Origin: Bacteroidales bacterium
Lineage (GTDB): Bacteria; Bacteroidota; Bacteroidia; Bacteroidales; F082
Length of the DNA: 64,000 nt
Reading direction: 5' to 3'
Assembly: GCA_024710405.1 (NCBI GenBank)
Contig: JANJUV010000002.1
Coordinates: 310,001-374,000 of the forward strand
Shown piece after piece: positions 1-64,000 of this stretch. Every line of letters starts with the position of its first letter. Position 1 is the first letter of the stretch. The translations under genes were made by a program, and so were the position numbers. Below the pieces are notes generated by a model. That model ran no database searches. It was not told where the DNA came from and was given only the letters and a program-made list of their open reading frames with translations.

Positions 1-24
1 TAAACCTAATCAAACCGAAACAAA

Positions 25-444
25 TTGACGGCACATCGAATCAAATTATGGCTGACTATATTTTCGGTTTTGCTGTTCAGTGCAGTAAGCCTCGAAGCCT
101 GCAAGCCACGCAAGGCAACCGAAGATCCGCGCCCTGAACTTTTTCTCAGTGAATCGCAAATGACAGAACTGATCACCGACATCAGCCTTGCCGAAGCAGG
201 AATCAATTACAAACGAAACACCAATAAACCCATTGATGAATTCAAGGAACCCATTTTTTCGGTCATCCTGCAAAAACATGGTGTAACCCTCAAAGTGTTC
301 GAAGAAAACCTGAACTGGTATAACAAAGACCCAGAAACGATCGAAAGAATTTATGACAGGGTGCTGGCCGACATCGAATCAATCAAGTCAGAAGCTGCGG
401 CTCAGAAAGAAAATCCGGATGCAGAATCCGGGAAGACCGAATAA
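25..444 (+). CDS. DUF4296-type lipoprotein
   Basis: Small exported protein of 139 residues. The N-terminus has a basic start, a hydrophobic stretch and a plausible lipobox ending in LEAC, with Cys26 as the lipidated residue. The mature part has the helical pattern I associate with the DUF4296 family of Bacteroidota (motif SESQMTELITDISLAEAG, then a LKVFEENLNWY segment). Function is unknown; an envelope lipoprotein is the safest description. The frame is closed upstream by a stop at 7-9, and the only reasonable initiator after it is TTG at 25, so the start codon is non-ATG. The charged C-terminal tail looks disordered. It is followed at once by a gene on the opposite strand. Confidence 0.72.
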   Translation: MTAHRIKLWLTIFSVLLFSAVSLEACKPRKATEDPRPELFLSESQMTELITDISLAEAGINYKRNTNKPIDEFKEPIFSVILQKHGVTLKVFEENLNWYNKDPETIERIYDRVLADIESIKSEAAAQKENPDAESGKTE

Positions 445-446
445 AC

Positions 447-860
447 CTAGCGCGAAAAGATAGCCGAACGTTGCTCGACCTGACCGCTGATCGTGAGCGA
501 ATAAGTGAAGTCAATCCTGCTTGAATTACGGTAGCTGCCCGAACCAGACACCAGCCAGTTACTGCCTACCACCTGATCCTCAACAATCAGTGAGCTTCCA
601 ACCACCAATGCCTTGGCAGCAGAACCTGAACCGGCAAAATTACGGAGGATTACCTGCGATGAGTTAGCGGGATCCCGCTCAATCCTAACTTCATAATTCA
701 GCTTCAGGGCATTATCCAAAACATCCCATGTGCCCAGCAGGCGCGTTATGTTATCATCATTTCCGCCGGGAATGTTAATCTCCTCATCCAGCTGACAACT
801 ACCAAGTGTGAGCACGAAGGCGGTGAATAGTAAAACTAAAAAACTTAAGGCCGGTTTCAT
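447..860 (-). CDS. small lipoprotein, lipocalin-like pattern
   Basis: Protein of 137 residues with a clear lipoprotein signal (LTLGSC, Cys22 lipidated). The mature part contains ITRLLGTWDVLDN followed by alternating beta segments and ends in an aromatic/basic residue pair. That resembles the short lipocalin-like lipoproteins of Bacteroidota, but no family signature is decisive, so I give no function. Its stop lies two bases beyond the stop of the converging DUF4296 gene. It sits 29 bases downstream of the thioredoxin-like gene on the same strand and may be cotranscribed with it. Confidence 0.65.
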   Translation of the reverse strand: MKPALSFLVLLFTAFVLTLGSCQLDEEINIPGGNDDNITRLLGTWDVLDNALKLNYEVRIERDPANSSQVILRNFAGSGSAAKALVVGSSLIVEDQVVGSNWLVSGSGSYRNSSRIDFTYSLTISGQVEQRSAIFSR

Positions 861-889
861 ACAAAATATTTAAGGTCAATCTCTTATAC

Positions 890-1681
890 TTAATGCACAA
901 AAAACTTTGCTGTAACAGCGTGGTTATTGATATCGTATGCAGTTACAAGATACATGCCAGGATGCAGCTGCAAAGCCGCCAATGAAAAAGATTTCTGCTG
1001 AAGTTTTGTTTGCGCCTCCCAGGTTGCAATCTGCTTGCCGGACAGATGACTGATGGTATAGCGCAACACAGGAAAATCAGTAACAACAGTTATTTTGTCT
1101 GAACTGTTTACAGGATTCGGAAAAACATCCATCCCCCTCTCCGTGAGTCCGTATTGATCCGAAAAACCAACGAGTATCCCGCCTGCAGCAACAACGGCAT
1201 CGGTAACATTCTGCTCGGTCGGAGGCCAGACATATTGATTATGAATAAGTCCGTCAGGTGTAATCACGATAACCGTTGGCCATGAGTTTATCTGAAAAGC
1301 CTCAAAAACAATATTGCCACCCCCCTGTGTTCCGCTCACACTGGGATAGGTAAGGCCAAAAATACTATCGAAGAACTCTACTGAGTGATTGTCATCGTTG
1401 TAGTTGATTCCCATAAAAAAAGTATTCAGCTCATTGAACCCAAATTTCTCGTAGTTGGATTGAAAAGCAGGAGCATAGGTCTGGCATGGTCCGCAAGAAG
1501 TAGAAAAGAAATCAATAACAACAATGTTTCCGTCGGCCAGCCTATCAAAAAGAATTATCGTTTGTCCATCTGTTGTTTTCACATGAAAATCAACAGCTTC
1601 TTCAAGGGGGGTTTGGGCAATGAGGCCATGCGACATGGCAAATACAGTTAAAAATGTCAGAAGACACAAAAATCTATTCAT
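890..1681 (-). CDS. exported thioredoxin-like protein with T9SS sorting domain
   Basis: Protein of 263 residues starting at the ATG at 1681; the open frame runs to a TTG further upstream, but the ATG gives a proper signal peptide ending near AMSHGLIAQ. Residues about 30-165 form a TlpA/AhpC-like redoxin fold with FFSTSCGPCQTY (active-site CGPC, 63-66) and the cis-proline segment SWPTVIVI near 133-140. From about residue 183 the sequence GMDVFPNPVN begins a type A C-terminal sorting domain, so export through the type IX system is expected. Probable role: thiol-disulfide exchange outside the outer membrane. The partner is unknown. Confidence 0.85.
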   Translation of the reverse strand: MNRFLCLLTFLTVFAMSHGLIAQTPLEEAVDFHVKTTDGQTIILFDRLADGNIVVIDFFSTSCGPCQTYAPAFQSNYEKFGFNELNTFFMGINYNDDNHSVEFFDSIFGLTYPSVSGTQGGGNIVFEAFQINSWPTVIVITPDGLIHNQYVWPPTEQNVTDAVVAAGGILVGFSDQYGLTERGMDVFPNPVNSSDKITVVTDFPVLRYTISHLSGKQIATWEAQTKLQQKSFSLAALQLHPGMYLVTAYDINNHAVTAKFFVH

Positions 1682-1764
1682 AGAGAAGGTGGTTGTTTTG
1701 GGCAAAAATAAACAAAAACCATTAGCTTCGGTTTTTAGTCAACTGCATCCCGGTAAACCCAATC

Positions 1765-2601
1765 TCAGGAGATCATTTGACGAAGATTTTCGGCCAGACG
1801 AGAAGCTCCGATGCGGAATAGCGATGGCTGCAGCCAAGCGGCACCTAAGGCAGATTCAACAAGTCTGTAATAGATATAAGCATCCTGCGGAAGGGCAATG
1901 CCGCCGGCAGGTTTGAAGCCCACCTTACGGCCTGTGGCGGCATGATACTCGGCTATCGTATCAAGCATCACTATTGCTGCCATGGGAGTAGCAGCAGGCG
2001 ATATCTTTCCGGTTGAGGTTTTCAGAAAGTCGGCACCGCCGAGTAGTGCCAGTTCTGAGGCTTTTCTGATTAATGCAGGCTGCTGCAGTTCACCAGTTTC
2101 AAGAATAACCTTAAGATGAGCCCCGCCACAGGCTTCTTTAACCATACTGACTTCGCGATAAACAGCATCTTCATCACCGGCAATCAGGCTACCTCTTGAG
2201 ATTACCATGTCAATTTCATCCGCACCGGCGTCAACAGCAAACCTTACTTCTTCAAGCTTCAGATGCAAAGGAATCTGGCCTGAAGGAAATCCGCAGGCAA
2301 CGGTAGCTACTGAAATGCCTGAGCCTTCGAGCAACTGTTTTGCCCGGGCAACAAAAGGCATATACAGACAAACAGCCGAGACCGAAATACCGGGAGATGA
2401 GTCTTTATATTGAAGAGCCTTCGCACATAAATCCTTTGTGCGCAGATCATTATCCGTGCCATCCAGACTTGTGAGATCCATACATGAAAACAAAAGACGC
2501 ACAGTTTCTATGGATAATGAAATCTGCTCGTCCCTGACAACAATGCGGTCAACACGCTGTTGTAATGCCTCCGGGCTGTAGTTGTAATGACTGAATTCCA
2601 T
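1765..2601 (-). CDS. deoC: deoxyribose-phosphate aldolase
   Basis: Class I aldolase that converts 2-deoxyribose 5-phosphate to glyceraldehyde 3-phosphate and acetaldehyde in deoxynucleoside catabolism. Of its 278 residues, DFLKTSTGK near 191-199 holds the Schiff-base lysine (Lys194), GFKPAGG near 228-234 holds the second active-site lysine (Lys230), and EIDMVI near 129-134 supplies the acidic residue (Asp131). An N-terminal extension of about 35-40 residues precedes the barrel, as in the longer DeoC forms. It stands alone here, without other deo genes, behind its own promoter-like box. Confidence 0.95.
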   Translation of the reverse strand: MEFSHYNYSPEALQQRVDRIVVRDEQISLSIETVRLLFSCMDLTSLDGTDNDLRTKDLCAKALQYKDSSPGISVSAVCLYMPFVARAKQLLEGSGISVATVACGFPSGQIPLHLKLEEVRFAVDAGADEIDMVISRGSLIAGDEDAVYREVSMVKEACGGAHLKVILETGELQQPALIRKASELALLGGADFLKTSTGKISPAATPMAAIVMLDTIAEYHAATGRKVGFKPAGGIALPQDAYIYYRLVESALGAAWLQPSLFRIGASRLAENLRQMIS

Positions 2602-2615
2602 AATCAGTTTTTGTG

Positions 2616-2623
2616 CAAAAATA
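2616..2623 (-). promoter_or_regulatory. -7 promoter box of deoC
   Basis: On the minus strand this reads TATTTTTG, matching the Bacteroidota -7 consensus TAnnTTTG, 15 bases upstream of the deoC start codon. No convincing -33 TTTG is seen, so the call rests on the -7 box and position. Confidence 0.45.
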
Positions 2624-2966
2624 ACGATTCACCCGCCAGACGAAAATGCAGCATGCCAACTTTTTGTACTCAGAGTAATTTTTATCTGTATGCAAAGAAT
2701 AACCATTTCACTATTACGAAATCATACAACACATCGAATACAATGAATGACACAAGTTGTTTGGGTATCCCCAATTTAGTAACCTCCGATATCGTAAGAT
2801 TATCCGATATCGTATAGAATTTACACGAAATGAATGGTGTATACAATCATAAATAAAGCAAGATATAGCAGTTTATAGTACTGTTATTTAAGTATTTACA
2901 AAACATATTTTCATACTTCACGATTTTGGCACAAAGATTGAGAAGTGTATATCAAATTCATTATTC
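2624..2966. other. AT-rich intergenic region
   Basis: About 340 bases between deoC and the small zinc-ribbon gene. The stretch is AT-rich and holds a tandem pair of CGATATCG-centred repeats (2785-2814). I see no credible coding frame, RNA gene or terminator in it. It probably serves as the regulatory region of the two small downstream genes. Confidence 0.5.
2785..2814. repeat. tandem palindromic operator-like repeat
   Basis: The 12-mer TCCGATATCGTA occurs twice in direct orientation, at 2785-2796 and 2803-2814, with an 18-base period. Each copy is centred on the palindrome CGATATCG. Two identical palindromic half-sites in a non-coding stretch about 155 bases before a small gene look like a regulator binding site. 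The regulator cannot be named. Confidence 0.5.
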
Positions 2967-3113
2967 ATGTTTGGCCTTAAACTTATACCTTCTGCAAAAC
3001 AACCAAAATACCACAAGTATTTTAAATGTGAACGTTGCGGGTATATTACAATTATTCGCAATTCATTATGTCCGATTTGCACCAAAGACGGCCATCTGAT
3101 TAAAATGAAATAG
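2967..3113 (+). CDS. 48-residue zinc-ribbon-like protein
   Basis: Short open frame from ATG at 2967 to TAG at 3113. The product contains CERC at 21-24 and CPIC at 35-38, a spacing typical of a four-cysteine zinc ribbon or knuckle. The rest is basic (10 Lys, 2 Arg, plus His), which would suit nucleic-acid contact, but that is inference. The reverse frame over the same DNA is longer but lacks any recognisable pattern. A second small gene follows 22 bases later on the same strand, then a terminator, so the two look like a mini-operon. Confidence 0.5.
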   Translation: MFGLKLIPSAKQPKYHKYFKCERCGYITIIRNSLCPICTKDGHLIKMK

Positions 3114-3135
3114 ACCAACCAATATATATATAACT

Positions 3136-3318
3136 ATGAGAATCAATGAAATTTACACTCTAAACGAGATTAGAGAGTATGGTCTGACTGAGAAATCAGT
3201 TAAAGACATTCAGGCCAAAGTTTTTCTCAACGGCTCTAAAGTTTATTTTTTCGAACCAGTCAATACACAGACACTCCGTCTGTATTCTATCATCAACAAG
3301 CGATCCTTTTTCCTTTAA
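3136..3318 (+). CDS. 60-residue hypothetical protein
   Basis: Small protein that I do not recognise. It starts MRINEIYTLNEIREYGLTEK, and the pattern NEIREYGLTEKSVKDIQ would fit a short helix-turn-helix-like or coiled segment, followed by two beta-like stretches (KVYFFEPV, LRLYSI). No signal peptide and no cysteines. It lies 22 bases after the zinc-ribbon-like gene and about 40 bases before a strong terminator, which supports it as a real transcribed gene despite its size. Confidence 0.45.
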   Translation: MRINEIYTLNEIREYGLTEKSVKDIQAKVFLNGSKVYFFEPVNTQTLRLYSIINKRSFFL

Positions 3319-3358
3319 TCAGCATTCCACAAGAATGCACAAGCAGCCCGCCAATCAG

Positions 3359-3391
3359 AAACCCCGCAGCATTCCCGCTCCGGGGTTTTTT
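3359..3391 (+). terminator. rho-independent terminator after the two small genes
   Basis: AAACCCCG (3359-3366) pairs perfectly with CGGGGTTT (3381-3388) around a 14-base loop, and the T run continues to 3391. It closes the plus-strand pair of small genes. Confidence 0.75.
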
Positions 3392-3443
3392 AGTATAACT
3401 TGTATAGTGAACAAACCTGAATGATAAGCAGTCTCAGGTAGTT

Positions 3444-4661
3444 TTACCAGCCCAATATTCTGTTGAAATCATACTCTTCAGGATGCTGCAAGTACATACC
3501 GGCTGCTTCATAGTCCTCTTTGGTAAGGTACTGCATACCGTTTTCGAAGACCATTTTTACCTTTTCGCCTTCCATATCAACAAGGCGGGGCCTCACCCTT
3601 CCATGTTCGTCGGCCACATCCTTGAGGTATAAAGGAGCGCTATGGCCGGCCGGATCGGATGTAACCATCGCACCAGTGATGCCCTGGTCGAACAATTGCT
3701 TGACCCCATAACCCAGCAAACCACAGTACATCAGGTCAAACGCAGTTGGCTTCACACACCTGAGTTCATAACCCAATTCAACCGGCCGGCTTTTAATGTT
3801 CAGGTTGATCTGTTTCAATCGATGTTGCAACAGCATATTGTATATGTGTGCTTTGCTTACATTGCCCAGTTCGGGATGACCGTGGTCATCGAAGGTAAAA
3901 TTAACACCGGAAGAAACAATTTCATCATCAGTCATAAAGTGAAATACGCCTTCACTCACAATAGCAACGCCGTAGGTGATGCCCAAAAGTTTACGTTTCA
4001 CCATAGAAGATATAATGAGCCTTGTGATGCGATCGAAAGTAACTTCAACTTTATTGAACATTTCGGGGATGATGATCATTGGATAATGACAGGCAGCCCC
4101 TATACCGAAAGCAAGATGCCCGGCTTCACGGCCCATAGCTGAAACCACAAACCAATTGCCACTGGTTCGTGCATCCTCATAAACGGTTTGAGCAATACGC
4201 ACACCTTCATCCTTGGCCGAATAATAACCAAATGTTGGTGAGCCTTCAGGCAAAGGCAGGTCATTGTCGATCGTTTTAGGTACATGTAGATTCTGAATCT
4301 TAATGTTGTTCTCTGCCAGAAACTTCGAAATCCGATTGGCTGTTGATGCGGTGTCGTCACCACCGATCGTCACCAGAAGCTTCACGTTGTTCCGCACAAA
4401 AAAACGCGTAGAAAACTCAGAATCCTTTGGTTTATAACGACTCATCCTGAGGGCCGAACCTCCCTGCTTTTGTATGTCATCGGCAAAAGTAAAGTCAAAA
4501 TCTACCATTTCGGACTGTTCAGCAAAAAGGCTCTTGTATCCCCCATGCAAGCCGATTACCCGAAAACCTGATTTCAAAAAAACCTTGGCAACCGTGCTGA
4601 TTACCGTATTAATTCCCGGCGCAGGTCCTCCCCCGCATAAAATAACTATTGATTGTTGCAT
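3444..4661 (-). CDS. pfp: 6-phosphofructokinase, diphosphate-dependent type
   Basis: Phosphofructokinase of 405 residues that phosphorylates fructose 6-phosphate to the 1,6-bisphosphate. GGGPAPGIN at 10-18 is the phosphate-donor loop. Residues 100-103 read GGDD, and 128-134 read PKTIDND. Asp in GGDD and Lys in PKT are the residues that distinguish diphosphate-using from ATP-using enzymes (GGDG, PGTIDND), so PPi is the likely donor and the step is reversible. Fructose-1,6-bisphosphatase is encoded about 7 kb away. The gene is monocistronic with its own promoter box. Donor specificity is inferred from motifs only. Confidence 0.92.
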   Translation of the reverse strand: MQQSIVILCGGGPAPGINTVISTVAKVFLKSGFRVIGLHGGYKSLFAEQSEMVDFDFTFADDIQKQGGSALRMSRYKPKDSEFSTRFFVRNNVKLLVTIGGDDTASTANRISKFLAENNIKIQNLHVPKTIDNDLPLPEGSPTFGYYSAKDEGVRIAQTVYEDARTSGNWFVVSAMGREAGHLAFGIGAACHYPMIIIPEMFNKVEVTFDRITRLIISSMVKRKLLGITYGVAIVSEGVFHFMTDDEIVSSGVNFTFDDHGHPELGNVSKAHIYNMLLQHRLKQINLNIKSRPVELGYELRCVKPTAFDLMYCGLLGYGVKQLFDQGITGAMVTSDPAGHSAPLYLKDVADEHGRVRPRLVDMEGEKVKMVFENGMQYLTKEDYEAAGMYLQHPEEYDFNRILGW

Positions 4662-4684
4662 AATAATCTTGATTGTTCAGCGTG

Positions 4685-4692
4685 CAAAGATA
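4685..4692 (-). promoter_or_regulatory. -7 promoter box of pfp
   Basis: Reads TATCTTTG on the minus strand, an exact TAnnTTTG match, 23 bases upstream of the pfp start. A TTTG-like element lies about 15 bases further upstream, slightly closer than usual. Confidence 0.5.
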
Positions 4693-4860
4693 GGAGACAA
4701 AAAGATGCAAAACAGTCCGATAAACATTCAACATCCAATCATTACAGGTTCAATAAAAACGATCAAGGCCATTGAACATATCGTCCTGTTTGTCTGTTAA
4801 TTACCACTATACTCTTAAAAATAACCAACAAAATCGCGCGTTGGCTAAGTAGTTTTTTCG

Positions 4861-4868
4861 TAAATTTG
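4861..4868 (+). promoter_or_regulatory. -7 promoter box of the first subtilase
   Basis: TAAATTTG matches TAnnTTTG and lies 31 bases before the ATG at 4900. A GTTGG element at 4840-4844 sits about 16 bases upstream and could act as the -33 element. Confidence 0.5.
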
Positions 4869-4899
4869 TAATCATTCTAAATAATCAACACAACAGAAA

Positions 4900-7632
4900 A
4901 TGAAGAGGATTGTCTCAGGAATTATTCTTATTACGCTGTTTTTCAGCTTAAACAGCACATCTTTATTCGCTCAGGTGGGCACCAATGTCACCAATCTGGA
5001 GCAATTATCCATCGAAAGCGAACAACAATGGAAACAGATGCAGAAACGTGCCGAAGCTTATGCCAGGGAGCATGATTTGCCTTTGTGGCAGGAATTTGAA
5101 GATGGCACAGTTATTCAACTTGTTGACGTTGTTGACGGTATTCCAATGTATTACAAGACCCACAATCTGGGAGCTGCCATAACCACCCGTGCCAACCAGC
5201 TGTGGCCCGGCGGAAGCGTTGGTGTAAACATAACTGGGCAGGGTTACGATAAAGTAAGTTTGTGGGATGGAGGTGCTGTACGCACAACGCACCAGGAATT
5301 CAATAATGAAGGATCAAGCCGTGTGATTAAAGGCGACAATGCATCATCATTATCCTCACATGCTACCCACGTTGCCGGCACGATCATCGCAGGTGGCGTA
5401 AACAGCAATGCGAAAGGCATGGCCTATCAGGGACAGGTCAAGGCCTACGATTGGAACAATGCCGAATCTGAAATGTCGATTGCAGCCATGAACGGAATGG
5501 AAATATCGAACCATTCATGGGGCTACATCCGCGGTTGGAACTGGAACGGAAGCACCTGGCAATGGCAGGGGAACGCAAATATTTCGCCTACTGAAGATTA
5601 TATGTTTGGTTTTTATAACAACAGCGCACGTTCATGGGATGCCATTTCCTACAATGCTCCTTATTTCCTGATGGTAGTTTCGGCAGGTAATGATCGTGGC
5701 GAAGGACCTTCCAACGCCGGACAAAATGGAAATCCTGAAAAGGACGGCGGAACGGATGGATTTGACTGCAGTGCTGACTGGTCGGTATCCAAAAACACCC
5801 TCTCGGTTGGTAATGCCTATGAAGTGCTTAACTACACCGGTCCGGGTTCAGTAGTCATCAACTCTTCCAGTGGATGGGGGCCTGCCGATGACGGACGAAT
5901 CAAACCTGATGTAGTAGCAAAGGGAACAGATGTTTATTCATCCACGGCAAGCAATAATTCATCATACGCCTTCTACACGGGAACCAGCATGTCGAGCCCG
6001 AATACAGCCGGAACACTGGCTCTGCTTCAGCAACTCTACCAGCAAACACACAATGGCGAAAGAATGCGTGCCAGCACACTAAAAGGACTCACCATTCATT
6101 CTGCCGATGAAGCAGGTTCACATCCCGGCCCTGACTATAAATTCGGTTGGGGCTTGGTGAACGCTGAACGCGCTGCCAATATCATTCTTGAAGATCAGCA
6201 ACAAAATTCCATCGATGAAATTACGCTGGCTAACGGCGGTGAATGGACAAGAGAAGTGACCGTTTCGGGTGGAAATCCTTTCTGGGTAACGATCAGCTGG
6301 ACTGACCCTCCGGGCAATATTCCGCCTGCCAGCCTTAACCCCCGTAACCCGGTGATTAAGAATGACCTCGACCTGAAAATCGTGGACGAAGACGGAACAG
6401 TGTATTACCCCTACCGTCTTGACCCTGATAATCCTTCGGCCCAGGCAACCACACTCACCAAAAACTATGTGGACAATGTTGAAAAAGTGTATATCGAAAA
6501 TCCGGCTGAAGGAACCTATACTATCGTGGTAGATCACGAAGGCACCCTGACCGCAAGCCAGATATTTTCTGTAATTATAAGTGGTATCGATGAATACACA
6601 GGCGTGCCGCAATGCTCAGAAGAACTGATCACACCTGCCAATCAGGGAACAAATGTTTTGCTTAATCAGTTAATTGAGTGGCAATCGGCTCCGTTTGCAA
6701 CAAGTTATGATGTTTATTTCGGGACTGATGGAGGAGGCACCTCCACTCCGACAAACATCCACAATGGAACCAATTTTGCCGTTAATTCATTTGTTCATCA
6801 CATGCAGCCTGCTACAACCTATTATCTGAAGGTAGTTCCCCGCAACAATGTAGGAACCAATGAAAGCTGCAACACCATCTGGTCGTTCTCCACAATGCCT
6901 GCCATCAGCAGCTTCCCCTATCTGACCGATGTCGAAAGTGCTGTTGTTCCGGCCTTGCCGCAATTCTGGCAGTCGATCGATAATTCATCGCTTAAGTGGA
7001 CTTCTACCAACCTGATTGGATTTAACAGTTCCAAATCGCTGAGTTGCTACAGCACCAACGGACAGAACCAAACCTTCAACAACTGGCTCATTTCGCCACC
7101 TATCGCTGTTGAAGAAGGCAAGGAGTATTTTGTGAGCTTCAAGTACAGAAGCTTCCTTCCGAGCACACCAGAAAAAATCAAAGTAAAATGGGGAACAGCG
7201 GCTGATCCTGATCAGTTCACCAATACCATATTCGAGAACAACAGCTTCAATGATGCCAACTGGCTTAGCGGAGAAGGATTGATTATTCCCGGAATTACCG
7301 GGCACATCTTCCTTGCTGTTCAGCTCGACAACAACAGCGGCCTTGGGGTATTTGTAGATAACATTCTTGTTGAAGACTGGGGCGCTGTAGGTTTAGGCGA
7401 GCGAAACAGGATCGCGGCCACAGCGGTTTATCTGAATGGTATTCTCAGCATTGATGCCAACGGAAGCATCATTTCCGACATCAGTTTACTGAACACTTCA
7501 GGCCAGGTGCTGCATACCGCGCAACAGCCCGGCACAAGCTATCAGAGTGCCTTGAATCTGTCTCAGGGAGTGTATATCGTTCGGATTACTTCCGAAGGAA
7601 AACAAAAATCAGTCAAGCTGATTGTGCGATAA
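4900..7632 (+). CDS. secreted S8 subtilisin-like protease, T9SS cargo (copy 1)
   Basis: Serine protease of 910 residues with a signal peptide ending near SLFAQ. The catalytic triad is visible: Asp123 in LWDGGAVR, His154 in SSHATHVAG and Ser363 in GTSMSSP. The oxyanion segment SAGNDRGEG lies between them. A jelly-roll P/homoB-like beta region follows (about 440-560), then a fibronectin-like repeat with WQSAPFATSYDVYFGT and a MAM/cleaved-adhesin-like module. The last ~75 residues form a type A sorting domain ending in KLIVR. It should be secreted through the type IX system and degrade external protein. A close paralogue follows 74 bases downstream. Confidence 0.92.
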   Translation: MKRIVSGIILITLFFSLNSTSLFAQVGTNVTNLEQLSIESEQQWKQMQKRAEAYAREHDLPLWQEFEDGTVIQLVDVVDGIPMYYKTHNLGAAITTRANQLWPGGSVGVNITGQGYDKVSLWDGGAVRTTHQEFNNEGSSRVIKGDNASSLSSHATHVAGTIIAGGVNSNAKGMAYQGQVKAYDWNNAESEMSIAAMNGMEISNHSWGYIRGWNWNGSTWQWQGNANISPTEDYMFGFYNNSARSWDAISYNAPYFLMVVSAGNDRGEGPSNAGQNGNPEKDGGTDGFDCSADWSVSKNTLSVGNAYEVLNYTGPGSVVINSSSGWGPADDGRIKPDVVAKGTDVYSSTASNNSSYAFYTGTSMSSPNTAGTLALLQQLYQQTHNGERMRASTLKGLTIHSADEAGSHPGPDYKFGWGLVNAERAANIILEDQQQNSIDEITLANGGEWTREVTVSGGNPFWVTISWTDPPGNIPPASLNPRNPVIKNDLDLKIVDEDGTVYYPYRLDPDNPSAQATTLTKNYVDNVEKVYIENPAEGTYTIVVDHEGTLTASQIFSVIISGIDEYTGVPQCSEELITPANQGTNVLLNQLIEWQSAPFATSYDVYFGTDGGGTSTPTNIHNGTNFAVNSFVHHMQPATTYYLKVVPRNNVGTNESCNTIWSFSTMPAISSFPYLTDVESAVVPALPQFWQSIDNSSLKWTSTNLIGFNSSKSLSCYSTNGQNQTFNNWLISPPIAVEEGKEYFVSFKYRSFLPSTPEKIKVKWGTAADPDQFTNTIFENNSFNDANWLSGEGLIIPGITGHIFLAVQLDNNSGLGVFVDNILVEDWGAVGLGERNRIAATAVYLNGILSIDANGSIISDISLLNTSGQVLHTAQQPGTSYQSALNLSQGVYIVRITSEGKQKSVKLIVR

Positions 7633-7647
7633 ATCAATAGTGATAGC

Positions 7648-7683
7648 AAATCCCGGCACAAAATGTTCCGGGATTTGTTTTTA
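7648..7683 (+). terminator. terminator between the twin subtilases
   Basis: AAATCCCGG (7648-7656) pairs exactly with CCGGGATTT (7668-7676), followed by GTTTTT. It would end or attenuate the first protease transcript before the second gene. Confidence 0.7.
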
Positions 7684-7706
7684 AAACGAATCAATCCTAT
7701 CCTTTC

Positions 7707-10442
7707 ATGAAAAAAATACTATTCTTTCTGTCCATTCTTTTGTATTTTAACAATCTGGCATACAGCCAGCTGACAACCAACCAAGAAGCTTTGCTCGAAT
7801 TTTCCAGAGCCAAAGAAAAGGAATGGAAGCAAATGCAGCAAAGAGCCGAAGCATATGCTCAACAGCACCAGATTTCGGTTCGCACGGAACTGACTGATGG
7901 CACAATCATACAATTGATTGATGTTGTTGATGGCGAGCCGGTGTATTTCATTACCGATAATCTCGGGGCAGCGATAACTACGCGTGTTGATCAGTTGTGG
8001 GCCGGCGGAAGCACCGGATTGAATATGACCGGTGAAGGATATGATAAACTTGGCGAATGGGATGGTGGTGCTGTCAGACGTACCCATCAGGAGTTTACTG
8101 ATCAGGGCACTTCCAGAGTTATTCAGGCCGATAATGCCACCTCTCAGAGTGCACATGCCACACACGTAGCAGGCACACTTGTGGGAGCAGGTGTTGTGGC
8201 CAATGCTAAAGGAATGGCATTTGCCGGACAATTGAAAGCCTATGACTGGAACAACGACAATTCAGAAATGGCGGTTGCTGCTGCGAATGGACTGGAAATA
8301 TCAAACCACTCATATGGACAAATCAGGGGATGGAGGCAGGGTAGTTCCGGATGGGACTGGTATGGCACACCTTCCGTATCGCCCGTAGAGGATTATCTGT
8401 TTGGTTTTTACGGATCAAGGTCACGTGACTGGGATATCATTGCCTACAATGCACCTAATTACCTCATCACCAAATCTGCCGGAAACGACAGAGGCGATGG
8501 GCCATCCAATGCAGGTCAGGACGGAAATCCCGAAAAAGACGGAGGTGCTGATGGGTTTGACTGTGTAGGAGATGGCGGTACAGCCAAGAACATACTCACT
8601 GTCGGAGCAGTGCGCGAAGTTCTGAATTACACAGGCCCATCAAGTGTTATCATGAGCAGTTTCAGCGGCTGGGGTCCGGCTGACGACGGACGCATCAAAC
8701 CCGATGTGGTTGCCAAAGGTGTTGACCTGTATTCACCCGTTTCCAACAGCAATACCTCCTACTCCACCTACAGCGGCACCAGCATGTCGAGTCCCAACAC
8801 AGCCGGCACAATGGCATTGCTGCAGCTGCACTATCAGAACACACATAACGGACAACCCATGCGCTCGTCAACACTGAAAGGCCTTGTTATTCATACCACA
8901 GATGAAGCCGGCCCGAATGATGGCCCTGATTACATGTTCGGCTGGGGTTTGGTGAATGCCGAAAGAGCAGCAAACCTGATCTCCGATGATAACCTCATGC
9001 AAAACGTTATCGATGAAATTGTGTTGAATGATGGAAACACCTATTCAAGAGAAGTCGTCGTGGGAGGCGAACAGCCCCTGGTTGCTACCATCTGTTGGAC
9101 CGACCCTGCCGGAAACATCCCGCCACCTGCACTGAACCCGCGAACACCTTTAATTATCAACGACCTCGACATCAGAATTGAAGATTCCGAGGGAAACATC
9201 TGGTATCCCTACAGCCTCGATCCTGAAAACCCAACACTTGCTGCCACAACTACCGGCAAGAATTATGTAGATAATGTGGAAAAGATATTTATAGAAGATC
9301 CCGTTCCGGGAACATATACAGTTCATATTGAACATGATGGACCTCTAACTAACGGACTGCAGGTGTTTAGCCTGATTCTCAGCGGCATCGACGAATACAC
9401 CGGATTACCTTTGTGCTCACAAAACCTTTTAAATCCTGCTGAAGGATCCACAGGCAACCTTTTAAGCCAATTAATCAGCTGGCAACCGGCAGAATATGCC
9501 ACCAGCTATGATGTTTATTTTGGCACAGACGGCGAAGGAACCCAGCCCCCATCGAACCTGATCAACGGACAAAACCAACCAGAAACATCCTTCTCTTATC
9601 TTCTCGAACCTTCAACAACCTATTACCTGATGGTGGTTCCGAGAAACAATCAGGGCGACAACACAGAATGCAACACCATCTGGTCTTTCGAAACCATGCC
9701 TGTTATCAGTCAGTATCCCTATCTGGTGGATGTGGAAGAAGTTCAGACTCCTCAACTTCCTGAATATTGGCAATCATTCGATTATTCAAACGCCAAATGG
9801 CTAAGCACCTCCCTCATTGGTAATTCAGGTGCAAGATCGTTGGCCTGCTACAACACCAATGGTCTGATCCCGATCAACATGAACAACTGGCTTATCTCTC
9901 CTCCGTTCGGCTTTGAGACAGGCAAAGAATACAACATCAGCTTTTATTACCGAAATTTCCTTCCTACCGCCAACGAAACATTCACTGTCTTTTTTGGCAC
10001 TCAGACCGACACAGCTGCCTTCAGCGATACCTTATTCAGCTACTCGGGCGTGGTTGGCAATAACTGGGCTCGTGCTGAATTTCTGTACGTTCCTGAATCA
10101 GATGGTTATGGATTTTTTGGATGGAAATTAAGCTCCGAAAATGGTTATGGTCTCATTCTGGATGATATTCTTGTGGAAGACTGGGGAACAGTAGGTAATG
10201 ACGAGATCCGCAATTCAGGTCTTTCTGTTTTTTACAAAGACAACACCCTATACATAAGTGGATTAGACAAAACAATCAACTACCAGATCGGCATGACCAA
10301 TGCGAATGGGCAAACGCTTTTGTCCGCAGAGGTTTACCGGAAGGAAATGTTTTCAGCACCTCTACGGTTAAGCCCCGGCCTGCATTTGGTTAACATTACA
10401 TGGGAAAACAAGGTAATCACTGAAAAAATTATCATCAGATAA
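7707..10442 (+). CDS. secreted S8 subtilisin-like protease, T9SS cargo (copy 2)
   Basis: Protein of 911 residues, collinear with the upstream protease over its whole length: same N-terminal EKEWKQMQQRAEAYAQQH segment, same catalytic core, same adhesin-like and sorting modules. The triad is intact as Asp119 (EWDGGAVR), His150 (SAHATHVAG) and Ser359 (GTSMSSP). The signal peptide ends near NLAYSQ, and the C-terminus ends in KIIIR as expected for a type IX sorting domain. It is a tandem duplicate that has diverged most in the C-terminal third. No separate strong promoter is seen, so it depends on read-through or a weak promoter in the 74-base gap. Confidence 0.92.
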   Translation: MKKILFFLSILLYFNNLAYSQLTTNQEALLEFSRAKEKEWKQMQQRAEAYAQQHQISVRTELTDGTIIQLIDVVDGEPVYFITDNLGAAITTRVDQLWAGGSTGLNMTGEGYDKLGEWDGGAVRRTHQEFTDQGTSRVIQADNATSQSAHATHVAGTLVGAGVVANAKGMAFAGQLKAYDWNNDNSEMAVAAANGLEISNHSYGQIRGWRQGSSGWDWYGTPSVSPVEDYLFGFYGSRSRDWDIIAYNAPNYLITKSAGNDRGDGPSNAGQDGNPEKDGGADGFDCVGDGGTAKNILTVGAVREVLNYTGPSSVIMSSFSGWGPADDGRIKPDVVAKGVDLYSPVSNSNTSYSTYSGTSMSSPNTAGTMALLQLHYQNTHNGQPMRSSTLKGLVIHTTDEAGPNDGPDYMFGWGLVNAERAANLISDDNLMQNVIDEIVLNDGNTYSREVVVGGEQPLVATICWTDPAGNIPPPALNPRTPLIINDLDIRIEDSEGNIWYPYSLDPENPTLAATTTGKNYVDNVEKIFIEDPVPGTYTVHIEHDGPLTNGLQVFSLILSGIDEYTGLPLCSQNLLNPAEGSTGNLLSQLISWQPAEYATSYDVYFGTDGEGTQPPSNLINGQNQPETSFSYLLEPSTTYYLMVVPRNNQGDNTECNTIWSFETMPVISQYPYLVDVEEVQTPQLPEYWQSFDYSNAKWLSTSLIGNSGARSLACYNTNGLIPINMNNWLISPPFGFETGKEYNISFYYRNFLPTANETFTVFFGTQTDTAAFSDTLFSYSGVVGNNWARAEFLYVPESDGYGFFGWKLSSENGYGLILDDILVEDWGTVGNDEIRNSGLSVFYKDNTLYISGLDKTINYQIGMTNANGQTLLSAEVYRKEMFSAPLRLSPGLHLVNITWENKVITEKIIIR

Positions 10443-10465
10443 TTCGTCATCCGGATTTTCAGAGT

Positions 10466-11725
10466 TTATCTTACAACATACTGTGCTGTAGTTCTGCTCC
10501 TTTGCTCAAGCAGTATCTCACGGTGTCCGGTAATACGCTCAATCACATCCTGGTTGTAGTGTCTTATCGTAATCAACTGTAGTCCTGTATTGTACCTGAC
10601 AACAAAGCCGGCTGACAGGCGGTCGAACAAAGAGTTAATATTTCCGGACCTGACATCAGTACACACCGAAAGGCTGAGCGCTGAGGTTTGCATAAGGTGG
10701 ACATGAACATCGAGTTCATCGAACACTTCAAACAGATAATGTAGGTTCTTTTCGTTCATAAACGAAAAGTCGCGCGGACTGATACTTACCAGTGCCTGAT
10801 CGTCCTTCACAATGATCGAAGGTACTGCAGGATCGAAACTAATGTTGTCGGCAATGAGGCTTGGCGGAAGTTCAGGCTGGTGGAACGATTGCACTTTAAG
10901 GGGTATCTTTTTGTTTTGCAGCGGTTTAATGGTTTTGGGATGAATGATCGTTGCCCCGTAATAGGCCAGTTCGATGGCTTCCCCATAAGATATCTGGTCG
11001 AGCCGGCGTACTTCCTCAAACCTTTTGGGATCGGCATTGAGCAAACCGGGAACATCTTTCCAGATGACTACATCGAAGGCTTCAAGGCACCAGGCGAAGA
11101 TAGCTGCAGTGTAGTCAGAGCCCTCCCTTCCCAGAGTTGTTGACGTTCCGTCGGGAGCCGATCCGATAAATCCCTGAGTAAGCAGCACAACACCACTTTC
11201 GGCGTCAGATTTAAGGGTGGCAATCCGTTTTTGGGTTTCATCCCAGTCAACATTAGCGCTTTTATAGTGGTTGTCGGTTCTCACATAATCACGTGCATCA
11301 ATCCGCCGTAAAGATAGTCCCTGTTGAATCAGATAATGGCCCACAATGCAGGTGGAAATCAACTCACCGTAAACGACAACCGTGTCATAGAAAGCATTAT
11401 ACCTGTCCGGTTGCTGATTCAGTTCATCCCAGAGAGATGTAAAGATGGCTTCGGTTTCATTATAGACAACATGATCATTCGCCGGAAACAGTTCATTGAT
11501 TATCCGGAAATGATAGCCCTTCAGATGCTGAAACTCAGCGGCCAGAATTTCCTTGTTTGTGTAGCTGATCTCAATCAGTCTTTCCAGTGCATTGGTTGTT
11601 TTGCCCATTGCCGAAACGACGATAAGCAATGGTTGTGCTTGAAAACCATTCAGAATCCCGGCCAAATTACGCACTGCGGCAGCATCCTTAACCGATGCAC
11701 CTCCGAATTTAAACACCCGTATCAT
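10466..11725 (-). CDS. lysC: aspartate kinase (monofunctional)
   Basis: Phosphorylates L-aspartate, the first step toward lysine, threonine, methionine and diaminopimelate. From the ATG at 11725 the product is 419 residues and begins MIRVFKFGGASV, the N-terminal substrate/ATP loop of aspartokinases. TTLGREGSDYTAAIFA near residue 200 is the second signature. The C-terminal ~120 residues carry two ACT-like regulatory segments. It ends there, with no fused homoserine dehydrogenase. The frame can be extended 19 codons upstream, but the internal ATG fits the family. It is divergent from fbp. Confidence 0.92.
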   Translation of the reverse strand: MIRVFKFGGASVKDAAAVRNLAGILNGFQAQPLLIVVSAMGKTTNALERLIEISYTNKEILAAEFQHLKGYHFRIINELFPANDHVVYNETEAIFTSLWDELNQQPDRYNAFYDTVVVYGELISTCIVGHYLIQQGLSLRRIDARDYVRTDNHYKSANVDWDETQKRIATLKSDAESGVVLLTQGFIGSAPDGTSTTLGREGSDYTAAIFAWCLEAFDVVIWKDVPGLLNADPKRFEEVRRLDQISYGEAIELAYYGATIIHPKTIKPLQNKKIPLKVQSFHQPELPPSLIADNISFDPAVPSIIVKDDQALVSISPRDFSFMNEKNLHYLFEVFDELDVHVHLMQTSALSLSVCTDVRSGNINSLFDRLSAGFVVRYNTGLQLITIRHYNQDVIERITGHREILLEQRSRTTAQYVVR

Positions 11726-11827
11726 TCTGGTATAGTCGCACATAAGTACAGTTCTGCAGGTAATTGACTTCAACTCCGTCAAGCAAACAGTTCAGCGAAA
11801 TTAAGGAAATTTGCGGCAGATTTATCC

Positions 11828-11835
11828 TACATTTG
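11828..11835 (+). promoter_or_regulatory. -7 promoter box of fbp
   Basis: TACATTTG matches TAnnTTTG exactly, 38 bases before the ATG of fbp. It argues against the longer TTG-initiated frame that begins at 11811, because that start would lie upstream of the transcript. Confidence 0.55.
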
Positions 11836-11873
11836 CAATCAGGATTCACAACAACACCAAACACAGCCAACAC

Positions 11874-12887
11874 ATGAAAACACTCGTTGAATTTATCTGG
11901 GATCAGCAGGAAAACGTCGGAACAGCCACAGGCGAGTTTAGCCGCCTGCTGAATGATATCGGGATTGCTGCAAAGATCGTGAACCGCGATGTGAACCGGG
12001 CCGGCCTTGCCGGAATACTCGGTTTTGAAGGCAGCACCAATGTTCAGGGCGAAAACCAGAAAAAGCTGGATGTGCTGGCCAACAACGAATTCATCAAGGC
12101 TTTGAGAAACGGCAAACAATGTGCCGCCATTATTTCGGAGGAGAACGATGATGTAGTGGTTTTTGAGGACAGTATTGTTGAACATGCCAAATACATTGTG
12201 GCCATCGATCCGCTTGACGGCTCATCCAATATTGAAGTGAATGTAAGTATAGGAACCATTTTTGCCATTTACCGCCGGAAATCCATCGGCAAGATCATCA
12301 CTATGGAGGACATACTGCAAGCTGGCACCGAACTGGTTTGCGGCGGTTACGTAATCTATGGTTCTTCGACCATGCTGGTGTACACCACCGGCAAAGGAGT
12401 AAACGGCTTCACCTACGACCCGACAGTCGGCCTGTTTATCCTGTCGCACCCCAATATGAAGATAGGCGACGAGGGCAATATATACAGCATCAATGAGGCA
12501 AACTATATCTATTTTGCCGAAGGAGTTAAGCGTTATATCAAGTATTGTCAGGAGGACGACCCGGCCACCAACAGGCCATACACCACGCGATACATCGGCT
12601 CACTGGTTTCGGATTTTCACCGCAACCTGCTCAGGGGAGGAATATATATTTATCCGGGAACGAAAAAGAATCCCAAAGGCAAGTTGAGGCTGATGTACGA
12701 ATGTGTGCCAGTGGCATTTCTTGCCGAACAGGCCGGTGGCAAAGCTTCAGATGGGTTCCGGAGGATACTCGATATCCATCCCGAAGACATCCATCAACGG
12801 TCGCCTTTGTTTATCGGCTCCAAAAAAATGGTGGAAAAAGCGGAAGAATTGATGCGTGAATTTAGCCCCGAATTCAGGGAGATGTAA
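11874..12887 (+). CDS. fbp: fructose-1,6-bisphosphatase, class I
   Basis: Gluconeogenic phosphatase that hydrolyses fructose 1,6-bisphosphate to fructose 6-phosphate. The 337-residue product contains [10 protein letters not shown] from residue 112, the metal-binding class I signature, preceded by IISEEND with further metal ligands. The C-terminal segments [19 protein letters not shown] and [12 protein letters not shown] are also typical. The start is the ATG at 11874, which follows the promoter box. With the diphosphate-type phosphofructokinase nearby, interconversion of the two sugar phosphates may need tight allosteric control. Its stop codon touches the stop of the next, convergent gene with no base between them. 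Confidence 0.95.
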
Positions 12888-13505
12888 TCACCACCAGCCT
12901 AATCCAATAGCTACACGCAGATAGACCAGACCACCGGCTCCGGATAAAAACCAGTTGTCCACCGGTTCGCCCTGTGTGATTCCGTTCAGCCTGTATAAAC
13001 CGGGATGATCGCCACCCTCAACTTCAATCTCGCGGTCGGTGTTGCGCAGCATATACTGAAATCCGGCCGAAAGCTCAAGACCAGTGCGGTAGGTAAGCAT
13101 CCACTGCCGCCCAATACCGATTCCATATCCTACAGCTGTGAAAGATTCGTCTTTATCAAAGGAGAAATAATCTTTGCCAACGGGGTCGTACTGCCTGTAA
13201 TACAAGGGTCCGCTAAAGGTACCTGCCGTAAGTTGCATATGCACAAAAAAACTCTCGGGTGCAGTAAACTCCCCGGCATAAAACCGGGCAAAAGGACTCA
13301 GGCTGACGCCCGAATACTTCATAAAATGCCCGTCGCCAAAGGCACCTACAGAAAAACGGCGAAGGATCATGTGCTCATACTTCACCCCTGCCCTGCCAAA
13401 AGGAAGCCCACCGATGTCAACCATAAACAACTGCTGCTGGCCAACTACCGTGCCGGTTAATACCACCACTGCAAACATCAGTATAAAAACCCCTCGCTTT
13501 ATCAT
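12888..13505 (-). CDS. hypothetical outer-membrane beta-barrel-like protein
   Basis: Protein of 205 residues starting at the ATG at 13505 (MIKRGVFILMF), with a signal peptide ending near GTVVGQQ. The mature chain consists of alternating short beta strands rich in Gly, Tyr and Phe, for example FGRAGVKYEHM, VGYGIGIGRQWML and LELSAGFQYML, and ends in LGWW, a pattern of small porin-like barrels. I do not recognise a named family. The upstream in-frame Met residues give a signal peptide that begins too early. It is followed on its strand by no gene and converges exactly on fbp. Confidence 0.6.
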   Translation of the reverse strand: MIKRGVFILMFAVVVLTGTVVGQQQLFMVDIGGLPFGRAGVKYEHMILRRFSVGAFGDGHFMKYSGVSLSPFARFYAGEFTAPESFFVHMQLTAGTFSGPLYYRQYDPVGKDYFSFDKDESFTAVGYGIGIGRQWMLTYRTGLELSAGFQYMLRNTDREIEVEGGDHPGLYRLNGITQGEPVDNWFLSGAGGLVYLRVAIGLGWW

Positions 13506-13603
13506 AATAAAAAGTGTTTCGACCTGTAAAATTAAGCTTTTAGCCATTAGACCCAAAAATATTGGTTAAATTTCAGTTCACCGCTTACTAATTTCAGGCT
13601 ACC

Positions 13604-14287
13604 TTAAAAATGAATCCCAAGTTTTAGTCCTGCTGCGAGCGCAAAAGGAACATTCTTGCCCACGGTATAATGTCCGAGAATGTTTGCCGTATTCTCATAA
13701 TCAGCAGTTGCATGAAATATTGCAGGAATGCCCGGCCCGGCATACAGGTCAACCACAAAGATATTCCCCAGCACCCATTGATATCCGGCCAGCGCAAAAA
13801 ATGATGCAGCACCATAATGTTCGTTCTCGTCGGTATAACTTTTTCGCTGGATCAGCAATCCTCCGGAAATTTCAGGTTTGATAAATAATCCGTGCAGGTT
13901 GCTTCTGCCTGCCACAGGACACGAAAATATCTTATGAAGAATGAATTTATACCCAATCTTCTGCTCAAATCCCACAATATTGAAATCCTCATTTCCTGCA
14001 ATATTGATGAAACCGGCCTCGAATTCGATACTGTTGTCGTTTTTCAGTCCCAGTTCGATCCCAAGAAAAAGGTTGCCATGCGGCACCAAAGCCTTCACCT
14101 TGATCGCATTACCACGGGCAAGTGCAACATAGCCGCCATTGGATTCCAGATCCTGCCCCGTGGCCTGGTCAAAAGCGCCAGAAAAACCCGAATGCTTGCC
14201 TTCAGAAAACCTATCCTGAGTATAGGCACTGCTGAAAAATACCACACACAGAAACAAGCAAAGAAATCGCATTGGTTTGTCTTTCAT
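13604..14287 (-). CDS. exported barrel-like protein, paralogue of its upstream neighbour
   Basis: Protein of 227 residues with a signal peptide ending near SSAYTQ. The body is beta-rich and ends ALAAGLKLGIHF, an outer-membrane-like C-terminal strand. Several segments align in order with the gene at 14388-15215: a GYKFI strand, a KPEI..G strand, QWVLGNIFVVDLYAGPG against QWVFDNVFLIDLYGGVG, and the final SAGLKIG-like strand. The two are therefore diverged paralogues. Function is unknown. A second ATG five codons into the frame (at 14272) would serve equally well as start. Confidence 0.62.
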   Translation of the reverse strand: MKDKPMRFLCLFLCVVFFSSAYTQDRFSEGKHSGFSGAFDQATGQDLESNGGYVALARGNAIKVKALVPHGNLFLGIELGLKNDNSIEFEAGFINIAGNEDFNIVGFEQKIGYKFILHKIFSCPVAGRSNLHGLFIKPEISGGLLIQRKSYTDENEHYGAASFFALAGYQWVLGNIFVVDLYAGPGIPAIFHATADYENTANILGHYTVGKNVPFALAAGLKLGIHF

Positions 14288-14325
14288 CTCCTTTGTTTTT
14301 TCTTCAAATGTATGAGAATTTCCAA

Positions 14326-14360
14326 AAACAAAAAAAAACCGGACGGTAATTCCGGTCCGG
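14326..14360 (-). terminator. terminator of the 14388-15215 gene
   Basis: CCGGAC (14339-14344) pairs with GTCCGG (14355-14360). On the minus strand the hairpin is followed by a run of nine T, the usual arrangement, 28 bases beyond the stop codon. Confidence 0.75.
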
Positions 14361-14387
14361 CTGATGTAAAAGTGATTAGTGGTGGTA

Positions 14388-15215
14388 TTATTTCATCAGA
14401 AATCCGATTTTTAGTCCGGCTGAGACCGAGATCGGAAAACTTTCATCTGCAATGGAATAGCCATAATAATATCCTGCTTCATCGTCGGTGTAAAAACCAT
14501 AACCGACGCCTCCATAAAGGTCAATCAGAAAAACATTGTCAAAAACCCATTGTTTGCCCAGTACCAGTTGGATGGTTCCCGAAAAAGCTTCCCTTCGCTC
14601 GGTAAACTCGTTCCCGATCCAATTTCCGTTATTGTCCCATTTGTCGGTCCAGACGTAATAATCACGTTTCATATAACCCAATGCGATCTCAGGTTTCACA
14701 TAACTGCCTTTGAGCAGGTGGGCATATTGCATCCCTCTGAGATAAAAATCAGGGTCCTTGATAAATTTGTAACCAAACTTCACAAACAGGCCACCGGCGT
14801 TTCTGTCAGCATTATCAACGCCCAATCCGATGATCCCAAGGCTACCCTCGACACTGCGGCCGGGCTTCAGGCTTCGCTCATAAGAAAAAGTAGTGTTGCC
14901 CGTGGCAGGTGAAAGAAAGTCAACTTTGATGGCATTTTTTCGGTTCTCTGCGTAGTTGGCGGGGTTGGTCATCCTTTGCTCAAAAGACAACTCACGACCG
15001 TCTTCAAAAACAATGCGCAAAATGTCATCTTTGGCCACTACAAACATCACATCCGAAGGGTAATCAGGCAGGTTGTATTTTACTTCGTCCAGGCCAACCT
15101 CTTTTATCTTGCATTTGATGATCTCATCGTTGCGCTTCAATATCATATCCTGTGCAAAAAGGCTCAGACCGTTGAACACCAACAAAAACATCAAAACGAT
15201 TCGGGTAATTTTCAT
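14388..15215 (-). CDS. exported barrel-like protein with N-terminal beta domain
   Basis: Protein of 275 residues with a signal peptide ending near LSLFAQ. Residues about 22-75 form a small beta domain (MILKRNDEIIKCKIKEVG ... DILRIVFEDG) seen in many Bacteroidota exported proteins of unknown role. The remainder is beta-barrel-like, with LDYGGVGYGFY-type strands and the ending SAGLKIGFLMK. It resembles the downstream gene at 13604-14287 across the barrel part. A terminator follows, so this paralogue is transcribed separately. No enzymatic motif is visible. Confidence 0.62.
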   Translation of the reverse strand: MKITRIVLMFLLVFNGLSLFAQDMILKRNDEIIKCKIKEVGLDEVKYNLPDYPSDVMFVVAKDDILRIVFEDGRELSFEQRMTNPANYAENRKNAIKVDFLSPATGNTTFSYERSLKPGRSVEGSLGIIGLGVDNADRNAGGLFVKFGYKFIKDPDFYLRGMQYAHLLKGSYVKPEIALGYMKRDYYVWTDKWDNNGNWIGNEFTERREAFSGTIQLVLGKQWVFDNVFLIDLYGGVGYGFYTDDEAGYYYGYSIADESFPISVSAGLKIGFLMK

Positions 15216-15293
15216 AAATTATCTTTTATTATTTTGACTTGTACGCTAAAGATGGAAACATACACCTACTGGTTGCAAAAACCGAAAAAAAAA

Positions 15294-16313
15294 TCATTGA
15301 CCATGCCGAGGGCGCACCGACTTATGATGTGCATTGGGATGCAGTTTCCCCTTCCGCAATTGCTTCTGCACCTCAATGGGAAGCAAAGCAACTTCCTTAC
15401 ACGATTCAGAGCAACACGACCTAAATTTCTCAGCACATTCTGAGCACTGAATGAACAGAAGATGGCAGGCATCATTGGCACAATTTACGTGCGTATCGGC
15501 CGGGTTACCACACTGGTGGCAACGGGCAATGACATCATCAGTCACCCGTTCGCCCATGCGGTCGTCAAATACAAAATTCTTACCGGTAAATTTGCTGGAC
15601 ATCCCGGATTGCTTTACCTGATGCGCATAGTTAATGACCCCACCCTTTAGCTGATAAACCCTTTCGAAACCCCTGTGACGCAGATAAGCCGAAAACTTTT
15701 CGCAACGGATGCCGCCTGTGCAATATAGCAAAATGTTATCAGGCTGCCGCTCTTCGAGCATGTTTACAATCACAGGTATAGATTCCTTATAGGTTTCTAC
15801 TTCGGGAAGTATGGCGCCTTCAAAATGACCGACCTCGTGCTCATAGTGATTCCGCAAGTCAATGACCACTGTTCCGGGTTCTGACAATTTGCGGTTGTAT
15901 TCGGCTGCATCCAGATGTTTGCCAACGTTATAGATATCGAAACTGCTGTTGTCGAGTCCGTCGGACAATACTTTATATTTCACCTGAATCTTTAATTTGT
16001 AAAACGATTTGCCATTATCTTCAACAGCACGGTTCAGCAATACCCCTTTCATGTATGGGTGCTGCTGCACGAAGTCGGTAAACACTTCCAAATGCTGCTC
16101 CGGAACACTCAGCTGAGCATTGATCCCTTCCGATGCCACATAAATGCGTCCGAAAACCGTCCACGATGAGAAGCGTACATACAACTCATCCCTGAATGCC
16201 TGTGGGTCATCAATCGCCACAAACCTGTAAAAGGAAAGTGTCACACGACTGAAATTCTCGTCCATCAGCCTCTGCCTGAGCAACTTTCTGTCAATTTTAT
16301 TATGTAGAACCAT
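15294..16313 (-). CDS. trhO: tRNA uridine hydroxylase, rhodanese family
   Basis: Member of the YceA/TrhO (UPF0176) family, which in E. coli performs oxygen-dependent 5-hydroxylation of uridine 34 in certain tRNAs. The 339-residue chain has an N-terminal acylphosphatase-like domain (FGRIYVASEGINAQLSV, about 54-70), then a rhodanese domain with YCTGGIRCEK; Cys198 is the predicted catalytic residue. A C-terminal cysteine-rich segment (CHQCGN, CAND, CSEC, CCSESC) suggests a bound metal. The length agrees with the family. It stands alone, separated by 70-80 bases from both neighbours. Confidence 0.9.
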   Translation of the reverse strand: MVLHNKIDRKLLRQRLMDENFSRVTLSFYRFVAIDDPQAFRDELYVRFSSWTVFGRIYVASEGINAQLSVPEQHLEVFTDFVQQHPYMKGVLLNRAVEDNGKSFYKLKIQVKYKVLSDGLDNSSFDIYNVGKHLDAAEYNRKLSEPGTVVIDLRNHYEHEVGHFEGAILPEVETYKESIPVIVNMLEERQPDNILLYCTGGIRCEKFSAYLRHRGFERVYQLKGGVINYAHQVKQSGMSSKFTGKNFVFDDRMGERVTDDVIARCHQCGNPADTHVNCANDACHLLFIQCSECAEKFRSCCSESCKEVALLPIEVQKQLRKGKLHPNAHHKSVRPRHGQ

Positions 16314-16386
16314 TCTAAATTAAATAGGGGCACAAAAATAGATAATTTATACCCACAAATAAGTCACGGTTCTGCGACAGCGGGAA

Positions 16387-16872
16387 TCAGGCCAGTTGTC
16401 CGAGGATCACAACATAGTTTTTACCGTACTTTTTGGCGCATTTGGGGCAGGTGGTGTACCAGAAGTACTTCTTCTCCATCTTGACACCCTTTTCCTGCGC
16501 AGATTTTTCAAAGTCTTTGACCCATGAGCCGGTTTTATTGTAAGAACCTTCATAGACCTTGCTGAGCAGCTTCCCGCTCAGTTTCACGTTTTGCGCTCCC
16601 GGAATTTCGCGGTCAACGGCAAGATACACATCCATAGCCCATGATGAACGGTGGTCGGATAGACACAACCACTCGGGTGAAGAAGCTCCGGCGCCTTCAA
16701 GGGCTTTGTTCAAACGCACCATTGCCGCCGAAAAATTCAGGGGCATGTGCAGGAAGGTATTCACTTTGTCTTTGATAAACAGTTTGTCCGTCCAATTGTG
16801 CTCAACACCATCCCAGAGTGCAGGATCAAATTTGGGACAGCAGATGTCTTCTGCCTGATTTTCTGCGTTCAT
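16387..16872 (-). CDS. conserved cytosolic protein with terminal cysteine motifs
   Basis: Protein of 161 residues without signal peptide or membrane segment. It has CCPKFDPALWD at 11-21 and ends with YTTCPKCAKKYG, so cysteine pairs at both ends (11-12 and 142/145) could share a metal or disulfide. The middle resembles an effector-binding fold (FLHMPLNFSAAM, MDVYLAVDREIPGAQNVKLSG). I associate this pattern with an uncharacterised Bacteroidota family sometimes labelled hydrolase without clear basis, so I assign no reaction. Confidence 0.6.
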   Translation of the reverse strand: MNAENQAEDICCPKFDPALWDGVEHNWTDKLFIKDKVNTFLHMPLNFSAAMVRLNKALEGAGASSPEWLCLSDHRSSWAMDVYLAVDREIPGAQNVKLSGKLLSKVYEGSYNKTGSWVKDFEKSAQEKGVKMEKKYFWYTTCPKCAKKYGKNYVVILGQLA

Positions 16873-16932
16873 TCAATTTGGTTTTACGTTAATAAATCAG
16901 ATAACTATTATGAAAGATCATCCTTGAATGAC

Positions 16933-17286
16933 CTATGCATTGCTCAGTTGTTCACTTACCCTGAATCGGGTTATGCTGAGGATAAGTTCAAGCGGAAGCT
17001 CCTCGTTGTGTGGAAACTGAACCGATCCTTTGGCATTTTTATAGCGGCTGATTTCCTTCCGGAAGGCTGCAATTCCCGAAGGTGTCGGATAAAACCCGAT
17101 ATGGTGCTCAAATGCGGCATAATGCACCAGATTTCCGTGAAACTTAAATGTCGGAATCCCATAGGTCATGGCTTCTGTTGCCTCCGGAACCAGAGACCGG
17201 ATCGCCTGTCGGATACTGTTCAGTCTGGCCTGCACTGCCTCGGGAAACGACTGAATATAAACGTCAACTGCCTGTGATTTGTCCAT
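16933..17286 (-). CDS. DUF1801 (YdhG-like) protein
   Basis: Small cytosolic protein of 117 residues starting at the ATG at 17286. It contains VDVYIQSFPEAVQARLNSIR, EAMTYGIPTFKFHGN and HIGFYPTPSGIAAF, the conserved blocks of the DUF1801 / YdhG family. One Bacillus member is described as an iron chaperone, but the role is not established generally and cannot be inferred here. Fifteen further upstream codons are open; the chosen ATG matches the family start. No partner gene is apparent. Confidence 0.8.
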   Translation of the reverse strand: MDKSQAVDVYIQSFPEAVQARLNSIRQAIRSLVPEATEAMTYGIPTFKFHGNLVHYAAFEHHIGFYPTPSGIAAFRKEISRYKNAKGSVQFPHNEELPLELILSITRFRVSEQLSNA

Positions 17287-17393
17287 AGGTTGTTTCTCTT
17301 TCAAATACCGGTTACGTGCATTAAGCAACACAAAGTTAATGAAGAAACCCGTTGTTTGTACCTGAACCGCTCTGTGTTTACAACTTTCGTTCT

Positions 17394-17401
17394 TACCTTT
17401 G
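17394..17401 (+). promoter_or_regulatory. -7 promoter box of mfd
   Basis: TACCTTTG matches TAnnTTTG exactly. The transcript would start near 17408, leaving a leader of only about 15 bases before the TTG start of mfd at 17424. No clear -33 TTTG is seen. Confidence 0.55.
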
Positions 17402-17423
17402 CACCACCAATTGATGTCCTGTT

Positions 17424-20400
17424 TTGCCCAAAAGCCCCATCAACGAAAGTTACCGCAACCACCCTGCACTGGAAGAGATCACACGCATCTCCGGAAAACA
17501 GACCCATTTGCTGCTCAGTGGACTTACAGGCTCATCCAAAGCTGTGCTGGCATCGGCAGTATGTGCGCAATCGGGCGGACAGCACTTGTTTGTTTGCACC
17601 GACAAGGAAACAGCAGCCTATTTTTACAACGACCTGGAAAATCTTTTTGGCGAACGCGATCTGGACTACAACAAAAAAAGCGTTCTGTTCTATCCAACTT
17701 CGTACAAAAGACCCTACGAACCCGAAAAACCCGACAACACGCACATCCTTTCACGCACTGAGGTTCTGGGCAGAGTAACGGTCAGCGAACGCAAAACCCT
17801 CATTGTCACCTATCCCGAAGCCCTGAGTGAGAAAGTTGTGACGCGAAAGGTGCTTTCAAAAAACACCTTGAAAATAAAGACGAAAGAGAAAGTTTCCTTC
17901 GATTTTGTCACCGATGTGCTGATCGAATACGATTTTGACAGGGTTGATTTTGTGGTCGAACCGGGACAATTCTCCGTCAGGGGAGGCATCATCGATGTTT
18001 TTTCGTTTTCCAACGAGCATCCCTACCGTATTGAGTTTTTTGGCAACGAAATAGACTCCATCAGAACCTTCGACCCGGCCACACAGCTTTCCACCTCTCA
18101 GATGAGCAGCATCACCCTTGTGCCCAATGTGCAGAGTCGCCTCATTTATGAAGAAAGGGAAACGCTGCCCGAATATCTTCCTCCCAAAACAGTCGTCTGG
18201 ATCGAAGAGTCAAGCCAGCTGGCGCTGCGGCTGGACGATGAGTATGCAAAAGCATTGCAGGCATTCGAAAAACTGATTGACAGCGATTCTGCTCTTAAAC
18301 CAGAGCTGGTCTTTACAAAAAGCAATGCCTTATTGCAGCAGTTGGGCAACATGACAACCATTGAGTTCGGGACAAGCTCGGTGTTTTCGCAACCGGCCGA
18401 AATCAGGTTGCATACCAGTCCGCAACCTGCATTCAACAAAAATTTCGAGCTGCTGATCAACGATCTGGTGAAGAAAAGAAATGAAAACTACCAATGTCTG
18501 ATCCTGTCCGACAACCCGAAGCAGATCGAAAGGTTGTATGCCATTTTTGAGGACATACAGGCCAACTGGCCTGAAAGCGGAAAGGTGGCCATAGAACCCG
18601 TATACCACAGCCTTCAGGCCGGATTCATCGACCACGACCTGCGTCTGGCCGTGTACACCGATCATCAGGTTTTTGAGCGCTACCACAAGTTTCACCTCCG
18701 CGAAAGTTTCAAGGGCAAGGAGGCCATCACTCTAAAGGAACTCTACGACCTGAAACCCGGTGATTTCGTTTCGCACATTGACCACGGTATCGGACGTTTT
18801 GGCGGGCTGGAAATCATTGACAATAACGGCAAAAAACAGGAAGCCATCCGACTGGTGTACAAAAACGATGACATCCTTTATGTAAGCATCCATTCGCTGC
18901 ACCGTATCGCCAAATACACCGGGCGCGACGGAGCCGAACCCGCGCTGAGCAAACTGGGTTCCAACGCATGGAACAAACTCAAAAACAACACCAAAAACAA
19001 GGTCAAAGACATTGCCCGCGACCTCATCAAACTCTATGCCCAGAGGAAGGCCAGCAAAGGCTATGCCTTTATGCCCGACACCTATCTGCAAAACGAACTT
19101 GAAGCCTCCTTCATCTACGAAGACACACCCGACCAGCTCAAAGCCACCCTTGACGTGAAAGCCGACATGGAATCGGAATCGCCCATGGACAGGCTGATTT
19201 GCGGCGATGTCGGCTTTGGCAAAACTGAAATCGCCATCAGGGCCGCCTTCAAAGCCGTGACTGACTCCAAACAGGCCGCAGTGCTCGTCCCCACCACCAT
19301 TCTGGCGCTGCAACACTACAAAACCTTCACCGACAGGCTTGCCGGTCTGCCTGTGACCGTGGACTACATCAACCGCTTCAAAAGTCCTAAACAACAAAAA
19401 GAAACACTGGATCTGCTGGCGCAAGGCAAGGTGGATATCCTGATCGGCACGCACCGCCTCATCAGCAAAGATGTGGTATTCAAAGATCTGGGTTTGCTGA
19501 TCATCGACGAAGAGCAGAAATTCGGGGTATCGGCCAAAGAGCGGCTGAAACAGCTACGCGCCAGCGTGGACACCCTTACCCTGACCGCAACGCCTATTCC
19601 GCGTACCCTGCAGTTTTCGATGATGGGTGCGCGCGACCTGAGCATCATCAACACTCCTCCGCCCAACCGCTATCCGGTGCAGACCGAAATCCGTTCCTTC
19701 GGCGAAGAGATCATCCGCGAAGCCATACAGTACGAAGTGGCCCGCGGCGGACAGGTGTTTTTCATCCACAACAGGGTGCAGAACATCCTCGATGTGTACG
19801 ACATGCTCAATAAGTTCGTTAAAGGCATCCGGATTGCCGTTGCGCACGGTCAGATGGAAGGCCACAGGCTGGAGGAGATCATGCTTGGTTTTATCAATGG
19901 CGATTACGACGTGCTGTTGTCCACCACCATTGTGGAATCAGGCCTCGACATCCCCAACGCCAACACCATCATCATCAACGATGCACAGCATTTCGGGCTG
20001 AGCGACCTGCACCAGCTACGCGGGCGCGTGGGACGGTCGAACAAAAAAGCCTTTTGCTACCTGCTGGCACCACCGCTGGCTTCACTCACTGCCGACGCAC
20101 AAAAACGCCTCAGGGCACTGCAGGAATTTGCCGACCTGGGCAGCGGATTCAGCATCTCCATGCGCGACCTCGACATACGCGGGGCCGGAAACCTGCTGGG
20201 TGCCGAACAAAGCGGCTTTATCAGCGACATAGGCTTCGAGATGTTTCATAAAATCCTCGACGAAGCCATCCAGGAACTAAAAGACACCGAATTTGCCGAT
20301 GTGTTCAAATCCGACAAACCCAAACCCTTTGTGGCCGATTGCTCCATCGAATCAGACATGGAAATTCTGTTCCCGTCGGAATACATCGATTCGGGCACGG

Positions 20401-20792
20401 AGCGCATCAGCCTTTATACCGAGCTCGACATGATCAGCAGCGAAGACAGCCTGATGAAATTCACCGACAAACTCATCGACCGCTTCGGCCCCTTGCCGCG
20501 TCAGGCCCTCGACCTGCTGAACACCCTGCGCCTGCGCTGGGTAGCCCGCGAACTGGGCTTCGAAAAAATCATCCTGCGAAACAAAACCATGATCGGCTAT
20601 TTTGTCAGCAACCCCGAATCGGGCTTCTACCAGACCAGCCGCTTCGGAAGCATCATCCGCTACCTGCAGGCCAACCCGAAAAGCTTCAGACTTAAGGAAT
20701 CGAACAGCAAACTTTTGCTGTACATTCAGTCCATCCCCACCGTAAATGCCGCGCTCAACAGCCTGCGCGCACTGGACGAAGCCACCGCCTGA
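17424..20792 (+). CDS. mfd: transcription-repair coupling factor
   Basis: DNA translocase of 1122 residues that removes stalled RNA polymerase and recruits nucleotide excision repair. The N-terminal UvrB-like, UvrA-binding part covers about 1-330. A CarD-like polymerase-binding domain starts near residue 445 (GDFVSHIDHGIGRFGGLE). The helicase core has GDVGFGKTE near 592-600 (Walker A), DEEQ near 695, LTATPIPRTLQ and the RecG-like block HQLRGRVGRSNKKAFCYLL. A TRCF C-terminal domain completes it. In-frame upstream codons reach a stop at 17412-17414, so the only reasonable initiator is TTG at 17424. The nearby ATG at 17414 is in another frame. Confidence 0.95.
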   Translation: MPKSPINESYRNHPALEEITRISGKQTHLLLSGLTGSSKAVLASAVCAQSGGQHLFVCTDKETAAYFYNDLENLFGERDLDYNKKSVLFYPTSYKRPYEPEKPDNTHILSRTEVLGRVTVSERKTLIVTYPEALSEKVVTRKVLSKNTLKIKTKEKVSFDFVTDVLIEYDFDRVDFVVEPGQFSVRGGIIDVFSFSNEHPYRIEFFGNEIDSIRTFDPATQLSTSQMSSITLVPNVQSRLIYEERETLPEYLPPKTVVWIEESSQLALRLDDEYAKALQAFEKLIDSDSALKPELVFTKSNALLQQLGNMTTIEFGTSSVFSQPAEIRLHTSPQPAFNKNFELLINDLVKKRNENYQCLILSDNPKQIERLYAIFEDIQANWPESGKVAIEPVYHSLQAGFIDHDLRLAVYTDHQVFERYHKFHLRESFKGKEAITLKELYDLKPGDFVSHIDHGIGRFGGLEIIDNNGKKQEAIRLVYKNDDILYVSIHSLHRIAKYTGRDGAEPALSKLGSNAWNKLKNNTKNKVKDIARDLIKLYAQRKASKGYAFMPDTYLQNELEASFIYEDTPDQLKATLDVKADMESESPMDRLICGDVGFGKTEIAIRAAFKAVTDSKQAAVLVPTTILALQHYKTFTDRLAGLPVTVDYINRFKSPKQQKETLDLLAQGKVDILIGTHRLISKDVVFKDLGLLIIDEEQKFGVSAKERLKQLRASVDTLTLTATPIPRTLQFSMMGARDLSIINTPPPNRYPVQTEIRSFGEEIIREAIQYEVARGGQVFFIHNRVQNILDVYDMLNKFVKGIRIAVAHGQMEGHRLEEIMLGFINGDYDVLLSTTIVESGLDIPNANTIIINDAQHFGLSDLHQLRGRVGRSNKKAFCYLLAPPLASLTADAQKRLRALQEFADLGSGFSISMRDLDIRGAGNLLGAEQSGFISDIGFEMFHKILDEAIQELKDTEFADVFKSDKPKPFVADCSIESDMEILFPSEYIDSGTERISLYTELDMISSEDSLMKFTDKLIDRFGPLPRQALDLLNTLRLRWVARELGFEKIILRNKTMIGYFVSNPESGFYQTSRFGSIIRYLQANPKSFRLKESNSKLLLYIQSIPTVNAALNSLRALDEATA

Positions 20793-20811
20793 ACAACCCT
20801 CATAAAAACCA

Positions 20812-21450
20812 ATGGCACACAAACCCATCAAAGACCTGTGCAGGCAAGGGCTTCTGCCTTACCTCCACTGCGCACTCGACAGTATTGATGCTGCAGAACC
20901 ACTGCATATGCTCGATGCAGGATGCGGAAGCGGCATCCCGACAATGGCACTGGCCGGACGGTTCAGCGGACACATCCATGCCCTCGACCCCGACGCCGAT
21001 GCCCTTGAAAACCTGCGTCAGTCTTTTGCAAAAAAGGATTGGCAGCACCGGTTGACAACCCACCTGAAAACACTGGAGGCAAATGCCTTTCCACCCGCCG
21101 TGTTCGACCTCATCCTGGCCGAGGGCCTGCTGAATGTAACCGGCTTCGCATTTGGGTTTGAAATCCTCAGCCATTGGCTGAAACCCGGCGGAACCTGCAT
21201 ACTCCATGATGAACTGAAAGATCATGAAGAGAAAGTAAAGTTCATGGAATCAATGAACTATACTGTTGTGTACACCAACATTCTGAATGAACACATCTGG
21301 TGGGATGACTACTGCTCCTGTCTCGAACAGCAATTAAAACACACATCAAATCCCGGATTATATCCCGATGAGCTGCACGAACTTCAGTTGTATCGCCAAA
21401 ATCCTGCCCTGTTCCGGTCGCTGTATTATGTGGTGCGAAAAAACATATAA
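20812..21450 (+). CDS. class I SAM-dependent methyltransferase
   Basis: Protein of 212 residues. Motif I of class I methyltransferases is plain: MLDAGCGSGIPTMALAGRF at about 31-49, followed by an acidic residue after the second strand (IHALDPDAD). The motif IV region reads FDLILAEGLLNVTGF, then LKPGGTCILHDEL. Methyl donor is S-adenosylmethionine; the acceptor is unknown. The C-terminal quarter has no special mark. It starts 19 bases after the mfd stop and is probably cotranscribed with it, which does not by itself imply a repair function. Confidence 0.82.
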   Translation: MAHKPIKDLCRQGLLPYLHCALDSIDAAEPLHMLDAGCGSGIPTMALAGRFSGHIHALDPDADALENLRQSFAKKDWQHRLTTHLKTLEANAFPPAVFDLILAEGLLNVTGFAFGFEILSHWLKPGGTCILHDELKDHEEKVKFMESMNYTVVYTNILNEHIWWDDYCSCLEQQLKHTSNPGLYPDELHELQLYRQNPALFRSLYYVVRKNI

Positions 21451-21487
21451 TTGATCATCATTCAAACAAATCAAAATACATAGCAAG

Positions 21488-21814
21488 ATGACCCTCACAG
21501 AAGCAGATGCCATTTATACCCTTATTCTGGAATCGAAACTCAGTAGTCTGGCAGATAAGCTGGTGCAATCGGCCATACGCTATGCCCGCATCAGGGTTGA
21601 CTGGTATGTGCTTGATACACCCGGACGCGTGGCTATGGATGAAGAACGCACAAGAGCCCACGATGCCTTCATTGATGCCTGCAATATATTGTCGCGGAAC
21701 ATGGATGCGCAGGGCGAAGACAACAGCTGGAGGCAGAAAATAGGCACAGACCGCAAATCCATAGGCGACTTCGCCTGTCTGCTGCATGCTGTTATGGGAA
21801 TCAGGGCGCGATAA
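21488..21814 (+). CDS. 108-residue helical hypothetical protein
   Basis: Soluble, probably all-helical protein that I do not recognise. It contains SSLADKLVQSAIRYARIRVDW and ERTRAHDAFIDACNILSRNM, which look like amphipathic helices of a small bundle. No signal peptide, membrane segment or cysteine motif. It lies 37 bases after the methyltransferase on the same strand and may be the last gene of the mfd transcript. It is followed by the converging ATPase gene. Confidence 0.55.
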   Translation: MTLTEADAIYTLILESKLSSLADKLVQSAIRYARIRVDWYVLDTPGRVAMDEERTRAHDAFIDACNILSRNMDAQGEDNSWRQKIGTDRKSIGDFACLLHAVMGIRAR

Positions 21815-21838
21815 TGTGGGAGGGTGAATTTCCTTTAA

Positions 21839-23287
21839 TCAACTTACACTCTTCATTTTCAATGTTATATCACCAATGTTGTAGGCGTACACTGAAGCGG
21901 GCACAAACGAAAACTGCATATCGCCGACTCTTTTAACGCCTGTTTGGTCAATTGTTGTTACCAGTGCATTCTGAAAGTCATTGGCCTTGCAGAAGTTCAT
22001 TAAGCTTTTTAATTCCTGTGGCTGTTTAAAATAACGGTTGCTCCATTTGATCTCAACACTCCAAACGGGTTTATATTTCTTATGGTCAACCAGCACCAAA
22101 TCCACTTCGCCTTCATTTCTGCCTTCTTTCCAGCGGGCATAAGACAGATCCAGTTTCTCGCGGTGCATCCATTGCGACAGCACCCCGGTTTCGACCAGAT
22201 TTCCCATTTCGCTGTCAGTTTCGGCAATGGGCGAAAACAAGGCCGTACGCAAGGACGGGTTGGTTAAATATACCTTAAAACTTGTTACCCTTTTTAATTG
22301 GCGGGCATTGATATCCACTTTGTTGAGCACCCTGATCAAAAAAGCAGCTTCGAGGTACTCCAGGTATTTTTTCAGTGTTTCCTTTTGTATGCCGCTTTCG
22401 TTGGCCATTCTTTCGTACGAAAATTCATTGCCTGTGTTGTAGGCAATGTAGGAAAAAAACCGGTTGAGTTCCTGAACGTCTTTTATGCCGTATAAACTGG
22501 GCAAATCCCTGAGCAGCACCTTGTCCACGATGTCATTTTTCACATAGCGACCCATATCGCTTTGGATTTTTTCTGACAAAACAACTTCAGGATAGCCGCC
22601 AAAATTCAGGTAGTTTACAAATTCCCTGTTCAGCGCCTTCACATCGTACGTCAGGCAATACGGAACCGACCTGTCGCCATAATCAATGTTGCCGTTGTAG
22701 ATGAGGTGGTTGAGATTCTTTAGATGAATGTATTCCTGAAAGGTAAGTGGCGGCAACATAAAATCAGTAAAGCGTCCGGCTCCGCTCTCGGTGCTGTGCC
22801 ATTTCAGAGCAGCAGCTGCCGAACCAGATACGATAAATTTGGTATCGGGATAGGAATCTACCAGCACTTTCAGGTGCCGCTCCCAGTCCTTCAGGTACTG
22901 TATTTCATCAAAAAACACATAACAGTTGGCAAGCTGTGTAAGATTCTGAGATTTTTTGCAGAGATTCAAAATATCTTCGAGGCTGAGATGCACGTAAATC
23001 GGATTGTCAATACCCACGAAGAAAATTTGTTGCGGATTTACCTGTTCTGCGATCAGCTGCTGAATGCTGTGAAACAATAATACGGTTTTGCCAACCCGCC
23101 TCGGCCCCATCAATACCACAGCCCGGCGCACATCTTTCTCAACCACATAGGGATAAAACAAATCGAAATACAACCGCCGCGACATAGCGCCGTACACCTC
23201 CGGCACTTGCCTGCTCACCCACCAGGGGTTCTCGTACCGAAGCCGTTCGATCACTTTTTCGGCAGGAATAAGGTTTAATCCGATCAT
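21839..23287 (-). CDS. AAA ATPase with DUF4143-type C-terminus
   Basis: Protein of 482 residues from the ATG at 23287. VVLMGPRRVGKTVLLFHSIQ near 70-90 is the Walker A loop, and YVFFDEIQYLKDWERHLKVLVD is the Walker B region with a sensor-like SGSAAAAL behind it. The C-terminal half has the pattern of the DUF4143 family, including LYGIKDVQELNRFFSYIA and a PD-(D/E)XK-like stretch GEVDLVLVD ... WSVEIKWS. Such ATPases are widespread in accessory regions and their biological role is unsettled. It lies at the border of the AT-rich accessory stretch, with repeat A copy 1 about 105 bases upstream of its start. Confidence 0.85.
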   Translation of the reverse strand: MIGLNLIPAEKVIERLRYENPWWVSRQVPEVYGAMSRRLYFDLFYPYVVEKDVRRAVVLMGPRRVGKTVLLFHSIQQLIAEQVNPQQIFFVGIDNPIYVHLSLEDILNLCKKSQNLTQLANCYVFFDEIQYLKDWERHLKVLVDSYPDTKFIVSGSAAAALKWHSTESGAGRFTDFMLPPLTFQEYIHLKNLNHLIYNGNIDYGDRSVPYCLTYDVKALNREFVNYLNFGGYPEVVLSEKIQSDMGRYVKNDIVDKVLLRDLPSLYGIKDVQELNRFFSYIAYNTGNEFSYERMANESGIQKETLKKYLEYLEAAFLIRVLNKVDINARQLKRVTSFKVYLTNPSLRTALFSPIAETDSEMGNLVETGVLSQWMHREKLDLSYARWKEGRNEGEVDLVLVDHKKYKPVWSVEIKWSNRYFKQPQELKSLMNFCKANDFQNALVTTIDQTGVKRVGDMQFSFVPASVYAYNIGDITLKMKSVS

Positions 23288-23390
23288 AAAATTGCTTATT
23301 TTTGCAAATATAGCATAATTAAGCAATATACAACATGTTTATTTATGCATTTCTTACAGATTTGACCATTTTATTCCGGTATTCAATAAA

Positions 23391-23425
23391 AAAGTTAAGG
23401 GAGTTTTTGGTTGATTTGACTCCGG
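23391..23425. repeat. dispersed repeat A, copy 1
   Basis: A 35-base sequence beginning AAAGTTAAGGGAGTTTTTGG recurs at 24662-24696 with a single mismatch. Read on the minus strand it ends in TAACTTTT, which is close to a -7 promoter box pointing at the ATPase gene. The surrounding bases 23288-23582 hold no gene. Confidence 0.75.
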
Positions 23426-23582
23426 TTGAGCTATAGAGCCAAAAGGAAATGCCTGCTGTTGCTTTTTCACTTTGCATTCACAGGCCATGTTTAGGTGAAA
23501 ACAGCTTTTTAGCCAGTTAACATCGTTCAACCATACGAGGCCAAATTATTGTAACTCGTTTGTCTTAGTTATAAGTTTTGAC

Positions 23583-24146
23583 CTATTTGCTGAATACTTC
23601 TTCTCTGGAAAGAAATATCTCTTTGTTATCTTTTACCACAATTACTTCATCCTTCTTTAGTTCTATGGAGCTATACTCGTTAGGCAAAATGATTTCGCCG
23701 GTTAAAAGAACTATTCCATATTTTCCGTTTTTCATAGAGACACCTACATTTCCATCAAATTTAATCGATTCATACTCATTCGGAATAAGTATTTCTCCTT
23801 GTCTGTCTATCACGCCAACTTTTCCATTCATTAATGAATATCCTAAGCTTCCATTGCTAAAATCAAGTTTGTCATATATGTTCGGGATAATAATTTTCCC
23901 ACAAATATCAATTAAACCAACCTTTCCCTCTTTTACTGAAAGACCCGAACTTCCATTGCTGAAATCAAGTGATTCATATTCATTAGGAATAATTACATTT
24001 CCTTCAAGATCAGTTAATCCAAATTTTCCTTCAACCTTTGTTAAGTAGTAATGGTCATGGATTATCTCTTTTTCTACATTTACCTGCTGACCAATTGACA
24101 TATTGGAAAATATGCAGCCTAAGATTACTAAAATTAATTTTTTCAT
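23583..24146 (-). CDS. exported WG-repeat protein
   Basis: Protein of 187 residues with a signal peptide ending near NMSIGQ. The mature part is made of about four WG-like repeats, each with a GK.GL.D..G..IIPN.Y..L.F pattern (for example KVEGKFGLTDLEGNVIIPNEY and KEGKVGLIDICGKIIIPN). The Trp of the consensus is replaced by other residues in every repeat seen. Such proteins are common in Bacteroidota; the role is not known. The gene is AT-rich compared with its flanks and lies between repeat A copy 1 and repeat B copy 1. Confidence 0.75.
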   Translation of the reverse strand: MKKLILVILGCIFSNMSIGQQVNVEKEIIHDHYYLTKVEGKFGLTDLEGNVIIPNEYESLDFSNGSSGLSVKEGKVGLIDICGKIIIPNIYDKLDFSNGSLGYSLMNGKVGVIDRQGEILIPNEYESIKFDGNVGVSMKNGKYGIVLLTGEIILPNEYSSIELKKDEVIVVKDNKEIFLSREEVFSK

Positions 24147-24222
24147 GCTATTGGGAATTAATTATGCTTATAGTACGCCTTTAACAAATGTTTGCAAACG
24201 CTTGCTTCAGGTTATTTTCAAT

Positions 24223-24250
24223 CCGTAAAGTTATGAAATCCACCAAATAA
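24223..24250. repeat. dispersed repeat B, copy 1
   Basis: A 28-base sequence starting CCGTAAAGTTATGAAATCCA is found identically at 26983-27010. It lies 77 bases upstream of the WG-repeat gene. A loosely conserved TTTGCAAACGCTT tract precedes it by about 32 bases. Confidence 0.8.
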
Positions 24251-24274
24251 ACAATAAGTTGTCAAAATACTTTC

Positions 24275-24496
24275 CTATTCACGCGAACGCTCAAACGCAC
24301 TGACAACCAATCTGGCTTTATCAAAATTCTCTTCTGATACAATGATCCTCACACCCCCTGCTGTTCGCCATGCCGCTCCGGCTCTTGACCCCATAATTTC
24401 ATCTGTCAGCTGTGACTCAATCCCTTCATTTTCCAAAAGGTTTTTAATCATCTGACACTCAAATAGCGTCCCTTCATAAAGCTCGGCAATTTTCAT
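24275..24496 (-). CDS. DUF2007 protein
   Basis: Small soluble protein of 73 residues that matches the DUF2007 pattern: an N-terminal LYEGTLFECQMIKNLLENEGI segment, a central GGVRIIVSEEN strand and a final helix. The family is labelled putative signal-transducing by databases, but no mechanism is established. The frame has no close upstream alternative start. It is the only gene between repeat B copy 1 and repeat A copy 2. Confidence 0.8.
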   Translation of the reverse strand: MKIAELYEGTLFECQMIKNLLENEGIESQLTDEIMGSRAGAAWRTAGGVRIIVSEENFDKARLVVSAFERSRE

Positions 24497-24811
24497 GGTT
24501 GATCATGTTGGTGGCACTTTGGTGAACCTGATGGTGCATCCTCGCCTTTTTCATCATCAAAGAATCTCCATCCCGCATCCGTCAGCAGCTGGTTTATTTT
24601 AATCCTTGCATGAGCTTCATTCTTCATTTTCTGTCACGATAAGTTTTTGTCGGCTTTTGGCAAAGTTAAGGGAGTTTTTGGTTGATTTGACGCCGGATGT
24701 CCCACCGGAAGGTTCCGTTCAACACTGGCTTAAATCGCAAAGGTATGTGCCCAACAGGCATCAGGGAAAAGCAGGCTTGCGGTTAAGGGTTATTTGTTGT
24801 GTGAAGTGCTC
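24497..24811. other. non-coding gap containing repeat A copy 2
   Basis: About 315 bases without a convincing gene. It contains repeat A copy 2 (24662-24696) and a minus-strand TACCTTTG at about 24738-24745. A short plus-strand open frame across the repeat appears to be chance coding of the repeat. Confidence 0.5.
24662..24696. repeat. dispersed repeat A, copy 2
   Basis: 34 of 35 bases match the copy at 23391-23425. On the minus strand, with the preceding base, it ends in TAACTTTG, an exact TAnnTTTG match, pointing toward the DUF2007 gene about 165 bases away. Confidence 0.75.
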
Positions 24812-26032
24812 TCATTTCTTTATGTTTGATAGTATTGTTTTCAAAATCTTGTCGAGTGCACTTACTGATACTTCGTCATCTTTTTGATTGTCTGTATTGT
24901 CAATAATTGAAGAGTGGTTTCCAAAATACTTTTCTACAAGTTTTTCCTTTATTTCTTGTTTTTTATTTTCAGGTAGGAGTTCAATAAATGGATTAATGGC
25001 TGCTAATTCAAGTTCAGCTTTTCTGTTTAGTATTTCGAGTCTTCTATGCTTTGAAGATTCTCTGGCTGCATAGGTTGCTGGATAGGAAAGTGCTGCAGCT
25101 GCTAAGATTCTGATTAATGACTTTGTCCAATCATATGTATCACCACTGATGTCCCATATTGTATAGATTAGTAAACCTGATAGAATAAGCATCAATATAA
25201 TTGCAACTATTCTAAGAATGTCAGCAGTAATCTTATTGCTATTTGCAACTTGTTGATAATTGCCTGTTACAGAAACATCCCCAATAACTCCTACAATCTT
25301 TTTAGCTTCATTAAACTTTTGGTTTAGCCCAGTAATCAAAGTTGTGGTATCGGTATCAATTTCGGCTTTTATCTCCTCAATTTCATTATTCAAAGTTTGC
25401 TTTAAAGCATCAAACTCAGTCCTAAATGATTTTCTATCTGATTCATAATTTTGGTTAGCAGTTGCTTTGATATTGGCAAAGTCAGTTTTAAAAGTTGAGT
25501 TAATATTTTGAAGTTCTATTTCTTTTTGTTCCAATACAGTCTTGATTCGTGTTATCTCAGATTGATTTTTAATGATTTCATTATTAAGTTCTTCAATCGA
25601 TAGTTTCAAATTCTGATTTTCTTTCCCTAATCCTTTATATTTCTCTTGAACAATCTTTTCAAAATTTGATATATCCTTCGAAAAATTGAAATCATTCTTT
25701 GAAAATGGAAGTGGCAAATTTCTTACCCGTGTAATTGCTGAATGCAAATTATTCTTTGCATTTGTAATATGTCCATAATTCTTATTGCCAATGAACGTAT
25801 TAATTTGAGAAAGTGCATTTTCCACTTCTTGCGAAATCGTTGTTAGTTCGGTTTCTTGAACAATAATTGGAATTGTAAGTCTTAGCCTATCTAAAAAATA
25901 ACCATAAGATGTTTCAAAAAAATGAATATCATCAATACCAACAGATTCTCTTATCTCACTGTCAGAAATGCGATTCTTGAACTGTTCAAGTTTCTCAAAA
26001 ATCATATGGTTGTCAAATTCTTGTCCTGTCAT
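24812..26032 (-). CDS. coiled-coil membrane protein, hypothetical
   Basis: Protein of 406 residues that I do not recognise. The N-terminal ~120 residues are helical; about 130-250 are a long coiled coil rich in Glu, Lys, Asn and Ile (KYKGLGKENQNLKLSIEEL onward). Two hydrophobic segments follow near 270-292 (ILRIVAIILMLILSGLLIY) and 305-325, joined by a short polar loop, so both ends should face the cytosol. The C-terminal part (ESSKHRRLEILNRKAELELAA) is again helical and charged. The very low GC content differs from the surrounding genes and suggests acquisition. A lipoprotein gene lies upstream. Confidence 0.7.
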   Translation of the reverse strand: MTGQEFDNHMIFEKLEQFKNRISDSEIRESVGIDDIHFFETSYGYFLDRLRLTIPIIVQETELTTISQEVENALSQINTFIGNKNYGHITNAKNNLHSAITRVRNLPLPFSKNDFNFSKDISNFEKIVQEKYKGLGKENQNLKLSIEELNNEIIKNQSEITRIKTVLEQKEIELQNINSTFKTDFANIKATANQNYESDRKSFRTEFDALKQTLNNEIEEIKAEIDTDTTTLITGLNQKFNEAKKIVGVIGDVSVTGNYQQVANSNKITADILRIVAIILMLILSGLLIYTIWDISGDTYDWTKSLIRILAAAALSYPATYAARESSKHRRLEILNRKAELELAAINPFIELLPENKKQEIKEKLVEKYFGNHSSIIDNTDNQKDDEVSVSALDKILKTILSNIKK

Positions 26033-26196
26033 TGGTTCTGTTTTTTAGCATTATGAATAACGTCAGTCCGTCCAAAAACTTCTATTAATTTTCAATTTCT
26101 CCATTTTACCCTGCTAAACTAGCAAATACTTAGGTTGAAACGATCAATATTTTAAACTGTAATATCTTTGGGAGGGCTTTCAACAACAGCTGCCTT

Positions 26197-26799
26197 CTAT
26201 AAATTCTTTTTAATCATTTCTCTATAACCTGGAAAGTCATTTGGGTTTAAAAATATTTTGTTCTTATCATCAGTCATATTTATTATTTTAAAATCTGGTG
26301 CAGGGTTAGTTTGCACTACATATTCATTTAATATTTTTACTCCTAATGCATTATTCCCACGAAAGCTAAATAAGTATGTAAAAGAAGCAACCTCATTCTT
26401 TTTGTCGCCAAGCAAAGTTGCTAAAGAGTCAATTTTAGAAAGAATTTTTTCATTTTTCTCAATTTTAGCTTTTAGTTCTTCAACCTCTTTTTCATCATAC
26501 ATTGAAGGGATTTCAGCTTTATATGTTTCCTGTCTTTGAAGTGAGTTAAGGTCATATTCCATATTTCTTCTGAAATCGTCTTTACGGTATTCAATATTGT
26601 CATTATAAGTTATTGAGTCCTTTAGTTCAAGTTTCACGAATTCGTAGCTACTTGGGTAATTCATTTTTTCTTTGACATACTCTTCTAAATTCTTCTTTAC
26701 AATGTCATCTTGAGTAGGTTGCTTTACTGAGCAGGATATTAAACCGATTGTAATAAATGCTAAAAGCACAAATGCAATTGTTAATGATATTTTCTTCAT
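26197..26799 (-). CDS. AT-rich lipoprotein, hypothetical
   Basis: Protein of 200 residues with a lipoprotein signal (FITIGLISC, Cys23 lipidated). A short PSSYEFVKLEL motif is followed by a predicted coiled segment (KEVEELKAKIEKNEKILSKID) and a beta-rich end with FSFRGNNALGVKILNEYVV. I know no family for it with certainty. Low GC content and its place inside repeats A copy 2 and B copy 2 tie it to the downstream coiled-coil membrane protein, possibly as one acquired pair. Confidence 0.65.
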   Translation of the reverse strand: MKKISLTIAFVLLAFITIGLISCSVKQPTQDDIVKKNLEEYVKEKMNYPSSYEFVKLELKDSITYNDNIEYRKDDFRRNMEYDLNSLQRQETYKAEIPSMYDEKEVEELKAKIEKNEKILSKIDSLATLLGDKKNEVASFTYLFSFRGNNALGVKILNEYVVQTNPAPDFKIINMTDDKNKIFLNPNDFPGYREMIKKNL

Positions 26800-26982
26800 T
26801 TCGATTAATATTTGATTGTTAACGTTTTTTTTCGTTGTCTTTTTAACTGCCGCATGACTTTTTGTTAAACATACTTTTTTTATAATAACTGTCTTACAGC
26901 ATATTATGAATTCCGTTTAACCCAATGCACTATCCGTGTATAAACGTTTATAAGCGCTTAATAGAACCGATATTACAAGATG

Positions 26983-27010
26983 CCGTAAAGTTATGAAATC
27001 CACCAAATAA
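26983..27010. repeat. dispersed repeat B, copy 2
   Basis: Identical over 28 bases to 24223-24250. It lies 184 bases upstream of the lipoprotein gene. About 36 bases before it stands TTTATAAGCGCTT, which resembles the tract at the same place before copy 1. The gap 26800-27085 has no other content that I can see. Confidence 0.8.
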
Positions 27011-27085
27011 GCAAGCACAGTCACAAACAAACTGATGTTTTTTTTAATGGGAAAATTGCCGGTGTTGTGGGCTGTGGTGCCTTGT

Positions 27086-29710
27086 TTACAGCCGCACCTC
27101 TCCCCCGCTCAGGGGGATGGCGATGCGGATGCCGCTGTGGTGGTGGCGGCCGCCTGTGAAAGAGGTATAGACCTCCGCAGTAAACAGCAAAAACAACTGG
27201 TTGAGGCCATAGGCTGCCTCAACATAGGGCTGCCGGCCTTCCTGCAGCAGCACAGCTGCCGAAAGACTCTCGCGGATCAGGCTGCCCGCCAGAAATGGCA
27301 GTCTTTTGATGAGTATGCGGCTGTGCGAATAATCCAGCCGGGCATGCAGATAGGCTGCATTGGTGCTCCTTTCGTAAAAACCCAGTCCCCTGAAACCCTG
27401 CCTGCCGCTGATGCCGATCCAGAGCGGGTCGGTGGCAAAATGCCTGTAGTCGGCAAAAAACAGGGCAGTCGTATCCGTAAACATCCCTGCTGCAACAGTA
27501 TAGGAGAAATTGCCGGCAAGGCGCAGTTCAAAGCCTTGTTTCACGGAGGCTTCCAGCAAACCGAATTCGGCCGTGCTTCCATCGAAGCCCGGCACTGCCT
27601 GCTGCCAACGGAGACCAAAGGTGGGATAGCGCGAATAAAGCATGGTCTTTCGCCTGCCCTCCAGACGGTAGAAATGGCGCGGAGTGTAGCTGAGGTTGGC
27701 CCCAAGCAGCATGGCCCTGTGTCCGGCAACAAGTGCGGGTTGTCCGGCAATCGCCTCAGGCAGGTTGGGTGTGTAGCGCTGTCCGGTGATACTCGCCAGG
27801 AAAAAGTCTGTTTGGTTTTCCAACGGCCGTCTCCGTGCATATTCGGCCGAAACCCCCAGAGTCAGGCCGTTGACGAGGTCGGTGGTATGGGTCAGCTTCA
27901 CATAGTCTTTTTCGTACAGCTTCATGTAGTTCTGCCTGTTGAACAGGCTGGTGATGCTGTTCATCAGGGGATGGATACCGGCACTGCTGAAGTCGGCCGA
28001 CTTCCTGCCGCCTTCGATGCCCACCGAAGCCCTGCGGAAGGGGTCATACTGCCAGTTGGCATGGATTTTCCCGCCGGGGCGCTGACGGGCAAATGCATAA
28101 CTCATGTCCACACCGGTTCTGAAACGCCTGCCCGACGGCCCATCGTTCTGAAATGTAAACTTCTGCTCATACAGGAATCCGTCCACCGTATTGAATGAGA
28201 GTCCTGACGGGCTGATAAGCCCGTTGTAGCCCATCGTCCATCGGGAGTTCAGTTTGATCTTGCTTTCGCCGAACACCAGATCGTTCAGCCAGGGCATTTT
28301 TCGTGCTGTAGTGTCGGTTTTCGCGGTATCAGCTGTCTTCTCTCCAAAACTGGCCTGTTCTTCAAGGGTGAGGGGCACAGGACGAAACTGTTGCCAGTAG
28401 TCGCTGCTGCGTGTCCGAGCGCTGTCGCTGATTTCGGTGTTGCGTGGCTTCACCTCTAGCGAAGGCTTCACCCGGTTGGCATTGGTTTCCATGCGCACCA
28501 GCCTGTTGAGTTCGCGCGCCTGTTTGTTGCTCAGTTCTTCTTCTGCCAGCAAGGCCTGTATCTGCTGCTGTCTGGCACTTTCAGCAGCAGGCTCCTTGTT
28601 TGTAACCGTTTTTATTTCAGGCTCCTGAATCTCTTCAGGCAGTTGTTCCTCCTGTACCAGACGGGCATAAAAAGCATGGTCGAGGGTGGGATTCATGCTG
28701 ATTTCATAGTCACTCACCGTGACAAGGTATCGGAACTTGGCTTCAGCGCCCATTGCTTCTACATGCACATCATAATCGTGGCTCACGGGCATCCATACCA
28801 TAGGTTTCACTTCCTGAAACAGCTGTCTGATGTTTATGCTGAACATATTCTGCTCCACTTTCAGGTCAACCGAATGCAGGTTCCAGCCGCCTTCGCGGAT
28901 AAAAATGGTTCCGCTGTAAAGGTCTTGTCCTTTACGCCGGGGGATCACCCTGATTTTGTTGATGGTGTGCCCGTTTTCGACAAAACTGCCTTCGAGTTTG
29001 AAGCGGTACACCGTAAATGCGTTGCGGCTGAGCGGCGAAATAATGCCGCTGATGTCCTGATACAGGCTGAGTGCCACAAACTGCATGGGGTCGGCCTGTT
29101 CCTCAAAGCCGGCACTCCGTGTCGAAATCACCTCTGTTTTCAGAGGCTCACCGGTTTTATAATGGATTTTGGAGATCGTCTCGGTAACAAAATATTTGCC
29201 CACTTCAATCCCATCCTCTTTCATCTGTCGCCGCAGCAGCATGGGAATTTTCAGTGCCACCCCGGTGCCTTTGAGATACACCCCTGCCTTGTATTCCGAC
29301 ACCTGTTTGAGGTAATATCCGCTCAGGCTGATGGCTTTGCGCATGATGTAATAGGCAGGATCTTCGCCGCTTGCCGTTACAATCACTTCGGCCAGATTAT
29401 AGTGTTGCACAGTGAGTGTGACATGCAGCTCCACGTCCTGCGGCCCGACAAGGACTTTATGCGTGACTGTCTTATATCCCAGGTACTGAAACACCAGTTC
29501 ATGCTCGCCTTCGGGCAGATTAAGTCTGTATTCGCCACTGAGGTTTGCCGTGGTACCTTTTTGAAGAGAAGGCACATACACCGAAGCAAAAGGGATTGGT
29601 TCATCCTGCTTGTCTTTGATGGTTCCAAACACCGACTGGGCAGTGCCCTTGTGCCACACAACCAACAGCAGGATAACAGGCAAAAGAATCCGTAAAGCAG
29701 TTTGTTTCAT
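27086..29710 (-). CDS. DUF5686 / carboxypeptidase-regulatory-like surface protein
   Basis: Protein of 874 residues with a signal peptide ending near HKGTAQ. Residues about 27-105 form a carboxypeptidase regulatory-like beta domain (GTIKDKQDEPIPFASVYVPS, then GEYRLNLPEGEHELVFQYLGYKTV), as also found at the start of TonB-dependent receptors. The rest has the DUF5686 pattern, with a beta-barrel-like C-terminal half ending GIRIAIPLSGGEVRL. No plug domain is visible, so I do not call it a TonB receptor. Location is expected to be the outer membrane; substrate unknown. It is GC-rich compared with the AT-rich region next door. Confidence 0.82.
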   Translation of the reverse strand: MKQTALRILLPVILLLVVWHKGTAQSVFGTIKDKQDEPIPFASVYVPSLQKGTTANLSGEYRLNLPEGEHELVFQYLGYKTVTHKVLVGPQDVELHVTLTVQHYNLAEVIVTASGEDPAYYIMRKAISLSGYYLKQVSEYKAGVYLKGTGVALKIPMLLRRQMKEDGIEVGKYFVTETISKIHYKTGEPLKTEVISTRSAGFEEQADPMQFVALSLYQDISGIISPLSRNAFTVYRFKLEGSFVENGHTINKIRVIPRRKGQDLYSGTIFIREGGWNLHSVDLKVEQNMFSINIRQLFQEVKPMVWMPVSHDYDVHVEAMGAEAKFRYLVTVSDYEISMNPTLDHAFYARLVQEEQLPEEIQEPEIKTVTNKEPAAESARQQQIQALLAEEELSNKQARELNRLVRMETNANRVKPSLEVKPRNTEISDSARTRSSDYWQQFRPVPLTLEEQASFGEKTADTAKTDTTARKMPWLNDLVFGESKIKLNSRWTMGYNGLISPSGLSFNTVDGFLYEQKFTFQNDGPSGRRFRTGVDMSYAFARQRPGGKIHANWQYDPFRRASVGIEGGRKSADFSSAGIHPLMNSITSLFNRQNYMKLYEKDYVKLTHTTDLVNGLTLGVSAEYARRRPLENQTDFFLASITGQRYTPNLPEAIAGQPALVAGHRAMLLGANLSYTPRHFYRLEGRRKTMLYSRYPTFGLRWQQAVPGFDGSTAEFGLLEASVKQGFELRLAGNFSYTVAAGMFTDTTALFFADYRHFATDPLWIGISGRQGFRGLGFYERSTNAAYLHARLDYSHSRILIKRLPFLAGSLIRESLSAAVLLQEGRQPYVEAAYGLNQLFLLFTAEVYTSFTGGRHHHSGIRIAIPLSGGEVRL

Positions 29711-29833
29711 ACGTCAAAACTAACTAAAGATGAAAGAGCCTCCCTGAATAAAAACTTAAAAAAACCAAATTTCAATATGTAGCATTGGTTTCAACGATGT
29801 AAAGAGGCATTTCGGCCTTGAAAGCCTGAAAAA

Positions 29834-30604
29834 CTATGTCTTCCGGTGGATGATGGTGGCGCAGGGTTGAGCAGTGGGCATCAGCAGCAGGTCGTTCACA
29901 TTCACATGCGGAGGCAGATTGGCCGCAAACCATACAGCTTCGGCCACATCTTCACCGCGCAGGGGAGTGAAACCCTGATACACCAGGTCGGCACGCTTTT
30001 CATCGTCTTTGAACCTGACGAGCGAGAATTCCGTTTCCACCGCGCCCGGCGCTACCTGCGTCACTTTCACCCCATGAGGGGCAAGGTCAATCCGCATTCC
30101 TTTGGTAAGGCCGTCCACAGCAAATTTGGTGGCACTGTACACATTTCCGGCGGGATAGTTTTCTTTACCGGCGATGGAGCCAATGTTGACAATATGACCG
30201 CTTTTCCGGGCCACCATCAGGGGCGAAATAGCCCTGGTGATGTAGAGCAGTCCTTTGATGTTGGTGTCGATCATACGCTCCCAGTCGTCAACAAAACCTT
30301 CGTGAATGGGTTCGAGACCCACAGCCAGCCCGGCATTGTTCACCAGAAGGTCCACCTCAAGCCGGTGTGCACTCAGGTAATCCAGCAGCATTCCTGCTGC
30401 CTGCGGGCGTCTTACATCAGCCGACAGCCCGTGCACCTGCACCTGATACTCTGAAGCCAGAGCTGTTGCCAGTGTTTTGATCCGCTCTTCCCTGCGTGCC
30501 AGCAGGATCAGGTTCCAGCCCCCGCGGGCAAACCTTCGGGCACAGGCTTCACCGATTCCGCTGCTGGCGCCGGTGATCAGGGCAGTTTTTGTTTCGGTTT
30601 TCAT
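29834..30604 (-). CDS. SDR family NAD(P)-dependent oxidoreductase
   Basis: Short-chain dehydrogenase of 256 residues. TGASSGIG at 11-18 is the nucleotide-binding loop, NNAGLAVG near 90 the structural motif, and the catalytic residues are Ser in NIGSIAG and Tyr/Lys in YSATK. An Arg-rich segment after the second strand (LARREERI) favours NADP. The length and the motif order match the YdfG-like (3-hydroxy acid dehydrogenase/malonic semialdehyde reductase) branch, but substrate cannot be fixed from sequence alone. It lies 50 bases downstream of the mevalonate operon on the same strand. Confidence 0.88.
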   Translation of the reverse strand: MKTETKTALITGASSGIGEACARRFARGGWNLILLARREERIKTLATALASEYQVQVHGLSADVRRPQAAGMLLDYLSAHRLEVDLLVNNAGLAVGLEPIHEGFVDDWERMIDTNIKGLLYITRAISPLMVARKSGHIVNIGSIAGKENYPAGNVYSATKFAVDGLTKGMRIDLAPHGVKVTQVAPGAVETEFSLVRFKDDEKRADLVYQGFTPLRGEDVAEAVWFAANLPPHVNVNDLLLMPTAQPCATIIHRKT

Positions 30605-30654
30605 GTATTTATGTTGCGAATGAAATAATCACACATGTACATCCTGCAGCAGGT

Positions 30655-31758
30655 TTAATAACTGATCCGTGTGGGGCCGCTGCCAGCCTTGTCATCAATC
30701 CAGCGCCCGTCAGCGCAATACTGCAGGAGTTGTTCGCGGATGAATTCCTGTAACTTATCAGCATATTTTCCGGGATACAACAAGTGGACATTAGGTCCTG
30801 CATCGAGAGTGAAACAAACCGGGATGTGCTGCTCCCTGCGGAACTGACGCACCGCCTGAATCACCGACACTGTCTGAGGTTCGATGAGCAGATAAGATGG
30901 CCGGCTGGTCATCATCAGGGCATGAAGCTGCAAAGCCTCCTCTTCGGTGATCTGCACAAAAGTTTCAAGATCTCCCTGCATCATAGCTTGTGTAAGGCGC
31001 TCAAGGTTCTGATGGGCAAGGGCATAACGGGTTTCAGCAAAAGGATTGTTTTCCATAAGGGCATGTCCTGCCCTGCTCGACACCGACTTGGTTCCGGAAT
31101 GCACTATCAGTATGCTGTCGCGCATCTCCCTGAAGTCGGCATGAAGAAACTGCTCTGCCGGAACGGCAAACTCCTGCGAGGAACCTGCCACTGCTTTCGA
31201 CGTGCCCCATACCGCAGCATACGGAAACACCGAACGCGAGGCGCTGCCGGAGGCAAGTCGTGCAAAATAAGATGCCTTACGGATAAACTCTTCATGGTTA
31301 AGCTTCGCCTCAGCAAATTGTTGTTCCACATTGAGCAGACAGAGCACCAACGCACTCATCGAACTTGCCGATGAGGCGATTCCCGAAGAATGCGGAAAGT
31401 TGTTCCGGCTTTCAACCGAAAGATGCAGATGGTTCAGGAAGGGAAAAAACGGTTCAACGGACTTTAGAAACAATTCAATTTTCTCACCAAATGCCGGATT
31501 TGGTTTCCCTTCAAAAGCAAACTGAAGACTGATTCCTGTCTGCTTTTTCCGCCGCCACGACAGGCTTGTTTCGGAACGTGCCTCACTGAGTGTAAAACTC
31601 AGCGAAGGATTCATGGGTAACTGTCGGTCATATTTGCCCCAGTATTTGACAACGGCAATATTGGAAGGGCTTTGCCAGGCTGTTGTTCCTTCCACCACTG
31701 ATTCAGGGATATGTGTTAAAGCACTGTCGAGATATACTTGTTCAATCAGGGAACTCAC
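30655..31758 (-). CDS. mvaD: diphosphomevalonate decarboxylase
   Basis: GHMP-family enzyme that decarboxylates mevalonate 5-diphosphate to isopentenyl diphosphate with ATP. The 367-residue chain has SPSNIAVVKYWGK at 31-43, the substrate-binding signature; HSSGIASSASSMSALVL, the ATP loop; and DAGPNVHLLYP near the end. It starts with GTG at 31758, overlapping the TGA of the upstream kinase by four bases (GTGA), so translation is probably coupled. Third gene of a minus-strand mevalonate operon. Confidence 0.92.
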   Translation of the reverse strand: MSSLIEQVYLDSALTHIPESVVEGTTAWQSPSNIAVVKYWGKYDRQLPMNPSLSFTLSEARSETSLSWRRKKQTGISLQFAFEGKPNPAFGEKIELFLKSVEPFFPFLNHLHLSVESRNNFPHSSGIASSASSMSALVLCLLNVEQQFAEAKLNHEEFIRKASYFARLASGSASRSVFPYAAVWGTSKAVAGSSQEFAVPAEQFLHADFREMRDSILIVHSGTKSVSSRAGHALMENNPFAETRYALAHQNLERLTQAMMQGDLETFVQITEEEALQLHALMMTSRPSYLLIEPQTVSVIQAVRQFRREQHIPVCFTLDAGPNVHLLYPGKYADKLQEFIREQLLQYCADGRWIDDKAGSGPTRISY

Positions 31759-32708
31759 GTTTGCGTTGGTTTTAGGATGGTTTGATCATATTGAAGTACT
31801 ACCGGCATTCCTTTTCCGGTAAAATAGGCCTCTGTTTCAGTTGCGGGCAGGTCAGTGAGGGCAAGCAGAAAATCACCGCCCCAGGCGCCCAGCGATTTCA
31901 GTTGTCCGGGGAAATCGGGAAAGGAATCGCCCACGGGTGGCATGGACAGCAGTTCTGAAATGATTTCGTCATGTTCGCGTATAAGTGTGCAGAAATCATT
32001 CAGGTTAGTGGATGTCACCATCCGTCGGCTGATGCGGCTGACAGCGGCAACGGCTTCTGTCAGGTCGCTGTCCTCATGCCGTTGGTTGAAGCTGCGGATG
32101 CTGTCGTCGGAGCGCTGCTTGCGCCCCGAATACACGAAATACATATTTGCAGCAAAAGGAGGCGCAAAGGCGGCTTTGCGCACCACCGGCCTCATATTGC
32201 TGAGTCTGTAATACAGCGGTCCTTGAGCATCTGCACAGGCAATGTCGTAGCCTGAGCCTCCTACCGACAGGTTCAAAAGGGTGTAGGGATCAACGGCAGC
32301 CCAGCCGGCCAGAGCGGAAATGAGTGTTGAACTGGAACCAAATCCCCAGTCGGGGTCAAAATCAAGCCGTGTCTCAACCGAATGCGACCGATCGCCCGAA
32401 AATAAACCCGGTCTGAGCTGACTTAAAGTAAGCAATATCATTTGCAGGCGTATGGCCTTGGGCTGATCGCTGCATGAAAGGAGTTCGAGACCGGGCAGGG
32501 CAAAAACGGCTTCGAACCACACAGCTTCAGGTGTGTATGCTTTCCAGGTGATTGCAGGGGCGTCTCCGGCTGCACAGGTGGTCACTGTGAGCGACTGTCC
32601 GTAGCGCAAGGGGATTGCAAGTGCTTCGGCACCTTTCAGCACAAGATATTCGCCCGACAGCAGAAGTTTACCGTGTGCCCGAAAAGTCTGCTTTACTTCC
32701 CGGTTCAT
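31755..32708 (-). CDS. GYDIA-family GHMP kinase, probable mevalonate kinase
   Basis: Protein of 317 residues with the GHMP fold: AHGKLLLSGEYLVLKGAEAL at the N-terminus, the ATP loop WGFGSSSTLISALAGW and GGSGYDIACADAQGPLYY, the motif that names the GYDIA group. The gene lies between HMG-CoA reductase and diphosphomevalonate decarboxylase, overlapping each by four bases, so it probably phosphorylates mevalonate or phosphomevalonate. Only one kinase is encoded in this operon although the classical pathway needs two; the second must lie elsewhere or the enzyme is bifunctional. That point is inference. Confidence 0.85.
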   Translation of the reverse strand: MNREVKQTFRAHGKLLLSGEYLVLKGAEALAIPLRYGQSLTVTTCAAGDAPAITWKAYTPEAVWFEAVFALPGLELLSCSDQPKAIRLQMILLTLSQLRPGLFSGDRSHSVETRLDFDPDWGFGSSSTLISALAGWAAVDPYTLLNLSVGGSGYDIACADAQGPLYYRLSNMRPVVRKAAFAPPFAANMYFVYSGRKQRSDDSIRSFNQRHEDSDLTEAVAAVSRISRRMVTSTNLNDFCTLIREHDEIISELLSMPPVGDSFPDFPGQLKSLGAWGGDFLLALTDLPATETEAYFTGKGMPVVLQYDQTILKPTQT

Positions 32709-34033
32709 CTCCGCAATGAGGCGATATATTGACCGACACTGGCGAACGATACCTTCTGGTCTTTGAAATGTTCAACAGCAGCGTTCTTTTCAGCATCGCT
32801 GGCCTTGAAATGATTGAGGATATTAAAAAGGTGCATCTTCATGTGTCCGGCCTGAATGCCTTTGGTGGTAAGGGATTTCACTGCGCTGAAATTATTGGCC
32901 AGACCCATTGCAGAAGCAATCATCATCAGTTCGGGTGCTGTGGGATTTCCAAGCAATTCGAGGGATTGTTTGGCCAGGGGATGCAGGCTGGTGAGGCCGC
33001 CGACGGTTCCCATAGCTAAAGGGACTTCGAGGACAAAACGGAACATCCCATCGCTTATTTCAACATGGGAAAGGCTTTTGTATTGCCCGCCGGATGCAGC
33101 ATAGGCATGTCCGGCAGCTTCAATGGCCCTGAAATCGTTTCCGGTAGCAATGGCCACTGCATCGATACCGTTGTAAATTCCTTTGTTGTGTGTTGTGGCG
33201 CGGTACACATCCACTTCGGCAATACGCACTGCTGTTTCAAACTTGCGTGCAAAAGCCTCGCCATCGAGCTTTTCATCCACGTTATCGAGTTGCTCCAGCG
33301 GGCATTCGACCCAGGTGCGCACGAGACATTCAGGAGTGAAATTGCTCAGGATGGCCATGATAATTTCGCACTGACGGCTTTCCAGATCAAGATGAATCTG
33401 TTCTGAGAGAAATACTTTCAATGATTGGGCAAACTCCTCCAGAACTGAATTAATGAAGTTAGCGCCCATGGAGTCACGGGTTTCAAAGCTTACCATCAGC
33501 TGGTAATAATGGTCAATCCTGTCGGTCATGTCCACCAGACTGATGTCGATAATGCCGCCTCCGCGCTTTTCCATATTGGCCGTGATGTGCGCGGAATCTG
33601 AGCGCAGGCGTTCTTTAAGGGCCGGCATCAGTCCGGTAAGCACTGTGGTGGCTCCTTTCCAGATAAAATGTACCTGCCCGATCTTTTTGGTGGAGACCAC
33701 TTCAGATTTAAAACCTCCCCTTTCGCTCCAGAATTTGGCAGCGGCTGAGGCGGCAGCAACCACCGAACTTTCTTCAATAACCATTGGAACAAGATAGTTG
33801 CGTCCGTTGATAATCACATTGGGGGCGATTCCATAAGGGATGATGAAATTGGTGATGGTGTTTTCGCTGAATTCATCAAACAACTTTTGCTGGCTTTCAT
33901 CACTGTGCCAGAAGCTTTTCAGCAATTCGATCACCTCTCCGGGATTCTCGAAATACTCGGCAACAAGTTTCAGCTTGTCTTCCTTCAGCAGTTTGGAGAA
34001 GCCTTTGATGATGATGTCTCTTTTTCTTCCCAT
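32705..34033 (-). CDS. mvaA: hydroxymethylglutaryl-CoA reductase, class II
   Basis: Reduces HMG-CoA to mevalonate. The 442-residue protein lacks membrane segments, as in bacterial class II enzymes. The block VIEESSVVAAASAAAKFW (about 85-102) contains the catalytic glutamate; NKGIYNGIDAVAIATGNDFR and GTVGGLTSLHPLAKQSLELLG are further family marks. It is the first gene of the operon; its TGA overlaps the ATG of the GHMP kinase by four bases. This indicates that the organism makes isoprenoids through mevalonate. No HMG-CoA synthase gene is present in the window. Confidence 0.93.
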   Translation of the reverse strand: MGRKRDIIIKGFSKLLKEDKLKLVAEYFENPGEVIELLKSFWHSDESQQKLFDEFSENTITNFIIPYGIAPNVIINGRNYLVPMVIEESSVVAAASAAAKFWSERGGFKSEVVSTKKIGQVHFIWKGATTVLTGLMPALKERLRSDSAHITANMEKRGGGIIDISLVDMTDRIDHYYQLMVSFETRDSMGANFINSVLEEFAQSLKVFLSEQIHLDLESRQCEIIMAILSNFTPECLVRTWVECPLEQLDNVDEKLDGEAFARKFETAVRIAEVDVYRATTHNKGIYNGIDAVAIATGNDFRAIEAAGHAYAASGGQYKSLSHVEISDGMFRFVLEVPLAMGTVGGLTSLHPLAKQSLELLGNPTAPELMMIASAMGLANNFSAVKSLTTKGIQAGHMKMHLFNILNHFKASDAEKNAAVEHFKDQKVSFASVGQYIASLRR

Positions 34034-34118
34034 GGTATCAGATTAATTCCATAAGCGTGCGCAAGATGAAACAAAGTAACGCAATAAAAGTTTCATTCGG
34101 TGCTATTTCGGACAATTT

Positions 34119-34664
34119 TTACCAGATATCTTCCTTTTTTTCGGGGCCGGGTTTCATTTTTTCTTTCAGGTTGGCACTCCATTGGGCGGCATAATCTGTG
34201 ATTTGTTGGATATAACTTGCCCAGACAGGGTCATATTTCGGGTCTTCCGTGTTTAACCAACGTTCTATTTCATAGCGTGAGGCTGTTTTCAGCAGCAGGT
34301 CGGAGATGGTATACCGATAGCGCCCTTCCCTGACTTCAATGGTAAATTCGTAAAAAACAAAAGCAACCTCTTTTACCGTTCCGTCTTCCTGACCTTGAGT
34401 GATGCGGATGGTATGTTTGCCGATAATTTTTCCTGTGGCTTTGTCCCTCACACTGGTCACACGTACCGGATCGCGGTAGTAGTTATTGAGCCAGTTGATG
34501 CACCTGTTGAAGAGCTCCTCTTGCGAACCGGGTTCTTCAACAACTTCCTGAAACTTTATTTTGCCAGTTTCGGAATCGCGGGGCACAGGGGATTCCTGAG
34601 CCTGAAGCAGCAAGGTTGCCGGCAACAGCAGGGCGGCAAGCAGTAGAAACGATTTCGTTGTCAT
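34119..34664 (-). CDS. DUF4468 exported protein
   Basis: Protein of 181 residues from the ATG at 34664; the frame is open 18 codons further, but the chosen start gives the signal peptide ending near LLLQAQ and follows a promoter box. TGKIKFQEVVEEPGSQEELFNRCINW is the conserved opening of DUF4468, and the central beta segments are compatible. No function is known for the family. The C-terminal tail is lysine- and proline-rich. Confidence 0.78.
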   Translation of the reverse strand: MTTKSFLLLAALLLPATLLLQAQESPVPRDSETGKIKFQEVVEEPGSQEELFNRCINWLNNYYRDPVRVTSVRDKATGKIIGKHTIRITQGQEDGTVKEVAFVFYEFTIEVREGRYRYTISDLLLKTASRYEIERWLNTEDPKYDPVWASYIQQITDYAAQWSANLKEKMKPGPEKKEDIW

Positions 34665-34693
34665 GGTTCGCAGGTTAATATCCGGTAAATAAG

Positions 34694-34701
34694 CAAAGTT
34701 A
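34694..34701 (-). promoter_or_regulatory. -7 promoter box of the DUF4468 gene
   Basis: Reads TAACTTTG on the minus strand, an exact match to TAnnTTTG, 30 bases upstream of the ATG at 34664. This spacing supports the shorter start for the gene. Confidence 0.5.
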
Positions 34702-35008
34702 AGGCAAAAAAGTTTCAATGTCCATGCTTTTTAACGTTTGCAGGAGCAGTTTAGCATTATGCCGGCAGATAATCTATGTCTTTTCATTGGCTGCATATGG
34801 CCTTGTGCGCCTCAATCAAGTATCGCAAAAGAGCAAAAAAACTATCTTTACAAACGAAATTTAACCGGCGGGCGGTATTGATTTAGATTTTAATAATTAG
34901 TTTTTAAAGTTTACAGACAGCACGTCTTTAAGTACACGCTGCTGGTTGTTTTTCTGCCTGTCGAAAAAGACTTCTCATGAAAATACACTGCAATCTGGCC
35001 TCAATTCT
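34702..35008. other. intergenic region before the flavin-redox pair
   Basis: About 300 bases between divergent genes. It has a plus-strand TATCTTTA at 34843-34850 that could be a weak -7 box for the downstream pair, leaving a leader of about 150 bases. I see no gene, hairpin or known riboswitch fold in it. Confidence 0.4.
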
Positions 35009-36187
35009 ATGCGCTTAAAACAGATACAAACAATTACCTACCACTATTATATTCTGTTTGTACTGCTGGCTGCCGTTGCCATAAGCGGAGGAAGGGATTT
35101 TCTTTTTCACAGGGATGAAGTTGTGGTGAATGTAGGTCTTACGGATATTCAGAAGGTTTTCCCGGCAGCATCGCAATTTTCAGCAAACAGATTTGGCATT
35201 TATGATGTGTACACTGCTGACGGACACAAAAACGGAAGTGCATTCCTCTCATCCAATTACACCCGGCAGTTTGGATATGCCGGAATCGTTCCACTCCTGA
35301 TCGGTGTTGACGAAAATCTGATTATTTTAAAGATCTATGTTTTGCCGAACAACGAAACCGGTGATTATGTGGAAGCTGTTTACAGCGACAAATTTATCGG
35401 CAGCTGGAAGGGAGTCAGTCTTGAAGATGCCCTGCAGCTAAAAGTGGATGTTGTTTCGGGGGCAACGCACACAAGCAAAGCGGTGATCGCCGGTGTCAGG
35501 CATACTGCTTCTCATGTTCTGAATGCCGAATCGGCTGTTGTTGCTGAAACAAGCCTGTGGACAACCGTCAAAGACATTCTGTTTTTATTGGTGATATTGT
35601 TGTCGGTAGTGATCGTATATAAAAAAGGAAGGGCTAAGTATCGCACTGTTTATCTTTTTCTTGTATTGCTTATCATGGGGCTGATCCTCAACAATGCGCT
35701 CTCAGCCAGATTGCTGCATGGTTGGCTGCTGGAAGGATTTATGTGGCGGGCCAACTGGCAAAGCATATTTGTACTCATTCTGGCAGTGGCACTCCCCCTT
35801 ATCGGTAAGCGTAAGTTCTACTGTAACTACCTTTGTCCGATGGGCGCACTGCAGGAGCTTACTAACAAAATCTCTCCTTTCAGGAAAAGAAAACTTCCAA
35901 CTGTATTCATAGGCATAAGCCTAAGGGAAATTTACCTTGCCTTGATTGCAGGTGCACTGCTCACAGGCTTTACACCCGAGTTGGCCTATCTGGAACCTTT
36001 CATGTTTTTTTCATTTAACATTATCGGAATCGGGCTCATCCTGTTTGGTGCGGCAGTTATTGTTCTGTCGTTGTTTTTCAGCCAGCCGTGGTGCGCTGTC
36101 TGCCCCACTGGATGTTTTTTGGACATCCTGCCGCCCGACAAAATAAAAAATATTGAATCAAAGCACATTGACCATGCACAAAAGTAA
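35009..36187 (+). CDS. FMN-binding, NosR/NapH-like iron-sulfur membrane protein
   Basis: Membrane redox protein of 392 residues starting at the ATG at 35009. After an N-terminal anchor (about 11-25), an extracytosolic FMN-binding domain ends in VVSGATHTSKAV (SGAT at 150-153), the motif to which ApbE-type enzymes attach FMN through a threonine. Several membrane segments follow. The cysteine motifs CNYLCPMGALQEL and CAVCPTGCFLDILPP fit 4Fe-4S sites of the NosR/NapH type. Probable role: electron transfer across the membrane to an outside acceptor. Its reading frame overlaps the next gene by 14 bases. No apbE is present in the window. Confidence 0.85.
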   Translation: MRLKQIQTITYHYYILFVLLAAVAISGGRDFLFHRDEVVVNVGLTDIQKVFPAASQFSANRFGIYDVYTADGHKNGSAFLSSNYTRQFGYAGIVPLLIGVDENLIILKIYVLPNNETGDYVEAVYSDKFIGSWKGVSLEDALQLKVDVVSGATHTSKAVIAGVRHTASHVLNAESAVVAETSLWTTVKDILFLLVILLSVVIVYKKGRAKYRTVYLFLVLLIMGLILNNALSARLLHGWLLEGFMWRANWQSIFVLILAVALPLIGKRKFYCNYLCPMGALQELTNKISPFRKRKLPTVFIGISLREIYLALIAGALLTGFTPELAYLEPFMFFSFNIIGIGLILFGAAVIVLSLFFSQPWCAVCPTGCFLDILPPDKIKNIESKHIDHAQK

Positions 36188-37466
36188 GTTTTTGAATATA
36201 GTTCTGGCCACAGCTGTATTGGTGCTTACAATACTTCTGGCAACCAAAAATGATTTACCTGACATGCGAAAAAAAAATTCTCCGTCTGCATCCGAAGGTG
36301 CGCAAACTGTAGTTTCTGACTCTGCCTATATCCCATTTAAAAAGAAATCTTTGGGTGTCAGAGCGGAATTATACCCTAAACCCGCATTGGTGATCGGTTC
36401 CTACGATTCTGAAGGCAAACCAAACATCATGACAGCAGCCTGGATTGGCATCTGTAACTCAAATCCGCTTAGCATTGCTGTTTCCATGCGCCCTGCCACC
36501 TACTCTTATGGCAATGTTACCGAAACAGGTTTTTTTACGGTGAATATTCCCTCTTCTGATATGGTCAGGTATGTGGATTATGCAGGCCGGTTTTCGGGCA
36601 GAGATGTGGATAAATTCAAAGAGACAGGACTGACACCGGTGAAGGCGGAATTTGTAAACGCGCCCTATATTAAAGAGTTTCCAATCGTTATAGAATGTGA
36701 GGTCACCGCTTTTCATGAACTTGGTTCGCACCGTCAGTTCATTGGAAAAGTAATCGATGTAAAAGTTGATGAGGCCATCCTCGACGCCAATGGCAAGGTG
36801 GATGTGGCATTGTTGAATCCGTTGATTTATGCCGGAGGAAATTATTATGAAACCGGACGTTTCATTGCTGAAGTTGGTGAATCGTTGCATGAAATAGATG
36901 GTCAACCCTTTGTTCCTGATTACCGGCAAAAATATGTGAATGAGACCCTTGAGGTGATTCACAACCGAAAGAGTGTGCGGCATTTTACCGATCACCCTGT
37001 TTCAAAACAACAGATTGAGCTATTGCTGAGGGCAGGCATGGCCGCTCCATCGGCTGTCAACAGGCAACCCTGGGCCTTTTATGTGGTGACCAAACGAGAA
37101 ACACTGGATGCACTTGGCGAACAGTTGCCTTATGCGAAGATGCTGCTTCAGGCACAGGCCGCCATCGTAGTGTGTGGCGATATGGAGAAGGCCGGAAATC
37201 TGAAAGAACAAGGTTATTGGGTACAGGATTGTTCAGCAGCCACACAGAACATACTTCTTGCCGCAGAAAGCATTGGTCTGGGGGCAGTATGGACAGCTGC
37301 CTATCCGTATGAAGACAGATCAAAAGTTGTTACAGAAACCCTGAACCTACCTGAGAAACATGTGCCGTTTAACGTAATTCCCATCGGCTACCCAACAGGT
37401 GAGGATATTCCCAAAGATAAGTGGAAAGCGGAAAATATTGTTTGGCAGGAACATCTGAATGAGTGA
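36174..37466 (+). CDS. membrane-anchored flavin reductase-nitroreductase fusion
   Basis: Protein of 430 residues starting at the ATG at 36174 inside the end of the upstream gene. Residues about 5-24 form one hydrophobic segment with basic residues in front, so the rest should lie outside the cytosol. Residues about 50-245 are a flavin reductase-like (DIM6/NTAB) domain: KPALVIGSYDSEGKPNIMTAAW and ETGFFTVNIPSS. From about 255 a nitroreductase domain begins: VIHNRKSVRHFTDHPVSKQQ, then MAAPSAVNRQPWAFYVV and ESIGLGAVWTAAYP. Both domains normally bind FMN. The fusion and the export signal are unusual. It is probably the redox partner of the upstream membrane protein. Confidence 0.88.
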   Translation: MHKSKFLNIVLATAVLVLTILLATKNDLPDMRKKNSPSASEGAQTVVSDSAYIPFKKKSLGVRAELYPKPALVIGSYDSEGKPNIMTAAWIGICNSNPLSIAVSMRPATYSYGNVTETGFFTVNIPSSDMVRYVDYAGRFSGRDVDKFKETGLTPVKAEFVNAPYIKEFPIVIECEVTAFHELGSHRQFIGKVIDVKVDEAILDANGKVDVALLNPLIYAGGNYYETGRFIAEVGESLHEIDGQPFVPDYRQKYVNETLEVIHNRKSVRHFTDHPVSKQQIELLLRAGMAAPSAVNRQPWAFYVVTKRETLDALGEQLPYAKMLLQAQAAIVVCGDMEKAGNLKEQGYWVQDCSAATQNILLAAESIGLGAVWTAAYPYEDRSKVVTETLNLPEKHVPFNVIPIGYPTGEDIPKDKWKAENIVWQEHLNE

Positions 37467-37718
37467 TACATGACAAACCGTGAACAACCAAAAGCCACCG
37501 ATGATAACGGTTTCATCATTTGATTTCAGGCAACAGCAATCAAAGGAAAGATTTTGTTGTTCAATAGAATTTGCATTATCTGTTGGAACATTCTACAATT
37601 GCATACTTTGTAACCATATTTCCACCTGACCTGGTTATCGGGATCAGGAATTTACATACCATTCATCAGATCAGAGCAATCTGTCAAAATTTCTCATGTC
37701 GGTGCGCATTGTTCGCAC

Positions 37719-39974
37719 TCACTTTTTCTTCTTAAAAAGCCTTTTAATAAATGAATCTTTTTTCGGATTCTTTTTTTCTTTTCTATCACCTAACTGTCTG
37801 TCTGCCTTATCATCTGCCTGCCTGTCAAACAATCTGTCAAAAAATCCTTTGAGGCCTTTCTGGCGGTATGGATTACAATTCAAAAACGTGTACTCATCAT
37901 CTGAAAGACCAAATGAAGTAAGATATCGCCTGCTCAATTCCTTATCAGCTTCAATTCCACTGATAAGCTGCCCTGCAATCGGCAAGGCCAGCGACGAACC
38001 GGAACCATTGGCACTATAAAAATGCACGTCAGGTGTCCGCGCACCTACCCGGGTTCCAACCACCAGATCAGGAGTGTAGGCAACAAACCATGCGTCTGAA
38101 TAGTTCTGAGATGTACCTGTTTTTCCGGCAATTTCAGCACGAATTTCATAGTGACTGCGCATTTTTGAACCAGTGCCCTGATTGATTGCTTGTTGTAAAA
38201 CGGCGGTTATCTGAGCACTGGTCTCCATGCTAAATACCCTTGTTGAACCGGATGATTTGTTTTCAAACAATAAGTTGCCGTGAGCATCGGTGATTTTTTC
38301 GATCAGTACAAGATCATTAAGATTTCCCTGATTCGCAAAAGCCCCATAAGCCCTGACAATATCATAAAGAGTGAGATCCGGTGTTCCGATTGCAATAGAT
38401 GGCGTATTGTTTATGGTCTTAAAGCCAAGAGCATTGCAGGTATTAATGATTTTCTCACTACCCGTTCTGAAATACAAATCAATCGCAGGGAGGTTCATCG
38501 AATGAGCGAGTGCATACCAAAATGCAACAGAGCTGTCAGGAGTAGAAGTATGATCGGCATTCTGCGGGGTCCAGTGATCATACTCAGGATAACTCTTAAC
38601 CGTATTGTCCAGATATGCACAAACATCAATACCGGAATCCAAAGCAGTTGCATAGACAAATGGTTTGAATGTTGAAGCAGTCTGGCGCTGCGACATAATC
38701 ATATCAAAAGGGAGATATCTGAAATGATTACCACCAATCCATGCTATAACTGCACCGCTTTTCGGATTGGTGACCAAAACTGCAGCGTGAAGCATTTTGT
38801 AATAATGCCAGATGCTATCGAGACTACTCATGCTTTTCAATTGCATACCTTCCCAATCAAAAACCTCGATATCCCTTTTCTGAGTGTCTTGCGCATAATT
38901 GGCTGACTGATTCTTTTGGTTGTCAAACCATTGCTTCTTAAAGTTTTGATTGTCCAACTCTTTGTCAAGTTTTTTCTGCATTTGCTTCAAATGGGTCTTC
39001 ACTGCAGCATCGGCCATTCTCTGAACCTTTAAATCAAGGGTAGTATAAACCCTGAGACCATCTTTATCAATGTTGTACTCCTTGCCTGAATTTGATTTCA
39101 ATTCCGTGAGTATTTCCAGCACTTTTCTCCTGACCTGATACACAAAATAACCCGCAGGGGTATCCAGACCAATGTTTGCGTAGTTTATGGACAACGGAAG
39201 CTCTTTCAGACTATCAGCTATGTGTGGCACTAAAAAATGTTGCTCTTTCATCAGCTTTAGAACAACATTTCGCCGCGTAAGTGAATTACCGGGATTTCTT
39301 CTTGGATTAAAATGAGTGGTAGCCTTCAATGAGCCAATCAGTATTGCTGATTCTTCAATTTTCAATTCATTGGCTGATTTGTTAAAATACCGCCGGGCAG
39401 CGGCCTCTACTCCAAATACATCTTCTCCAAAGGGTACCGAATTGAGATAAAGCACAATGATTTCTTCTTTATTGTAAACTTTTTCGATGCGCGCAGCTGT
39501 GATTATCTCCCTGACTTTATTAACAGGAATGGTAAAATATCCAAAATCCTTGCGGCCATAAAGGTTTTTGACCAATTGCTGCGTGATGGTACTGCCACCA
39601 CCTTTGTTGCTACCAAATAGAATACTTTTAAAAAAAACACGGAAATAGCTCAAGAGATCATATCCATGATGCGAAAAAAATCGCTTATCCTCAGTTGCAA
39701 TTAATGCATCTGTCAAATGTTCGGGAATGTCATTATGACTTATGTTTGTGCGATTTTCAGCAAAGTATTTGCCAATCAGAGTGCTGTCGGAAGAAAAAAC
39801 AAGCGTAGCCTCTTCGTTTCTGATTTCTGTCAGTTCATTTTTGTCGGGTAATTCACCGAAAAATCCGGCATAAACCGAAAAGAAAAACAGCACAGCCAAC
39901 AAAATGGCAGATGAAAGAAGCAAAGCAAGATAACGAAGCATTTTCTTGAAAGGAAATAGTATGCGTGAATGCAT
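37719..39974 (-). CDS. penicillin-binding protein 1A (transglycosylase/transpeptidase)
   Basis: Bifunctional peptidoglycan synthase of about 751 residues from the ATG at 39974 (an ATG 11 codons later is an equal choice). After one membrane segment, the glycosyltransferase domain shows EDKRFFSHHGYD near residue 93 and GGGSTITQQLVKNL. The transpeptidase domain has the active-site serine in ASTFKPF near 433, then SMN and KTGTSQN near 616. All three penicillin-binding motifs are intact. The last 35 residues are a strongly basic tail (KKNPKKDSFIKRLFKKKK), disordered and cytosol-incompatible, so probably contacting the wall or membrane. It is monocistronic. Confidence 0.92.
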   Translation of the reverse strand: MHSRILFPFKKMLRYLALLLSSAILLAVLFFFSVYAGFFGELPDKNELTEIRNEEATLVFSSDSTLIGKYFAENRTNISHNDIPEHLTDALIATEDKRFFSHHGYDLLSYFRVFFKSILFGSNKGGGSTITQQLVKNLYGRKDFGYFTIPVNKVREIITAARIEKVYNKEEIIVLYLNSVPFGEDVFGVEAAARRYFNKSANELKIEESAILIGSLKATTHFNPRRNPGNSLTRRNVVLKLMKEQHFLVPHIADSLKELPLSINYANIGLDTPAGYFVYQVRRKVLEILTELKSNSGKEYNIDKDGLRVYTTLDLKVQRMADAAVKTHLKQMQKKLDKELDNQNFKKQWFDNQKNQSANYAQDTQKRDIEVFDWEGMQLKSMSSLDSIWHYYKMLHAAVLVTNPKSGAVIAWIGGNHFRYLPFDMIMSQRQTASTFKPFVYATALDSGIDVCAYLDNTVKSYPEYDHWTPQNADHTSTPDSSVAFWYALAHSMNLPAIDLYFRTGSEKIINTCNALGFKTINNTPSIAIGTPDLTLYDIVRAYGAFANQGNLNDLVLIEKITDAHGNLLFENKSSGSTRVFSMETSAQITAVLQQAINQGTGSKMRSHYEIRAEIAGKTGTSQNYSDAWFVAYTPDLVVGTRVGARTPDVHFYSANGSGSSLALPIAGQLISGIEADKELSRRYLTSFGLSDDEYTFLNCNPYRQKGLKGFFDRLFDRQADDKADRQLGDRKEKKNPKKDSFIKRLFKKKK

Positions 39975-40139
39975 TATGTTAGGAATTAAAATCAGCACCC
40001 TTTTACCAATGCCAGCAATATAACGCAAGCGGGTATCTAAAATTATGATTATATCTGTAACGGATTGTCAGGCAATTATCTAATTTAAAGATACTGTTGA
40101 TTAAGATTCGAAATTATCTTGATGACAAGTGCAGACGTT

Positions 40140-40178
40140 TAATAAAAAAAACCATCCCCTGTTTCCGGAGGATGGTTT
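40140..40178 (-). terminator. terminator of groES-groEL
   Basis: AAACCATCC (40149-40157) pairs perfectly with GGATGGTTT (40170-40178). On the minus strand the hairpin is followed by a run of T, 22 bases beyond the groL stop. Confidence 0.78.
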
Positions 40179-40199
40179 GATATTGTATGATGAAATAAA

Positions 40200-41834
40200 T
40201 TACATCATTCCGGGCATTCCGCCGCCCATCGGGGGCATCGGAGGTGCAGCCTTTTCGTCTTTGTGCTCAACCAGCACACACTCTGTGGTGAGGAGCATTC
40301 CGGCAATGGAAGCAGCATTCTCGAGGGCCACACGGGCAACTTTGGTCGGGTCGATGACACCGGCGTCCTTGAGGTTCTCGTAAACCTCGGTGCGTGCATT
40401 GAAACCGAAATCACCTGTACCTTCCTTCACCTTGTTCACCACTACCGAACCTTCCATTCCGGCGTTCTCCACGATCTGGCGGAGTGGTTCTTCGAGGGCT
40501 CTCTTAATGATGGCAATACCAGTGGTTTCGTCTTCGTTGTCGCCTTTCATGTCTTTCAGGCTGTCGATAGCCCTGATGAACGCAACACCGCCACCGGGGA
40601 TAATACCTTCTTCGATGGCAGCGCGGGTTGCGGCCAGTGCATCTTCGAAGCGGTCTTTCTTCTCTTTCATTTCAATTTCACTGGCTGCACCAACATAGAT
40701 AACGGCAACACCACCGGCCAGTTTGGCAAGACGCTCCTGCAGCTTTTCGCGGTCGTAGTCCGAAGTGGTTGTTTCGATCTGTTTCTTGATCTGGGCTACC
40801 CTTCCGCTAATGCTTTCTTTTGAACCACGGCCACTGACAATGGTTGTATTTTCCTTGTCAATAGTCACCTTGTCGGCTTCACCAAGCATGTCGAGGGTGG
40901 CATCTTCGAGGCGGTATCCTTTTTCTTCCGAGATTACCACACCACCGGTCAGGATAGCGATATCCTCGAGCATTTCCTTACGCCTGTCGCCAAAGCCCGG
41001 AGCTTTCACAGCGGCTACTTTCAGCGATCCGCGCAGACGATTCACCACGAGCGTGGCAAGTGCTTCGCCTTCTACATCTTCAGCAATGATGATCAGGGGT
41101 TTGCCTGTCTGTAGTGACTTCTCGAGTACCGGAAGCAGGTCTTTCATCACCGAAATCTTCTTGTCATAGATCAGGATGAAGGGATTTTCGTAAACAGCTT
41201 CCATTTTCTCAGCATTGGTTACGAAATAAGGACTGATGTATCCGCGATCGAACTGCATTCCTTCTACGACTTCAACATAGGTTTCGATTCCTTTTGCTTC
41301 TTCAACGGTGATTACACCTTCCTGTTTTACTTTGGCCATTGCCTCAGCAATAAGAGAACCGATATAAGCGTCATTGTTGGCTGAAATAGCGGCAACCTGC
41401 TGGATTTTTTCGTTGCTGTCGCCTACCTTAGTAGTTTGCTGGTGCAGCGACTCAATCACGCGTGCGACTGCTTTGTCAATGCCTCTTTTCAGATCCATCG
41501 GGTTGGCACCGGCGGTGACATTCTTAAGTCCTGTTGTGATGATCGACTGAGCCAAAACGGTAGCTGTTGTTGTGCCGTCACCGGCGATGTCGTTGGTTTT
41601 GGAAGCTACTTCCTTCACCATCTGTGCACCCATATTCTCAACGGGATCGGTCAATTCCACTTCTTTGGCTACTGTTACACCGTCCTTGGTGATTTGCGGG
41701 CCACCATACGATTTTTCGATGATCACATTACGGCCTTTAGGTCCGAGTGTGATTTTTACTGCATTCGACAATGCATCAACGCCTTTTTTCAGGCGATCTC
41801 TTGCTTCGAGATTGAATAAGATATCCTTTGCCAT
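40200..41834 (-). CDS. groL: chaperonin GroEL
   Basis: ATP-driven folding chamber subunit of 544 residues, which assembles as a double ring with GroES. It is full length and highly conserved: [29 protein letters not shown] near the start, the [12 protein letters not shown] nucleotide motif and [17 protein letters not shown] in the apical domain. The tail ends with repeated Gly and Met (GGGMPGMM), typical of the flexible C-terminus. It lies 33 bases after groES in the same operon. No CIRCE element is seen. Confidence 0.98.
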
Positions 41835-41867
41835 AGTTATTTGAATTTAAATATTTTACTTTGTTTA

Positions 41868-42146
41868 TCAGATAATTGCAATTACATCAGATTCGCGCAT
41901 GATGAGGTATTCTTTACCATCAATGGTAAACTCGGTGCCTGCATATTTTCCATAAAGCACAACATCGCCCACCTTCACGGTCATCGGATTGTCCTTGGTT
42001 CCGTCGCCGATGGCAACAATGGTACCTCTCTGTGGTTTTTCCTTGGCAGTATCGGGAATGATGATACCGCTGGCTGTTTTCTGTTCTGCAGGGGCAGGTT
42101 CAACGACCACCCGGTCAGCTAATGGTTTGATGTTTACTTTTCCCAT
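41868..42146 (-). CDS. groS: co-chaperonin GroES
   Basis: Lid protein of the GroEL chamber, 92 residues. [21 protein letters not shown] contains the opening strands and the beginning of the mobile loop, and [14 protein letters not shown] is the conserved roof/barrel segment. It is the first gene of the groESL operon. The region upstream (42147-42365) shows neither CIRCE nor a strong TAnnTTTG box on this strand, so heat-shock control is not visible. Confidence 0.97.
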
Positions 42147-42365
42147 ATTATATTACATTTAGGTTATTGAAAATTCTACTTTGATGTTGCTTGCTTGCTG
42201 TCATATTTTGTGCCAAAGCTTCTGAAAGCCCCTGCCAATCATTTTCTGCTGTCAGGAACAGTCTCCCGGAAGGACCGGATTAACAATATATCTAATTGAA
42301 TTAAAAACATTTACACAATAATCTGCATGTCAATCCGGTGAAAATGTGGCTGAAAACAGCTGCTA

Positions 42366-42404
42366 AAAAAAATGTCAGAATGTGTGACATTCTGACATTT
42401 TAAA
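42366..42404 (-). terminator. long perfect hairpin terminator after secG
   Basis: AATGTCAGAATGT (42371-42383) pairs perfectly with ACATTCTGACATT (42387-42399) around GTG, and the stem continues in flanking A/T. T runs on the minus strand follow. A and T runs on both sides make it potentially bidirectional. It separates the pheT-secG run from groES. Confidence 0.82.
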
Positions 42405-42422
42405 TTCGTTGTACCGAAGGGG

Positions 42423-42749
42423 TTATTCTTCTTCGCGTTCAGGAGGTGCCTGAAAACCTGATGCAGGAAGGTTCTGGTCAATTTGCTGACGAAGTTCGGT
42501 GTCGAAAGTACCTGTTTCAACAGTATATTTCGGTATGGCCATTGTGGCAGTCAGGCTGAAAACAAGCAGCGCTATTGCCAGGGTCCAGGTGGCTTTTTCA
42601 AGAAAATCGGCTGTCTGCCGAACACCCATAAATTGATTAGATGCGGCAAAATTTGATGCGAGTCCGCCGCCTTTTGAGTTCTGAACCAGAACGATCAATG
42701 TCATCAACACGCTTACTATCAGGATCAGGATAGAAATGAAAACGTACAT
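42423..42749 (-). CDS. secG: preprotein translocase subunit SecG
   Basis: Small integral-membrane subunit of the SecYEG export channel, 108 residues from the ATG at 42749. Two membrane helices are visible, VFISILILIVSVLMTLIVLVQ and ATWTLAIALLVFSLTATM, and between them the family mark QNSKGGGLASNF. The charged C-terminal extension ends in PEREEE, as in other Bacteroidota SecG proteins. It starts one base after the upstream gene ends and is the last gene of the run ending in the long hairpin. Confidence 0.93.
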   Translation of the reverse strand: MYVFISILILIVSVLMTLIVLVQNSKGGGLASNFAASNQFMGVRQTADFLEKATWTLAIALLVFSLTATMAIPKYTVETGTFDTELRQQIDQNLPASGFQAPPEREEE

Positions 42750-42750
42750 G

Positions 42751-43722
42751 TTACTCAGTTTTAATGTTTTTGCTATTTTTTGCCTCGTCAATAAGGGCTG
42801 CAAAGTAACTACTTTTTTCCGGATATTTCAAACTTAATTTCTCATAAACTGTAATTGCCTTTTCAAAATGCCCTTGTTTCAGATAAATTCCTGCCAATGT
42901 TTCACTGACGATATTCTCCTGGTCCACGATACTCTGCTGCGCTGAGGTAACCGGGTTGAAGAAATCGCCTTTGGGCCGCGAAATGCTTGGGTTATTCTGT
43001 ATAAACTTTTCGATGATTTCCGATTTGGCAACAGGAGCTTTTTCCAGAGGCGGAAGCCCTGCTTTTTCGCGTTCGATTTGTCTGATCCTTTCTTCAACAA
43101 TTCTTTTGAGTTCCTCAACGGACTTTCTTGTTCCACCGTAATCTTCGTCCCAATCATCATTGGACAGATCTTCATCCTCCACTACATTTGAATCCGCAGA
43201 AGCTTCATAATTAACAGGCAATGGTTCTGCGGTTTCCGAAGCAATAATCTCAGTTGGTTCTTGCTCCACTTTCAACTCTGTTTCCAAAGGTGTTGGCTCA
43301 ACAGCAACAGAATTATCCTGAGCAAATGTTTCCTTTGGTTCACTTTCTTCATTCTGTACGACAGTAGATGTAGGTTGCCCGGCAACTGTTGATGCGGTTG
43401 CTGTATCCTCAGTTTTGGTTTCGATCGGCGTCGCTATGGAAGGTTCAGAACTATATTCATCAGGCAAAACCTGTTTCTCCCGAAGGTCACCTGCTTTGGT
43501 AATATGGAGGCGAAGCAGGTTGCGGTCAGGAACCATACACGAGGCCAGTTTCAACTGACTGTCGAACAATATGTGGCTTTCCTTGCACAGATTCATGGCC
43601 AGCAATACCTGAGCATGCACCGAAAAATGAAACTGTGCGGCAAGGTCCATCATAGGCATGATGCTTTCCTTGTTCAGTTTTTCGGGATCTTTCAGATAAT
43701 CAATAAACTCCTGCCTGTTCAT
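42751..43722 (-). CDS. hypothetical protein with acidic linker, TPR-like end
   Basis: Protein of 323 residues without signal peptide. About 1-95 form an alpha-rich N-terminal domain (QFHFSVHAQVLLAMNLCKESH), followed by a long acidic, Thr/Glu/Pro-rich disordered linker (about 100-190). A short charged helix comes next, and the end (ETLAGIYLKQGHFEKAITVYEKLSLKYPEK) is a single TPR-like hairpin. I assign no function. It is placed between lptE and secG with spacings of 10 and 1 bases, so an envelope-biogenesis adaptor role is conceivable but unsupported. Confidence 0.75.
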   Translation of the reverse strand: MNRQEFIDYLKDPEKLNKESIMPMMDLAAQFHFSVHAQVLLAMNLCKESHILFDSQLKLASCMVPDRNLLRLHITKAGDLREKQVLPDEYSSEPSIATPIETKTEDTATASTVAGQPTSTVVQNEESEPKETFAQDNSVAVEPTPLETELKVEQEPTEIIASETAEPLPVNYEASADSNVVEDEDLSNDDWDEDYGGTRKSVEELKRIVEERIRQIEREKAGLPPLEKAPVAKSEIIEKFIQNNPSISRPKGDFFNPVTSAQQSIVDQENIVSETLAGIYLKQGHFEKAITVYEKLSLKYPEKSSYFAALIDEAKNSKNIKTE

Positions 43723-43732
43723 TATGAATGTG

Positions 43733-44254
43733 TTACCAATTCACCACCGATTTATTAAAAATATCATCAACCAGCATGTCAACAATATCTGTTATCAGCC
43801 TGTCCTTCACTGCGTTCAGATCCTGTTCGCTGGGATAATCCATATATTGTGTAAATTTAGTTTCAAATCCTTTTGTTTCGTCAAATTTATTGAAAAATCT
43901 GACATTTACCGTAATACTTAATCTGTTAAGAGCGGCGGTCTGATCGCTTTGAATGGCAACAGGGATTGTTCGGTAATCGGTGATTTCGCCTTCGAAGGCA
44001 AGATCGCCCTGCTGGGGGATCATCCTCAAGCTTGTTTGATTGGTAAATCTATCGCGCAAAGCAGAGGTCAGTATGTTACTCAGAAGTGGTTCAACAAGTA
44101 AAGCATTGTTCGGAAAATACTGAACCGAAACCGTTTTGGCTTCGGGTGGGATTGAAGCTCCCGTGAAGGAATACACCCCGCATCCGCTTATACCGATGAG
44201 CAGTGACACAAAAAGGATTATAGCCAAAGGCAATACAATCAGTTTTTTACGCAT
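43733..44254 (-). CDS. lptE: LPS-assembly lipoprotein LptE family
   Basis: Outer-membrane lipoprotein of 173 residues that plugs the LptD barrel during lipopolysaccharide insertion. The signal ends LLIGISGC (lipidated Cys25) and is followed by GVYSFTGASIPPEAKTVSVQYF, the typical Bacteroidota LptE opening. A LSNILTSALRDRF helix and VNVRFFNKFDE strands follow. The start codon shares its last base with the TAA of the upstream regulator, a one-base overlap of the TAATG type that suggests translational coupling. The partner LptD is not in the window. Confidence 0.88.
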   Translation of the reverse strand: MRKKLIVLPLAIILFVSLLIGISGCGVYSFTGASIPPEAKTVSVQYFPNNALLVEPLLSNILTSALRDRFTNQTSLRMIPQQGDLAFEGEITDYRTIPVAIQSDQTAALNRLSITVNVRFFNKFDETKGFETKFTQYMDYPSEQDLNAVKDRLITDIVDMLVDDIFNKSVVNW

Positions 44255-45480
44255 TATTGATCGATGTTGTATTCTTTTATTTTTCGGTACAATGTCCGCT
44301 CAGAAATTCCAAGTTCTTTGGCGGCATTTTTTCTCTTTCCCATGTGCTTGGACAATGCTCTGCGGATCATGTCTATTTCTTTTTTCTCAAGCGAAAGGTT
44401 CTCATCAATAACTTCCGAGGGCTGAAACCCTGAAAAATCATCTTCATCAGGATCGATATCAATGTTTCCAAAGGTATCCTCCAATTGATCCATGGCGGGC
44501 ACAAAGTTCTTTACAATGGAACGAATCGGGGCCGCAGCGTGACTTTCGTCCGGATTGTCATGCATCAGGCCCGACACTGTTTTCCTTAATTCCATGATAT
44601 CTTTTTTCATGTCGAACAGAACCTTATACAGCAGATCGCGTTCCGAAATTTTCTCTTCTTCTTTTTCCCTGCTGTACAGCACAGGAAGTGAAACAGAATT
44701 TTCGCGGGGCAGGTAGCGCTCCAGAATGTCAGCCGTAATGGTTTTTTGTTTTTCTATGATCGAGATTTGTTCTGTAACATTCTTTAGTTGCCTGATATTA
44801 CCCGGCCAGCGGAAGTTTTCGATCATTCTGGCGGCTTCATCAGTAAGCTGAAGAGGGGGCATACGGTATTTTTCGGCAAAATCGAGTGCAAATCGTTTAA
44901 ATAAAATTAGAATATCCTGTTTACGCTCACGCAATGGCGGAATGAGAATGGGAACCGTGTTTAGTCTGTAATAGAGGTCCTGTCTGAATTTTCCCTTCTC
45001 AATGGCTTCAGGGATGTTCACATTGGTTGCAGCCACCACACGCACATCAGTTTTAATAACCTTTGATGAACCGACCTTCAGAAACTCACCTGTTTCGAGC
45101 ACCCTGAGCAGGCGTACCTGAGTAGATAGCGGAAGTTCGGCCACTTCATCCAGAAAAATTGTACCACCATCCACTACCTCAAAGTAACCCTTTCGCGCTT
45201 CGTGTGCGCCCGTGAAAGATCCTTTTTCGTGTCCAAACAGTTCCGAGTCAATAGTGCCTTCGGGAATGGCTCCGCAGTTTACGGCAATGTAAGGGCCATG
45301 TTTGCGCGCGCTTGACTGGTGCACAATTTTAGGGAACACCTCCTTGCCCGTACCGCTTTCTCCTGTTATAAGCACTGTAAGGTCTGTCGGTGCTACTTGC
45401 ACGGCCACATGTATGGCTCGTTCGAGGTAAGGATCGTGTCCGGTGATGCCAAATCGTTGCTTTATTGCCTGTATATCCAT
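44254..45480 (-). CDS. sigma-54-dependent activator without sensor domain
   Basis: Enhancer-binding protein of 408 residues starting at the ATG at 45480. The AAA+ domain begins almost at once: Walker A GESGTGKE at 40-47, the sigma-54 contact loop GSFTGA at 87-92 (canonical GAFTGA with Ala to Ser), then the Walker B segment GGTIFLDEVAEL. A region of about 110 residues without known fold follows, and the C-terminal Fis-type helix-turn-helix reads KRKNAAKELGISERTLYRKI. No receiver, PAS or GAF domain precedes the motor, so control must come from a partner or from expression level. It is coupled to lptE and lies 31 bases after pheT. Confidence 0.92.
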   Translation of the reverse strand: MDIQAIKQRFGITGHDPYLERAIHVAVQVAPTDLTVLITGESGTGKEVFPKIVHQSSARKHGPYIAVNCGAIPEGTIDSELFGHEKGSFTGAHEARKGYFEVVDGGTIFLDEVAELPLSTQVRLLRVLETGEFLKVGSSKVIKTDVRVVAATNVNIPEAIEKGKFRQDLYYRLNTVPILIPPLRERKQDILILFKRFALDFAEKYRMPPLQLTDEAARMIENFRWPGNIRQLKNVTEQISIIEKQKTITADILERYLPRENSVSLPVLYSREKEEEKISERDLLYKVLFDMKKDIMELRKTVSGLMHDNPDESHAAAPIRSIVKNFVPAMDQLEDTFGNIDIDPDEDDFSGFQPSEVIDENLSLEKKEIDMIRRALSKHMGKRKNAAKELGISERTLYRKIKEYNIDQ

Positions 45481-45511
45481 CTCATTCCATTCTTTCGTTT
45501 TCAACTTCAGT

Positions 45512-47977
45512 TCAACGGAGGCTTGCGCCCAACTGCTTTTCGAACTGTTTTAAAAGTTTGCCCATCGTGTCGTCAATCACTTTATCTGTAAGCGTCTTTT
45601 CTTTGTCGAGTAATACAAAACTCACTGCATAGGACTTTTTCCCTTCAGGAATTTTATCTCCTTCATACACATCGAACAAACCAACTTCATGCAGAAGTGA
45701 TGGCACAGTCTGAAATGCAATGTTTCTCAACGCCTCAAACTGCACTTGTTTGTCGAGCACAAGTGCAAGGTCGCGTCGTACGGCCGGAAATTTTGGCACT
45801 TCGGTATATTGTTGCTTTGAGGTGCCGGAGATTTCCAGCAGACGCTCCCAGGCAATCGTTGCATAATATACATCTTTTCTGATGTCGAATGATCGAACGA
45901 TAACGGAGCTTAGTTTCCCAAAAGTGGCAAGTATGCCTATACTATCTGAATACTCCAGCCCGAAATCAAAATGCTTGTCTGTAATTTCTCTAAGACTGTA
46001 TAACTTGCGGTCAATACCAAGTTTTCGGAAAACAGCATCAACATAATAACGGAGGTCGTAAAAGTCAACCGGTTCCTGCCTGCTGCGCCAGTTTTCGGCC
46101 GAACGCTGACCTGTGATCCACAAGTCGAGTCTGAACTCCTCTGCAAATGCCTCCAATCCATCAGCAGATCCGGGTTTTGCGCTTCCTTGCAGGAAGTAGG
46201 TATTACCAATTTCAAACAACTTCAGATCAGCGGTTTTTCTGTTCTGGTTGTAAGCTATTGTTTCGAGACCTCCAAACAACAACGACTGACGCAACACATC
46301 AAGCTCGCTGCTCAATGGATTCATCACCGCAACCTGTCTGATCTCCTTTGCCGGGCCATCCATCCGGCTATAGGCCGAACGTGTGAGCGAGTTATTCATG
46401 ATTTCAAAAAAACCATTTGATGCCAGCATGTCCGAGACAATGTTCTGAAGCATATCTTTATCGGGGCCGGCCTGTATCTGCAAGGAAGCATTTATTTTTT
46501 CGGGAATTCGAATATTGTTGTAACCATATATCCTCAGTATCTCTTCAACCAGGTCAGCCGGACGTGTGACATCTGTCTTAAAAGACGGAACTAATGCATC
46601 AATCCCATTAGCATCTTCATTCTTCAGTACAATACCAAGGTCAGTCAATATGCTCTTTATCTGTGACGGGCTGATCTCCTGTCCTGCAATTTTACCGACA
46701 TAAGCGTAATCGAGTCTGACCTTTATCTGATTCAAGGGTTCAGGATAAATGTCGCTGACCGGCGAGGAAACATAACCTCCGGCCACATCAATCAGCAAGC
46801 CGGCGGCCCTTTTCAGGGCATATAATGTTATCTCCGGGTCTGACCCACGCTCAAAGCGGAATGAGGCATCTGTCTGCAGGCCATGATAGCGCGCAGTACG
46901 TCTGATGGATCTTGAATCAAAACAGGCGCTTTCAAGGAAAATCGCCGAAGTTTCTGAGTGCACACCCGATCTCAATCCACCAAAAACACCGCCGATGCAC
47001 ATTGGTTCTCTGCTGTTGCATATCATCAGGTCGCGGGCATGGAGTTTTCGTTCGATGCCATCAAGGGTTACAAATGGTGTGTCGTGCGGAAGGGTTTTTA
47101 CCACCACTTCGTTACCTTCAATAGCAGCAAGATCAAATGCATGCAGTGGTTGACCTGTTTCAAACATCACATAGTTGGTTACATCAACCACATTGTTTAT
47201 TGGCCTTACACCAACCGCAAGCAATTTGTTCTGAAGCCACTGTGGAGAGGGGCCAACCTTTAACCCACTGATAGTAAGTCCTGAATATCTTGGACATGCT
47301 TCAACATCTACTACCGAAACAGATATGCCGGTCAATGGCTGACTAGGTTCAACAGCAATAGGATTCGGAATGCTTAAGTTGAACTTTTTTTCGCCGGCCC
47401 TGAAGTTTAGGGCGGCCATAAGGTCGCGTGCTACACCAATGTGCGAAGCCGCATCTGATCGGTTGGGCGTCAGTCCGATTTCAAAAACAATGTCTATTTC
47501 TACTCCAAAATACTCCGAAGCATTCATGCCTGTTTCTGCACTATCAGGAAGCACCATAATACCGTCATGTGATGTTCCCAGCCCAACTTCATCTTCGGCA
47601 CAGATCATGCCTTCAGAAACTTCACCCCTTATCTTAACTTTCTTTATTTCGAAGGATTCATTTCCTTTATAAATCTTGGTTCCAGGTGTAGCCACAACTA
47701 CTTTTTGCCCGGCAGCAACATTTGGCGCACCACAAACAATGGGTAATACAATGCCATTTCCAATACTGACCGTAGTCACAGAAAGTTTGTCAGCATCTGG
47801 ATGTTTGTGACAACTGATCACCTCGCCGATCACAACACCTTTCAACCCTCCTTTAATGGATTCCCATTCAATCACTTCCTCAACCTCAAGTCCGGTGGAG
47901 GTGAGCAACTCAGCTACTCCAAGGGGATCAAGATCAACGGCAAGATACTGTTTCAGCCAGTTATAAGATATTTTCAT
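45512..47977 (-). CDS. pheT: phenylalanine--tRNA ligase beta subunit
   Basis: Beta chain of the tetrameric enzyme charging tRNA-Phe, 821 residues. In order: N-terminal KISYNWLKQYL, an EMAP-like tRNA-binding domain with HPDADKLSVTTV (about 57-68), the B3/B4 editing domain including VVDVTNYVMFETGQPLHAFD, the B5 domain, the catalytic-like core with LVEEILRIYGYNNI, and the C-terminal anticodon-binding (FDX-ACB) domain with KFPAVRRDLALVLDKQV. All are full length. The alpha subunit is not in the window. It is the first gene of the run regulator-lptE-secG. Confidence 0.97.
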   Translation of the reverse strand: MKISYNWLKQYLAVDLDPLGVAELLTSTGLEVEEVIEWESIKGGLKGVVIGEVISCHKHPDADKLSVTTVSIGNGIVLPIVCGAPNVAAGQKVVVATPGTKIYKGNESFEIKKVKIRGEVSEGMICAEDEVGLGTSHDGIMVLPDSAETGMNASEYFGVEIDIVFEIGLTPNRSDAASHIGVARDLMAALNFRAGEKKFNLSIPNPIAVEPSQPLTGISVSVVDVEACPRYSGLTISGLKVGPSPQWLQNKLLAVGVRPINNVVDVTNYVMFETGQPLHAFDLAAIEGNEVVVKTLPHDTPFVTLDGIERKLHARDLMICNSREPMCIGGVFGGLRSGVHSETSAIFLESACFDSRSIRRTARYHGLQTDASFRFERGSDPEITLYALKRAAGLLIDVAGGYVSSPVSDIYPEPLNQIKVRLDYAYVGKIAGQEISPSQIKSILTDLGIVLKNEDANGIDALVPSFKTDVTRPADLVEEILRIYGYNNIRIPEKINASLQIQAGPDKDMLQNIVSDMLASNGFFEIMNNSLTRSAYSRMDGPAKEIRQVAVMNPLSSELDVLRQSLLFGGLETIAYNQNRKTADLKLFEIGNTYFLQGSAKPGSADGLEAFAEEFRLDLWITGQRSAENWRSRQEPVDFYDLRYYVDAVFRKLGIDRKLYSLREITDKHFDFGLEYSDSIGILATFGKLSSVIVRSFDIRKDVYYATIAWERLLEISGTSKQQYTEVPKFPAVRRDLALVLDKQVQFEALRNIAFQTVPSLLHEVGLFDVYEGDKIPEGKKSYAVSFVLLDKEKTLTDKVIDDTMGKLLKQFEKQLGASLR

Positions 47978-47996
47978 TATACAGGTTTTGTGGGTG

Positions 47997-48004
47997 CAAA
48001 ATTA
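47997..48004 (-). promoter_or_regulatory. -7 promoter box of pheT
   Basis: Minus strand reads TAATTTTG, matching TAnnTTTG, 19 bases upstream of the pheT start. No -33 element is clear; a GAAT microsatellite lies about 50 bases further upstream. Confidence 0.45.
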
Positions 48005-48052
48005 GGCATTTTATGTCATTATGTCATGCCGGAATTGATGAAGTTATTGAGC

Positions 48053-48080
48053 GAATGAATGATTGAATGAATGAATGAAT
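48053..48080. repeat. GAAT tetranucleotide microsatellite
   Basis: Seven consecutive four-base units; six read GAAT and one (48061-48064) reads GATT. It lies in the gap between recG and pheT, upstream of the pheT promoter box. Confidence 0.85.
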
Positions 48081-48133
48081 GTTGAGCACACAAATTCTGA
48101 CTACGGAGGTTGTTTAAACATCTGGTTTCGCTG

Positions 48134-50236
48134 TCAACCTATTCTGCTCCAGTCAGTGGAAGCATGATAGAGGCGTTTGTATGCATTTCTGACCGCTGCG
48201 TTCTCTTCTTTTTCAAAGTTTGGGTCTTCTTGTATCATTGCTGATGCTATCAGACGTACCTGTTTAATCAGTTGTTCGTCGCGGCTCAGATCGCCCAATT
48301 TGAAATCGAGCTGGCCTGATTGTCGGGTGCCCATAGTTTCGCCCGGACCCCGCAGAGCAAGGTCAACAGACGCTATTTCGAAGCCGTCATTTGTCCTGAC
48401 CATAGTTTCCAGTCGCTTTTTGGCATCCGCGGTTAGTTTGTGGTCCGTTATCAGAATGCAATGTGATTGTTCGGCGCCTCGACCTACCCGCCCCCTGAGC
48501 TGATGCAGCTGCGAAAGACCGAAACGGTCGGCATGTTCAATGACCATCACAGATGCGTTTGGCACATCCACTCCTACTTCAATCACGGTTGTTGCCACCA
48601 TGATCTGGGCTTGCTTCCTGATAAATCGTTGCATTTCCCAGTCTTTGTCTTCCGATTTCATCTGCCCGTGTACAACACAAATTTGATAATCAGGCTCCGG
48701 AAAATCACGCAACAGGCTTTCGTATCCCTCCTGCAAATTAATCAGGTCCAGTTTCTCCGACTCTTTGATCAACGGATAAACAATATAAATCTGTCGTCCT
48801 TCTGCGATCTTTTTTCTCATGAAAGAAATTAATTTCAGCCTTTGATTGGGATATAGGTGAATAGTTTGCACTGGTTTCCTACCCGGAGGCAGTTCGTCGA
48901 TTACGGAAACGTCCAGATCGCCATACTGAGTCATGGCTAAAGTACGTGGTATAGGTGTTGCTGTCATAACGAGTACATGAGGCGAAACGCTCCCTTTTTC
49001 CCAAAGCCTGGCTCGTTGTGCCACTCCAAAACGATGTTGCTCATCAATGATCACAAGGCCCGGATTGCTGATAACCACACGTTCTTCGATTAAAGCATGT
49101 GTGCCGATAATAATATTAAGTGATCCGGTCCTCAGGTTCTCTTCTATGATTTTACGCTCTGCTGACCGCGTGGAGCCAGTGAGTAAAGCAATCTGAAGGG
49201 GAAGTTCGCGCACTAGAGATGAAATTGACTGAAAATGCTGCACCGCAAGGATTTCGGTTGGTGCCATCAATACAGCCTGATATCCGTTGTCGAGGGCGAT
49301 GAGCATAGACAATAGAGCAACAATGGTCTTGCCGCTGCCTACATCTCCCTGCAGCAATCTGTTCATCTGAATTCCGGAGCCCATATCAGCCCTTATCTCT
49401 TTTACAACCCTTTTCTGGGCATTCGTTAGCCCAAATGGAAGATGATTGTTGTAGAAATTATGGAAAAGTGCTCCCACGGTTGAAAAAACAACACCCCGGC
49501 TTTGCCTCTCCCTGAGTTTCTTTCCGCGTAACATTCTGAGCTGAAAAAAGAAATACTCGTCAAACTTCAGCCTGTACAGCGCTTTTTTGAGAATACTCTG
49601 ATCCGAAGGCAAATGAATATGGTGGTATGCTGATTTCAAAGGAAGTAATTGATGCTGACCGATCAATGTATTTGAAAGAGTTTCTGGTATATAATCTCCG
49701 GTCTGTGCAAGCAGATTCTTGATCAGTCTTGCCATCTGCCTCGATCCCAACCCCTGACTTTTCATGTTTTCGGATGAGGAATACACCCCTTGAAGGCTCT
49801 CGCCCAATAACTGGTCTGTTTCATCATACAGATCAATCTCGGGATGAACAAAATTGAATTTATTGTTGAACACAGTGGCTTTACCGAACAACAAATATTT
49901 TCTGTTTGGTTCAAACTTATTCTTTATCCATTTAAACCCTTTAAACCACACGAGTTCAATGGTGCCTGATTCATCTGTAAATGATGCGGTTATTCTTGTT
50001 GTTCTTGGCGCTCCATGTGTTTTCAGGTTGCTGATGCGCCCAACCAGCTGATAATATACATCATCACCCGACACTTCACGTACCTGATAAATACGGCTTT
50101 TGTCAATATATCTGAACGGAAAATAGTTCAACAGATCTAAAAATGTTGCGATTCCGGCCTCTTTATTAAGAAGAGCTGCGCGTTTGGGGCCAACACCTTT
50201 AAGGTATTCAATCTTATTTTCGAGCAGATTAATCAT
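48134..50236 (-). CDS. recG: ATP-dependent DNA helicase RecG
   Basis: Helicase of 700 residues that reverses stalled forks and processes branched DNA. From the ATG at 50236 it begins MINLLENKIEYLKGVGPKRAALLNKE, the usual opening. The wedge (OB) domain covers about 60-160. Walker A is GDVGSGKT near 294, the DEQH box is near 395, and LTMTATPIPRTLAMTQYGDL and HQLRGRVGRGAEQ follow. The frame is open 16 codons upstream, but this ATG fits the family. It is separated from pheT by 150 bases, with no shared transcript evident. Confidence 0.97.
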   Translation of the reverse strand: MINLLENKIEYLKGVGPKRAALLNKEAGIATFLDLLNYFPFRYIDKSRIYQVREVSGDDVYYQLVGRISNLKTHGAPRTTRITASFTDESGTIELVWFKGFKWIKNKFEPNRKYLLFGKATVFNNKFNFVHPEIDLYDETDQLLGESLQGVYSSSENMKSQGLGSRQMARLIKNLLAQTGDYIPETLSNTLIGQHQLLPLKSAYHHIHLPSDQSILKKALYRLKFDEYFFFQLRMLRGKKLRERQSRGVVFSTVGALFHNFYNNHLPFGLTNAQKRVVKEIRADMGSGIQMNRLLQGDVGSGKTIVALLSMLIALDNGYQAVLMAPTEILAVQHFQSISSLVRELPLQIALLTGSTRSAERKIIEENLRTGSLNIIIGTHALIEERVVISNPGLVIIDEQHRFGVAQRARLWEKGSVSPHVLVMTATPIPRTLAMTQYGDLDVSVIDELPPGRKPVQTIHLYPNQRLKLISFMRKKIAEGRQIYIVYPLIKESEKLDLINLQEGYESLLRDFPEPDYQICVVHGQMKSEDKDWEMQRFIRKQAQIMVATTVIEVGVDVPNASVMVIEHADRFGLSQLHQLRGRVGRGAEQSHCILITDHKLTADAKKRLETMVRTNDGFEIASVDLALRGPGETMGTRQSGQLDFKLGDLSRDEQLIKQVRLIASAMIQEDPNFEKEENAAVRNAYKRLYHASTDWSRIG

Positions 50237-50348
50237 GTTGCTAAGGTAACAAAAAACCAAAGGGGTTTGCTGAATGCATAGCATGAATCAGGTCATCATT
50301 AAGCGGTAATTAAGTTTTGAAAGTGATGATAACGCACACATATAAAAA

Positions 50349-50376
50349 AAAACCCGGAGGCTGAAGCTTCCGGGTT
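50349..50376 (-). terminator. terminator of the gld operon
   Basis: AACCCGGAGG pairs with CTTCCGGGTT (one G-T pair) around TGAAG; on the minus strand T residues follow. It lies 25 bases after the gldN stop. Confidence 0.78.
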
Positions 50377-50399
50377 GTTGAATAAGTAATCTTAAGTTT

Positions 50400-51248
50400 C
50401 TAGTATTCCCAGATGTCGTGCTCAAATTCGAACAATGACATTTTGATACGTTCAGATTCGAGGAGTGCGTCAATGCCGGTGGCGTACTGCGAGATTCTGC
50501 GGTCATAGACGTTTTCTTCCTTGTAAATGTAACTATCAAACATCCTTTTCCAGAATAACTCATCAAAAGTGCGTTTCTCAGCAGAGTTGTTCCTGTTGAA
50601 TACTTCGGCTTTTGCAAGTACTTCTCTCGACTGAGGGTATGAGACCCAAAAGAGCGGTTCAGTAACTTCCTGACCGTTTCTTTCTTTGATCATTACCGGA
50701 CAGAAGGAGATAATGCGCACCATCAACTGAGACCTTTGTTTGTCAAAATACCAGTCTTCCTTAATCCTGAGACGCATAATACGTGTTGCATCAAATTCAG
50801 TGAAAATGGTTGTATCGTATTGCTCATAGGGAGGAAATGGCCTGGTCATGATCGTACGAATGGTGTCAGTTTGCCTTGCTATTACCTCATTAAAAGTAAG
50901 AGGGACCAAAAGCTCATCAGTATTCGAGATGTCATAGGCTACGAATGAACCTTCTTTCAGACCATCCATAATGACCGACATAAAACTGCGCCAGTTGTTA
51001 TGTGATTCGATGGGATAATAGAAAGGCTGATTCATTTTCTGACGGAAATCAATTTCGCGCCAGATACGTTTCGACCACATAACATCGGCTTTGCGGATGC
51101 TGGGCAGCGGTATTGGCTCTTTGTCGATCAGGCCGTTGTCCACAAACAGTCCGTCAACTGGCGGGTTATCGAGGATTTGAGCCATGGCTGTTTGTCCGGA
51201 GCCGACAATCAGGCCGAAAACAAACAGAAGGATGATCAGTTTTTTCAT
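50400..51248 (-). CDS. gldN: T9SS / gliding protein GldN (PorN)
   Basis: Periplasmic ring component of the type IX system, 282 residues, with a signal peptide ending near GQTAMAQ. The family signatures are visible: ADVMWSKRIWREIDFRQKMNQPFYYP, a DFATRIMRLRIKEDWYFDKQRS-like block and PLFWVSYPQSREVLAKAEVFN. It partners with the lipoprotein GldK to form the ring at the outer membrane. It is the last gene of the operon porP/gldK/gldL/gldM/gldN, 20 bases after gldM, and is followed by a strong terminator. Confidence 0.95.
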   Translation of the reverse strand: MKKLIILLFVFGLIVGSGQTAMAQILDNPPVDGLFVDNGLIDKEPIPLPSIRKADVMWSKRIWREIDFRQKMNQPFYYPIESHNNWRSFMSVIMDGLKEGSFVAYDISNTDELLVPLTFNEVIARQTDTIRTIMTRPFPPYEQYDTTIFTEFDATRIMRLRIKEDWYFDKQRSQLMVRIISFCPVMIKERNGQEVTEPLFWVSYPQSREVLAKAEVFNRNNSAEKRTFDELFWKRMFDSYIYKEENVYDRRISQYATGIDALLESERIKMSLFEFEHDIWEY

Positions 51249-51268
51249 GTTACGATTTATTAAATCAA

Positions 51269-52930
51269 CTAATTAATTTCCAGGTTAATGGTATTGAGGC
51301 CACGTACAGTACCGTCAGGACCTTTAGCCTGAATATTTTCAAAGAAAAATTTCTGTTTACGCTGTGCATTGCGGATAACGCCCTGAACTTCTTCTGTAAA
51401 CCTGTTTCCGCGAATGTTACGTGGAATCCAGTCACCATTGACAATAGTGGCAAAAGTATAGGAAGTTACTTCAAAATAAAGCTCAAAATCGAAGTCGCGC
51501 ATTGTCGGAATAATAGCTCCGGCAGCCAGCAAAGAGTTTTTATCAATGGCACCTTCCAGTTTTCCGGCGATCATTGCTACCGGGTCAGGGACGCGTTTGA
51601 TGCGAAATTCCGATGATCCCAGAGGGAGGCTCTTACCGTCAACCCAAGCAGTTGCACTGATTGTGGTTTTATTTTCACCGGCGGGGACCTCAACATACCA
51701 TCCACCATTGTCATCTTTTCCAAGTTTACCTTTTGTAATTGTTGGAACAACAATATTATCGGGAATTCCAGGAGCTGAAATCGAAATAGGATTCCTTACC
51801 CCTACATAGAATACATTCATTTTAAGAGGTGCTACTGTCAATGAAGGAGGTGCTACAATATAATCGGCATTAAAATTATACCGAATAATTTCCTGAGATA
51901 CAGGATCTCTCATTTCGATTACACCAGCATACTGTTGTGGTCCAACATTAGTTGAAGGAAACTGCAATTTGACAGTACCAGCCTCACTTTTAAACACCTG
52001 AGTTTTCCCAACGTTTGCTTCAGTAATCTTGTCAGCTCCCCGTAGCACTTTTACCTCTGATTGTGTTTTGGAATCATATGCAGCCACCAGAATTTCGGCT
52101 TCATAATTTTGTCCTGAAAGGACATAGGTTGATTTAGGAATCACTTTAGCAACAACATTATCAAACTTAAAGTCCTTTTCAGTGATATTGGCATACAACC
52201 TGTTGATGGCATCGAACTCGGCATTTTGTGCTTCTGCAATGATTTTGTTCAAAATGGTTATGTTGGCAGCGAGGATGGTGTGATAGAAATTGTAATACTC
52301 CCAATCCTGCGGGGTTCCGGAAGCATCACGGTAACCACCTTCCTTCTTGGTTACCAGACCGATTTTGTCGGCATACTGCTCACCAACAACTGTAAGGATA
52401 AAGCTTCTGAATTCATCCATTTTGCGGGCAAGCTCATAAGCTTTTCCATTCTTATTCTGGCCAACCATAAAATTGGTTGCCTGGTCAAATTTGTCCTTTG
52501 TAGGAACATCTCCCAGATTGAGCACCAACTTTTTCTTGGGTGTTGATGGGTTCATGGGGTCGGCTACCATCTGTTCCCTGAAAAACTTTGCCTGCGCTTC
52601 TTCTACTGTAATTTTTTCAGAGTTAGCGACAACTTCAATTTTCAGTTGCTCAATATAGTTGATCAGTTCGTTTGAACGCGTTCTGACTTCCTTCGCCTTA
52701 TTCCAGAATTCTTCAACCTTACCAGGATTCAACTGATACTGATTTTCGAATCTGGCATAGGCATCCGTAATTTTGGTCGAGAAACTTTCGTTGGTATTCT
52801 CCATACTGTCGTTCACAACCAAAAATGCGTCAAGGATGTCCTTAGAAACGTTCAGAGCCAGCAAGGCAGTAAGCACCAGATAGAGCATACCGATCATTTT
52901 CTGCCTTGGGGTTTCTTTGTATCCAGCCAT
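51269..52930 (-). CDS. gldM: T9SS / gliding motor protein GldM (PorM)
   Basis: Inner-membrane motor subunit spanning the periplasm, 553 residues. It begins with AGYKETPRQKMIGMLYLVLTALLALNVSKDIL, which holds the single transmembrane helix. The rest forms four periplasmic domains, with the conserved segment FEFELYFEVTSY-like (DFDFELYFEVTSYTFATIV) near the C-terminus. With GldL it forms the rotary motor that powers secretion and gliding. It lies 44 bases after gldL. Confidence 0.97.
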   Translation of the reverse strand: MAGYKETPRQKMIGMLYLVLTALLALNVSKDILDAFLVVNDSMENTNESFSTKITDAYARFENQYQLNPGKVEEFWNKAKEVRTRSNELINYIEQLKIEVVANSEKITVEEAQAKFFREQMVADPMNPSTPKKKLVLNLGDVPTKDKFDQATNFMVGQNKNGKAYELARKMDEFRSFILTVVGEQYADKIGLVTKKEGGYRDASGTPQDWEYYNFYHTILAANITILNKIIAEAQNAEFDAINRLYANITEKDFKFDNVVAKVIPKSTYVLSGQNYEAEILVAAYDSKTQSEVKVLRGADKITEANVGKTQVFKSEAGTVKLQFPSTNVGPQQYAGVIEMRDPVSQEIIRYNFNADYIVAPPSLTVAPLKMNVFYVGVRNPISISAPGIPDNIVVPTITKGKLGKDDNGGWYVEVPAGENKTTISATAWVDGKSLPLGSSEFRIKRVPDPVAMIAGKLEGAIDKNSLLAAGAIIPTMRDFDFELYFEVTSYTFATIVNGDWIPRNIRGNRFTEEVQGVIRNAQRKQKFFFENIQAKGPDGTVRGLNTINLEIN

Positions 52931-52974
52931 TTTTTAATATTTCTTTAGGGTAAACTTCAAAATTTAATTTCAGC

Positions 52975-54000
52975 TCACGCATTGACATTCATTGCCGAGA
53001 GCATATTGCCATACACCTTGTTCAGGGCGCCCATCCTGTTGGACAGTGACTCGAGCTGTGCACTGAACTGTGCAGTATTGTTCGAGGACATAGTAAGTTT
53101 ATCCAGGAACTCGTTCATGGTTTTCTGAAGTTTCTCTGTTGACTCGATATTTTTGCTAGAACCCTGTAACTGGATTTCATAAACAGCATTAAGTGCTGCA
53201 AGGTTTTCAGCTATTTTGCGCAGCTGCAGGTTGTATGCATCTCCGTCAACGGCGCTGAAGTCGAGTGCTTCAACAGATTTCGAAAGAATCTGAGCCGATT
53301 TTGAGTAACTGGCTGCAAGTGACTGAGCTGACTCGGTTGCTGCTTTAACTGTTCCGGCAAATTCTTCTGTTGTTCGCATATCCGCTTTGAGAATATCGGC
53401 AGCCTGGTTGTAGGCGCTGGTCAATTTTTCGGCGCTTGCCGAGGCATTTTTTAGTGTGTTGGCGTGTTCTGAAGCTGCTGAAGCATCCATGTTGATCACA
53501 TCAGAAGCTTTCTTGTAGGTACCGGAAAGTTCGGCAGCAGACTTAGAAGCATTACGCACATTGTCAACAAATTCATTGGTTGCAAGTGAAGCATTGCTGA
53601 TGTCGGTCATTTTTGCAGCATTGTCACTGAGTTTGGCAAGACCCTGACCAAGTCTGTCAAAAATTGCCGACTCAATCTTGGCTTCCTTGAACATATCGTC
53701 AAGTTTTTGAACCGGGGTTTTCTTGGATTCCAACTCTTTCTGGATAGCCGTGTCATGATACATACCGGCTAGTTCCGGGTAAACAAGGCTCCAGTCGGGT
53801 TCAACGTGAGGCGGTTCAAATGCCGAGAAGAAGAAGATAATGGCTTCGGTGGTCAGACCGATGATCAGCATCTCGTTGGCGTAATTATAGTGGTTGATTT
53901 TGAAGAGCGCACCCATAATTACAACAGCTGCACCGATACCATAAAGCTTCGACATAAAGTTTTTATAGCCTCTGCTTCTTACAAGATTGTTAAGTCCCAT
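52975..54000 (-). CDS. gldL: T9SS / gliding motor protein GldL (PorL) with long cytosolic repeat tail
   Basis: Motor stator subunit of 341 residues. The two membrane helices are at about 21-34 (GIGAAVVIMGALF) and 44-61 (MLIIGLTTEAIIFFFSAF). The second holds an acidic residue, Glu52, expected for proton use. After VEPDWSLVYPEL the cytosolic part is unusually regular: three tandem 35-residue helical units at 140-244, then a helical end. It partners with GldM. Confidence 0.95.
   Translation of the reverse strand: MGLNNLVRSRGYKNFMSKLYGIGAAVVIMGALFKINHYNYANEMLIIGLTTEAIIFFFSAFEPPHVEPDWSLVYPELAGMYHDTAIQKELESKKTPVQKLDDMFKEAKIESAIFDRLGQGLAKLSDNAAKMTDISNASLATNEFVDNVRNASKSAAELSGTYKKASDVINMDASAASEHANTLKNASASAEKLTSAYNQAADILKADMRTTEEFAGTVKAATESAQSLAASYSKSAQILSKSVEALDFSAVDGDAYNLQLRKIAENLAALNAVYEIQLQGSSKNIESTEKLQKTMNEFLDKLTMSSNNTAQFSAQLESLSNRMGALNKVYGNMLSAMNVNA
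53269..53583 (-). repeat. three tandem 35-residue repeats in GldL
   Basis: Residues 140-174, 175-209 and 210-244 of GldL align without gaps: each has a (T/S)(N/E)(E)(F/H) opening, then (N/K)A(S/T).SA..L...Y..(A/S)....(I/L). Each unit equals five heptads, so a continuous coiled coil is expected. Confidence 0.65.
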
Positions 54001-54055
54001 GATGATTTGATTGATTTAATTATGTGAATACTTTGATGATGATTATGTCCTTTTA

Positions 54056-55426
54056 TTATCTGTAAACGCGTGATGCTTTTGAAGGATTGTCGCCCTTGTT
54101 GCGTCCGAGGTAAGGCTGGATGCAGCGGAAGCCAACATAGCTCTTTGCGGTATCCTGATACTCGTAGGCACGGGTGGTAACCTGCAGGTAATAAGCAATA
54201 TCCTTCCAGGATCCGCCACGAACTACCTTGCGCTTCATTGCCGGCGGATCGTTTTCCTTGGCATTGTAAGTGTAGTTGGGGTTCATGTCCCAGGTAAAAT
54301 TATAGGATGAAGGATCAAACGCACTGTTGGTCCATTCAGCCACATTACCTGCCATATCATACAATCCCCAGTCGTTTGGAGGATAATGTCCTACAATAAC
54401 AGTACGCAAACCACCGTCAGCGATATAGTTGCCCCTCATTGGCTTGAAGTTGGCCAGGAAACAACCTTTTTCATTTCTGGTATATGGTCCACCCCATGGA
54501 TAAGGACTCATATGGTAGCCACCGCGTGCTGCCCATTCCCATTCGGCTTCGGTAGGCAGACGAAACTCAGCAAGTGCCACCTCGCCTTTTTTGCCTGACA
54601 GGAAGCTGTTGAGCAATTCGGTTCTCCACACACAGAAGGCACGGGCCTGGCTCCAGTTCACACCGACTACCGGATAATGGTCATAGGCCGGATGCCAGAA
54701 ATACTTTTCGGTCAGAGGATCATTGAATGAATAGGTGTAATCATGTATCCAGGCCAATGTGTCGGGATAAACATTGATCATCTCTTTACGCACATATACC
54801 GAACGGTCGGTAAGACCCTGCGGACGATTGGCCAATCCCGCATTACGGTAGTTTGCATCTGTGGAAAAATCTTTTCCGGCAGCAGCATGCAGATCAACCC
54901 AGTAATATTCGTAATTAAGTTTACGGGTATCAATTTCTTTCCTGCGGAAATACCTTTCGTGATCAGGGAGGTACATCTGCTCAAGAGCATCGCGAACATC
55001 CTGATCCTTGGAACTCCATTCAATTTCTGCTTTCCAGTTCAGATAGGGAGGATCATATACCTCGCCGGTCTTTTTGTTTTCCTCAATCAGGAACTCATCA
55101 GGCCTAACCTCACCCAAAATGGTTCTGGCGATCGAATCGCGCACCCAATAAACAAACTGCCTGTATTCGTTGTTTGTGATTTCGGTTTCATCCATAAAGA
55201 ATGCTGAAACGGAAATGGTTTTTGGTTGATGCAACTGGCTGAATGTTATGTCCTCGTCGCCTACACCCATTGTGTAGCTTCCCTGCGGAATGAATACCAT
55301 TCCATAGGGGTCAGGCTGGTAAAAAGGTTTTGACTTTTTGCGCACACCAACGAGTTCGCCATTGTTCGAACTGCTGCATCCGGTTACAACAAGCAGAACC
55401 AATAAGTAGAACAGTGCTTTTTTCAT
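54056..55426 (-). CDS. gldK: T9SS / gliding lipoprotein GldK (PorK)
   Basis: Outer-membrane lipoprotein of 456 residues that forms the periplasmic ring with GldN. Lipobox LLVVTGC (Cys17 lipidated). The body is a formylglycine-generating-enzyme-like (SUMF1) fold: GMVFIPQGSYTMGVGDED, AFFMDETEITNNEYRQFVYW, VVGVNWSQARAFCVWR, FRLPTEAEWEWAARGG and NVAEWTNSAFDP. It is catalytically repurposed in this system. It has its own upstream promoter and heads gldK-L-M-N. Confidence 0.97.
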   Translation of the reverse strand: MKKALFYLLVLLVVTGCSSSNNGELVGVRKKSKPFYQPDPYGMVFIPQGSYTMGVGDEDITFSQLHQPKTISVSAFFMDETEITNNEYRQFVYWVRDSIARTILGEVRPDEFLIEENKKTGEVYDPPYLNWKAEIEWSSKDQDVRDALEQMYLPDHERYFRRKEIDTRKLNYEYYWVDLHAAAGKDFSTDANYRNAGLANRPQGLTDRSVYVRKEMINVYPDTLAWIHDYTYSFNDPLTEKYFWHPAYDHYPVVGVNWSQARAFCVWRTELLNSFLSGKKGEVALAEFRLPTEAEWEWAARGGYHMSPYPWGGPYTRNEKGCFLANFKPMRGNYIADGGLRTVIVGHYPPNDWGLYDMAGNVAEWTNSAFDPSSYNFTWDMNPNYTYNAKENDPPAMKRKVVRGGSWKDIAYYLQVTTRAYEYQDTAKSYVGFRCIQPYLGRNKGDNPSKASRVYR

Positions 55427-55496
55427 CTTTGATCCTTAGTTTATTACAATTAATTAGACATGGATTTATACCATATCCTTCCACAAGAATTTTGGC

Positions 55497-55525
55497 CAAA
55501 ATTAAAAAAAATATGACTTAACAAA
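55497..55525 (-). promoter_or_regulatory. gldK promoter (-33 and -7 elements)
   Basis: On the minus strand TTTG (55522-55525) and TAATTTTG (55497-55504) are separated by 17 bases, a good Bacteroidota promoter. It lies in the porP-gldK gap, so gldK-N can be transcribed independently of porP. Confidence 0.6.
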
Positions 55526-55544
55526 CCCTTAACATTATTTTTCA

Positions 55545-56498
55545 TTACAAATATCGCGTGTTGCGGTAACTTCTGGTCATTCGTTCGCCCTTCACCTTGA
55601 AACAATACCCAAGACTAATTTCATGCGACCCGGGTATACTGACACCTAAAGTGTTTATATCGTATGCATACCCTATGCGAAAATCTTTCAGCAAAAGGCC
55701 AACCATAATACCGACAGATTCCTGCAACCTGTAATTAACGCCCGCAAGGAACCTATTATTGTACATCACGTTTGTGGATAACTGCACCTGGGCAACCGAA
55801 CGGTTGAGCATAACATTGACCGAAGGTCTTATCTCATACATTGGATTGTTAGGCAATTGCCACATATAACCTCCTGAAACATGAATTGTCCGGTCCGACA
55901 CAAAACTTCCGCTTGTATTGTCGCTTGTAAATGTCTTTCCTTTTGACTCCAAAACATTAGTTGAAGATACTCCCAGAAAATATCTTTCATCTACCTGCCA
56001 GAACAATCCTAAATTAAGGTCAAATAACATGTCATTAAAAGTACCTGAACCTAAAACAGGGTCGTTTGAAGGGACAAACTTACTGAAATCTGATCCCCAG
56101 TTCAGAAAGTTGACTGCAGCTCCGATTCCAAGTGTTCCGGCACCAAGGTCAAGATGATAGGCATAACCGACCTGAACGCCAATTCTGTTGTAAAAACCTA
56201 TCCTGTCCTGTACAATTGATCCGCCGATTCCTCCCCGCAGCAACCGAACAGGCGAATCAACGGTAAGCAAAAGCTCTTCAGGAGCAACCTTGTTGCCATC
56301 ATTATCTTTAAAACCGGCCCATTGCTGCCTGATGATACCATTCAGGCATATGCCCTCACCCATTCCTGCAAAACCCGGATTGATATACATATTTGTGTAG
56401 GGATGATGCGAAAAAACCGGTGCCATCTGACTCCACGACGTAAGGCCGGAAATCATAAGGATCAACAGTATTACTATTCGTTTTTGCTTCTTTACCAT
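55545..56498 (-). CDS. porP: PorP/SprF family T9SS outer-membrane protein
   Basis: Protein of 317 residues with a signal peptide ending near SGLTSWSQ. It carries PVFSHHPYTNMYINPGFAGMGEGICLNGIIRQQWAGF, the hallmark opening of PorP/SprF proteins (key residues NPGFAG and QW.GF). The rest is barrel-like, with VQVGYAYHLDLGAGTLGIGAAVNF and INTLGVSIPGSHEISLGYCF. It is thought to anchor or help to deliver cargo at the outer membrane. It lies upstream of gldK, as in Porphyromonas porPKLMN. Confidence 0.93.
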   Translation of the reverse strand: MVKKQKRIVILLILMISGLTSWSQMAPVFSHHPYTNMYINPGFAGMGEGICLNGIIRQQWAGFKDNDGNKVAPEELLLTVDSPVRLLRGGIGGSIVQDRIGFYNRIGVQVGYAYHLDLGAGTLGIGAAVNFLNWGSDFSKFVPSNDPVLGSGTFNDMLFDLNLGLFWQVDERYFLGVSSTNVLESKGKTFTSDNTSGSFVSDRTIHVSGGYMWQLPNNPMYEIRPSVNVMLNRSVAQVQLSTNVMYNNRFLAGVNYRLQESVGIMVGLLLKDFRIGYAYDINTLGVSIPGSHEISLGYCFKVKGERMTRSYRNTRYL

Positions 56499-56673
56499 TT
56501 AGGTTCTGGTCGCTTCTTTCGGACTGCTAAAGTAAACTTATTTTTTAAACAGATAGATACGCATACTTTTCAAATGATGCTTTCATTACTTATCGGTTCA
56601 ATAAACTCTTTGAACAAAAGATTATTGTCCTGTCCTTTGCGTGCAAAAATCAACCAGGCTGGTCGAAATCGAT

Positions 56674-56681
56674 TATTTTTG
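56674..56681 (+). promoter_or_regulatory. -7 promoter box of the first yitT-like gene
   Basis: TATTTTTG matches TAnnTTTG, 34 bases before the ATG at 56715. The -33 position has no TTTG at usual spacing. Confidence 0.45.
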
Positions 56682-56714
56682 CACAGCCTAACAATTATCA
56701 ACATATCCTTTAAT

Positions 56715-57608
56715 ATGGCTTTTATACAAAAAGACAAGGTTTTCTCGAAGAAATGGCTGATCAATTATACCCTGATCGTCATTGGATCATTTATTCTGGC
56801 GGCCGGATTTGTGTTATTCATCACGCCTTATAAAATTGTTCCCGGAGGTGTATATGGCATTGCCATCGTGATTCACTATCTGTTTCATACTCCTGTCGGA
56901 TTAACGGCACTGTCGATGGATATCCCGCTTACTTTGATCGGAATCAGAATTTTGGGGCCAAGATTCGGCTATAAAACAGTGGTTGGTTTTTTACTCACGG
57001 CCTTTTTCGTTGATGGTATTACTTATTTTTATGGCAGCGAACCACTGGTTGAGAACGAACCGCTGCTTTCGTCGATTTTCGGAGGGGTCTTTCTGGGACT
57101 GGGTCTGGGCCTTATTTTCAAAGCGAAAGCTACCTCAGGCGGAACTGACATTATCGCCATGATCATCAGTAAATACACAAAATTGCCTGTTGGACAACTT
57201 CTTATCTATGTCGATTCTGTGATCGTTCTGGTTGGTCTGCTCGTTTTTCAGGATTGGAAGATTCCGCTTTACTCCCTTATCGTCATATTTATAACAGGCA
57301 GGGTTATTGACACTATACTACAAGGTGTAAATTATGACAAAACACTGTTCATTATTTCTGAAAAACATCAGGAGATCCGCGATAAGATCATCAATGACCT
57401 GAACAGAGGAGGCACGTACATTCAGGGTAACGGGATGTATAACGGTACTGAGAAAACCATCATCTTTACTGTGGTTAACCGTCGTGAAATGGCCATGCTT
57501 CAGGAGTTCATTCATCAGATAGATCCTCGGGCTTTTGTCACCGTTATCAATGCAAACGAAATACTTGGAGAAGGCTTCAAGTCACTGCACGACAAAGTAT
57601 CATCCTGA
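56715..57608 (+). CDS. YitT family membrane protein (copy 1)
   Basis: Integral membrane protein of 297 residues from the ATG at 56715; the open frame extends far upstream, but a promoter box lies just before this ATG. Five or so membrane helices are followed by a C-terminal DUF2179 domain (GGTYIQGNGMYNGTEKTIIFTVV and FVTVINANEILGEGF). The helix SGGTDIIAMIISKY is conserved. Substrate and transport direction are unknown. A paralogue follows four bases later. Confidence 0.88.
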   Translation: MAFIQKDKVFSKKWLINYTLIVIGSFILAAGFVLFITPYKIVPGGVYGIAIVIHYLFHTPVGLTALSMDIPLTLIGIRILGPRFGYKTVVGFLLTAFFVDGITYFYGSEPLVENEPLLSSIFGGVFLGLGLGLIFKAKATSGGTDIIAMIISKYTKLPVGQLLIYVDSVIVLVGLLVFQDWKIPLYSLIVIFITGRVIDTILQGVNYDKTLFIISEKHQEIRDKIINDLNRGGTYIQGNGMYNGTEKTIIFTVVNRREMAMLQEFIHQIDPRAFVTVINANEILGEGFKSLHDKVSS

Positions 57609-57612
57609 TCAG

Positions 57613-58509
57613 ATGGGTTTCATAGTACGATACAGGTTTTTATCTGCCCGCTGGTTCAAGGCCTATTCGCTTATTTTCGCAGGTGCATTGCTGATTGCGT
57701 CAGGTTATGTGTTGTTTATTACACCTCATAGAATTGTACCGGGTGGCATTTACGGCATTTCGATCGTGCTGCACCATACATTCGGCACTCCTGTTGGTCT
57801 GGTTGCACTTGCGTTTAACATACCTCTGACTATTCTCGGCATTAAGGTGCTGGGGCCCAGATTCGGTGCTAAAACAGTAACAGGCTTTTTCCTGACTTCT
57901 GGATTTATCGATGGCATGAGCTGGCTGCTTCGTAATACACAGATAAAGATTGATGACCCTTTGCTCGCGTCAATTTACGGAGGTGCTGTTATCGGTCTGG
58001 GTGTAGGATTTCTGTTCAGGGCCAAGGCCACTTGCGGTGGCACCGATGTAATGGCCATGATGTTAGGAAAATGGACCCGATGGCCTCTTGGAAGATTGAT
58101 GATGATGGTTGATTCAGTAATAGTCGTGTTTGGAACATTGATTTTTGGTGACTGGAAAACGCCGATGTACTCGCTTGTTGCCATTTTTTTCATGGGCAAA
58201 GTCATCGACCTGGTTTTGCAGGGAATTAGCTATGAAAAAGTGGTACTTGTGATTTCGGACCGTTTCGAAGACATAGGCAGCATCATAGTGAAACGTTTGA
58301 ACCGAGGCGCAACGCTTATTCAGGGCGAAGGAATGTTCAACAGAAAAACCCGAAAACTAATATTTGTTGTTCTAAACCGTCGCGAATTGCTCATGCTTCA
58401 GGAGTCAATTAATGAAATTGACAAGAAAGCATTTATGATCGTTATGAATGCAGATGAAATACTTGGAAGAGGCTTCAGGTCGCTGCACGATAAGGTTTCA
58501 GACGACTGA
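57613..58509 (+). CDS. YitT family membrane protein (copy 2)
   Basis: Protein of 298 residues, collinear with the upstream YitT protein: the same ITPHRIVPGGIYGISIVLHH against ITPYKIVPGGVYGIAIVIHY opening, the same CGGTDVMAMMLGKWT segment and the same C-terminal DUF2179 domain with VMNADEILGRGFRSLHDKVS. The start is the ATG at 57613, four bases after the preceding stop, so the two are one transcript. Tandem duplication is clear, and the two may form a heteromer. It converges on the rseP-like gene with two bases between stops. Confidence 0.88.
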   Translation: MGFIVRYRFLSARWFKAYSLIFAGALLIASGYVLFITPHRIVPGGIYGISIVLHHTFGTPVGLVALAFNIPLTILGIKVLGPRFGAKTVTGFFLTSGFIDGMSWLLRNTQIKIDDPLLASIYGGAVIGLGVGFLFRAKATCGGTDVMAMMLGKWTRWPLGRLMMMVDSVIVVFGTLIFGDWKTPMYSLVAIFFMGKVIDLVLQGISYEKVVLVISDRFEDIGSIIVKRLNRGATLIQGEGMFNRKTRKLIFVVLNRRELLMLQESINEIDKKAFMIVMNADEILGRGFRSLHDKVSDD

Positions 58510-58511
58510 AT

Positions 58512-59840
58512 CTACCTGAACAGCTTGACAATATCATTGCCATTGGCAAAAATCAGCAGTCCAAACAAGAGCACCATACCTGCTATCTGAGCATATTCCA
58601 TAAACTTATCCCCCGGTTTACGACGAGTGATAATCTCGTATCCGAGAAACATTACATGACCGCCGTCAAGTGCCGGTATCGGCAAGAGATTGAGCACGGC
58701 AAGCATGATGCTTAGGAAAGCAGTCAGTCGCCAGAAACTCTCCCAGTGCCATTCGGAAGGAAATATACTTCCGATGGTAATAAAACCGCCTACACTTTCA
58801 TATGCCTTCACTTCGGGCGAAAAGATCAGCCTCAGTTGCTTCAGATAACCACCTATACCATCAATAGTCTTTACCATACCTGCCGGGATAGCTTCAATAA
58901 ACGAGAAACTCTTTTCGTTTAGTTCGAAAAAAGCATCCATTTTTTGGTTCGCCATAACACCAATGTAACCTTCATTGGAAACAGTAACAGGAATGTCGAG
59001 TGAATCAGTGCCGCGTTTGATGTTTATCGCAACTTGCTGCCCTTTATATTTTTGGATATCCTCCCTTATGTCAGGAAAGAAAATCAACAGATTTCCGTTG
59101 ACTCCTAAAATCGTATCCCCGACAAGCAGACCTGCATCCCGGGCCGGACTTTGCTCGGCAAAGGACTGAACCACAAAAGGAATCCTGACAGAAAGGAAAT
59201 AGGGCGATTGATGCTTGACCAATTTTCCAATGGCACCTTCGGGCAGGTTGAGGTTAAGCAACTGACCATTTCTATTCACCTGAACCGTTTTGGCCTCTTC
59301 GAGTATCATCACAAGGGGTATTCTGTGAAACTCTTCTACCGATTTGCCATCAACAGAAATGATCTTGTCACCATTGCGGAGACCAAAATCCCGGGCCAGG
59401 CTATCGGCAACGATACCATATTTGTTAGCCTCACTGGTTGGCAGATACTGTTCACCATAAACTGACAGCATACCAATATAAATAACGAACGCAAGAATAA
59501 CGTTCATCGTGACACCACCAAGCATAATGATCAGGCGCTGCCATGCAGGCTTCGACCTGAACTCCCAGGGCTGAGGCGGCTGGCTCATCTGTTCCTTATC
59601 CATGCTTTCGTCAATCATGCCCGAAATCTTCACATAACCACCCAATGGAAGCCAGCCTAATCCGTATTCCGTTTCACCAACCCTGAATTTGAAGATCGAA
59701 AACCACGGATTGAAAAAAAGGTAAAATTTTTCGACACGTGTACGAAAAATCCTGGCAGCAAGATAATGACCAAACTCGTGCACTATAACAAGAATCGAAA
59801 GGCTGAGCAACAACTGAAGTACTTTGATTAATATTTCCAT
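58512..59840 (-). CDS. rseP: RseP-type site-2 protease (M50)
   Basis: Intramembrane zinc metalloprotease of 442 residues. HEFGH at 21-25 in the first membrane helix holds two zinc ligands and the catalytic glutamate, and NLLPIPALDGGHV near the end holds the third ligand. Two PDZ-like domains lie between (DKIISVDGKSVEEF and GDTILGVNGN). In relatives it cleaves anti-sigma factors after stress and cuts remnant signal peptides. Its substrate here is not visible. A DUF4296-like or anti-sigma gene is not adjacent. Confidence 0.93.
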   Translation of the reverse strand: MEILIKVLQLLLSLSILVIVHEFGHYLAARIFRTRVEKFYLFFNPWFSIFKFRVGETEYGLGWLPLGGYVKISGMIDESMDKEQMSQPPQPWEFRSKPAWQRLIIMLGGVTMNVILAFVIYIGMLSVYGEQYLPTSEANKYGIVADSLARDFGLRNGDKIISVDGKSVEEFHRIPLVMILEEAKTVQVNRNGQLLNLNLPEGAIGKLVKHQSPYFLSVRIPFVVQSFAEQSPARDAGLLVGDTILGVNGNLLIFFPDIREDIQKYKGQQVAINIKRGTDSLDIPVTVSNEGYIGVMANQKMDAFFELNEKSFSFIEAIPAGMVKTIDGIGGYLKQLRLIFSPEVKAYESVGGFITIGSIFPSEWHWESFWRLTAFLSIMLAVLNLLPIPALDGGHVMFLGYEIITRRKPGDKFMEYAQIAGMVLLFGLLIFANGNDIVKLFR

Positions 59841-59960
59841 AAGTAATTAATAAACCATTGAGGGGGCAAAAAGTTGCCGGTTAACGTTAAATATAAGCTT
59901 TAAAAATGGGTGCAAGAATACACAATTTTCCAAGATCAAGATCTGTTGAGTAAAAACGAT

Positions 59961-60842
59961 TCAAAATGAAATATATACCTCAGGGTCAACAGGTGAACCG
60001 TTAAGCCAGAGTTCAAAATGCAGGTGTGGCCCGGTAGATAGTTCGCCTGTTTCACCGATAATAGCCACTGCTTCACCGGCCCTGACCAGATCACCTTCAT
60101 TTTTTAACAGCACCGAGTTGTGTTTGTATACTGAGAATAAATTGGCGCTGTGCATGATACCTATTACATAGCCCTTATCTATTGTCCAGTCGGCAAACAC
60201 AACCGTTCCATCAAGTGTTGATTTAATGGCCTCATTTCTTCTGGCAACGATGTCTACCCCGTAATGCTTCTGAACAGGGCTGAATTTATTGGTAACAGTG
60301 CCTTTGAGGGGAACGAAAAAGTTCTGGATCGGTTTGCGTATCCGTAGATTTTCAGGTGGACTGTATCCCTCTGTTACCAGATTAAATTCAGCACTTTCGA
60401 ATTCTAGTCGCAGCAAACTGTCCTGCACTGACTTACGCAGTCTGATGGTGTCGTAGGCCGAAGATGGCAAACCTGATGATGCATTTGCCGTAAAATCTTC
60501 AGTTTCTTCATATCCATCGATAATACGGCGAATATTGGACAAAAACACTTCTTTCTGATAAAACACCTGTGCGAGTGAATCGGCTGTGCGGTCAAGTTCA
60601 ATTACCCTGCGCGTAAGGCTCACATCGGTGTAGCCCGGAATGTATTCACGCAATGGTGTGAACGCAATGATGTACGTTGTGATGAAGATCAAAAAAACAG
60701 ACAGACTCACTATAGCTACAAACACATTCATCCGGCTCAGCCGGAAACTGATTTTCTCCTCGTAGGTCTCGTCATGCAGAATAACCAGGCGATATTTATG
60801 CCTCAGTTTTCTGTACCATTTTTCCTTTGATTTATCGGCCAT
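59961..60842 (-). CDS. M23 metallopeptidase, cell-wall
   Basis: Membrane-anchored peptidoglycan endopeptidase of 293 residues from the ATG at 60842. A short basic cytosolic part is followed by one membrane helix (VFVAIVSLSVFLIFITTYI, about 39-57) and a short coiled stretch. The LytM/M23 domain holds HYGVDIVARR (zinc His and Asp) and HLHFELWLNG (HxH), so the catalytic residues are complete. The YSVYKHNSVLL-like motif is also present. It acts in the periplasm. The gene is divergent from sprE and the bactofilin. Confidence 0.9.
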   Translation of the reverse strand: MADKSKEKWYRKLRHKYRLVILHDETYEEKISFRLSRMNVFVAIVSLSVFLIFITTYIIAFTPLREYIPGYTDVSLTRRVIELDRTADSLAQVFYQKEVFLSNIRRIIDGYEETEDFTANASSGLPSSAYDTIRLRKSVQDSLLRLEFESAEFNLVTEGYSPPENLRIRKPIQNFFVPLKGTVTNKFSPVQKHYGVDIVARRNEAIKSTLDGTVVFADWTIDKGYVIGIMHSANLFSVYKHNSVLLKNEGDLVRAGEAVAIIGETGELSTGPHLHFELWLNGSPVDPEVYISF

Positions 60843-61059
60843 AATCAATGCGAACGGGCAAAAATACACGAAATTATGCCAGTAACTGAAGCAGGCTTCA
60901 ATATTTAGGTTCTTTTAACGTATTCTTTGTGTGTTTAGTGATACAATATATACAATGTTCAACAGCCAATGACAGACGTAAACAAAAAACAACCTGCACT
61001 ATGGTTTGTAAACAGACGACTAAATGGTTTTTAATTGTAATTCAGGCTTCATTTTTGCT

Positions 61060-61067
61060 TAATTTTG
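61060..61067 (+). promoter_or_regulatory. -7 promoter box of sprE/porW
   Basis: TAATTTTG matches TAnnTTTG, with TTG at 61035-61037 about 22 bases upstream. The transcript would begin near 61075, which rules out the TTG start at 61065 and supports ATG 61146. Confidence 0.5.
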
Positions 61068-61145
61068 CCTTCCGGCACATGCTATACAAGTTTGCGTAGA
61101 CGTTGGTTGCCTTTTGGATATACTAAAAAACATGGAACAGAGTTA

Positions 61146-63821
61146 ATGGTTCAAAAACTTACTGCATTGATTTTTCGTTTCAGATTTGCTTCAGCCATAA
61201 TATTGATTTTTATAATAGTATCCGGTTGTTCCACCAAGAAGAACACCTGGAGCAGGCGGACATACCATAACCTGACGAGTCATTACAATGTGTATTGGAA
61301 TGGCAATGAAAGCCTCAAAACCGGAGTTGCAGAGTTGCGCAAAAACGCCGTGGATGATTACAGCAAAGTGCTTCCTGTTTTTTATTACGGCAGCAAAGCT
61401 GATGCGCAGCGGCAGTATCCGGCCATGGACAGAGCGATACAAAAGGCCTCGATAGGTGTTCAGCGCCATTCGATGGTTTTTGGAGGCAAAGAACAAGTTC
61501 GGTGGATCGATGACAGCTACCTGCTCATGGGTAAAGCCTATTATTACAAGCAGGACTTCATAAGTGCGAGGCGCACATTTGAATTTGTTTCACGCAATTA
61601 TTCATACAATAGCATATCGCACACGGCAGACCTGTGGCTGGCCAGAACCTATGCAGATCTGGGCCAGTTTGAAAAATCAATTGCTATTCTGAATGCCCTG
61701 GAGGCACGCAAGTCCCAAATGATGCTGCCAAAAGAAGTGAATGAGTATCTTCCGCTTGTATTTGCTCACTATCACATATCGATGGGACGCTATCCCAGCG
61801 CTCTTCCCTACCTGAAACAAGGCATCAACACTTCGAAAGACAGGCTGCTGAAAACACGCCTGATGTTCATTAGTGGCCAGATTTATGATTTAACCAATGA
61901 GCGCCAGAAATCGCTCGAGATGTATCAAGAAGTTATCAGAAGAAACCCACCTTACGAAATGGCATTTGAAGCCAGGATCAACCTTGCCACAGCCTACGAT
62001 GCCTCATCGGGCGATAGCCGGCAAATTGTAAAGGTGTTGCAGAAGATGCTAAAGGACGATAAGAATGTTGATTTTCAGGATAAAATATATTATGCACTTG
62101 CTAAAGTTGCTGAAAAAGACAACAATGATACGCTTGCAATGCATTATCTGGCCCGTTCAGTTCAGGTTAGCCTAAAAAACAACACACAAAAAGCCACATC
62201 AGCCCTCAAGCTGGCAAATATGTATTTCGACCGGTTTGTATATGTACCTTCACAGGCATATTACGATACCGCCGTACAGGCACTTCCTTCAAACTACCCT
62301 GGATTCGACAGCATCAAGCAGCGTGCAACCGTTTTGGGCGATCTGGTGCAAAACCTAAGCTTAATTCAGGAACAGGACAGCCTTTTGCGGCTGGCAGTTA
62401 TGGATTCAACTTCACTTTATGCAATAATTGACGGTCTGATTGAAGATTTTGAAAGAGAGGAAGAGGAAAAACTTGAAAACGAAACGCGGGAAGAAATGAT
62501 GCGTCAGAATTCCGGATTCGCTGATCAGCGTGGAGGCGATCGTGGAGGAGGCGGAGGAGTCGGCCAATCGGCAGAATGGTATTTTTATAATCCCAATACA
62601 CTTAGTTTCGGCTACTCCGAATTTCTCAGAAAATGGGGAAGAAGACGACTCGAAGATAACTGGCGTATCAGCGACAAGAGATCGATCAGTTTTGATGACG
62701 GGATGACAACTGTAGCTTTGGACGAGAAAAAAGAAGACGGCACATCAGACACAACAAAAGTCAAGCTTACACCCATGAACCGCGGTTATTATCTCGCCAA
62801 TATTCCCTTTGAACCGGAGCAGAAGCAGATTAGCAACGACATGATCATGGAATCACTGAATAACGTGGGATATATATATAAAGAAGAGCTCAATGACCTC
62901 GACAGGTCAAGAGAATCGTACAAGAAACTCGACCAGAGATACCCCGGAAATCCGTACACTGTTAACTCATGGTATGCCCTGTATAAGATTGCTCAGGCAA
63001 AACTAGACGCAGATGAAGAAGAGTATTACAGGAATCTGATCATTAATAATTATCCTGATACTGATTATGCCCGTATAATTATTGACCCCGAGTTTTATAA
63101 AAAATCAGGTTCAATGCGTCAGGAAGCAATGGCTTTTTATGAGCAAACATTAAAAGCTTATCAGAGCGAACAATTTTTCAGGGTGTTGATGAATGCCAAC
63201 AGGGCAAGGGAGTTGTATGCCGAAGACACTGCATTGATGCCTCGGTTCGATTTTATGAGGGCAGTATCTATCGGAAAACTTGAGGTGCTTGATTCAATGG
63301 CTGTCGCACTCAACGAACTGGTGCTGAAATACCAGCAAAGTCCGGTTACACCATTGGCAGTTGATATACTCAGGCAACTGAGCACACAATATCAGGTAAG
63401 GGTTGAAATTCCTGAAGAGATGCGCAATCCCGCACTGGATCAGCCAAAATCACCCTACATTTTTGAGGCAAGCGCGCAACATATGATAATGATTATAACA
63501 CAGGCCAACTATGTGAAAACCGATCCGTTGAAAGTACGCGTTTCCGACTTCAATACACGGTTTTTCAGTCTGGGAAATCTCACCATCAAAAACCTGATGC
63601 TTGATAATTCACGTTCACTTATTACTGTTGGCAATTTCGCAAGTGCTTCCGAAGCTACCGATTACTTTGAAACTTTAGCCGGAAACGATTATGTTTTTGG
63701 AAACATCAACCGGACGGATTACGAAGTGTTTCCTGTTTCAATGGCTAATTATCCCGTTTTTTACCGCGAAAAGGATGTTGAGCAGTACAGAAAATTCTGG
63801 CAAAATTCATATTCAAAATAG
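61146..63821 (+). CDS. sprE: T9SS-associated TPR lipoprotein, SprE/PorW family
   Basis: Lipoprotein of 891 residues from the ATG at 61146. The lipobox is FIIVSGC (Cys28 lipidated), followed by STKKNTWSRRTYHNLTSHYNVYWN, the opening that I associate with SprE/PorW. Several tetratricopeptide repeats cover about 120-330 (DSYLLMGKAYYYKQDFISARRTFEFV). A Glu-rich helix and a Gly-rich spacer (about 440-475) come next, then further helical repeats. PorW links the T9SS ring to the translocon in relatives. A bactofilin gene begins 32 bases downstream. Confidence 0.85.
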   Translation: MVQKLTALIFRFRFASAIILIFIIVSGCSTKKNTWSRRTYHNLTSHYNVYWNGNESLKTGVAELRKNAVDDYSKVLPVFYYGSKADAQRQYPAMDRAIQKASIGVQRHSMVFGGKEQVRWIDDSYLLMGKAYYYKQDFISARRTFEFVSRNYSYNSISHTADLWLARTYADLGQFEKSIAILNALEARKSQMMLPKEVNEYLPLVFAHYHISMGRYPSALPYLKQGINTSKDRLLKTRLMFISGQIYDLTNERQKSLEMYQEVIRRNPPYEMAFEARINLATAYDASSGDSRQIVKVLQKMLKDDKNVDFQDKIYYALAKVAEKDNNDTLAMHYLARSVQVSLKNNTQKATSALKLANMYFDRFVYVPSQAYYDTAVQALPSNYPGFDSIKQRATVLGDLVQNLSLIQEQDSLLRLAVMDSTSLYAIIDGLIEDFEREEEEKLENETREEMMRQNSGFADQRGGDRGGGGGVGQSAEWYFYNPNTLSFGYSEFLRKWGRRRLEDNWRISDKRSISFDDGMTTVALDEKKEDGTSDTTKVKLTPMNRGYYLANIPFEPEQKQISNDMIMESLNNVGYIYKEELNDLDRSRESYKKLDQRYPGNPYTVNSWYALYKIAQAKLDADEEEYYRNLIINNYPDTDYARIIIDPEFYKKSGSMRQEAMAFYEQTLKAYQSEQFFRVLMNANRARELYAEDTALMPRFDFMRAVSIGKLEVLDSMAVALNELVLKYQQSPVTPLAVDILRQLSTQYQVRVEIPEEMRNPALDQPKSPYIFEASAQHMIMIITQANYVKTDPLKVRVSDFNTRFFSLGNLTIKNLMLDNSRSLITVGNFASASEATDYFETLAGNDYVFGNINRTDYEVFPVSMANYPVFYREKDVEQYRKFWQNSYSK

Positions 63822-63853
63822 TTCTTATTTTTACCACCAAAACCAGTAAAACC

Positions 63854-64000
63854 ATGCTAAAAAATCCTGTAACTGACTCCACTGTAAGAAATATGATCGG
63901 TCAGGGTACTGTCATCCGGGGTGATATTGAAGCCGGAGGAGATTTACGTATCGACGGGCATCTGATAGGTAATATACGCACCAAAGGCAAAATAGTGATT
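63854..64000 (+). CDS. bactofilin, truncated by window end
   Basis: The first 49 residues of a polymer-forming bactofilin. After a short disordered N-terminus (MLKNPVTDSTVRNMIGQG) the right-handed beta-helix begins: GDIEAGGDLRIDGHLIGNIRTKGKIVI, whose Gly-Asp-Ile-Glu pattern is diagnostic. It forms membrane-associated filaments that often position peptidoglycan enzymes; a M23 peptidase lies divergently nearby. The gene is 32 bases after sprE, likely in one transcript. The C-terminus is outside the window. Confidence 0.85.
   Translation, partial: MLKNPVTDSTVRNMIGQGTVIRGDIEAGGDLRIDGHLIGNIRTKGKIVI

Follow-up and report, generated by a model that had tools for sequence, protein, structure and literature searches.

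A pair of overlapping genes on the forward strand of the window (the whole 64,000-nucleotide stretch of Bacteroidales DNA that was analysed) encodes a NapH/RdhC-like membrane flavoprotein (gene 1) and an N-terminally anchored flavoredoxin-nitroreductase fusion (gene 2), which together probably form a membrane-to-periplasm electron relay leading to an exported flavin enzyme. On balance, and with less assurance, we also favour a broader reading of the sequences, according to which the pair belongs to an undescribed NapH-like branch, where FMN enzymes that are normally cytosolic and NAD(P)H-dependent (nitroreductase, Old Yellow Enzyme, and a flavoredoxin carrier) would have been relocated to the periplasm by means of a similar type of membrane anchor, with a membrane flavin donor now supplying their electrons; in its fused form, the system would be a flavin-only wire with three FMN sites in two polypeptides. 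The pair supplies a recurrent and testable partner set for one NapH-like branch and suggests that electrons derived from the membrane can drive nitroreductases and their relatives outside the cytosol. This bears on the reduction of nitro, quinone or ene compounds by Bacteroidales and on the re-purposing of NAD(P)H enzymes.

Architecture of the two proteins

Table 1. Features of the flavin pair, with positions in the window.
Feature	Position	Strand	Basis
Gene 1, NapH/RdhC-like membrane flavoprotein, 392 aa	35009..36187	+	ORF, Pfam, hydropathy, alignment
FMN_bind domain PF04205, residues 89-165	35273..35503	+	Pfam
SGATHTS flavinylation motif, S150-S156	35456..35476	+	sequence, alignment
First cysteine motif CNYLCP (CX3CP), residues 272-277, predicted cytosolic	35822..35839	+	hydropathy, alignment
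Second cysteine motif CAVCPTGC (CX2CPX2C), residues 362-369	36092..36115	+	alignment
14-bp overlap of gene 1 and gene 2	36174..36187	+	ORFs
Gene 2, N-anchored flavoredoxin-nitroreductase fusion, 430 aa	36174..37466	+	ORF, Pfam, structure matches, alignment
N-terminal membrane anchor, residues 6-24	36189..36245	+	hydropathy, alignment
Flavoredoxin / Flavin_Reduct domain PF01613, residues 57-234	36342..36875	+	Pfam, structure match
Nitroreductase domain PF00881, residues 256-424	36939..37445	+	Pfam, structure match, alignment

As the original prediction, made from the sequence alone, had claimed, gene 1 encodes an FMN-binding domain with an SGAT motif: PF04205 is matched at E 8e-11, and the SGATHTS stretch contains the predicted FMN attachment residue T153 (35465-35467), which together with G151, A152 and S156 is invariant in a 21-row alignment. 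The SGATHT portion matches the RdhC consensus [S/T]G[A/S]TX[S/T] (PMC5928378). The Fer4_5 membrane module (PF12801) is matched in two stretches (E 7e-12), and the predicted topology, derived from hydropathy and the positive-inside pattern only, comprises one helix, an outward FMN domain and then about five helices. The cysteine motifs had been placed in membrane segments. Two such motifs do exist; however, hydropathy puts both at cytosolic helix ends, and the second is CX2CPX2C instead of the CX3CP of PceC/RdhC, which the first motif fits. The fusion-associated clade has the CX2CPX2C form, and NapH-like proteins adjoining stand-alone nitroreductases have CX3CPTG at this position. Because the chemistry of the CX3CP motif is unsettled in PMC5928378, the label "iron-sulfur" is unproven for gene 1. 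By its sequence, gene 1 is a member of an established class, the flavinylated "NapH-like" proteins, is RdhC-like in layout, and would be covalently flavinylated by ApbE on the outward domain.

An apbE gene linked to the pair, proposed earlier as something to look for, is absent there; the one apbE found in the genome comes immediately after an nqrF-like gene at a distance of ~266 kb, and its product has a lipoprotein-type start. Since this single gene is so distant, and since the genome's two other FMN_bind genes are surrounded by Nqr- and Rnf-like genes, as judged from sequence, there is no need for apbE to be linked to the pair.

Gene 2 had been described as a flavin reductase-nitroreductase fusion. 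Both families are indeed present behind one anchor, with a split-barrel match to PF01613 (residues 67-227, E 2.5e-31) and a match to PF00881 starting at residue 262 (E 1.5e-29), but the closest solved relative of the first half is flavoredoxin (PDB 2d5m), to which the whole domain aligns at residues 57-234 (E 2e-55), and the name was adjusted in this respect. The gene 2 domain differs from that flavoredoxin in being predicted to be exported and in its fusion to a nitroreductase domain. For the nitroreductase half, the closest solved structures are 3m5k (E 2e-56) and 3kwk (E 1e-50), annotated as putative NADH dehydrogenase/NAD(P)H nitroreductase, which share this domain but are without the flavoredoxin half; among the structure matches listed, there was no solved chain covering both halves. 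The domains can be named because these sequence matches to solved structures sufficed; the AlphaFold models of both proteins are moderate (mean pLDDT 65 and 62) and give no interface.

Residues 1-30 of the fusion, to which the original prediction had drawn attention, contain the hydrophobic anchor with basic residues in front of it; basic residues also follow the anchor. In a 22-row alignment of fusions, the mean majority fraction is 0.82 for the nitroreductase domain, 0.79 for the flavoredoxin domain and 0.74 for the anchor, with a variable post-anchor linker at 0.39. The RKSVR motif (R265-R269) is invariant, with R265, S267 and R269 fitting the nitroreductase RxSxR motif, and so are N8, L11 and A12 of the anchor. 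In anchors adjoining NapH-like genes, an asparagine with LxLA-type residues after it is a frequent feature, which may, speculatively, mark a specific contact.

Pairing and recombination of the parts

A scan of named genomes for the full flavoredoxin-nitroreductase fusion found it in 22, all of them Bacteroidetes records, at 51-85% identity; carriers include Lentimicrobium, Labilibaculum, Geofilum, Ancylomarina, Carboxylicivirga, Natronoflexus, Alkalitalea, Alkaliflexus and others. In every one of the 22, the gene immediately upstream, in the same orientation, is a gene 1 homologue, so that the two-gene architecture does recur elsewhere, and a separation of the genes without co-occurrence was not seen among these genomes. 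The spacing between the genes ranges from -14 to +30 bp, with the 14-bp overlap kept in part of the relatives only. As the spacing varies, it is the adjacency that is selected, not the overlap itself. The reported overlap of the two ORFs was confirmed, but the stoichiometric production that had been derived from it is not borne out, and the overlap was ruled out as a functional sign.

The flanks around the pair differ among the 22 loci, and clustering of the neighbouring ORFs yielded no third real gene common to them; the flanks were hence discarded as a source of a substrate hint. In the window, three overlapping genes on the minus strand (30655-34033), located upstream of the flavin pair and divergent from it, read from sequence as mevalonate diphosphate decarboxylase, GHMP kinase and HMG-CoA reductase, i.e., a mevalonate-pathway cluster.

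A search beyond the order, with the NapH-like profile on 395 genomes of the phylum, returned only the window's own gene (E <= 1e-50); one with the fusion protein returned only its own gene plus one stand-alone nitroreductase (E <= 1e-60). In an order-wide survey of 393 genomes, 40 NapH-like genes were counted at E <= 1e-90, of which 21 have an FMN enzyme as neighbour or fusion partner, compared with a rough chance expectation for such adjacency of ~0.3% (~5 such genes per ~3000-gene genome); the sampled genomes are related, and these counts do not equal independent events. About half of the sampled NapH-like proteins are without an FMN-enzyme neighbour. The 21 partnered genes comprise nine with full fusions, seven with anchored nitroreductases (one divergent), and one each with a single-ORF NapH-nitroreductase of 607 aa (L015, identical to L122, with an N stretch inside the assembly), a single-ORF NapH-flavoredoxin of 675 aa (L149), an anchored flavoredoxin (L134), three separate genes for the NapH-like protein, an anchored flavoredoxin and an anchored nitroreductase (L153), and an anchored Old Yellow Enzyme (L155). 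The latter (L155:3444-4565, + strand; PF00724, E 1.7e-55), whose gene shares an overlap with the end of a NapH-like FMN_bind gene, may be one more exported FMN enzyme of this type, seen at one locus only. In the single-ORF fusions L015 and L149, an extra hydrophobic helix lies between the membrane module and the enzyme; provided that the last cysteine motif is on the inner side, this helix would place the enzyme outside.

Downstream of NapH-like genes without an FMN-enzyme partner, a small protein of ~110-130 aa is encoded (L150:3666-4100, L146:876-1274), with a signal-like start and the pattern KVELANLAKN...GKSVEFTGKV...CGRCDGQDC; it may be another NapH-like partner.

In a tree of the NapH-like proteins, those associated with fusions and that of the flavoredoxin-only locus L134 form one clade (17 rows, support 100/99), and the nitroreductase-associated proteins occupy another region. 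The fusions fall in two places in the nitroreductase tree, where a single clade is not rejected (AU p 0.27). The simplest reading of these trees would be that the fusions are of a single lineage, which lost the nitroreductase half in L134, and that NapH-like proteins became associated with separate nitroreductases several times.

Read from sequence, the N-terminus is hydrophobic in all classified separate nitroreductases that adjoin a NapH-like gene. Nine other separate nitroreductases carry a lipobox-like signal; the automatic classification also counted L022 in this group, whose N-terminus we read as an anchor, and overlooked that of L147, which is an anchor. Further ones are without a signal, among them nine sequences that form a well supported clade. 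Given the frequency of lipoprotein-type signals in this nitroreductase family, export of the enzyme looks recurrent. Flavoredoxins with Sec-like signal peptides occur outside Bacteroidetes (L089, L092, L107). The gene 2 enzyme is likewise predicted to be exported, with the orientation of its anchor deduced from the basic residues, the homologues and the fusions. Lipoprotein-type stand-alone nitroreductases of the same order (L014, L016, L017, L020, L021, L025-L028) have no NapH-like gene within <=1.5 kb on each side.

The proposed relay and its alternatives

NapH-like proteins have been proposed to pass electrons from quinol via FMN to oxidoreductases outside the cytosol (PMC8238504, in its main text, and PMC5928378). 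In the relay that we consider probable, gene 1 would take electrons from a membrane or cytosolic pool, probably menaquinol, and move them to the FMN attached by ApbE to its outward domain, from where they would pass to the FMNs of gene 2, first in the anchored flavoredoxin domain and next in the nitroreductase domain; the latter would reduce, outside the cytosol, a small electrophile such as a nitro compound, a quinone or an enone. NAD(P)H would be unavailable there, hence a different donor is assumed, and the membrane donor would stand in for the NAD(P)H of the cytosolic relatives. The direction and order of this flow are our interpretation. The original prediction had read the pair in a similar way, as a relay from the membrane to an outside flavin enzyme, which is now supported by the pairing in all 22 named genomes and, with regard to export, by the separate anchored genes (L153), the single-ORF fusions (L015/L122, L149) and the lipoprotein-type nitroreductases.

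It is conceivable, though unlikely, that the same relay ends differently, with the exported fusion reducing soluble flavins that diffuse to iron, humics or other acceptors. The families of both gene 2 domains include members able to reduce free flavins, and the lack of a substrate-specific gene conserved in the flanks suits a general acceptor; however, the nearest solved relative of the first domain is an electron carrier, flavoredoxin, rather than a free-flavin reductase, and no conserved cytochrome or flavin exporter was seen beside the loci. A reversal of the flow, by which the nitroreductase-family domain would oxidise a periplasmic substrate and gene 1 would feed the quinone pool, appears improbable. 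The nitroreductase superfamily does contain dehydrogenases (albonoursin synthase was found as a sequence relative), and NapH-like systems have also been linked to oxidases such as ExaA in the main text of PMC8238504, but the alternative partner in L155, Old Yellow Enzyme, is of a typical reductase family, and the nearest relatives of the gene 2 domains are annotated as reductases or electron carriers.

Just as little weight is given to a cytosolic arrangement, in which the flavin reductase/nitroreductase would use NAD(P)H and be held at the inner face of the membrane by a helix that is no more than a tether, and the pairing would reflect shared regulation. The basic residues following the anchor would agree with it, as would the signal-less nitroreductase and flavoredoxin genes that are adjacent in Desulfobacterota (L088, L108); against it stand the single-ORF fusions with their added helix, the lipoprotein-type nitroreductase relatives and the flavoredoxins with Sec-like signal peptides. 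Least credible of all, to a degree that makes it very improbable, is the idea that gene 1 functions in the reduction of nitrous oxide or organohalides, as a NosR or RdhC, with gene 2 being incidental. While the architecture is RdhC-like, the NCBIfam NosR match (E 1.5e-7) is far below its cut-off (30 bits vs 1000), whereby gene 1 was rejected as NosR; the genome has no NosZ over cut-off and no match to PF13486, the latter being a weak absence because the control matched nowhere either, and gene 2 is the partner in 22 of the 22 named relatives.

Relation to described systems

With the NapH-like systems of PMC8238504, the pair shares PF12801 together with an N-terminal extracytosolic FMN_bind domain and the modular pairing with extracytosolic oxidoreductases. 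The main text of that work (Meheust et al. 2021) gives NosZ, PceA, NirS and ExaA as partners, does not name nitroreductase or flavin reductase, and states the reactions of most NapH-like systems as unknown. Within the open-licence literature searched, no paper was found that links a nitroreductase with NapH-like or exported flavinylated systems; nitroreductase- and flavoredoxin-type partners are, in this scope, new to the class, in line with the original prediction, which knew of no described system with this fusion and its export. Nor did this literature yield an experiment on any member of the proposed system.

Gene 1 resembles PceC/RdhC (PMC5928378) in its FMN domain, placed outside between helices 1 and 2, in having about six helices and the flavinylation consensus, and in being without a C-terminal ferredoxin domain; for PceC, the outside location of the FMN domain was obtained by peptide shaving (PMC5928378). 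Unlike for PceC/RdhC, no reductive dehalogenase was found, with the weakness of the PF13486 control given above.

As regards the parts of gene 2, work by Broco in 2005, as cited in PMC4287179, is said to have linked the flavoredoxin of Desulfovibrio gigas to thiosulfate reduction. In the Desulfobacterota clusters L088 and L108, an iron-sulfur-flavoprotein-like gene comes after the neighbouring genes for nitroreductase and flavoredoxin; these clusters differ from the pair in being without a signal or anchor and in that no NapH-like protein was seen. They may be a cytosolic counterpart of the pair, and point to cooperation of the two domains also in the cytosol, on electrons from another donor.
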